From: Nitrospirota bacterium
GTDB lineage: Bacteria; Nitrospirota; Thermodesulfovibrionia; UBA6902; DSMQ01
DNA: 33,046 bases
Assembly: GCA_016212185.1 (NCBI GenBank)
Contig: JACRGX010000009.1
Span: 1-33,046, forward strand
Reading direction: 5' to 3'
The notes beneath the pieces are model-generated. The model saw only the letters and a program-made list of their open reading frames with translations. It ran no database searches and was not told where the DNA came from. Within the stretch, counting starts at the first letter, position 1. Every line of letters begins with the position of its first letter. Of the stretch, positions 1 to 33,046 are shown piece by piece. Made by a program: the position numbers and the translations under genes.

Positions 1-1656
1 AATCCCTTTATAGAACGGCCTTTCATACGTTGAGTAAAAATACGGCGTATATGCCTTGAACTCAGCGGCGCATGTATCAACAATTTTGTATACGGCTTTT
101 ATCTGACTGCTCTTTCTGAACTCCCTGATTTTCTTCTCGTCTATCTGAAGAAGTGATGCAAGCCTTTTGTCGGAAAATCCGTATTCCTTCGCCTCCCTTA
201 AAATTTCTATATGCTCATCCTTCAGCCTTCTGCCTTCAACTTTTTTAATCTCCTCCTCCATCTCAACAATTTCCCTGATATTATGAAGAAACCACGGGTC
301 AATGCCGGTCAGTTCATATATTTCATCCACAGTCATTCCAATCCTCATGGAATGCGCAATATACCAGATGCGCTCCCAGTTCGGGATCTTGAGTTTAGTC
401 CTTGTCTCATCAATATCCGCCTTCAAAGGCTCAAAACCGGAGCTGTCTATCTCAAGGCTTCTTATCGCCTTCTGCAATGATTCCTTAAAGGTCCTGCCTA
501 TTGACATGACCTCTCCCACGGATTTCATCTGCGTTGTAAGCACAGCGTCAGCCTCGGGAAATTTTTCAAAGGCAAACCTCGGGAATTTCACGACAACATA
601 GTCTATCGCCGGCTCAAACGATGCAGGAGTTTCTTTTGTTATGTCATTGGGGACTTCATACAGTGTCAATCCCACCGCCAGCTTGGCGGCTATCCTGGCT
701 ATCGGAAATCCTGTTGCCTTTGACGCCAACGCAGAGCTTCTTGACACCCTCGGATTCATTTCAATAACAACCATACTGCCGTCTTTCGGATTAACCGCAA
801 ACTGTATGTTTGAACCGCCCGTGTCAACGCCTATCTCGCGTATTATGCTGATTGAGGCGTCTCTCATCATCTGGTATTCCTTGTCTGTAAGCGTCTGAGC
901 AGGCGCAATTGTTATGGAATCGCCTGTGTGTATGCCCATGGGGTCAAAGTTTTCAATGGAGCAGATGATAACGACATTGTCCCTGCAGTCCCTCATGACC
1001 TCAAGCTCAAACTCCTTCCAGCCAATAACGGATTCCTCCACAAGCACCTGATGCACAGGGCTGAGCTGAAGCGCCCTGCTGATATTTTCCTTGTATTCAT
1101 CAATGTTGTAGGCAATGCTTCCGCCTGTGCCGCCAAGCGTGAAAGAAGGCCTTAATATAGCAGGGAAACCGACGTATTCAATTGCCTTTAGTCCATCTTC
1201 CATGGAGCCCACATATCTGCTCTTCGGCGTCTCAAGCCCTATGCTGTTCATTGCCTCTTTGAATAATTCCCGGTCCTCCGCTTTTTTTATAGCATGAAGT
1301 TTTGCGCCTATCAACTCCACCTTATATTTTTCAAGCACGCCTTTCTCAGAAAGTTCAACCGCAAGATTCAGCGCAGTCTGTCCGCCCATTGTCGGCAGGA
1401 GCGCATCAGGCCGTTCTTTTTTTATTATCATTTCAAGAATATCCGCAGTAAGCGGCTCAACATAAGTGACATCCGCTATTTCAGGGTCTGTCATGATTGT
1501 GGCAGGATTTGAATTTACAAGAATGACTCTGTAACCCTCTTCGCGGAGCGCCTTGCACGCCTGAGTTCCTGAATAATCAAACTCGCAGGCCTGCCCGATG
1601 ACTATGGGTCCTGAGCCAATCAACAGTATGCTTTTTATGTCAGTTCTTCTTGGCAT
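1..1656 (-). CDS. carB: Carbamoyl-phosphate synthase large subunit, N-terminal half (cut by window edge)
   Basis: This is the large subunit that makes carbamoyl phosphate from bicarbonate, ammonia (delivered by CarA) and two ATP, the first step of pyrimidine and arginine synthesis in the cytoplasm. The 552 visible codons begin [20 protein letters not shown], the typical CarB start. They cover the first ATP-grasp (carboxyphosphate) domain, including the [18 protein letters not shown] stretch near residue 300, and continue into the helical oligomerisation domain. CarB is normally about 1,070 residues, so roughly half lies beyond the left edge. The ATG is preceded by AAGGACG, a reasonable ribosome site. 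It is the last visible gene of the pyrR-pyrB-pyrC-carA-carB operon, 47 bp after carA. No disruption is seen in the visible part. Confidence 0.97.
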
Positions 1657-1667
1657 TCGTCCTTAAA

Positions 1668-1695
1668 AGTGTCAGAAAGCAGAGTCTTTGACACT
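1668..1695 (-). other. Hairpin in the carA-carB gap
   Basis: AGTGTCA and TGACACT form a perfect 7-bp stem around a 14-nt loop. On the transcribed strand the stem is followed by TTTT and then the carB ribosome site. It could lower carB expression or be a processing point. The stem is AT-rich and the T run short, so it is a poor terminator. Confidence 0.4.
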
Positions 1696-1703
1696 ATCTT
1701 TAT

Positions 1704-2882
1704 TCACATCCCTTTAATCATTTCCCTGAACCTCTCAAACAAATACACGGAATCATTCGGTCCGGGTCCCGCCTCGGGGTGATACTGGACTGAAAACACG
1801 GGAAGCTCCAAATGCTTCATGCCTTCCTCGGTCCCGTCGTACAAATTTTTATGCGTAAGTTCCACCTGCTCTTTAAGTGTTTTTATATCAACACAGTAAT
1901 TGTGATTCTGCGATGTTATCTCAACTTTTTCCGTTGCAATATCCATCACAGGATGATTCCCTCCGTGATGGCCGAATTTCAATTTATACGTCCTGCCTCC
2001 CATCGCAAGCCCTAAAATCTGATGTCCGAGGCATATGCCGAACACAGGCTTTTTGCCTAAAAGTTTCTTTACATTTTCTATCGCATAAGTAACCGTCTGC
2101 GGGTCCCCGGGTCCGTTGCTCAAAAGTATTCCGTCGGGATTCATCTCAAGCGCCGCCTCTGCCGGAGTTTGTGCAGGCACAACTGTTATATCAAAACCGG
2201 CATCTGCAAGGTTTCTTAAAATATTAAACTTAACTCCAAAATCATAAACAACCACTTTGGGGGGATAAGGGGTTAGAGTTTGGGGGTTGGTATGTTCTTT
2301 TTTATCAATCCCTAAGCCCAAATCCCAAATCCCTGCGTCTGACTGCCGTTTCCACACGCCCTCTGTCCATTTATATGATTTTTCCGCGGTTACTTCCTTT
2401 ACAAGGTCTGCGGCAGAGATTCCAGGATGCTTCCTGACCTTTTCTAAAAGACTTTCAGGATTGAAATCAACTGCTGAAATTATGCCCATTTGCACGCCGT
2501 TATCCCTTAAGTGAGCAGTAAGCGCCCTTGTGTCAATGCCTGAAATGCCGGTTATTTTATTTTCTTTAAGATAGTCATTGAGGTTTTTCTGAGAACGCCA
2601 GTTGCTGTGGAAATTAAGATATTCCTTAACGATAAAACCCTCAACATTAGGTTGTTTTGACTCAACATCTTTATCATTTATCCCATAGTTCCCAATCTGC
2701 GTGTAAGTCATTACGACTATCTGCCCCTTGTAAGAAGGGTCTGTAATGATTTCCTGATAGCCTGTCATTGAGGTGTTGAAGACGACCTCGCCTATGACTT
2801 CGCCTTCATAGCCGAAACTCCTGCCCTCAAATACCGTCCCGTCTGATAACACTAAAAGCGCTTTTGCTTTATTCAAGCTCAT
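1704..2882 (-). CDS. carA: Carbamoyl-phosphate synthase small (glutaminase) subunit
   Basis: CarA hydrolyses glutamine and channels ammonia to CarB. The N-terminal CPSase small-chain domain is followed by a class I glutamine amidotransferase domain with the nucleophile Cys in [11 protein letters not shown] and the catalytic His-Glu in [11 protein letters not shown] near the C terminus. I prefer the ATG at 2882, giving about 392 residues; an in-frame GTG at 2891 is an alternative, and neither has a strong ribosome site. Between the two domains the protein carries about 30 linker residues where I would expect 10-17. The extra part is encoded by tandem 7-bp repeats (listed separately) and is rich in Pro, Thr and Gly. 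The gene is co-directional with pyrC upstream (115-bp gap from the ATG) and carB downstream. Confidence 0.96.
2260..2333 (-). repeat. Heptamer repeat array inside carA
   Basis: On the coding strand, 2333 to 2306 is four consecutive 7-mers of the type GGGATTT (twice), GGGCTTA and GGGATTG. After an 18-nt spacer, 2287 to 2260 is four more of an ACCCCTA-like type. The array lies in the interdomain linker, stays in frame and contains no stop codon. The 7-bp phase is read directly from the sequence. Confidence 0.75.
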
Positions 2883-2950
2883 AATATTCACGGCGGGTTT
2901 CTAAATAAAAAGGCTTAAGACTGCCGCTCACAGGCTTCCATGAAAAACTT

Positions 2951-2989
2951 TTTTGACTTGACCGCTTGAACCCATGACCCCTTGAACCC
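2951..2989 (-). repeat. Octamer repeat array between pyrC and carA
   Basis: Read on the minus strand, 2989 to 2958 is four successive 8-mers related to GGGTTCAA (units 1 and 3 are identical; units 2 and 4 are GGGGTCAT and GCGGTCAA), trailing into AGTCAAAA. It begins 8 bases after the pyrC stop codon. It resembles the heptamer arrays of this window but with period 8. Confidence 0.65.
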
Positions 2990-2997
2990 TTTGTTTA

Positions 2998-4275
2998 TTA
3001 TTCCCATTCGTAGATTTTTCCCTTGGATACGGTCTTTAAAACTGCGCCCTTTAACTGCCATCCTTTAAACGGCGTGTTTTTACCCTTAGATAAAAACCTG
3101 TCCGGCTCAACGATGAACTCCCCGGAGAGGTCTATTACAGCCAAATCTGCATCTGCGCCTTCCGCAAGTGTTCCCTTTGGAATTCCTATTATTCCTGAGG
3201 GAGTTACGCTCATTTTCATGATAAGTTGCTTTAAGCTTAAAACCCCTTGTTCCACCAGTTTAAGCCCTAAACTGAATGCAGTCTCAAGCCCTGAAATTCC
3301 AAAAGAAGCAGCGTCAAATTCCTTATTGTACTTATCATCTATGTGATGGGGTGCGTGGTCGGTTGCAATCACATCAATTGTGTTATCTTTCAACCCCTGC
3401 TTGACGGCCTCAACATCCCTTTCTGTCCTTAACGGCGGATTTACCTTTGCGCTTGTATTATAGTTATTAACCGCATCTTCGGTAAGACAGAAATAATGCG
3501 GGCATGTCTCTGCAGTTACACTGATGCCGCGTTCTTTTGCATCCCTTATCAATCTCACCGAACCCTCTGTTGATACATGCGCAATATGAAGCCTTCCGCC
3601 TGTGAGTCCTGCCAGCGCAATGTCCCGCGCAACCATCACTTCCTCTGCCGCCTTTGGAATTCCCCTTAAGCCGAGCGTGGTTGAAATAAATCCCTCGTTT
3701 ATTACACCGCCCTCAGACAGCTTTAAATCTTCGCAGTGCGAGATAATCAGGACATTAAATATTTTTGAATACTCAAGCGCCCTCCTCATGATAAGGCTGT
3801 TCGTAACAGGCCTGCCGTCGTCTGAGAAGGCGATGCAGCCCGCCTCTTTCATCATCCCCATTTCAGCAAGTTCTTCGCCCTTTTGCCCTTTTGTAATTGC
3901 GCCGATGGGATAAACAAAGCAAGCGCCCTCTGCATAATTTTTTCTCAGTATGAATTCAGTTACTGTCTTGTTATCATTTACGGGATTTGTATTCGGCATA
4001 CAGCATACAGACGTAAAGCCTCCCCTGACAGCCGCCATTGTGCCGGTCCTTATGGACTCCTTGTATTCAAAACCCGGGTCCCTCAGGTGGGCATGCATAT
4101 CAACAAGCCCCGGAATTACAATACATCCGGAGGCATCAATTATCTTGTCGGTTTTAGGTCCCTTTGCCTTCGGGTACACGCCCCGTATTTTTTTACCCTC
4201 TATAAGTATTTCATAGTGGCCGTCAATATTCTGCGCCGGATCAATAACCCTGCCGTTTTTTATAAGGATGCTCAT
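2998..4275 (-). CDS. pyrC: Dihydroorotase, class I
   Basis: Cyclises N-carbamoyl-L-aspartate to dihydroorotate, the third step of UMP synthesis. At 425 residues it fits the long, amidohydrolase-fold class I family. Visible metal and catalytic motifs are DMHAHLRDPG (residues ~59-68, the HxH pair), a His in IISHCEDL, another in LHIAHVSTEGS, and the late Asp/His motif VIATDHAPHH. PPLRTERD is the conserved substrate-binding region. The ATG is preceded by GGAGGGCTAACGGG, a good ribosome site. It lies 34 bp downstream of pyrB in the same operon. No anomaly is seen in the protein. Confidence 0.96.
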   Translation of the reverse strand: MSILIKNGRVIDPAQNIDGHYEILIEGKKIRGVYPKAKGPKTDKIIDASGCIVIPGLVDMHAHLRDPGFEYKESIRTGTMAAVRGGFTSVCCMPNTNPVNDNKTVTEFILRKNYAEGACFVYPIGAITKGQKGEELAEMGMMKEAGCIAFSDDGRPVTNSLIMRRALEYSKIFNVLIISHCEDLKLSEGGVINEGFISTTLGLRGIPKAAEEVMVARDIALAGLTGGRLHIAHVSTEGSVRLIRDAKERGISVTAETCPHYFCLTEDAVNNYNTSAKVNPPLRTERDVEAVKQGLKDNTIDVIATDHAPHHIDDKYNKEFDAASFGISGLETAFSLGLKLVEQGVLSLKQLIMKMSVTPSGIIGIPKGTLAEGADADLAVIDLSGEFIVEPDRFLSKGKNTPFKGWQLKGAVLKTVSKGKIYEWE

Positions 4276-4309
4276 CCCGTTAGCCCTCCATTAAGACAAT
4301 TATCAAGGC

Positions 4310-5233
4310 TCATTCCTTTACCCCCGAGAGCAAATATAATACAGCCATTCTTACTGCCAGCCCGTTTGTCACCTGCTCAAGAATTACAGACCGGGGACCG
4401 TCTGCCGCATCCGTGGAAATTTCAATTCCGCGGTTTATCGGTCCGGGATGCATGACCATTGCGTCGTCTTTTGCCAGTTTTAATCTGTCGCCGGTTAAAC
4501 CGTAAAGCTTAAAATATTCCTCAAGCGAAGGGAAAAAGCCCCTGTTCTGTCGTTCAAGCTGAATCCTCAGCGTCATAATAACATCTGCGCCCCTGATGCC
4601 TTCTTCCATAGAATTGTAAATATCAACCGGCAGATTATTAATCGCAGCGGGCATAAGCGTCGGAGGACCGATAAGCCGGACCTTTGCGCCGAGTTTTGTT
4701 AAACCGTATATGTTGGATTTTGCAACTCTGCTGTGCGCTACATCTCCTATTATCGCCACGGTAAGCCCTTCAATGTTCTCTTTGGAAGAGCGGATTGTAA
4801 ATAAGTCCAGCAGCGCCTGTGTCGGATGCTCATTGCTTCCGTCGCCTGCATTTATGACAGAGGCTTTAAGCACGCTTGAAAGAAAATGCGGGACGCCTGC
4901 CGAACCATGCCTAATCACTACAAAGTCTGCGCCCAGCGCCTGAATTGTCAACGCAGTATCCTTGAGGGTTTCACCCTTTGCTATACTGCTTGCCGGAACG
5001 GAAAAATTTACAACATCCGTGCTCAGCCGTTTGGCTGCAAGTTCAAATGAAGTCCTGGTCCTTGTTGAGGGTTCAAAAAAAAGGTTTACCACTGTTTTGC
5101 CTCTGAGCGTGGGCACTTTCTTTATGTCCCTTGCAAGAACATCCTTAAAAACCGCCGCAGTGTCAAGGATATTAATTATTTCCTCGGCAGAAAGGTCTTT
5201 AATCCCAAGAAGGTCTTTTGATTTAAGCATCAT
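4310..5233 (-). CDS. pyrB: Aspartate carbamoyltransferase catalytic subunit
   Basis: Condenses carbamoyl phosphate with aspartate, the committed pyrimidine step. The 307-residue protein has the carbamoyl-phosphate motif [12 protein letters not shown], then [22 protein letters not shown], and the C-terminal [10 protein letters not shown] (aspartate domain). No pyrI gene for a regulatory subunit is present in this operon, which fits control through PyrR. The gene starts with tandem ATG codons (5233 or 5230). A 70-bp heptamer array ends 3 bp before the start codon, so no Shine-Dalgarno sequence is visible; translation may depend on the upstream pyrR ribosomes or on an unstructured AT-rich leader. 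Confidence 0.97.
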
Positions 5234-5236
5234 CCG

Positions 5237-5306
5237 TTATTCGTTATTTGTTATTTAGTAATTAGTTTCTATTCACTGTTCACTGATTACTGTTTACTAT
5301 TCACTG
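5237..5306 (-). repeat. Ten-unit heptamer array spanning the pyrR end and pyrR-pyrB gap
   Basis: On the minus strand, ten consecutive 7-mers run without a break from 5306 to 5237. CAGTGAA occurs three times, with related units such as TAGTAAA and CAGTAAT. The 3' half grades into TAAATAA, CAAATAA and CGAATAA. The array supplies the last codons and stop codon of pyrR (5287-5289) and ends 3 bp before the pyrB ATG. Confidence 0.8.
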
Positions 5307-5847
5307 TTTCTTCCGTGTCTTTGGCAATTAAGATTACTTCGTCCTCCATGTTTTCTTCTTTCAGATGGACTTCAACAAGATCGTCAAAATGAGTCGGCAT
5401 GTTTTTCCCTATATAATCAGGCCTGATGGGCAGTTCCCTGTGTCCCCTGTCAATAAGCACGGCAAGCTGTATGTTTGCCGGCCTGCCGAAATCAATAAGC
5501 GCGTCCATAGCCGCCCTGATGCTCCTGCCCGTAAACAGCACATCATCCACAAGCACAACTTTTTTGCCTGTAATTGAAAAGGTGATATCAGTCTTTCTCA
5601 CTACCGGCTGGTTTTTTTTGCTGTAGATGTCGTCTCTGTAAAGGGTTATGTCAAGTGAACCCACCTCAATGCGCCCGCCTTCAATGGCCTCAATCTGTGG
5701 GGCCAGCCTGCGGGCCAGGTGGACTCCGCCGCGCTGAATACCTACAAGGCACAGGTTCTCGGTGCCTTTATTCCTCTCAATAATTTCATGGGCAATTCTC
5801 GTAATCGCCCTTTCAAGGTCTTTGCTGTTTAATATCTCACGAGGCAT
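5287..5847 (-). CDS. pyrR: PyrR: pyr operon attenuator protein / uracil phosphoribosyltransferase
   Basis: PyrR binds pyr leader RNA with UMP or UTP and promotes transcription termination; many PyrRs also convert uracil plus PRPP to UMP. The PRPP-binding motif VVLVDDVLFTGRSIRAAMDAL and the conserved IDRGHRELPIRPDYIGKN stretch identify it. I choose the ATG at 5847 (protein begins MPREILNSKD, 186 residues). The in-frame ATG at 5877 falls in the loop of the leader terminator, and its extra ten residues would be encoded by the terminator and ribosome site. The last six residues and the stop codon come from the heptamer array. It is the first gene of the operon and so probably regulates itself. 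Confidence 0.95.
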   Translation of the reverse strand: MPREILNSKDLERAITRIAHEIIERNKGTENLCLVGIQRGGVHLARRLAPQIEAIEGGRIEVGSLDITLYRDDIYSKKNQPVVRKTDITFSITGKKVVLVDDVLFTGRSIRAAMDALIDFGRPANIQLAVLIDRGHRELPIRPDYIGKNMPTHFDDLVEVHLKEENMEDEVILIAKDTEETVNSKQ

Positions 5848-5960
5848 AAAAAAAACCTTTCCCCCTCCAAAGCGCATTCACTCTGAGAGCAGAAAGGTCT
5901 AAACTTGATGCCGTCCCCTTCAAGTCACCTTTCCAGCCTCTCAGTGCCAGCTTAAAGGTT
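5848..5960 (-). promoter_or_regulatory. PyrR-type attenuator leader (binding loop, antiterminator, terminator)
   Basis: Four complementary 6-mers alternate along the transcript: ACCTTT (5959-5954), AAAGGT (5932-5927), ACCTTT (5898-5893) and AAAGGT (5860-5855), the last running directly into eight T residues (5855-5848). Segments 1:2 enclose CTGAGAGGCT (5944-5935), matching the CNGNGAGGYU core of the PyrR binding loop. Segments 2:3 make a long antiterminator extended by CTGAGAG/CTCTCAG and ACTTGA/TCAAGT. Segments 3:4 extend through CTCTC/GAGGG into a terminator. This is the known Bacillus-type PyrR logic: UMP-PyrR stabilises 1:2, which frees 3:4. The terminator also covers the pyrR ribosome site (GGAGG, AAAGG). 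Confidence 0.88.
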
Positions 5961-5965
5961 AGCTA

Positions 5966-5994
5966 ATTATACAAATCCGGCAGCCCCGCGTCAA
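5966..5994 (-). promoter_or_regulatory. Sigma-70 promoter of the pyr operon
   Basis: A -35 TTGACG (5994-5989) and a perfect -10 TATAAT (5971-5966) are separated by exactly 17 bp on the minus strand. The predicted start at about 5959-5960 places the first attenuator segment at the 5' end of the RNA. It sits between the rpoD stop codon and pyrR. Confidence 0.88.
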
Positions 5995-6033
5995 TAAAAT
6001 TATATTAAAAACCAAATCAAACCACTTTTTAAT

Positions 6034-7527
6034 TTATTTCCTCGGCGCTTTCTCCATAAAACTTCTCAGCCATTTACTTCTCATAGGATGCCTTAGTTTT
6101 CTCAGCACCTTCATTTCAATCTGCCTTATCCGCTCCCTTGTAAGGCGGAATTCATCGCCGATTTCTTCAAGCGTATGCGGTGAGCCCTCCCCGATGCCAA
6201 AACGTCTTTTAATAACTTCCGCCTCCTTCACGGGCAAGGTCTCAAGCACTTTCTTCACCTGCTCCTGCAGATCGCTTCTGATAGCCAGATCCAGAGGAGA
6301 CAGCACGGCAGTGTCAACAACAAAATCCATCAGGCACCTGTCTTCATCATCGCTGACAGTGGCTTCAAGTGAAATGGGTTCCTTGGATATCTTGAGAATG
6401 GTCCTGACCTTCTCAATCGGAAGTTTCATCTTCTCCGCAATCTCCTCCATCAAAGGCTCCCTTCCAAACTCCTGCAGCAGCTCACGAGAAACCTTAGTGA
6501 ACCTGTTTATTGTTTCCACCATGTGCACAGGCACTCTTATGGTCCTGGCCTGATCGGCAAGGGCGCGCATCATAGCCTGCCTTATCCACCAGGTTGCGTA
6601 CGTGCTGAATTTAAAGCCTTTCCTGTATTCAAATTTATCAACGGCCCGCATCAGCCCGATATTGCCTTCCTGTATAAGGTCAGACAGAGTAAGTCCCCGG
6701 TCCATGTATTTCTTGGCAACGCTGACCACAAGTCTGAGATTCGCCTCCACGAGCGCCTGCTTTGATTCTTCAACCTGCTTTTCCGCCTGATGGATAGTCC
6801 TCACTGCCTTCCTGATTTCAGCGCCCTTTAATCCGAGGGCGGATTCTACCTGAGATATTTCCCTCCTGAGTTTTCTGTAATTACGGGACTTTTGGGAAAT
6901 TCTCTCCGCTTTTTTGTATAACTCCGCTGACTGTGCGGCAAATTTGCTGAATTGTTCAATAAACGCCGACATCACTGCATCCTTAAGACTAAGCTCCTTT
7001 ATCTTGCCGGTTATCTTCATCTGGATTTCTGATAATTTGCCCGCTGTCAGTGCTCGGTCTTTTTCGCCAATCCTCTTCTTCAGCTTTTTAATATACGGCT
7101 CTCTCCTGCCGTAAAGATTTTTCAGGGTTTTAATGGTATTCAGAAACCTCTTTAATGTCTCCTCTTCTTTCTCCGCCCCTTCCCAGTCAGTGATTATGCT
7201 TTTTATCGACACCCCGTTGTTCAGCAGTAAATCAGGAAGAGACAAAACCTTGCTTATCACAAAAGGCATCATAAAGATTATTCCCGCTGTCTTTTCCTTG
7301 CCCTGCTCAATGGTCATTGCTATCAGCATCTCGGCCTCCCTGGTAAGCAAGGGAACCTGACCTATTTCCTTGAGATATATTTTCAGAGGGACGTCAGCGA
7401 CAAGTTCTTTTGGAGGCGATTTCTTTTCCTCTTCATCTTCATGGATATCCTCTTCTGCTATTTCTTCAAATTTTTCAGGAACGCCCTCCTGCCTGTCCCA
7501 GATAGTGTCCAGATAGCCGTCTGTCAT
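6034..7527 (-). CDS. rpoD: Primary RNA polymerase sigma factor (sigma-70)
   Basis: Directs RNA polymerase to housekeeping promoters. Region 1.2 ([20 protein letters not shown], residues ~47-66) is followed by about 170 less conserved residues. Region 2 contains [36 protein letters not shown] and the -10 recognition helix [15 protein letters not shown]. Region 3 follows, then region 4.2 with [19 protein letters not shown]. At 497 residues it is short because sigma region 1.1 is reduced to an acidic N-terminal tail. Its start lies one base after the dnaG stop codon, and AGGGG upstream of the ATG serves as ribosome site. It is the last gene of the rpsU-yqeY-NIF3-dnaG-rpoD operon. The TTGACG/TATAAT promoter just downstream is of the kind it should read. 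Confidence 0.97.
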
Positions 7528-7528
7528 T

Positions 7529-9232
7529 TTAATGCCCCTTTAATCCGAGCAGTTTTTGCTGCTCAATTTGCAGCGCCCGCAAAAGCCGGGCGTCTTTTTT
7601 TGACTCTGCATTTTTTACCTTATCCTGAATCTCATTTAACAGTCTCTGCCTGCGTTCTTTTTTGAAGCGGTTAAGGCAATCCTCAAGCGCCTTTTCCGCA
7701 TCATCAAAATCAGCGCGGAAGGAAAGCTCTGTAACAAAATTTTTTTCGTCATCCCGGCATTCTGAAAATAAAACATCATAATCCATCATGCCTTCCTTCA
7801 TCTTCTTAAAGACCGACCTTATGACAGGATGCTCCAAATCTTCCATTGAGACCGAATCAAAAATCCTTGCCGCCTTTTCAGGATAGTTGAGGAGCAGCCG
7901 CAATAAGTACGCCTCATGGGAAGGTCCCTGTCTGACAGGAGGCTTCATGCCCGGCGTCTGCGTATGCGCGCCTTTCAGTTTAGACGCCTTTATCTTCTTA
8001 AGTTCCTCCCTGACAAACATCTCGTTAATCCCGATGCCTTCAGACAACAATTTTATATAATGCCCCTGCCGGATGCTGTCCGGCACCCTTGAGATTACCT
8101 CAAGCGCCTCATTTGCCATCAGATGTCTGTCTGTCTTCTGCATTAAAAAGAAATCCACAACCGATACCGGGTTTTCAAGCAGGCCGTTAAAGGCCTCTTT
8201 TCCGTTTTTTCTTAAAAAACTGTCAGGGTCTTCTCCACGCGGCAGAGAAAGAACCATCACATTAAGTCCGCTCTCCAGCAAAATGCCGGCTGCGCTCTTT
8301 GCGGCCCGCACGCCTGCCTCATCGCCGTCAAAAACAAGGACTGCGTCCTCGGTAAATCTCTTAATCAGCTTTCCATGCTCCTGCGTCAGGGCCGTGCCGA
8401 GAGGGGCCACGGCGCTTGAAAATCCATACATATGAGCCGCTATAACATCAAAATAGCCCTCGGTAAATATTGCGTATCCTGATTTTTTGATAAATTCCTT
8501 GGCAAAGTTAAGCCCGTACAGGACCCGGCCTTTATTGAAAACAGGCGTTTCCGGCGAATTAAGATACTTGGGCTCATCATGCTGTGACAGGACCCTGCCT
8601 CCAAAGGCAATTACCTCGCCCCTGAGATCAAAAATCGGGAATATAATCCTGTGCCTGAATGTATCATAATTGCCGCTTGAACCGTAATGGACCAGCCCGG
8701 CTTTTTTCATAAGCTCTGCCGCATAGCCCTTGCCCTTGAGAAAAGAAAATAACGCATCCTTCCTGCCCGGGGCATAACCGATTGAAAAAGATTTTTGTAT
8801 TTCAACAGATATCCCTCTTTTTTTAAGATAGTTCACTGCATCGGGGCTGTGGGAAAGGGACTTTTGAAAAAATACCAGCGCATCTTTATTCAGGTTAAAC
8901 AGAATTTCCTTCTCGCCTGCCCTTGCGGCGTCATGCGGTGATTTTTTGAGCGTGACACCTGCCTTTTTGGCAAGGATTGCAGTCGCCTCATTAAAAGAAA
9001 GGTTCTCGTAACGCGTCAGGAAGGTAAAAATATCTCCGCCGCTTCCGCAGCCGAAACAATGGAATATCTGCTTTGAAGGGCTGACCATAAAGGATGGGGT
9101 TTTTTCCGTATGAAAGGGGCAAAGTCCCTTGTAGTTCTGACCGGCCTTTTTCAAGGCAACATACTCTGAGACTATATCAACAATATCCAGCCTGCTTTTT
9201 ATATCTTCAAGAGAGCTGTTATAAGAAGGCAT
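7529..9232 (-). CDS. dnaG: DNA primase
   Basis: Synthesises RNA primers for replication. The N-terminal CHC2-type zinc ribbon is visible as [11 protein letters not shown] followed by [11 protein letters not shown] (residues ~38-67). The RNA-polymerase core follows, then a TOPRIM domain with the catalytic Glu in FTEGYFDV and the metal-binding DGDEAG motif. The C-terminal ~140 residues should be the helicase (DnaB)-binding domain. The length of 567 is normal. No clear ribosome site precedes the ATG. A palindromic repeat half-element and an AT-rich stretch with TATAAT occupy the 98-bp gap upstream, so an additional internal promoter is possible but not shown. Confidence 0.97.
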
Positions 9233-9258
9233 TATTTTATATTCAAATTATAAGGAAA

Positions 9259-9281
9259 GATTCCGGACAAGCCGGAATGAC
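9259..9281. repeat. Half-copy of the GTCATTCC palindromic repeat
   Basis: ATTCCGG and CCGGAAT form a 7-bp hairpin around ACAAG, flanked by GTCAT on one side, giving a GTCATTCC-hairpin-GGAATC half-element. The same half-unit occurs in the two larger copies around the binding-protein gene at 15.9-17.1 kb. It lies in the 98-bp gap between the NIF3-like gene and dnaG. Confidence 0.6.
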
Positions 9282-9330
9282 AACCGCTTAATTTAATCAT
9301 TTTTAAACCGGACAGTAGCGATTCAAAAAA

Positions 9331-10287
9331 TTAAACCCTGCTGAACCTTCTGAAACCCGAGCAGGGAAGCAGTTCTATAGCGCCGAGTTTCTGCACCCCG
9401 TCAAACATCAGGTTCAGTCCCAGATTATCGCTTGAGATATGCCCTGCAATCACAACATTAATGTGGTATTTCTCAGCCTTTTTCCTGTGGTCTTCGCTGA
9501 GGTGCATTGCCACAATTGTGCCGACGCCCGAATTGGCAAGACTCTCAAAGATATCTTTTGACCCCTCTGTGCCGCCGGTCATATCAACAAAGACCCGGCC
9601 TGCCCTTCTTTCCTTTGAACCCAAAAGTATCCTCGGTCCTGCGTTGTTCTTCCTGCCCTCGTCATACTCAGGAACAGCTTTCAGTATCTTAAGCACATCG
9701 TCTATTGTATCCGGTTTTTTCTCGTCAAAAAGCCTTTGGAGATAACTTACAACCATGTTATCCGCAGGAGTATGGACGCATAAAAAAGGAATACCAAGGA
9801 GTACGGCGGCATCAACCGCCCTCGTATGATTTACAGGGCTTAATTTTCTTTCAACCTCTTTAATCCTGCCATCAAGAAGGTCTTCCGCAATATTTATAGG
9901 TACACCGAATTTATTTAAAATATCAGCCTGCATGCGCATGACCTCGTAAAAATTTGCATAGGCCCTGCCCTCAGGATGGTGGGAAATAATCAGGTCCACC
10001 TTTTTGCCCTTTGCCGAAAGCCTGTCTGCAAGCAGCACCTCGCCTACTTCCATATCAATCCCTAAAAGGGCGCACTTAACATCTTCATCTCCTGTCCCGT
10101 GAAGAATCCTTGTGTCGGCATAGGGATTTTTAAGGGTCTCTGCATCAAAAAAAGCCTTGTCATCACCTTTCAACTCATTATATGCATCCTTCCTTTTCTC
10201 AAGCTCACGGAGCACAGCGTCTTTGCCCCTCGGGTCTGCCTCAATACCTTTTAATACAACTGTTTCATAAAGTTTTCTTAGTAACAT
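9331..10287 (-). CDS. NIF3-like putative dinuclear-metal protein
   Basis: I read this 318-residue protein as a divergent member of the NIF3 (NGG1-interacting factor 3-like) family, whose members bind two metal ions and have no firmly assigned physiological reaction. Supporting motifs are IISHHPEGRAY near residue 101 (NIF3 proteins have an HHP metal motif) and VIAGHISSDNLG near residue 282 (a late GH motif contributes metal ligands). The first ~80 residues are charged and look like an added helical region. The family match rests on these two motifs only. Its ATG directly follows the yqeY stop codon (TAAATG), implying translational coupling. It is an unusual passenger inside an rpsU-dnaG-rpoD operon. 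Confidence 0.65.
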   Translation of the reverse strand: MLLRKLYETVVLKGIEADPRGKDAVLRELEKRKDAYNELKGDDKAFFDAETLKNPYADTRILHGTGDEDVKCALLGIDMEVGEVLLADRLSAKGKKVDLIISHHPEGRAYANFYEVMRMQADILNKFGVPINIAEDLLDGRIKEVERKLSPVNHTRAVDAAVLLGIPFLCVHTPADNMVVSYLQRLFDEKKPDTIDDVLKILKAVPEYDEGRKNNAGPRILLGSKERRAGRVFVDMTGGTEGSKDIFESLANSGVGTIVAMHLSEDHRKKAEKYHINVVIAGHISSDNLGLNLMFDGVQKLGAIELLPCSGFRRFSRV

Positions 10288-10734
10288 TTATCTCTCCAAT
10301 GCCTGTTTGACAAGCTCGCTCAGGAGCCTGCCGTCAACCTGTCCTTTTACCTTAGGCGTGATTAATTTCATCACCCTGCCCATATCCCTAATCCCTGCCG
10401 CCCCTGCCTCTGCAACTACATCGCTGATCATAACCTTCAGCTCATCTTCCGAAATCCAAGGCGGCAGATAAGACTGAATTATTGCAAGTTCTTTAGTCTC
10501 CTGCCTGACAAGGTCTTCCCTGCCCCCTTTTGAAAACTGCTCTATGGAGTCCTTTCTCTGCCTTATCATAGAATTGAGGACCGTATAGATTTCCTCATCA
10601 CCGAGGGGAGCCTTTTTATCTATCTCCCTGTTTTTAATCAGCGCCCTGACCATCCTGATGACCGATACAGTATCCTTGTCGCCGGCTTTCAGGGCAGTTT
10701 TCAAATCTTCAGAGAGTTTTTCAGATAAAGACAT
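10288..10734 (-). CDS. yqeY: GatB/YqeY domain protein
   Basis: A 148-residue protein of the YqeY family, which resembles the tail domain of the GatB subunit of tRNA-dependent amidotransferase; its exact role is unsettled. Diagnostic stretches are VIRMVRALIKNREIDKK, RQRKDSIEQFSKGGREDL, IIQSYLP and the C-terminal GRVMKLITPKVKGQVDG. Length matches the family. It lies 3 bp after the rpsU stop codon and abuts the NIF3-like gene. yqeY next to rpsU and dnaG is a recurring arrangement in several bacterial phyla. Confidence 0.92.
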   Translation of the reverse strand: MSLSEKLSEDLKTALKAGDKDTVSVIRMVRALIKNREIDKKAPLGDEEIYTVLNSMIRQRKDSIEQFSKGGREDLVRQETKELAIIQSYLPPWISEDELKVMISDVVAEAGAAGIRDMGRVMKLITPKVKGQVDGRLLSELVKQALER

Positions 10735-10737
10735 TAG

Positions 10738-10938
10738 TTATCTCGCAGGATAAACCTTCGTCCTTTTAAGCGCCTTTTTTCTGGCGGCGATTGCCTTCTT
10801 TTTCTTTTTTACGCTGGGTTTGTCGTAATGCTCTCTCTTTTTGATCTCAGAAAGTATGCCTTCCCTCTCGCACTGCTTTTTAAACTTTCTGAGAGCATTT
10901 TCAAAAGACTCGTTATCCCCTATTCTCACAAAGGGCAT
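10738..10938 (-). CDS. rpsU: 30S ribosomal protein S21
   Basis: A 66-residue, strongly basic protein of the small ribosomal subunit that helps 30S subunits initiate on mRNA. The sequence beginning [19 protein letters not shown], the central [19 protein letters not shown] and the Lys/Arg-rich tail are typical of S21. An upstream A8-G7 tract followed by GAGAG gives a very purine-rich ribosome site. It is the first gene of the macromolecular-synthesis operon and has a separate promoter about 190 bp upstream with a structured leader. Confidence 0.96.
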
Positions 10939-11121
10939 TCATCTCTCCCCCCCTTTTTTTTATAATTTTTATCATATCTTTTTATCTTAAATGGATAGTA
11001 AGCGTATTCCCCGTTGTCTTGCCACGGGGTTAAGCGAGCGAATATAATAAAAAATTCCTTACATTAGATTCCCTGTGTTCTTATCACAGGGAAGATCAAT
11101 TCCTTAAGTTTTGTAATAGGT
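10939..11121 (-). promoter_or_regulatory. rpsU leader with two related hairpins
   Basis: The predicted transcript has about 180 untranslated bases. Hairpin A (11093-11069) has a perfect 9-bp stem, TTCCCTGTG with CACAGGGAA, and the loop ATAAGAA. Hairpin B (11029-11009) has a 6-bp stem, CCCCGT with ACGGGG. Aligned to A, B would show a 7-nt loop GCAAGAC, so both loops share AAGA and both stems share a CCC(T/C)GTG-like side. The two are 60 bp apart and appear to be copies of one motif. A protein-binding leader, possibly autogenous, is the obvious guess; I do not recognise a described family. Confidence 0.5.
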
Positions 11122-11127
11122 TGTAAT

Positions 11128-11156
11128 AATATACCTTTTCATGCTTATTTAATCAA
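11128..11156 (-). promoter_or_regulatory. Sigma-70 promoter of the rpsU operon
   Basis: A -35 TTGATT (11156-11151) and -10 TATATT (11133-11128) are separated by 17 bp on the minus strand. The predicted start near 11121 places both hairpins in the untranslated leader of rpsU. Confidence 0.7.
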
Positions 11157-11201
11157 GAACTTCTTAACCGGTAAAATCCGGAGCTTTTCCGGCCCGATTG
11201 A

Positions 11202-11210
11202 TGTTATTAT
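11202..11210 (+). promoter_or_regulatory. Extended -10 promoter, possibly leaderless start
   Basis: TGTTATTAT fits the extended -10 form TGnTATnnT and ends 5 bp before the ATG of the DUF488 gene. There is no Shine-Dalgarno sequence in between, so transcription may begin at or next to the start codon. Confidence 0.45.
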
Positions 11211-11215
11211 TTTAA

Positions 11216-11644
11216 ATGCCGGCAAAAAAAATATACACCCTCGGCACAGGACAGCGAAATGTAGAGGATTTTATTGAAATCATCAATTCTTACGGCATTG
11301 AAGCTGTCATTGATGTGCGCAGTTTTCCAAAAAGCAAGTTTGAACACTTCAGAAAAGAAAACCTTGAGCCGCTTCTTCACAGCGAAGGTTTTGCGTATCA
11401 TCACCTCGGGAAAGAGCTTGGAGGCTTTAGAAAAGGCGGTTATGAAGCCTATACACATATCGGAGAATTTGAATCGGGGATAAATAAGCTGGAGGGTATT
11501 GCCGCTGAAAAGTTGTCGGTAATAATTTGCGCTGAACATTTTCCGTGGAAATGCCACAGGCGGTTCATCGCAAAGGCTCTGCACAAAAAAGGCTGGGCCG
11601 TTGAGCATATAATTGATAAAGGGAAAATATGGGCGCCGAAGTGA
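11216..11644 (+). CDS. DUF488 family protein
   Basis: A 142-residue single-domain protein of the DUF488 family, of unknown biochemical function. Family hallmarks are IYTLGTGQRNVEDFIEI at the N terminus, AVIDVRSFPKSK, LGKELGG and the C-terminal ICAEHFPWKCHRRFIA, where Cys and His residues are conserved. The start agrees with the family's usual beginning a few residues before the IYT(L/I)G motif. It stands alone, divergent from rpsU and convergent with the response regulator at 11675. An extended -10 element lies directly upstream and there is no ribosome site. Confidence 0.88.
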   Translation: MPAKKIYTLGTGQRNVEDFIEIINSYGIEAVIDVRSFPKSKFEHFRKENLEPLLHSEGFAYHHLGKELGGFRKGGYEAYTHIGEFESGINKLEGIAAEKLSVIICAEHFPWKCHRRFIAKALHKKGWAVEHIIDKGKIWAPK

Positions 11645-11674
11645 GGCTAAATTAAAACAGGAGCAGGACTTAAT

Positions 11675-12622
11675 TTACTTCTTGTATGCGCTTACTTTGT
11701 TTTTACCCTTTTCTTTTGCCTTATATAACGCCTGGTCTGCATGGTCCAGGACGGTTTCCCACTTTTTGCTGTCCCCCTTGCACTCAGTGGTAAAGCATGC
11801 TGAAACACCGCAGCTTACAGTCAGCTTGCCGCTCCGGCTGCCTTTATGCTCAATCTCAAGCGACTCAACCGCCTTTCTTATCCTTTCGGCAGCCAGCAGG
11901 GTAGTTTCTATATCCTGTTCAGGCAGGATGATAACAATCTCTTCGCCGCCGAATCTGAAGATATCGTCTGACATGCGCATTGTCGTTTTGATTGAGTCTG
12001 CAACGGTTTTAAGGATATTGTCGCCGGGCAAGTGCCCGTAAATGTCATTGTACGCCTTAAAGTCATCTATGTCGCACATGATTATTCCATAATTATATGC
12101 ATACCTGTGCGCCCGGTTATGCACCTTGTCTATGCATTCATAAAAACTCCTGCGGTTCCCTATATTCATAAGAGGGTCAATCCTTATCAGCTCTTCCAGG
12201 ACAAGATTTAATTTATTAAGCTCCTCATTTTTCTGCGTAAGCTCCTTCTCAAGCTCTATAATGCGCTCTCCTGCGCGCACCTTAACCTGCAATTCATTAC
12301 GGTCAAACGGCTTTGTCACATAATCGTCGGCGCCGGATTCAAGCCCTTTAATCATGTCCTCTTTTGTATCTTTGCCAGTAAGAAGGATAAAGTAGACATA
12401 TCCGGGCATCTTTGATTCACGGATATTACGGCATAATGTGATTCCGTCTATACCGGGCATTATCCAGTCTGCAATGACAAGTCGTATGTCTTCTTTCTGT
12501 AAAACAGCCCAGGCCTCCTGTCCGTCTTTAACCTGCGTGACCTCATAACCCCATTCCTTAAGCGTCTTCTGCAAAAGTCTTCTTGATATAAGGTCATCCT
12601 CTGCAATTAGTATCTTCTTCAT
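11675..12622 (-). CDS. Response regulator with GGDEF (diguanylate cyclase) domain
   Basis: A 315-residue PleD-like protein that should make cyclic di-GMP when phosphorylated. The receiver domain spans residues ~1-120, with acidic pocket EDD, phospho-acceptor Asp52 in ADWIMPGIDG and Lys in TKPFD. A short coiled linker (~121-145) precedes the GGDEF domain. The active-site motif is GGEEI (225-229), with Ile in place of the usual Phe, and an RxxD inhibitory site (RMSD, 216-219) lies the canonical five residues before it, so product inhibition is expected. GGAGG precedes the ATG by 7 bases. The gene is 49 bp downstream of the hybrid kinase and is its likely partner. Confidence 0.94.
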   Translation of the reverse strand: MKKILIAEDDLISRRLLQKTLKEWGYEVTQVKDGQEAWAVLQKEDIRLVIADWIMPGIDGITLCRNIRESKMPGYVYFILLTGKDTKEDMIKGLESGADDYVTKPFDRNELQVKVRAGERIIELEKELTQKNEELNKLNLVLEELIRIDPLMNIGNRRSFYECIDKVHNRAHRYAYNYGIIMCDIDDFKAYNDIYGHLPGDNILKTVADSIKTTMRMSDDIFRFGGEEIVIILPEQDIETTLLAAERIRKAVESLEIEHKGSRSGKLTVSCGVSACFTTECKGDSKKWETVLDHADQALYKAKEKGKNKVSAYKK

Positions 12623-12671
12623 CGCAAATCCTCCGCATTAAAACTAAATTCCCTGTTGCTTACGGTTTATA

Positions 12672-15600
12672 TTACAGCGCAGTTGCAAATTCATTTAAAC
12701 GGTCTACTTCGTCCTTCATCTCTTTTATAAGCGGTGAAACATCAGCAATGCTCCTGTCCCGTCCCTTGTGTTCAATGCTTAAGGCCAGAGAATATACCTT
12801 ATCGGCGGACAAATTGCCAGCCGCTCCCTTGATACTGTGCGCCTCTGTTTGTATTAAATCGGCATTGCCTGATGCCGCAGCCTCTGAAAGCGTCTTTAGA
12901 TGTTCCGGTATATAATTCAAAAACTCCTTAAGCATTTCCTTGAAAAACTCCCTGTCATTACCAAATCTCTGCATTGCCGCCTTCATATCTACAGGGATGC
13001 TTTTAAACACAGCATCTTTTAAGCGGATGTTATCGTCTGTGATGACAAGCTCAGGCCCGGCAGATTTTTTCTCAAGCTGGGTCTTAATCCATTTTTCTAT
13101 GAGTTCAAAGAGAGCCTGCGGCTGTATGGGCTTTGAAATATAATCATCCATGCCTGCGTTGAGACACGCCTCACGGTCGCCCTCCATAGCATGCGCCGTC
13201 ATGGCGATAATAGGAGTATGACGGGATTCGCCTTCTTTTTCCCTGATAGCTTTTGTCGCCTTAAATCCATCCATTTCAGGCATCTGGACATCCATCAGGA
13301 TTAGGTCATATTGATTTTCCCCTGCGGCCTCAACTGCAAGCCGGCCGTTTCCGGCAACATCAGCAGTGTATCCGGCTTTATTAAGCAGCGCCGTTATAAA
13401 TTTCTGGTTGACCGGATTGTCTTCAACCAAAAGTATGCTTACATCGCGCCGCTTTTTCTCTGAAATTGTATGACGGGTCACGATTGATTTATGTTTTATG
13501 TCCTTAGCCGCCGCTTCCAGGCTGAGGACTGTAGTTATCGCATCTAAAAGCAATGACTGTTTTATCGGTTTGACAAGATAGCCGTCACACCCCATATCGT
13601 GCAGTTGTGAGCTGTCTCCGCGGTTTGCAAGCGAGGTAAGCGCAATTATTGCAGTCTTATTTATATCAGAAGATTGTTTAATATTACGTATGGTCTGTGC
13701 AATATCTGAGCCGGGTATCTGCATGTCAAGGATTAACAGCCGGAACGGATCCTCAGAACCTGCGGCGTTCTTTAATTCCTGAACCGCCTTTATGTCGTCT
13801 TCAACTGCATACGGGCGGCACCCGAAACTCTCAAGCATTTTGCAGAGGATGGTCCTGTTAGTTTCATTGTCGTCGGCAACGAGTATCTTGGCCCCATGTA
13901 TGTCAGGGTAAACTTCATGCATAATAACCCCCCCTGCCTTTTGTTTTTCAAGCGGCACAGTAAACCAGAACCGGCTGCTTTTGCCTTCCTCACTCTCAAC
14001 GCCCAGCTCGCCGCCCATTAACCTGACTAATTGCATTGATATAGACAAACCCAGTCCCGTGCCCCCATATTTACGGGTTGTTGAGGTATCTGCCTGCGTA
14101 AAGGGGTCAAAAATCATAGACAGTTTATCCTTTGATATCCCGATACCCGTATCCGTGACTGAAAAAAGAACAGTGACTTTATCATCCGTCTCCTGTTTAA
14201 GTTCCACCCTTATTACAACCTCGCCTTTTTCAGTAAATTTGATTGCATTCCCCGCAAGATTTACGAGTATCTGACGAATCCTGCCCGAATCACCCCTCAC
14301 CAGCGACGGAACAGTGTGGTGAATCAAACATGCAAGCTCAAGATTTTTCTCCTGCGCGCGGGGAGCCAGCGTCTCGGCAACGCTCTCAACCGTCATACGG
14401 AGGTTGAAATCAATAATATCAACCGGCAGCATTCCCGCCTCAATTTTGGAGAAATCAAGGATGTCGTTAATAATTTCAAGGAGCTCGTAAGCATTTCTTT
14501 TTGCAGTAACTAAATAATCGCGCTGTCCCTCGGTAAGGTTTGTATTCAGCGCCAAGTCCATCATGCCTAAAACCCCTGTCATAGGCGTGCGTATCTCATG
14601 GCTCATGTTCGCAAGAAAATCCGATTTCAGCCTGCTTGCATCTTCGGCGGAAAAACGCGCATCTATAAGTTCCTTATGCGTGCTCTCAAGGATGTGCATC
14701 ATATTATTAAAGGTCTCCCTTATCTCATACATCGGGTTTTTTATAGAATCCTGATAGATATTGCATTTCTCACAGGCTCCGAATTTCCTTGCAAATACGC
14801 CCTGCACATTTCCACCGCAGTGTGTGCCGGCTATCTGCCAGCAGCGGATATTCCTCTGTCCGAATACGGGGCAGTCCTTGTACTTGCAGTTCTTCACCTC
14901 CCAGCATGTGGGGATATGCGGATTGTCCATAGGGCGGTAGAGGTAAGTTTCAAAACCCTTCTTTTTTTCAACTTCCGAAATTATCCGGGAAAAGATATTC
15001 AGGGAACTGCGAAGCTGGTCCCTGTCTGTTTTTAGCTCATTGCTTATAGCCTCAAGGTCTTTTTGTTTTTCAACAAGGTCCTTCTCTGCCTTCTCACGGC
15101 TTTCAATCGTTTTTTTTGCATTTGATAAGACTACAAAAATTGCAGTTAAGAGTCCGAGCGCAAGGACAAACAGCAGTGTGGAAGAATGTGAGATCAGACT
15201 GCCAAACCTCCCTTTTGTGTTTGTAATGTCAAAATAGATTTCAAACGCCCCGACAAAACCCTCCTCTCTTAGTATCGGCACATAGGTCTCCACCACATCA
15301 ACAGTCACTATCTTGCCCTCGGCAGACCTTGAAATTTTTGGAACAATATTTGTGTATGTATTGCCCCTGGCTACAATCTCATGAAAATAGCGCTTTCGGT
15401 TCATTTCACCTATCTCGGTTTCATCGGTGGAAAATATAACCTCGCCTGCCTTTGAAAAAAGCTTCAGTTTCATAAGCCCGAAGTCTTTTGCGGCACGCCT
15501 GACCTCATTTACAAAATTAGGCGGTAGAGATTCCCTTTTTAATTCACTTCCCTCCGGAACAAACATGGAACCCAGGTGTGTTGTTATGCGAAAAGCATGG

Positions 15601-15728
15601 CCTTCAATTGTTTCCATCATAAGCTTATTAAATGAGGGGTAAATGAACAGGACATTGTACAAAGGCAGGATTATTGCTATTGCAAGAGATATGAGCAGGA
15701 TATTCCTTAGGAATTTAATCTTAAACAT
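12672..15728 (-). CDS. Hybrid sensor histidine kinase with two receivers and an HPt domain
   Basis: A BarA-like phosphorelay protein of about 1,018 residues from the ATG at 15728 (an in-frame TTG lies at 15749). Order: membrane segment ~7-30; periplasmic sensor ~31-180; second membrane segment ~182-203; coiled coil; Cys-rich module ~275-322 (CWEVKNC, CPVF, RCWQIAGTHCGG, CEKC); HisKA with His ~377 in MSHEIRTPM; ATPase (GNAIKFTEKG, DTGIGIS, GGTGLGLSI); receiver 1 (LILDMQIPGSD); receiver 2 (LILMDVQMPEMDG); C-terminal HPt with the His in EAHSIKGAAGN. The Cys module is a known zinc- or cluster-like insert in sensor proteins; its ligand is unknown to me. The adjacent REC-GGDEF protein is the probable output, so the relay likely sets cyclic di-GMP. 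The signal sensed is unknown. Confidence 0.94.
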   Translation of the reverse strand: MFKIKFLRNILLISLAIAIILPLYNVLFIYPSFNKLMMETIEGHAFRITTHLGSMFVPEGSELKRESLPPNFVNEVRRAAKDFGLMKLKLFSKAGEVIFSTDETEIGEMNRKRYFHEIVARGNTYTNIVPKISRSAEGKIVTVDVVETYVPILREEGFVGAFEIYFDITNTKGRFGSLISHSSTLLFVLALGLLTAIFVVLSNAKKTIESREKAEKDLVEKQKDLEAISNELKTDRDQLRSSLNIFSRIISEVEKKKGFETYLYRPMDNPHIPTCWEVKNCKYKDCPVFGQRNIRCWQIAGTHCGGNVQGVFARKFGACEKCNIYQDSIKNPMYEIRETFNNMMHILESTHKELIDARFSAEDASRLKSDFLANMSHEIRTPMTGVLGMMDLALNTNLTEGQRDYLVTAKRNAYELLEIINDILDFSKIEAGMLPVDIIDFNLRMTVESVAETLAPRAQEKNLELACLIHHTVPSLVRGDSGRIRQILVNLAGNAIKFTEKGEVVIRVELKQETDDKVTVLFSVTDTGIGISKDKLSMIFDPFTQADTSTTRKYGGTGLGLSISMQLVRLMGGELGVESEEGKSSRFWFTVPLEKQKAGGVIMHEVYPDIHGAKILVADDNETNRTILCKMLESFGCRPYAVEDDIKAVQELKNAAGSEDPFRLLILDMQIPGSDIAQTIRNIKQSSDINKTAIIALTSLANRGDSSQLHDMGCDGYLVKPIKQSLLLDAITTVLSLEAAAKDIKHKSIVTRHTISEKKRRDVSILLVEDNPVNQKFITALLNKAGYTADVAGNGRLAVEAAGENQYDLILMDVQMPEMDGFKATKAIREKEGESRHTPIIAMTAHAMEGDREACLNAGMDDYISKPIQPQALFELIEKWIKTQLEKKSAGPELVITDDNIRLKDAVFKSIPVDMKAAMQRFGNDREFFKEMLKEFLNYIPEHLKTLSEAAASGNADLIQTEAHSIKGAAGNLSADKVYSLALSIEHKGRDRSIADVSPLIKEMKDEVDRLNEFATAL

Positions 15729-15815
15729 TTGTTGAATATTGTGTAACAAATTCTGGAAATTAGCAAGCGACCTGTATCATCCAATCCCAATTTTTTAAAA
15801 GGGGATATAACAGTT

Positions 15816-15849
15816 CCCCTCCCTTAACGGGAGGGGATGAAGGGGAGGG
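15816..15849. repeat. CCCCTCCC palindromic repeat
   Basis: CCCCTCCC and GGGAGGGG form a perfect 8-bp inverted repeat around TTAAC, followed by GATGAAGGGGAGGG. It lies in the 191-bp gap between the divergent kinase and binding-protein genes. Similar G-rich palindromes are common dispersed repeats in bacterial genomes; only one copy is in this window. Confidence 0.55.
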
Positions 15850-15905
15850 TAGTATAAGGGAATTACAGGCTAAATTCCGCTTGCATATAAACTCAAATCG
15901 TGTAT

Positions 15906-15913
15906 GATATAAT
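15906..15913 (+). promoter_or_regulatory. Extended -10 promoter of the binding-protein gene
   Basis: TGATATAAT (from 15905) is a perfect extended -10 (TGn plus TATAAT). It ends 6 bp before the ATG at 15920, so the predicted RNA start coincides with that codon. TTGCAT upstream is 21 bp away, too far for a standard -35. Confidence 0.55.
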
Positions 15914-15919
15914 TAACTT

Positions 15920-16933
15920 ATGCATGGGTTTAACGGCATGAAAAATCTTTCAAGGCTCTTGCAAAAGTCATTATTTGTCATTCCCGAGGTCTTTATCGGG
16001 AATCCAGTATTTTTTAAAATCAAAGACTTCTGGATACCCGCCTTCGCGGGTATGACGGCAAAAAGGATTCCCTCTATACTTTTGCAAGCGGCTCTTTTAA
16101 TAAAAGTTCCACGCCTCCGCCTCCTATTTTTCATCTCCCTTTTAATATGCTTGTTTAATGCGCCTTTTGCTTATTCTGAACAGATTACGGGAAGCGGCTG
16201 TTCGGTGAGCAATCTGGGTTATCTGACAGAGCTTGCCAAAGACTATGAAAAACTTACAGGCGAGAAAGTGCTCATCCGCGGAGGAGGCAGCGCAACAGGC
16301 ATAGACGACCTGCGGACAGGCAGGGTGGATTTTGCCGCCTCATGCAGGCATATGACAAAAGATGACCCTAAAGATATTGAATTTATACAGGTCGCATGGG
16401 ATGCGTTAGTAGCTATTGTACATAAATCAAACCCGGTCAGCAGTATATCCCTTGATGATATCAGGGCAATATACGCAGGCAAAATAACCAACTGGAAACA
16501 GCTAAAAGGCGCCGATAAGGCAATAAACCTCTTTATATCAAAACCGTCTAAAGGGCACGGACTCAGCGGCGTTGAGACCTCGGTTAATGAGCTTATATTT
16601 AAGGGTAACCAGCCTCAAGATATCCCGGATGCCACATATCTTGCCTCAACAGGCATTGTAGAGCAAATGATAGAAAAAACTGCTGAGGGCTTTGCAATAG
16701 CCGGATTTTTAAGTTCAAGAAAGCGGGACGTAAAGATCTTGAAACTAAACGGCGTTTATCCGGATAAACAAAGTATTTCAACCGGTAAATATCCTTATAA
16801 AAGACCACTTTTTATTTTGGCGGCTAAAAATCCAAGACCGGAGGTCAAAAAATTTATTGATTTTGCATTGAGCAAAAAAGGGCAGGAACTCATAAGCTCA
16901 TACGGCGCTATATCGCTTTCAGATATAAAATGA
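15920..16933 (+). CDS. PstS-like periplasmic substrate-binding protein with repeat-derived N terminus
   Basis: The mature part matches phosphate-type ABC binding proteins (PBP-like family): ITGSGCSVSNLGYLTEL, a Gly-rich RGGGSATGIDDLRTGRVDF ligand loop, ISLDDIRAIYAGKITNWKQL and GKYPYKRPLFILA. A Sec signal peptide (LRLLFFISLLICLFNAPFAYS) ends only near residue 85. Residues ~13-56 before it are translated from a palindromic repeat element (including the telltale WIPAFAGMT). Translation may therefore start at 15920 or 15938 and read through, or at 16052 inside the element, or at a TTG near 16082. No permease or ATPase genes adjoin it; the next gene is a membrane HAMP-PAS sensor, so it may serve signalling rather than uptake. 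The ligand is uncertain. Confidence 0.85.
   Translation: MHGFNGMKNLSRLLQKSLFVIPEVFIGNPVFFKIKDFWIPAFAGMTAKRIPSILLQAALLIKVPRLRLLFFISLLICLFNAPFAYSEQITGSGCSVSNLGYLTELAKDYEKLTGEKVLIRGGGSATGIDDLRTGRVDFAASCRHMTKDDPKDIEFIQVAWDALVAIVHKSNPVSSISLDDIRAIYAGKITNWKQLKGADKAINLFISKPSKGHGLSGVETSVNELIFKGNQPQDIPDATYLASTGIVEQMIEKTAEGFAIAGFLSSRKRDVKILKLNGVYPDKQSISTGKYPYKRPLFILAAKNPRPEVKKFIDFALSKKGQELISSYGAISLSDIK
15958..16088. mobile_element. MITE-like 131-bp palindromic element inside the binding-protein ORF
   Basis: CTTGCAAAAGT (15958-15968) and ACTTTTGCAAG (16078-16088) are perfect 11-bp terminal inverted repeats. Inside, 15977-16056 is a double hairpin bounded by GTCAT and ATGAC: TTCCCGA/TCGGGAA, and ATACCCGC/GCGGGTAT around CTTC, joined by a spacer flanked by CCAG and CTGG. 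The minus-strand translation contains VIPAKAGIQ, the signature of a widespread dispersed repeat. There is no transposase. I see no clear target-site duplication. Confidence 0.7.
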
Positions 16934-16965
16934 AACAATTATGGAGTATTATAATATCGTATGCC

Positions 16966-17058
16966 GTCATTCCTGCGGATTCCTGCCTACCATGCAGGCA
17001 GGAATCCAGAGTGGAAAAGACTGGATTCCGCATTCCCGATGCATCGGGACGGAATGAC
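16966..17058. repeat. Second full copy of the GTCATTCC palindromic repeat
   Basis: Bounded by GTCATTCC and GGAATGAC. It has an 11-bp perfect hairpin (GATTCCTGCCT with AGGCAGGAATC), then CCAG, spacer, CTGG, and a second palindrome CCCGATGCATCGGG. The architecture is the same as the core at 15977-16056 but the arms differ. It begins 32 bp after the binding-protein stop codon and could act as a transcriptional or RNA-stability barrier before the next gene. Confidence 0.7.
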
Positions 17059-17108
17059 AAAAAAGATAATTTTCTAATCGCTGTCCCGACATTTTGGGGC
17101 GGGGTGAA

Positions 17109-18371
17109 ATGAACATATCAATAAAAGCGAGGGTCTCAATCTATGTAGCCATAACAATTATCATTATCAGCGCTATAAGCACATCTTTTTTTATTTTAGA
17201 TTCTCACCGAAGCATAGAAAAGAAACTAATCATCCGGGGCGAGGCATTAAGTTTCCCGCTTGCAAAGGCCGCGGAAGAAGGGCTTGTCTCGGAAAACCTG
17301 GACCTTATCGGCAAGGCGGCGCATATCGTCAGGACAGAAGATGTTGAATTAGTGCAGGTTTATTCGCCCGTCTGGGGCATAGTTGACGCCTATCCATCCG
17401 CAAAATTAAAAGACCCTCCTGACCCTGAGGCAGCCATACATTTTCAGGGAAAAAACACAATTTTTTATAAAAAAATCACTGCCTATATGTATGATTTTTA
17501 CGAACCTGTATTCTACAGGACAGCCCTAAACTCCCCGCCCGCATTAATCGGTTATGTAAGGTTAATACTTTCGTCCTCTGATATGCAGAAAGAGCTTAGG
17601 GCTTCTGTGATTAATTATCTGATTGCCTCAATACTTATAACATTGATTGTCATAGCAGTCCTGAATATGCTCATCAATCGCCTTGTAATTAATCCTGTCA
17701 TGACCCTTAAGCAGTCTGTCTTAAAATTTAAAAACGGTTCCCTCCCCTCTGTTATTCCCGTGCGCTCTGATGATGAGGTCGGCGAGTTGATTTCCGCCTT
17801 TAATCAAATGGCTGAAACCATCAATAACAACACCCTTGAGATTCAAAAGGCTAAAGATAAAACTTCAGAGACATTACAGGACTGGGAAAACACATTTAAC
17901 ACCATCACGGACATGATTACCATTCACGATAAGGACTTCAACATCATCCGCGCCAACAAGGCCGCCGAGCAGATACTCGGTCTGCCCTTTCTGCAAACCG
18001 CAAAAGTAAAATGCTATGAATATTATCACGGCACAGAGTATCCGCCTGAGAGTTGTCTGAGCTGCGAATGTCTAAAGACAAATGAGTCCGCCACCTTTGA
18101 TGTATTTGAACCCCATCTTAACAAATTTCTTGAAATAAAGGCTATCCCCCGTTTTGACAACAACAATAATCTTATCGGGCTCATTCATGTTGTCGGGGAC
18201 ATCACCGAACGCAAAAAAATGGAACAGGAACTCAAGAAGCGGATTGAAGAACTTGAAAAGTTTTACGGGATTGCCGTCGGCAGGGAACTTAAAATGAAAG
18301 ATTTAAAAAAAGAGCTAGCGAAATTAAAGACAGAACTTTCGCTGTATAACGCAGAGTCAAAGAGATCATAA
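17109..18371 (+). CDS. Membrane HAMP-PAS sensor protein without output domain
   Basis: About 420 residues. An N-terminal membrane segment (~12-30) is followed by a ~130-residue extracytoplasmic domain, a second membrane segment (~174-195), HAMP (~196-250, with DDEVGELISAFNQM), a PAS domain (~265-370), and a C-terminal coiled coil ending in ...LKKELAKLKTELS. The PAS domain carries a Cys-rich insert from residue 302: CYEYYHG, then PPESCLSCEC. No histidine kinase, GGDEF, EAL, phosphatase or methyl-accepting domain follows; the protein stops after the coiled coil that usually precedes a kinase. I choose the ATG at 17109, preceded by GGGGCGGGGTGAA, over the upstream TTG at 17094. With the binding-protein gene upstream it may form a ligand-sensing pair whose output is a separate protein. 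Confidence 0.85.
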   Translation: MNISIKARVSIYVAITIIIISAISTSFFILDSHRSIEKKLIIRGEALSFPLAKAAEEGLVSENLDLIGKAAHIVRTEDVELVQVYSPVWGIVDAYPSAKLKDPPDPEAAIHFQGKNTIFYKKITAYMYDFYEPVFYRTALNSPPALIGYVRLILSSSDMQKELRASVINYLIASILITLIVIAVLNMLINRLVINPVMTLKQSVLKFKNGSLPSVIPVRSDDEVGELISAFNQMAETINNNTLEIQKAKDKTSETLQDWENTFNTITDMITIHDKDFNIIRANKAAEQILGLPFLQTAKVKCYEYYHGTEYPPESCLSCECLKTNESATFDVFEPHLNKFLEIKAIPRFDNNNNLIGLIHVVGDITERKKMEQELKKRIEELEKFYGIAVGRELKMKDLKKELAKLKTELSLYNAESKRS

Positions 18372-18420
18372 AATCCCCGGTCCTCCTTGAATCAGCGCCT
18401 TAAAAAATCCTGCGCCCTTC

Positions 18421-18450
18421 TTGATTAAAATTTAATGTTTGTTTTAAAGT
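18421..18450 (+). promoter_or_regulatory. Candidate promoter of the hyf-like operon
   Basis: TTGATT (18421-18426) and TAAAGT (18445-18450) are separated by 18 bp, 25 bp before the hyfB-like ATG. The -10 is a weak match. No GG-N10-GC sigma-54 element is visible in the 103-bp gap. Confidence 0.3.
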
Positions 18451-18474
18451 TAATAGTTTTTCAGGTCAAGAAAA

Positions 18475-20460
18475 ATGGAAAATCTTATAAGCGCAGGCAT
18501 TTTTTGTTTTCTCTCCGGCACGGCAGTCTCCCTGATGCCTGTCCGGAAAATAAAAACCTATGCCTTCCTGCTCTCATCATTCGGCGCACTGTTTCTCGGC
18601 ATTGCAGGACTATACATGTTACAGGACAGGCAGGCATATTTCCCCTCTTTCCAGATATCGTCATTTTTTGAGTTTGCCTTTCATGCTGATGCGCTTTCAG
18701 GTTTTTTTACTGCGGTTATTTCACTCCTCACGATAGCAGTGTCAATCTATTCCGTCGGTTACGCAAAAGATATTGAGCGTAAAGGACTGATGGGTTTCCT
18801 GTTTAACACCTTTCTTCTGAGCTTGTATGCCGTGGTGCTTTCAGGCAATATCATTACTTTCCTCGTATCATGGGAAACCATGTCTGTTATTTCTTATTTT
18901 CTTGTTACATTTGACAGAACTGAAAAATCGGCAAGGGCAGGACTTATTTATGCCGTAATGACCCACGTCGGGACCGCCTTCATAATTGTACTCTTTCTGA
19001 TTCTTTACAGGTATACGGGAAGCATGAGCTTTTCAGCGATAAAAGAGCATGCCGCACAAATCCCGCAAAATCTGAAACATCTGATATTTATTTTTTCTGT
19101 AATCGGATTCGGCACAAAGGCTGGGATAATCCCCCTTCACACATGGCTTCCGCTGGCGCACCCCGCGGCGCCGTCCAATATCTCGTCCCTGATGTCAGGC
19201 GTGATGATAAAAACAGGCATCTATGGGCTGCTGCGAATAGTCATGGATATAATGGGACCGGGGTATGAATGGTGGGGAATTACAATAATCGTAATCGGCG
19301 CACTCTCCTCTGTACTGGGCGTCCTGTATGCCATGATGGAGCATGATATTAAAAGACTCCTTGCATATCACAGCGTTGAAAATATCGGCATAATCCTGCT
19401 TGGCATAGGCGCTTCAATAATGTTCAAAAGCCATGGTCTTAATAATCTTGCCGCAATAGCTCTTATTGCAGGGCTTTATCATACATTAAACCACGCCTTA
19501 TTCAAGAGCCTGCTCTTCCTTGGCGCCGGCTCTGTCATGCATGCCGCGCATACAAAAAACATGGAAGAAATGGGCGGACTCCTTAAATTAATGCCGTACA
19601 CAGGGTTGTTTTTTCTCATCGGCTCTGTTTCAATATGCGCCCTGCCGCCTTTCAATGGATTTGTAAGCGAATGGCTCACTTACCAGTCGCTGCTCCTCGG
19701 TTTTAAATCCCCGTCTATCACGTCAAAGATTATCTCACCGCTTGGAGGCGCAGCGCTGGCCCTCACGGGCGCGCTTGCCGCCGCCTGTTTTGTAAAGGCC
19801 TTCGGCATATCATTCCTCGGGATGCCGAGGAGTCATCCTGCGGAAAATGCAAGAGAGGTCTCTCCCTCAATGATTGCCGGCATGGCTTTGCTTGCCGCAC
19901 TTTGTCTTTTATCCGGAATATTCCCGGGCTCTGTGATAACGATTGTTTCCAATGCCGTTTATCCGATTGCGGGCTCATCCGGAATGCTGTTGTCAAAAGG
20001 CTTTCTTTATCTGGCTGAAACCTCGTCCTCTCTTTCACCTGCAGTAATTCTAATTACAATGCTCGTCATGTTTGCGGCGGCAGTTATTTTCGTCATAAGT
20101 GCCGGAGGCAGGAAAAAAATCACTTATGCCGGGTCGTGGGACTGCGGCATTCCTTTGCTTACTCCGCGCATGCAATACACCGCAACTGCATTTACAAAAC
20201 CCGTGAAACTGATATTTAAAAGGATATACCTCCCGAGGAGAGAGCTTAAGGTTTCATATATCATTAAACCGTTTTTTGTAAGGTCCATAAGATACAGCGG
20301 GGAAATCACACCTTTTTTTGACAAGTATTTTTATGCCCCTGTTACCGGCTTCATTCACAAGGTTGCGGAAAGGGTCAGATTGCTTCAGTCAGGCAGCCTT
20401 CATCTTTATCTTGGTTATATATTGATAACGCTTATACTGCTTTTGATATTCGGGACCTGA
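18475..20460 (+). CDS. Hydrogenase-4 subunit B-like / NuoL-family proton-channel subunit
   Basis: A 661-residue polytopic membrane protein of the complex I/Mrp antiporter family, closest in type to HyfB/HycC. Conserved features are the Glu in SWETMSVISYF (proton channel), GTKAGIIPLHTWLPLAHPAAPSNIS with its buried Lys and His, a second channel Lys in HDIKRLLAYHSVENIG, and NHALFKSLLFLGAGS. A long C-terminal extension continues past the antiporter core, with DCGIP and RMQYTATAFTKP as in HyfB-type proteins. It is the first gene of a six-gene operon; the next starts 1 bp after its stop codon. It should be an ion-translocating subunit in the cytoplasmic membrane. The ribosome site is weak (AGG about 10 bases before the ATG). 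Confidence 0.92.
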   Translation: MENLISAGIFCFLSGTAVSLMPVRKIKTYAFLLSSFGALFLGIAGLYMLQDRQAYFPSFQISSFFEFAFHADALSGFFTAVISLLTIAVSIYSVGYAKDIERKGLMGFLFNTFLLSLYAVVLSGNIITFLVSWETMSVISYFLVTFDRTEKSARAGLIYAVMTHVGTAFIIVLFLILYRYTGSMSFSAIKEHAAQIPQNLKHLIFIFSVIGFGTKAGIIPLHTWLPLAHPAAPSNISSLMSGVMIKTGIYGLLRIVMDIMGPGYEWWGITIIVIGALSSVLGVLYAMMEHDIKRLLAYHSVENIGIILLGIGASIMFKSHGLNNLAAIALIAGLYHTLNHALFKSLLFLGAGSVMHAAHTKNMEEMGGLLKLMPYTGLFFLIGSVSICALPPFNGFVSEWLTYQSLLLGFKSPSITSKIISPLGGAALALTGALAAACFVKAFGISFLGMPRSHPAENAREVSPSMIAGMALLAALCLLSGIFPGSVITIVSNAVYPIAGSSGMLLSKGFLYLAETSSSLSPAVILITMLVMFAAAVIFVISAGGRKKITYAGSWDCGIPLLTPRMQYTATAFTKPVKLIFKRIYLPRRELKVSYIIKPFFVRSIRYSGEITPFFDKYFYAPVTGFIHKVAERVRLLQSGSLHLYLGYILITLILLLIFGT

Positions 20461-20461
20461 T

Positions 20462-21379
20462 ATGGAACATTTTCAGTTTTTAATAATCATAATTTTTTCT
20501 CCGCTCCTTAACGGGATAATCAAAAAACTTAAGGCGGCTATGCAGGGCAGGACCGGCCCTGGCGTATTCCAGCAGTATTGGGACCTGCTGCGCCTATTTA
20601 AAAAGGACCTGGTTATCTCAAACGCTGCTTCCTGGATATTTAAGGCGGCTCCCTACATAGTATTTACATCCATGATTGCCGCCGCGATGATTGTTCCAGT
20701 TATAACCACAAAAACTTCTTCAGCCGTAATGGGAGACGTCATAGCATTGATTTATATCCTTGCCCTCGGAAGGTTCTTTATGGCGCTGGCAGGGCTTGAC
20801 GCAGGCACAGCCTTTGGCGGAGAAGGAAGCAGCAGGGAAATGACAGTAGCCATTCTTGTGGAACCAATGATGATGCTCAGCATATTCACCGCAGCCATAT
20901 CCGCAGGCACAACAAATATAGCGCTGATTGCCGCAAAGCAGAATGTTTTCTACTCCCCGTCTCACGTCCTGGCCCTGACTGCCTTCCTGGTGGCAATAGT
21001 GGCAGAGACAGGCCGGATACCTGTAGACAATCCTGACACACATCTTGAGCTAACAATGATTCACGAAGGGATGCTGCTTGAATATTCAGGGAAATACCTT
21101 GCCCTTATGGAATGGGCCCATTACATAAAACAGATGCTTTTATTCACCCTTGCGGCTGATATATTTTTTCCGCTGGGCATTTCAAACAATACAGGATTTT
21201 CAGAGCTTGCCGTATCATCCGGAGCTTATTTTTTGAAAATGCTTTTTATGGCATTTCTTATGGCATTGACGGAGTCAACAAGGGCCAAGCTGAGATTTTT
21301 CCAGCTCCCGTCTCTTCTCGGAGGGGCGTTTGTTCTTGCGCTGCTGTCGCTTTTGACTTACATAATGATGGGGAAATAA
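20462..21379 (+). CDS. Hydrogenase-4 subunit C-like / NuoH-family membrane anchor
   Basis: A 305-residue membrane protein of the NuoH/HycD/EchB family, the subunit that couples the soluble iron-sulfur module to the membrane channels. The signature AAMQGRTGPGVFQQYWDLLRLFKKD is near residue 25. Conserved acidic residues occur in AGLDAGTAFGGEGSSREM, in the ETGRIPVDNPDTHLELTMIHEG loop, and at EYSGKYLALMEWA. Eight membrane segments are likely. It lies one base after hyfB-like and one base before hyfE-like, so translation is probably coupled. Unlike the large subunit it keeps the family's conserved charged residues, which argues that ion coupling is retained. Confidence 0.93.
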   Translation: MEHFQFLIIIIFSPLLNGIIKKLKAAMQGRTGPGVFQQYWDLLRLFKKDLVISNAASWIFKAAPYIVFTSMIAAAMIVPVITTKTSSAVMGDVIALIYILALGRFFMALAGLDAGTAFGGEGSSREMTVAILVEPMMMLSIFTAAISAGTTNIALIAAKQNVFYSPSHVLALTAFLVAIVAETGRIPVDNPDTHLELTMIHEGMLLEYSGKYLALMEWAHYIKQMLLFTLAADIFFPLGISNNTGFSELAVSSGAYFLKMLFMAFLMALTESTRAKLRFFQLPSLLGGAFVLALLSLLTYIMMGK

Positions 21380-21380
21380 A

Positions 21381-22040
21381 ATGAGAAACTGGATTCAGAC
21401 AGCTTCGGTAATTGATTTTATATCAGTGTGCATACTCCTCACCGTTATTGCAATGAATGCGCTTAAAAGACTTGAGTCCTGCATCAACGCCTACCGCATT
21501 AATTCATGGCTGCTTTCATTATTAATAGCCATTACGGCATTAATGGTAGGAGAAATACATCTTTATATTGCGTCTGCCGTAACCCTTTTAAGCAAGGGGC
21601 TCCTAATACCCGTGTTCCTCAGAAAAATTGTAAAACAAATGAAGGTCACTCATGACGTAGAGCCGTACATAAGCAATGCCCTGTCGCTAACCATATCGGG
21701 GATTCTCGTTGCTGTCGTTTATGCTTCATTGAGGGAAGGCATCTTTGTCACGGGTTTTTCAAGAAATGTCCTTCAAATCTCAATAGCAGTTATACTTATC
21801 GGGCTTTTTATTATGATTACAAGGAGAAAAGCCGTGATTCAGGTCATCGGACTGTTGTTTATGGAAAACGGGCTTTTTCTTGCGGGCTTTTCCCTGACAT
21901 TCGGGATGCCTACGATTATAGAACTCGGGGTTTTATTTGACATGCTCATGGGCGTGATAATACTTGGAATATTTGCCGTACAGATTAAAAAGGCATTTTC
22001 TTCTTCAGATCTTGATAAGCTTACAGTTTTGAAAGGATAA
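21381..22040 (+). CDS. Hydrogenase-4 subunit E-like membrane protein
   Basis: A 219-residue, very hydrophobic protein of the HyfE type, whose C-terminal part resembles NuoK/MrpC. About six or seven membrane segments are visible. The conserved acidic positions lie in MVGEIHLYIASAVTLLSKG, GLLFMENGLFLAGFSL and IELGVLFDMLMGVIILGIF. HyfE proteins are found in Hyf and related complexes and in some CO-dehydrogenase-linked hydrogenases, where they take the place of NuoK. The gene sits between hyfC-like (1-bp gap) and hyfF-like (5-bp gap). The ATG follows GGGGAAATAAA, a modest ribosome site inside the previous gene's end. Confidence 0.9.
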   Translation: MRNWIQTASVIDFISVCILLTVIAMNALKRLESCINAYRINSWLLSLLIAITALMVGEIHLYIASAVTLLSKGLLIPVFLRKIVKQMKVTHDVEPYISNALSLTISGILVAVVYASLREGIFVTGFSRNVLQISIAVILIGLFIMITRRKAVIQVIGLLFMENGLFLAGFSLTFGMPTIIELGVLFDMLMGVIILGIFAVQIKKAFSSSDLDKLTVLKG

Positions 22041-22045
22041 AATTA

Positions 22046-23521
22046 ATGACCGGAATTCTTCTGATACCGCTCATTACAGCGGTTATCTGCTATATCATTA
22101 GGGGCGTCAGGGCAACAGGTTATGCAAACATGGCAGGCGCCTGTATGCTTGCAGTGTTTTCCGTTCCCGCAATCATTTCATCAGTATCTTCACCTTTGGA
22201 AATGATGAACGGCATGCTTTACATGGACGCCCTCTCCGGCTATATCATGTCGCTGGTAATATTTCTCAGCCTTGCCTCAGCAATTTACTCTGTCGGTTAC
22301 CTTGAACACGAATTAAAGGCCGGACTTATGGACCTCAAAGGGATTAAGAGATATTATACGCTTTTTCATCTGTTTATCTTTACCATGCTTTTGGTGACAA
22401 TGGCTAACAACCTTGCGGTAATGTGGATTGCCATAGAGGCTACAACCATAGTATCCGCCCTGCTTATCGCGCTCGGGTTTTCAAAGAGACCGATGGCAAT
22501 AGAAGCGGCTTGGAAATATATAATCCTCTGCACCGTAGGCATCACATTTGCCCTTCTCGGGATATTCATAACATATTACGCATCCATTTCCGTCACAGGA
22601 GGCGAAGGCATATTGAACTGGACCGCGCTTAAGGGCATTGCCGGAAGGCTTAACCCGTCAACAATGAAACTGGCATTTATATTCATTCTTGTCGGCTACG
22701 GAACAAAGGCCGGGCTTGCGCCTGTGCATAACTGGCTTCCTGATGCCCACAGTGAGGCGCCAAGCCCCATAAGCGCACTGCTCTCGGGAATACTCTTAAA
22801 CACGGCCTTCTATGGGGTCCTGCGTTTCATCTCCATTACAGAGCCGTCAACAGGAGATATTTTTACAGGCAACCTGCTTATTATTTTCGGGCTTGTCTCA
22901 ATCGGCATATCATCCGTCTTCATGCTTGTGCAGGACAATTATAAAAGGCTTCTTGCATACAGCAGCATTGAACACATGGGAATTATCTCGCTCGGAGCCG
23001 GCATTGGAGGCTTGGCAGGTTTTTACGGGGCCTTTCTCCATATATTAAATCATGCGCTGTCAAAACCCTTAATGTTTTTTACATCGGGAAGAATTCAGGC
23101 GCATTACGGCTCTACAAAAATAGAAAATGTCTGCGGGGTATTATCTTCAATGCCCCTGCTTGGGACGCTGACCTTCATCGGAGCGCTCTCGCTTGCAGGA
23201 GCCCCGCCCTTTAATATATTTTTAAGCGAATTTACAATCTTAAAAGCAGGCATAGACAAAGGTCTGTGGACTGCCGTCGGACTGTTTCTGTTTTTTGCCG
23301 TGATTGTCTTTTACGGAGTGCTTTCCGGATTCGGAAAAATACTCCTTGGAAACAAGAAGCCAGAATTCAGAATTCAAAATAACAGCGACAGCCGGGCGGA
23401 TATTTTCTCAAATATGATAATGATTGGAATGGCATCAATGATAATTCTCCTCGGTGTCACCATCCCTGATTTCATAGACAATACAATAATAAAGTGCATT
23501 GGGGCTCTTGGAGTAAAATAA
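22046..23521 (+). CDS. Hydrogenase-4 subunit F-like / NuoM-N family proton-channel subunit
   Basis: A 491-residue antiporter-like membrane protein, the second channel subunit of the complex. Channel residues are present: Glu in MWIAIEATTIVSALL, Lys and His in YGTKAGLAPVHNWLPDAHSE, Lys in NYKRLLAYSSIEHMG, and the NHALSKPLMFFTSG helix. Between the last helices, residues ~439-448 are encoded by a short 7-bp repeat run and look like a hydrophilic insertion. The stop codon overlaps the ATG of the large-subunit gene by one base (TAATG), indicating coupling. It fits the HyfF type, which lacks the long lateral helix of NuoL. Confidence 0.92.
   Translation: MTGILLIPLITAVICYIIRGVRATGYANMAGACMLAVFSVPAIISSVSSPLEMMNGMLYMDALSGYIMSLVIFLSLASAIYSVGYLEHELKAGLMDLKGIKRYYTLFHLFIFTMLLVTMANNLAVMWIAIEATTIVSALLIALGFSKRPMAIEAAWKYIILCTVGITFALLGIFITYYASISVTGGEGILNWTALKGIAGRLNPSTMKLAFIFILVGYGTKAGLAPVHNWLPDAHSEAPSPISALLSGILLNTAFYGVLRFISITEPSTGDIFTGNLLIIFGLVSIGISSVFMLVQDNYKRLLAYSSIEHMGIISLGAGIGGLAGFYGAFLHILNHALSKPLMFFTSGRIQAHYGSTKIENVCGVLSSMPLLGTLTFIGALSLAGAPPFNIFLSEFTILKAGIDKGLWTAVGLFLFFAVIVFYGVLSGFGKILLGNKKPEFRIQNNSDSRADIFSNMIMIGMASMIILLGVTIPDFIDNTIIKCIGALGVK
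23361..23388 (+). repeat. Short heptamer run inside the hyfF-like gene
   Basis: Two identical CAGAATT units are followed by CAAAATA and ACAGCGA in the same 7-bp phase. They encode a polar stretch in a loop near the C terminus. Only four units are present and only two are exact. Confidence 0.5.
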
Positions 23522-25143
23522 TGGAGAAGATTTTAAATAAGGCGCTAAAAACAAGTGAGCGGCTTAATGAATTTTATATTGAAACAAGCAAAATTGACTT
23601 TAAGAACGCCTGTGTTTATCTCGTTGAGAAAAAACAGGCCTTATTAAGGCTCATGTTTGCCGCTGACGAAAGAGAAATAGACAACGTCTTTAGAATATAT
23701 TCGGTATTTTCTGTTCCGGGCATAAATAAGCTTTATATAATTGTCCTGTCCCTGCATGAGGATGACGCTGAATTTCCGTCAATAACTCATCTCATTCCTT
23801 CAGCCCATTGGTACGAACGCGAGATAAATGACATGTTCGGGCTGACGCCGAACGGTCATCCGGACCCGAGGAGGCTCGTATTGCATGACGAATTTCCCGC
23901 CGGGGTCTACCCTCTAAGAAAAGATTACCGTTTTAAAAACGGGGGATGGTTTAAAGGACAGGGTGAAAGAATCAGCAGTCAAGAATCAGCAATGAGTGAT
24001 AAGAAAGAACTTGCTGCTTGCCCCTTGCCCCTTGCCCCTTATAAGTTCATGCAGGTTGAAGGGGAAGGAATTTACGAAATACCGGTGGGACCTGTTCACG
24101 CCGGAATAATTGAACCCGGTCATTTCAGATTCAGCGCTGTCGGAGAAACCATATTTTTCCTTGAGCCAAGATTGTTTTATACACATAAAGGCACGGAAAA
24201 ACACTTTGAGCGCCTCGGTTTTGCAGATGGCGTAAAACTTGCGGAAAGGGTTTCAGGCACTTCGTCGTTTTCCCATTCATCGGCATACTGTATGGCAGTG
24301 GAAAGAATGGCAGGCCTTGAAATTACTGAAAATGCACAGGCAATACGGACGCTCCTGCTTGAGCTTGAAAGACTGTATAACCACATAGGAGATATCGGCA
24401 ACATCTGCGCAGGCACAGGGCTTGCCGTCGGATATGCAAAGGGGGCAGTCATTAAAGAACAGCTCATGCAGCTTAATGAAAGACTTGCCGGGAGCCGGTA
24501 TTTAAGGGGTGTTAACACCATAGGCGGAGTTGCAAAAGACATCTTGCAGCACAGAGACGACATCCTCTCTGCCATTGAAATAATTACAAAAGATTACAAG
24601 AAACTCATGAAGTTATTGCTTGGCGCTATATCCCACGTAGAGAGGCTTGAAAATACAGGCCGGCTGTCAAGAGATATTGCATTAAAGTTAGGCGCAACCG
24701 GCATCACTGCAAGGGCGTCAGGTATTAACGACGACCTCAGAAAGTCGCATCCGCATCTGCTTTATGACAGGCTTGAATTTGAAGTTCATACAATGGCTAA
24801 AGGCGATGTATTCTCAAGAATGATGCTTAGGGCAGAGGAGGCGGAATGTTCAATATCAATGATCAACACACTCCTTGAAACAAGTTATCGGGGAGATTTA
24901 GCCGTGAAAGTCAATAATATACCTGAATGTTCTTCCGCTCTCGGTTATACTGAATCGCCGAGAGGCTCGGTATTTTACTGGGTGATGTCGGATAAAAACG
25001 GTATGCCTCTGAGGGTAAAACTGCGGTCGCCGTCTTTTTGCAACTGGCCTGTCGTGCCTTTTGCAGTGCACGGCAATATAGTGCCTGATTTTCCGTTATG
25101 CAACAAAAGTTTTAATTTATCTTATTCAGGATGTGATATGTAG
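23521..25143 (+). CDS. HyfG/HycE-like large subunit (NuoC-NuoD fusion) lacking NiFe ligands
   Basis: A 540-residue fusion of a NuoC-type domain (~1-145, with HWYEREINDMFGL and PLRKDYRF) and a NuoD/hydrogenase large-subunit domain (~175-540). In group 4 NiFe hydrogenases the first metal motif is RxCGxCxxxH; here it reads RVSGTSSFSH (243-252), with Ser245 and Ser248 in place of both Cys. The C-terminal DPCxxC motif is replaced by NLSYSGC (532-538), with neither Cys in register. The active-site metal therefore cannot be bound in the usual way. This matches the energy-converting-hydrogenase-related (Ehr) class. A 77-bp heptamer array encodes the linker between the two domains. The ATG at 23521 overlaps the hyfF-like stop codon and has GGAG upstream; an upstream in-frame ATG at 23494 is less likely. 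Confidence 0.92.
   Translation: MEKILNKALKTSERLNEFYIETSKIDFKNACVYLVEKKQALLRLMFAADEREIDNVFRIYSVFSVPGINKLYIIVLSLHEDDAEFPSITHLIPSAHWYEREINDMFGLTPNGHPDPRRLVLHDEFPAGVYPLRKDYRFKNGGWFKGQGERISSQESAMSDKKELAACPLPLAPYKFMQVEGEGIYEIPVGPVHAGIIEPGHFRFSAVGETIFFLEPRLFYTHKGTEKHFERLGFADGVKLAERVSGTSSFSHSSAYCMAVERMAGLEITENAQAIRTLLLELERLYNHIGDIGNICAGTGLAVGYAKGAVIKEQLMQLNERLAGSRYLRGVNTIGGVAKDILQHRDDILSAIEIITKDYKKLMKLLLGAISHVERLENTGRLSRDIALKLGATGITARASGINDDLRKSHPHLLYDRLEFEVHTMAKGDVFSRMMLRAEEAECSISMINTLLETSYRGDLAVKVNNIPECSSALGYTESPRGSVFYWVMSDKNGMPLRVKLRSPSFCNWPVVPFAVHGNIVPDFPLCNKSFNLSYSGCDM
23968..24044 (+). repeat. Eleven-unit heptamer array inside the large-subunit gene
   Basis: Eleven consecutive 7-mers run in perfect phase. 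AGAATCA occurs twice, alternating with GCAGTCA and GCAATGA. Later come CTTGCTG, three identical CTTGCCC units and CTTATAA. They encode residues ~150-175 between the NuoC-like and NuoD-like domains with no stop in frame. Confidence 0.82.
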
Positions 25144-25167
25144 AGACAGCAAACAGTGAAATAAAAA

Positions 25168-25692
25168 ATGCTGAAAGAAATATTTAAAAACATACTGTTC
25201 AAAAGAAATACAATCCCGTTTCCTGACGGCATGAAAATTTCTCCTGAAGAGGTGCTGCAGTTTACCGGCCTTCAGAAAAAAATTGACAAAATTTTCAGCC
25301 GTTCATTAAGAATCAGGCAGGTTGATGCCGGCTCCTGCAATGCCTGCGAATGGGAATGCACTGCGCTGACAAATCCCGTTTATGACATCCAGAGATTCGG
25401 GATTGATTTTGTCGCATCGCCGAGGCATGCAGACCTGCTGCTTGTCACAGGTCCCGTCTCAAGGCAAATGGAGTTTGCCCTTAAAAAAACATATCTCGCA
25501 GCCCCGGAACCAAAACTCGTTATTGCATGCGGAGACTGCGCCCTTGACGGAGGCATCTACAAAGGAAGTTATGCCATCACCAACGGTGTTGCAAGTATAG
25601 TTCCGGTAGATGCATATATCCCCGGCTGTCCGCCGGCGCCGGCCCAGATTATCAACGGGTTAATGGAACTGCTTAAAAAAATCTGCGGATAA
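25168..25692 (+). CDS. HyfI/HycG-like small subunit (NuoB family, 4Fe-4S)
   Basis: A 174-residue protein of the NuoB/hydrogenase small-subunit family that carries the cluster next to the large-subunit active site. Cys57 and Cys60 (GSCNACEWE), Cys124 (CGDCALDGG) and Cys154 (IPGCPPAP) match the four ligands of the N2-type 4Fe-4S cluster, so this subunit looks redox-competent even though the large subunit has lost its nickel ligands. It starts 24 bp after the large-subunit gene and is the last gene of the operon. The short gap contains a trace of the heptamer motif (CAAACAGTGAAAT-like). No ferredoxin-like HyfA/HyfH gene follows. Confidence 0.93.
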   Translation: MLKEIFKNILFKRNTIPFPDGMKISPEEVLQFTGLQKKIDKIFSRSLRIRQVDAGSCNACEWECTALTNPVYDIQRFGIDFVASPRHADLLLVTGPVSRQMEFALKKTYLAAPEPKLVIACGDCALDGGIYKGSYAITNGVASIVPVDAYIPGCPPAPAQIINGLMELLKKICG

Positions 25693-25721
25693 GCTGTAAA
25701 TTTTTCTTTTTCCCCTTTTAG

Positions 25722-25730
25722 TGATAAAAT
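25722..25730 (+). promoter_or_regulatory. Extended -10 promoter before the NtrB-like gene
   Basis: TGATAAAAT fits TGn plus TAAAAT and ends 8 bp before the ATG at 25739. There is no Shine-Dalgarno sequence between them, so the transcript may be leaderless. No good -35 is visible. Confidence 0.4.
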
Positions 25731-25738
25731 AACTCACC

Positions 25739-27289
25739 ATGTCTTTGAAGAAAAAAATAATCCTCGGCTTTCTCACAAGCTCCATTATTATTGTCGTCCT
25801 TATGATCTTTGCCTTTGCCAGCTTCATGGAAATCAGAAAAGAGATACATTACCTTGAACTGTCCGACAACCTCAGAAGCAAATCCTTACAGCTAAGGCGT
25901 CATGAAAAGAACTTTTTCCTTTACATGGACGCCGGCGCGGTTGAAAAAGTTCACGCCAATTTAAAAGAATTGCAGGCGCTTCTTAATCAAGGCCGGCGCA
26001 CTTACAATAATGAGGAACTCCTTACGCTCGGAAAAAAAATAGATGACTACGGTCAGAAATTCAATCACATTGAAACTATTTTTACTGAAATTCAAAAGCA
26101 GTTGACTCATCTTAAGCCCAAAAATTCACAATACAGCGCACTTTCTCAAATCATTGAAACTACATTCTTAGAGCGTCCGCTCGTAAATGCGGAGCTCTTA
26201 AAAAGTCTTTTTTCTCTGCGTGAAGAAAATCCGATTATTAAAAATTTACAGGAGCTGAATACCGAAATGACCGCCATAAGAAAAGACGGTGAGGAGATAT
26301 TGACTATTTCCAATGATATGGATAAGTCGGCAAGGGAAAAAGTTGACAAGGCAATTGCCGTATCGCAGACCACGGCATTAATCCTTTTTCCGATGTTTAT
26401 TTTTGTGGGGCTGTGGGCGTTGTTCGGGATAAGCCAAAGCACTGTGAGACGTTTAAGAATATTGTCCGGAGAGATAGAAAAAACAGGACTGGGAAACTTT
26501 TCCAGTGTTGCTGAACCTACTAAAAACTGGGGAACGGATGAAGTGGGTCTTCTTATTGGGAAATTCAACTATATGGAAGAGCAGCTTGCGCAAAGGGAAA
26601 GAGAACTGCTGCAAAGCAAAAAATTGGCTGCTATCGGTACGCTGGCATCCGGAGTCGCCCATGAACTGAATAATCCGCTTAACAATATATACACAACAGC
26701 ACAGAGGCTGATTAAAAAATCCGGGGAAGAGTGTCCTCCGTTCATCAAAAACGGGCTTGATGACATCTTCGCACAAACTATGAGAGTTAAAAAAATAGTA
26801 AGCGACCTGCTTGAGTTTGCCCGCGGGAAAGAGCCGCAACCCGTGAGAATTGAATTAAATACCCTTATTGCCAATACATACAAATTGCTTCCCAGTTCTT
26901 TAAACACTGCCAATGTCCGCTTTTTGCAGGAAAATGAAATTAGTCAATTATTTATTTCCGCTGACCCCGAGCAGATGGAGCAGGTCTTTATCAATCTCTT
27001 CAGCAATGCAATTGAGGCTATGTCTGGGAAGGGAGACCTGACAGTAAAGACCATTACGAAAAATAACAATATAATAATTAAAATATCCGATGCAGGCAAA
27101 GGCATACCGCAGGAAGCCATTGACAAAATATTTGAACCTTTTTTTACCACCAAGGAAAAAGGGACAGGGCTGGGGCTTGCGATTGTCTTCAATATTATTC
27201 AGAAACATCACGGCGACATTCAGGTTGACAGTCAGGAAGGCAGAGGAACCACCTTTATCATTACCCTGCCTGCCGGGAAGGAGAACTGA
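25739..27289 (+). CDS. Membrane sensor histidine kinase, NtrB-like core
   Basis: A 516-residue kinase. A membrane segment (~8-28) is followed by a ~180-residue, mostly helical extracytoplasmic domain, a second membrane segment (~211-231) and a HAMP-like region to ~290. HisKA has His308 in SGVAHELNNPLNN, and the ATPase has NLFSNAIEAM, ISDAGKGIPQ, FEPFFTTKEKGTGLGLAI and GRGTTF motifs. The HELNNPL box and the FFTTK sequence are typical of kinases that pair with NtrC-family regulators, and one follows after 5 bp. The sensor domain has no Cys or heme motif that I recognise. It begins 46 bp after the hyf-like operon. The promoter seems to be its own, so the functional link to the complex is by position only. 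Confidence 0.93.
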   Translation: MSLKKKIILGFLTSSIIIVVLMIFAFASFMEIRKEIHYLELSDNLRSKSLQLRRHEKNFFLYMDAGAVEKVHANLKELQALLNQGRRTYNNEELLTLGKKIDDYGQKFNHIETIFTEIQKQLTHLKPKNSQYSALSQIIETTFLERPLVNAELLKSLFSLREENPIIKNLQELNTEMTAIRKDGEEILTISNDMDKSAREKVDKAIAVSQTTALILFPMFIFVGLWALFGISQSTVRRLRILSGEIEKTGLGNFSSVAEPTKNWGTDEVGLLIGKFNYMEEQLAQRERELLQSKKLAAIGTLASGVAHELNNPLNNIYTTAQRLIKKSGEECPPFIKNGLDDIFAQTMRVKKIVSDLLEFARGKEPQPVRIELNTLIANTYKLLPSSLNTANVRFLQENEISQLFISADPEQMEQVFINLFSNAIEAMSGKGDLTVKTITKNNNIIIKISDAGKGIPQEAIDKIFEPFFTTKEKGTGLGLAIVFNIIQKHHGDIQVDSQEGRGTTFIITLPAGKEN

Positions 27290-27294
27290 CAATC

Positions 27295-28626
27295 ATGGCA
27301 TTAAAGATACTCGTTGCAGAAGATGAAGAAATAACTCTGAAAAATATCGTTGATACGCTGAATGAAGAAGGATACAGTACGTCCGGAACAAAAGACGGCT
27401 ATGAGGCCCTTCATGCGCTTAAGAAGGAACGCTTTGACCTCCTTATTACAGACATAAAAATGCCGCGGCTGAGCGGTATTGAGCTTCTGGAAAAGGTAAA
27501 AGAGAAATATCCCGAAACAGAAGTAATCATAATCACAGGCTTTGGAAGCATCGGCTCTGCGGTTGAAGCCATGAAAAAGAGCGCTTACGATTATATAACA
27601 AAGCCTTTTGATTTGGACGAGTTGATCATCAGGGTAAAGAAAATTCAAAAGCAGAAAAACCTCAAAAAAGAAAATATTGCGTTAAAGACTTACTTTGACA
27701 TGAACAAAAAGGTCACGATTATTGCAAAGAGCGAAAGCATAAAAAAAATTCTGGATACCATAGACGGGCTGAAGGATTCTGCATGCAGCGTTCTTCTTAC
27801 TGGAGAAAGCGGCACGGGGAAAAATCTCATAGCCAAAATAATACATTCAACAAGCAGGAGACAGGACAGGCCGTTTCTCTCCATCAACTGTGCAACACTT
27901 ACGGAGGACCTCCTTGCCAGCGAGTTGTTCGGACATGAAAAAGGCGCATTTACAGGAGCAATAACACCAAAACAGGGGCTTGTGGAAATAGCTGACACCG
28001 GCACGCTTTTCCTTGATGAAATTGCGGAATTGTCCACGGCCCTCCAGGCAAAGCTTTTGAAGGTTGTTGAAGATGGTGAATTTTACAGGGTTGGGGGGAT
28101 AAAACCCCAAAAAGTTGATGTCAGGTTCATAGCCGCAACAAACCAGAATGTAAAGAATCTGATCTCAGAGGGACGGTTCAGGGAAGACCTCTATTACAGG
28201 CTGAATATTATGGAAATCTTTATCCAGCCTTTAAGAGAACGTCAGGAAGATATAAAGCCCTTAAGCGCATTTTTCCTGCAGAAACATCTTCCTAAATCCA
28301 ATAAGAAAATAACAGGGATTTCAGAAGAGGCGATGGAAATTCTAATGCATTACAGTTTTCCGGGTAATGTAAGGGAACTTGAAAATATCATTGAGCGGGC
28401 AATAATAATTGAGAAGAGCCCTGTAATTACGCCAGAGAGCCTTCCTCACGGCATCAGGGTGCTGCAGATTGAGACCTTAGGCCCTGACCAGATAAAAACC
28501 ATTGATGAGCATATCAAGGAATATGTTGAAAAGGTTGTCAAGGTATTTGGCGGCAACAAAACAAAGGCAGCAGAATCATTAGGCATCTCAAGGACAAGCC
28601 TCTGGAAAATTCTCAAGGAAGATTAA
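27295..28626 (+). CDS. NtrC-family sigma-54-dependent response regulator
   Basis: A 443-residue regulator. The receiver domain has Asp53 in LLITDIKMPRLSG and Lys in TKPFD. The AAA+ domain (~140-380) has Walker A GESGTGKN (170-177), the sigma-54-contacting loop GAFTGA (217-222), Walker B TLFLDEI and arginine-finger region REDLYYRLN. A C-terminal Fis-type helix-turn-helix contains GGNKTKAAESLGISRTSLW. All residues needed for sigma-54 activation are present. The ATG follows GGAGAA by about 9 bases and the gene is co-transcribed with the kinase. Targets are unknown; I find no convincing -24/-12 element in the window. Confidence 0.95.
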   Translation: MALKILVAEDEEITLKNIVDTLNEEGYSTSGTKDGYEALHALKKERFDLLITDIKMPRLSGIELLEKVKEKYPETEVIIITGFGSIGSAVEAMKKSAYDYITKPFDLDELIIRVKKIQKQKNLKKENIALKTYFDMNKKVTIIAKSESIKKILDTIDGLKDSACSVLLTGESGTGKNLIAKIIHSTSRRQDRPFLSINCATLTEDLLASELFGHEKGAFTGAITPKQGLVEIADTGTLFLDEIAELSTALQAKLLKVVEDGEFYRVGGIKPQKVDVRFIAATNQNVKNLISEGRFREDLYYRLNIMEIFIQPLRERQEDIKPLSAFFLQKHLPKSNKKITGISEEAMEILMHYSFPGNVRELENIIERAIIIEKSPVITPESLPHGIRVLQIETLGPDQIKTIDEHIKEYVEKVVKVFGGNKTKAAESLGISRTSLWKILKED

Positions 28627-28748
28627 AAATTGAACTAATCACGAATTGTGTTGACAGTTCATGCCGCGCATAAAAGAGTTGATGAGTCACGGCCTTCCGG
28701 TTAAGATAAGTAGTTGACCAAAAAACTTACTTTACCAAAGAGAGGAAA
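28627..28748. other. Gap between convergent regulator and toxin genes
   Basis: This 122-bp stretch lies between the 3' ends of the NtrC-like gene and the PIN gene. I see no clear terminator hairpin and no open reading frame. A TTGACA hexamer occurs at about 28650 but has no correctly spaced -10. Confidence 0.5.
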
Positions 28749-29138
28749 TTATCCCAGATACTCTTTTAGGGTGATTATTTTTATTCCTTTATACTCCTTC
28801 AAGGCAAGCATTTGTTTGTCTCCGGTTACAATTACATCTGCTTTTCCGCTAACTGCACATTCAAGAATCCTGTTATCAGGAACATCTCTTAAAACCGTAA
28901 TGCTTCTGATTGTATGAACAATTTCACCCAGCCCCGCAAGATAAACGGCAATACGGCTTATGGCTTCTCTATCACGGCTGAATTTATGAGCAAGAACCGA
29001 TAATACCTCATCAATGATTGTCTTGGAAAGTATAAGACTGTCATGGTTGTTAATGATCCTGAAAACAGCTTTTTCAGCCTGGCTGCCGGGAATAACAAAT
29101 GCTGAGATGAAAATATTTGAATCAAAAACAACTCTCAT
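28749..29138 (-). CDS. PIN-domain toxin of a type II toxin-antitoxin pair
   Basis: A 129-residue PIN-domain protein of the kind annotated as the toxin component of PIN-family toxin-antitoxin systems; such proteins are metal-dependent RNases. Acidic catalytic positions are Asp7 in VVFDSNIFISAF, Glu in IIDEVLSVL, Asp in DVPDNRILECA and Asp in ADVIVTGDKQML. Its ATG overlaps the antitoxin stop codon by 4 bp (ATGA), the usual coupling in these operons. It runs opposite to its neighbours. All four acidic positions are present, so the toxin should be active. Confidence 0.92.
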   Translation of the reverse strand: MRVVFDSNIFISAFVIPGSQAEKAVFRIINNHDSLILSKTIIDEVLSVLAHKFSRDREAISRIAVYLAGLGEIVHTIRSITVLRDVPDNRILECAVSGKADVIVTGDKQMLALKEYKGIKIITLKEYLG

Positions 29139-29371
29139 GTCGCGAGGTATCTTTGAAGGTCTTTCTCGGTGAGTATCCCTTTTTCTTTTGCCTTCTTGCT
29201 CCAGCAGCCCTGCAATTCCCTGAATTCCTTCTTAAGTCTTTCCTTCCTCGTTGTCCGCAGAGCATCCTGAATTACCGCGCTCAGGGGCTTCCCTTCATCG
29301 CGGGCAATTTCTTCAGCTTCTTTGGCAAGTTCAGGTGGGAGTGATATTGTTTTCTTCACTGCTATTGTCAT
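29135..29371 (-). CDS. Ribbon-helix-helix antitoxin
   Basis: A 78-residue protein. The N-terminal half has the ribbon-helix-helix pattern: a short strand (AVKKTISLP), helix ELAKEAEEIARDEG, then the turn and helix SAVIQDALRTTRKER. The C-terminal half is charged and should wrap the PIN toxin. GGAGG lies 9 bases before the ATG. It precedes and overlaps the toxin gene. A CATAC/GTATG dyad overlapping the ribosome site is a plausible self-repression operator. Confidence 0.88.
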   Translation of the reverse strand: MTIAVKKTISLPPELAKEAEEIARDEGKPLSAVIQDALRTTRKERLKKEFRELQGCWSKKAKEKGILTEKDLQRYLAT

Positions 29372-29384
29372 ATTAAGTATCCTC

Positions 29385-29396
29385 CATACTGGTATG
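29385..29396. promoter_or_regulatory. Candidate operator of the toxin-antitoxin operon
   Basis: CATACTGGTATG has 5-bp dyad arms and lies directly upstream of, and partly overlapping, the antitoxin ribosome site (29381-29385). Ribbon-helix-helix antitoxins commonly bind short palindromes at this location. Confidence 0.4.
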
Positions 29397-29459
29397 AATA
29401 AATACTACCACAATTTGTCAGAAAAAAACAAGGGAATGCTTATGTTCTTATATTCTTAA

Positions 29460-29480
29460 ACCGTTCATATTTTAAACGCC
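29460..29480. repeat. 21-bp direct repeat, copy 1
   Basis: The sequence beginning ACCGTTCATA and ending TTTTAAACGCC is identical to 29564-29584. It contains a CGTT...AACG dyad over 17 bp, so it may be a protein-binding site. Confidence 0.6.
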
Positions 29481-29563
29481 TCTTTATTCCCCCTGTAATA
29501 TTTTAAAAATACTTCTAAATCAATAAGTTATATCCATACTAATTAAAATAACCCCTCTTTGAT

Positions 29564-29584
29564 ACCGTTCATATTTTAAACGCC
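29564..29584. repeat. 21-bp direct repeat, copy 2
   Basis: An exact copy of 29460-29480, 104 bp downstream (about ten helical turns) and 104 bp before the Usp-like start codon. Confidence 0.6.
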
Positions 29585-29645
29585 CAATAAGTTTCATTTT
29601 TAAATATCCCTTAAAAATCAAGCCATTATAGTAAAGCACCGTTTA

Positions 29646-29654
29646 TGCTATAGA
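29646..29654 (+). promoter_or_regulatory. Candidate extended -10 promoter of the Usp-TauE operon
   Basis: TGCTATAGA resembles TGn plus TATAAT and lies 33 bp before the Usp-like ATG. The hexamer 17 bp upstream (TTATAG) is a poor -35, so an activator bound at the direct repeats could be needed. Confidence 0.3.
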
Positions 29655-29687
29655 TAGGGTAGGAATTAAAACAATCCGGAGGTAAAA

Positions 29688-30164
29688 ATGAAAAAAAATC
29701 TCTTATTTGTAACCTATCAAGACGAAGAATGTGATGAAGGACTTTCATATGTAATTGATCTGGCAAAAATTATGGACAGGGGCATAACTATTTTGCTCGT
29801 ATACAAACAAAAATTAATGGAAAAGTTTGAAAACATAATGACTGCTGTTACATTTGCAGAGGCAGGCGAACATAAGACAGCGCAGGAAATACTCTCAACA
29901 AATGACAAAAAGAATGCCGGGGCCATCAGCCTTCTTCTTGAAAAATGCCGCAAGTCAGGAGTTGATACCAATATCCAGACAACAACAATGGATATAGGTT
30001 TGGCAGTAAAAGATTTCCTCAAACAAAAAAATACCGTAGATATGGTCTTGTTGAGCCCAAGCATAACCAACAACGGAAATATTACATCAAGTGATTTACA
30101 AAAACTCGTTAGAACGGCATCAAGACCTGTTGTAACAATGGCGAGTCAGATTTATGCTTCGTGA
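29688..30164 (+). CDS. Degenerate universal-stress-protein-like domain
   Basis: A 158-residue cytoplasmic protein with the alternating strand-helix pattern of UspA folds (NLLFVTYQDEE start, VDMVLLSPS strand, RPVVTMAS end). The nucleotide motif G-x2-G-x9-G-S/T expected after the fourth strand is absent: the segment reads SPSITNNGNITSSDLQKL. It therefore probably does not bind ATP in the usual way and may act as a partner or regulator. The ATG has a strong CCGGAGGT ribosome site. It is first in an operon of Usp, TauE-like, TIGR02186-like, double Usp and Usp genes. The family call is by overall pattern and context. Confidence 0.65.
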   Translation: MKKNLLFVTYQDEECDEGLSYVIDLAKIMDRGITILLVYKQKLMEKFENIMTAVTFAEAGEHKTAQEILSTNDKKNAGAISLLLEKCRKSGVDTNIQTTTMDIGLAVKDFLKQKNTVDMVLLSPSITNNGNITSSDLQKLVRTASRPVVTMASQIYAS

Positions 30165-30194
30165 ATTTCTTCCAATCAGCAAGGAGACGCATCA

Positions 30195-31121
30195 ATGAAT
30201 TTTATGTATCTTTACTTACCGATAGCCTTAACAAGCATCAACATTATAATTCCGATCGGGCTGGGGCTTGCAGTAGGCTTGCTGTCCGGTCTTTTCGGCG
30301 TCGGCGGGGGGTTTTTGATGACCCCACTTCTAATAATGTTCGGTATTCCCTCAACTGTTGCAGCTGCAACGGATTCAAATCAGATAGTTGCCGCATCAAC
30401 CTCCGGGACATATGCGCACTGGAAGGTCGGCAATGTGGATTTCAAGATGGGATTATATCTCCTTATCGGCGGGTTTATCGGAGGACTTTTGGGCGTACAG
30501 GCCATAAGAGTTCTCAATGCAACGGGCAATGCAGACTTCGTCATAAAAATGACTTATGTCCTGATGCTTGGGATAGTCGGAACATATATGCTCATTGAAA
30601 GTTTAAACAGTATGAAGAAAAAAAAGACGGAGGCGGTCAAAACTGAAAAAGAATCAGGACTGACAAAATTCCTCAAGTCACTCCCATTTCAAACGCACTT
30701 TGAAAAATCAGGGGTAACACATTCCACGCTTGTTCCGATTTTATTCGGAGGTTTTGTCGGCATACTCGCTGCAATCATGGGAGTCGGCGGCGGTTTCCTA
30801 ATGGTTCCTGTCATGGTCTACGTTTTAAAAATGCCAATGCATGTCGTTGTAGGCACAAGCCTCTTTCAGATATTGTTTAACTGCATAGAAGTTACTTTTC
30901 TTCAGGCTTATACCAATCACAACGTGGATTTTATCCTTGCAGTGCTTTTGCTGTTAGGCTCCACTGTCGGGGCACAGGCAGGAGCGGTATTCGGCAGGAA
31001 AATGAAAGGGGAACAGCTAAAGATAATACTCGCAGTGATAGTTCTCATAGTGACAGTAAAAATAATCTTTGAACTTACATTAACGCCGTCATTGCTTCTA
31101 TCACAGGTTGGAAAACACTGA
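30195..31121 (+). CDS. TauE/SafE-family membrane permease
   Basis: A 308-residue membrane protein of the sulfite exporter TauE/SafE family, whose members move sulfite, sulfoacetate and other small organic or sulfur anions. The family's internal duplication is clear: LSGLFGVGGGFLMTPLLIMF (~residues 30-50) and LAAIMGVGGGFLMVPVMVYV (~195-215). About eight membrane segments are split by a charged ~40-residue loop (~137-178) that would lie on one side of the membrane. GGAG precedes the ATG. The stop codon overlaps the next start (TGATG). The substrate cannot be read from the sequence; sulfite is a guess from the family name. Confidence 0.9.
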   Translation: MNFMYLYLPIALTSINIIIPIGLGLAVGLLSGLFGVGGGFLMTPLLIMFGIPSTVAAATDSNQIVAASTSGTYAHWKVGNVDFKMGLYLLIGGFIGGLLGVQAIRVLNATGNADFVIKMTYVLMLGIVGTYMLIESLNSMKKKKTEAVKTEKESGLTKFLKSLPFQTHFEKSGVTHSTLVPILFGGFVGILAAIMGVGGGFLMVPVMVYVLKMPMHVVVGTSLFQILFNCIEVTFLQAYTNHNVDFILAVLLLLGSTVGAQAGAVFGRKMKGEQLKIILAVIVLIVTVKIIFELTLTPSLLLSQVGKH

Positions 31122-31891
31122 TGAAAAATTTTAAATTTTTAATATTTTTATTGCCATGCATATTCATATTCACAGGGGAATCATCTGCTGAACTTACAAT
31201 AAAGGCAAACCACAACCATATTAAGATAGATTTCTTTTATCATGGCAGTATTGTAAGCGTTGCCGGAAATGCCGATTCCGGCACTGACCTGATTATTAAA
31301 ATAGCTTCTCCCAACGGACATGATGTTCTGAAACAGAGAGGAAAGACAGCAGGATTTTTGTGGATGAACAAAGGGACAGTAAATTTTAAGAATACACCAA
31401 ATCTCTATTCCATTTACAGTACAAAAAAAATTGAGGATCTCCTGAGCAAAGAGGAAACGGATAAGTATGTTCTCGGCTATCCGGCTTTAAGCAGACAGAT
31501 AAAAATGACACCTGTTTCAAATGAGGATGAAAAATCAAAATGGTTCAATGAATTCGTAAAATATAAGGAATCCTCAAATCTTTACACAATATCTTCGAGT
31601 AAAATAATAACCACGGCAAAAGACGGCAGGCAGGCTTATTATATTCTGACAAGCTGGCCTTATCAGGCGCCTCCGGGGAATTATCTCGTTACCGTATATG
31701 CGGTAAGGGATAAAAAGGTCCTTGAGAAAGCAGAGGCAAAGGTATCGGTTGAACAGGTTGGTATCGTAAAGATACTTGCCGGCATGGCAAAGAATAAAGC
31801 CGCTTTATACGGGATTATATCCGTAATGGCGGCGCTGGCTGCCGGTTTTGGAGTCGGACTCATATTCAGAAAGGGCGGAGGGGCTCATTAA
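31121..31891 (+). CDS. TIGR02186-type membrane-anchored extracytoplasmic protein
   Basis: A 256-residue protein with an N-terminal signal peptide (KFLIFLLPCIFIFTGESSAE), a ~200-residue extracytoplasmic domain and a C-terminal membrane helix (~226-246, ALYGIISVMAALAAGFGVGL) ending in a short basic tail. It resembles the TIGR02186 / Alph_Pro_TM family, of unknown function: KIDFFYHGSIVSVAGNAD, LIIKIASP, KTAGFLWMNKGTVNF and PNLYSIYSTKKIEDLL match its usual layout. In other bacteria these proteins are often encoded next to TauE/SafE permeases, as here (1-bp overlap), so it is probably an accessory of the transporter. Confidence 0.8.
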   Translation: MKNFKFLIFLLPCIFIFTGESSAELTIKANHNHIKIDFFYHGSIVSVAGNADSGTDLIIKIASPNGHDVLKQRGKTAGFLWMNKGTVNFKNTPNLYSIYSTKKIEDLLSKEETDKYVLGYPALSRQIKMTPVSNEDEKSKWFNEFVKYKESSNLYTISSSKIITTAKDGRQAYYILTSWPYQAPPGNYLVTVYAVRDKKVLEKAEAKVSVEQVGIVKILAGMAKNKAALYGIISVMAALAAGFGVGLIFRKGGGAH

Positions 31892-31894
31892 GCT

Positions 31895-32752
31895 ATGTAC
31901 GAAAAAATTTTAGTGGGATTTGATGACTCTCAGCACAGCAAAGCGGCGTTGATTGAGGCGGCAAACTGGATCAAAAAACACGGCAGTAAACTTATTTTAG
32001 TGCATGCCGTGTTTTTTGATTCCGAGGAATTCGGAATTGCGCCGGAGCAATTGGAAAAACGCATGAAGGCAGGCGAAAAAGTGTGTGTTCAAACAAAAGC
32101 AATGTTAACTTCTGAATTTGGAATAGAAGTACAATCCCTGCTTCGTGAGGGGGAGCCTCCTGCAGTCATAGTTGACATTGCAAAGGAAGAGAAGGCGGAT
32201 TTAATAATGCTGGGCACATACGGCAGAAAAGGGCTGAAAAGACTGCTTATGGGGAGCGTGACCTCACAGGTCATTGTAAATTCTTCAATTGATGTGCTGG
32301 TAGTGAAAAAACCGTGTACAGAATGCACCGGAGAATATAAATCTATCCTGGTTCCTTTTGACGGTTCGGCATCCAGTCAAAAGGCATTAAACCTCGCCTG
32401 CCGTTTGTCAAAAACAGATAATGCAGAATTGCAAATCCTGTATGTTATTCCGCGCTATGAAGAAATGGTGGAATTTTTTAAAAGCAGCTCAATTAAGAAA
32501 AGTCTTCTTCTTGAAGCGCAGAAAATTATTAGTACGGCAAAGGGAATTGCCTCAGAGCTTGGGGTATCCGTCAAAGATGAAATACAAGAAGGGAATGCGG
32601 CTGAGAAAATCGTTGAAACCTCAAATAAACTGAATACCGACTTGATAGTGATGGGGAGTTACGGGTACAGCGGTGTCAACAAGGCGATCATAGGAAGCAC
32701 AGCAGAAAGAGTAATCACCAATGCATCCTGTCCCATTCTGGTCGTGAGGTAA
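31895..32752 (+). CDS. Tandem universal stress protein (two UspA domains)
   Basis: A 285-residue protein with two complete UspA domains. Domain 1 (~1-143) starts YEKILVGFDDSQHSKAA and has the nucleotide motif GTYGRKGLKRLLMGS. Domain 2 (~148-285) starts YKSILVPFDGSASSQKA and has GSYGYSGVNKAIIGS. Both fit G-x2-G-x9-G-S exactly, so both should bind ATP. The two domains probably dimerise within the chain. A CTEC motif lies at the domain junction. The start is 3 bp after the TIGR02186-like stop codon. Regulation of, or response to, the adjacent permease is a reasonable guess. Confidence 0.93.
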   Translation: MYEKILVGFDDSQHSKAALIEAANWIKKHGSKLILVHAVFFDSEEFGIAPEQLEKRMKAGEKVCVQTKAMLTSEFGIEVQSLLREGEPPAVIVDIAKEEKADLIMLGTYGRKGLKRLLMGSVTSQVIVNSSIDVLVVKKPCTECTGEYKSILVPFDGSASSQKALNLACRLSKTDNAELQILYVIPRYEEMVEFFKSSSIKKSLLLEAQKIISTAKGIASELGVSVKDEIQEGNAAEKIVETSNKLNTDLIVMGSYGYSGVNKAIIGSTAERVITNASCPILVVR

Positions 32753-32758
32753 CGGAAC

Positions 32759-33046
32759 ATGAAAGGGTACAGAAAAATCCTTATAGCAGTCAACGGCTCA
32801 AAAGAGGTCCTTGTCAACGGGCTTAAACTTGCGCAAGATGAAAAATGCTGGGTAACAGTTGTAAAGGTGATACCGCCGAATGAGGGAGACCTTGACCTTG
32901 TGGGGGTAAAAAACATTGAAGATGTATTAAACAGCAATTGCAAAAGAGAAATCGCTGAAATGAATTCCATTGCAGACACCGAAGGAGCATTGATAAAAAC
33001 ACGCCTTGAAGAAGGTGATATTCATAGGAAAATCGTAGAAGTTGCC
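32759..33046 (+). CDS. UspA-like protein, 5' part (cut by window edge)
   Basis: The 96 visible codons begin MKGYRKILIAVNGSKEVLVN, a UspA-type first strand and nucleotide-loop region, and continue WVTVVKVIPP and then TRLEEGDIHRKIVEVA, matching the second and third strands. The ATG follows GGTAACGGAAC. It starts 6 bp after the tandem UspA gene and is in the same operon. The nucleotide motif would lie beyond the right edge, so its integrity is unknown. Confidence 0.85.
   Translation, partial: MKGYRKILIAVNGSKEVLVNGLKLAQDEKCWVTVVKVIPPNEGDLDLVGVKNIEDVLNSNCKREIAEMNSIADTEGALIKTRLEEGDIHRKIVEVA

Follow-up and report, generated by a model that had tools for sequence, protein, structure and literature searches.

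An intact six-gene operon from a Nitrospirota bacterium almost certainly encodes an energy-converting-hydrogenase-related (Ehr) complex that is not a hydrogenase. Its large subunit has lost all four nickel-ligand cysteines, and its small subunit retains the four cysteines of the proximal [4Fe-4S] cluster. The operon, hereafter the query, occupies positions 18475 to 25692 of the window (the whole 33,046-nucleotide stretch of DNA that was analyzed) in the order B-C-E-F-Large-Small. It adds a member to a known class, and the informative additions are a single-cluster form with two extra cysteines, relatives that carry the nickel cysteines in the same operon, and a cofactor-less branch. The features are as follows.

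18475 to 20460, plus strand: HyfB/NuoL-like antiporter subunit, 661 amino acids (NCBIfam hydrogenase 4 subunit B, 698.5 bits against a cut-off of 667)
20462 to 21379, plus strand: HyfC/NuoH-like membrane anchor, 305 amino acids (Pfam NADHdh, 1.2e-49; acidic loop aligned with HyfC, HycD and NuoH)
21381 to 22040, plus strand: HyfE-like membrane subunit, 219 amino acids (NCBIfam hydrogenase 4 membrane subunit, 1.6e-26, under the cut-off)
22046 to 23521, plus strand: HyfF-like antiporter subunit, 491 amino acids (NCBIfam hydrogenase 4 subunit F, 4.2e-130, under the cut-off)
23521 to 25143, plus strand: large subunit, a HycE-like NuoC/D fusion without nickel ligands, 540 amino acids (S245, S248, S534, G537)
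24247 to 24276, plus strand: L1 motif RVSGTSSFSH of the large subunit, residues 243 to 252, formerly RxCGxCxxxH (translation and alignment)
25108 to 25140, plus strand: C-terminal motif SFNLSYSGCDM of the large subunit, residues 530 to 540, formerly DPCxxC, with N532 in place of the canopy Asp
25168 to 25692, plus strand: NuoB/HycG-like small subunit, 174 amino acids (C57, C60, C124 and C154 kept; extra C64 and C121; no ferredoxin domain)

The earlier note on this DNA had proposed that the large subunit lacks every nickel-ligand cysteine and keeps His252, and both points are confirmed by the translation and by alignment with E. coli HycE and HyfG. When a hydrogenase of probable Thermodesulfovibrio-like type (L048) is included, the four cysteine columns fall on S245, S248, S534 and G537, encoded by TCA, TCG, TCT and GGA. 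The E. coli motifs RVCGICGFAH and SLDPCYSCTDR face a first motif that retains H252 and a C-terminus that reads DFPLCNKSFNLSYSGCDM (translation of 23521-25143); the RxCGxCxxxH and DPCxxC cysteines that mark group 4 [NiFe] hydrogenases are absent. The large subunit matches Pfam Complex1_30kDa and Complex1_49kDa, with a weak match to NiFeSe_Hases. Its start at 23521 has GGAG a short way 5' and overlaps the stop of the HyfF-like gene in TAATG, while the mechanically called reading frame opens at an in-frame GTG at 23494.

Sequencing error or chance is ruled out as the source of these replacements because more than 15 Nitrospirota loci at 56-77% identity show the same nickel-less state, as do 101 rows of the alignment overall, a few of which are a single locus entered through two collections. 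Of the 101 nickel-less rows, 89 have Ser and 10 have Ala at position 245; position 248 holds Ser, Thr, Glu or Asn, and positions 534 and 537 are Ser and Gly, respectively, in 97 rows each. A further 43 rows have Cys in every ligand column for which sequence is available. EIPVGPVH and [FG]Y[TV]HKG[TI]E served as peptide patterns in steering the collection of relatives, which biases the frequency of V192. Two homologs, from Omnitrophota and Elusimicrobia (L113 and L122), have Cys at the first ligand position alone (RVCGDAAFSH and NICGDSAFSY).

Two cysteines near the C-terminal motif, Cys538 and Cys527, could in principle make the protein a true hydrogenase with displaced ligands. Cys538 does lie one position beyond the last ligand column, as the earlier note observed, and its suggestion that this residue is a remnant or a new ligand fails on comparison. 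The column is Cys in 21 of the 43 ligand-bearing relatives. Nickel-less ones have Asn, Thr, His or Cys there, and a few members of the query clade itself have Ser, Thr or Ala. Desulfosporosinus-type relatives read CYSCCDR, with a Cys in this column beside all four ligands, so Cys538 is neither a displaced nor a residual ligand. Cys527 is confined to nickel-less members (51/101) and is Ile in Cys-bearing relatives. The L1 motif contains no Cys, and the genome yields no HypD, leaving this explanation very improbable.

The genome as a whole points the same way. HypD was not found in the 97.6%-complete assembly, in a search that was positive in E. coli and three other control genomes, so the known route to the [NiFe] cofactor is closed unless the gene sits in the few percent of the genome that is missing. 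A true [NiFe] large subunit is likewise absent genome-wide; the only NiFeSe_Hases-like matches are the query protein and an ordinary NuoD, encoded separately on contig 23. Because both HypD and a true [NiFe] large subunit are missing, we predict that the large subunit does not act as a hydrogenase in its Nitrospirota host. Absence of HypD is not a precondition of nickel loss, since some relatives with a nickel-less complex have HypD.

Nor does the locus look like a decaying, functionless pseudo-hydrogenase, a reading that could appeal to the loss of both the nickel ligands and the ferredoxin wire and that we consider just as improbable as displaced ligands. All six reading frames are intact in many genomes, and the B-C-E-F-L-S order, with S sometimes first, is shared by about 80 loci spread over many phyla. 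In all six genes dN/dS is 0.04-0.12 relative to a same-family relative (L034), at a dS near saturation. With so widespread an operon and with near-fixation of S, S/T, S and G at the former ligand positions, we regard the loss of nickel ligands as a settled state rather than decay. The membrane arm is also preserved: the channel residues that had been reported as retained in the membrane subunits were recovered by residue alignment in B (E134, K215, K246, H340 and E399) and in F (E131, K221, N252, H336 and E395), and Asn252 is shared with E. coli HyfF.

Assignment to Ehr, a named class of unknown function (PMC7894505, PMC13194489, PMC6688271, PMC4378227, PMC6349859, PMC10284858, PMC10432482, PMC7304191), was made in the earlier note and is well supported. 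The operon combines NuoL-, NuoH- and HyfE-like membrane subunits with a small subunit and a group 4-homologous large subunit without Ni-Fe cysteines, the genome lacks HypD, and the closest structural match is HycE. HydDB leaves Ehr out as a homolog that does not metabolize H2 (PMC5037454), and published work bears out the statement that its electron donor and acceptor are unresolved (PMC6349859, PMC10284858, PMC4378227). Ehr complexes are found in Geobacter (GSU0739-0745), Methylacidiphilum (ehrABCDLS), Sulfobacillus, comammox Nitrospira, ammonia-oxidizing archaea and CPR bacteria, and share group-4-type membrane, large and small subunits and a large subunit without the RxCGxC and DPCxxC motifs. 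The Geobacter cluster, compared by description only, has seven genes, and papers name both ehrA-1 and ehrA-2; relative to it, the small subunit of the query clade is short, with no ferredoxin domain and two extra cysteines. E. coli formate hydrogenlyase and hydrogenase-4 (HycE and HyfG) share the fold and have homologous membrane, large and small subunits. They differ in having nickel ligands, HyfA, HyfD, HyfH, maturation genes and a link to formate dehydrogenase (FDH), and none of HyfA, HyfD, HyfH or the maturation genes is present in the query operon, which sets it apart from hydrogenase-4 (Hyf). An annotation of "hydrogenase 4" on this operon should not be taken as a sign of hydrogen metabolism.

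The same BCEFLS operon also occurs with all four nickel cysteines, in Brocadia-type Planctomycetota and Desulfitobacteriia (L067:9917-11509, L071:9917-11509, L104:9926-11524 and L179-L183). Their large subunits are 42-49% identical to the query and share the signature DFPLINKSF; there is no separate HyfH gene, and in most of them a ferredoxin domain is fused to the small subunit. These Cys-bearing relatives probably correspond to HydDB group 4f, which has been reported as close to Ehr (PMC10284858). Three Brocadia-type metagenome-assembled genomes with intact cysteines gave no HypD match, possibly through incompleteness, and HypD is accordingly an imperfect marker of Cys-bearing members.

In trees built without the ligand columns, the query groups with Nitrospirota in a clade of good support, and the deeper branches of the Ehr-like family have poor resolution. 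The earlier note would have given up its assignment for a tree placing the query among active group 4 hydrogenases. No such placement was seen in a simple form: the E. coli and Thermodesulfovibrio-like hydrogenases fall outside the Ehr-like family, but in free trees it includes the Cys-bearing Brocadia and Desulfitobacteriia sequences, nested among nickel-less ones. Such nesting in quick trees would suggest several independent losses of the nickel ligands, a scenario we do not adopt, as a single nickel-less clade is not rejected (p-AU 0.143 against the better free tree and 0.79 against an under-searched one). For this reason we make no claim on the number of losses or on regain.

The vacated site was mapped by alignment to HycE and Nqo4 together with structural papers (PMC9474812, PMC7684303). 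The canopy Arg (HycE R478) is retained as the nearly invariant R481, and the Glu of the beta1-beta2 loop (HycE E193) as E198. The canopy Asp (HycE D529), described as strictly conserved in hydrogenase and complex I alike (PMC9474812), is N532 in the query; this column is Asn in 82 of the 101 nickel-less rows and Glu in Cys-bearing relatives. At the quinone headgroup residues of complex I, Nqo4 H38 and Y87, the query has I197 and G246. With N532 and these two replacements, the cavity is unlike the corresponding site of hydrogenases and of complex I. An AlphaFold2 model of the large subunit (pLDDT 88, pTM 0.90; loop 192-199 below pLDDT 50) has as its best PDB match 7z0s_E, the HycE large subunit of formate hydrogenlyase (TM 0.90), followed by E. 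coli NuoCD.

In the small subunit, the proximal-cluster cysteines C57, C60, C124 and C154 are conserved in 18/18 members of the query clade. The extra C121 and C64, present in 18/18 and 17/18 members, respectively, and nearly absent elsewhere, adjoin cluster ligands in the sequence and may take part in electron transfer. The CxxC spacing is hydrogenase-like, aligning without gaps to HycG and MbhJ, rather than the shortened loop of the MBS type, and the C57-x2-C60 arrangement is not the tandem cysteine pair of NuoB (N2). An N-terminal 2[4Fe-4S] ferredoxin domain is found on the small subunit of Brocadia-type members, several Desulfitobacteriia and some nickel-less members (Peptococcaceae), and Methanoperedens has a separate ferredoxin-like gene between the large and small subunits. 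Neither arrangement occurs in the query clade.

We favor, tentatively and at somewhat less than even odds, a reading in which redox chemistry at the single proximal cluster drives ion translocation. The membrane arm of B, C, E and F, of the ion-translocating group-4-hydrogenase/complex-I type, would bear the peripheral large/small dimer, and the former NiFe cavity would hold a substrate next to the proximal cluster. As in complex I and MBS, electrons would move between cluster and substrate, and ion movement through B and F would follow from this transfer by way of the three-loop/E-channel machinery. As the clade has no ferredoxin domain, a docking partner encoded outside the operon, or the substrate itself, would supply or accept the electrons. 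The precedent is the MBS sulfane sulfur reductase of Pyrococcus, which also has a proximal [4Fe-4S] cluster above an emptied cavity and reduces its substrate via that cluster without a NiFe site (PMC7684303). MBS keeps two of the four NiFe cysteines, has a shortened CxxC loop and carries an Mrp module (PMC7684303); the query keeps no NiFe cysteine and has hydrogenase-like spacing, and so is not of the MBS type. Further points in favor are the ligand loss with conserved replacements, the lack of HypD and of a true large subunit, purifying selection, recurrence in about 80 BCEFLS loci, the conserved four-cysteine cluster motif with C121 and C64, the HycE-like fold, and the retained E198 and R481. 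Against it stand the missing H38/Y87 equivalents, the change of the canopy Asp to N532, the unshortened CxxC loop, and an operon with varying neighbors and no linked substrate or partner gene.

Redox chemistry may be dispensable altogether, since related complexes without any Fe-S ligands persist. In a Patescibacteria/Dadabacteria branch (Levybacteria L082, Dadabacteria L086, Daviesbacteria L091, and L088, L116 and L129), the cluster motifs read STNACEQE, GDDA and PGDPP, with Thr, Asp, Glu and Gly for ligands; three of the four ligands are gone, and in some members the fourth as well. Further Patescibacteria (L213-L220) have the proximal [4Fe-4S] ligands likewise replaced, and the variant STNAEE / GDGA / PGDPP is also found. 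The six complexes of the branch have nickel-less large subunits too and, judged by their motifs, would contain no recognizable cofactor site. CPR large subunits without nickel cysteines were already known (PMC7304191), and in the parts of the literature consulted we found no report of cluster-ligand loss in a CPR small subunit.

The existence of this cofactor-less branch is the main ground for doubting the cluster-driven reading and makes redox-independent transport a serious rival, the foremost one. The large/small head would then cap the complex in a structural or regulatory role, and the membrane arm would move Na+/H+ or protons without electron transfer, for example in pH homeostasis. We judge it possible but distinctly less likely than cluster-driven translocation. 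It accords with the intact B and F channel residues of L082, with the absence of a ferredoxin domain in the query, and with a pH role suggested for ehr (PMC6688271), whereas the invariant proximal-cluster cysteines of the query clade and the two added there are not easily accounted for unless redox chemistry or a cluster is involved. A broader proposal, to which we give rather less credence, is that the Ehr family spans full hydrogenases to metal-free complexes, with the query as a one-cluster intermediate, and that the complex-I-type membrane arm can be worked or regulated without redox. If so, it would provide a naturally uncoupled system in which to dissect complex I. Ehr is found in many bacterial and archaeal phyla, its role unsolved, and one conserved six-gene complex displays a natural series of losses: the nickel site, the ferredoxin wire and then the proximal cluster. 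This series makes the need for redox in driving a complex-I-type arm directly testable.

A quinone reductase driven by ferredoxin or formate, as a primitive complex I of the kind proposed in an FDH-Ehr respiratory chain, seems unlikely, if less so than decay or displaced ligands. Homology to the complex I core (NuoB/C/D/H) supports it. An FDH-Ehr link has been proposed in Margulisbacteria/Saganbacteria (PMC6349859), the ferredoxin domain is kept in some Ehr relatives, and the genome has several molybdopterin oxidoreductases. The best of these (G000:C2:57629-58984, L196) contains one in-frame TGA, as in FdhA, and is probably a selenocysteine formate dehydrogenase. N287 is an Asn, matching the complex I canopy residue. 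Unlike complex I, however, the query has I197 and G246 for H38 and Y87, Asn for the canopy Asp, no tandem cysteines and no NADH module in the operon; the operon also contains neither a ferredoxin subunit nor an FDH gene, and the molybdopterin genes all lie on other contigs.

Gene neighborhood revealed no electron partner common to the query clade. A phosphate-binding-like protein and a HAMP-PAS protein are encoded upstream of the operon, and a histidine kinase and a sigma-54 response regulator downstream; across loci, the recurrent neighbors are a tRNA synthetase, a mechanosensitive channel, a helicase and regulators. Because the flanking genes vary, we take the six genes as the unit. A sigma-54 promoter ahead of the operon was considered and rejected: no consensus match occurs there, and matches in the window are fewer than expected by chance. 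A TauE-type exporter, universal stress proteins and the kinase/sigma-54 regulator pair (window 25739-32752) recur near the Ehr operon in the related genomes L035, L037, L055 and L063. Between the regulator and stress-protein genes lies a PIN-domain reading frame (28749-29138, minus strand) with no relative in the loci compared. One genome of the Planctomycetota set (L190:1-19900) carries two tandem BCEFLS operons, the best-matching of which groups with the query clade.
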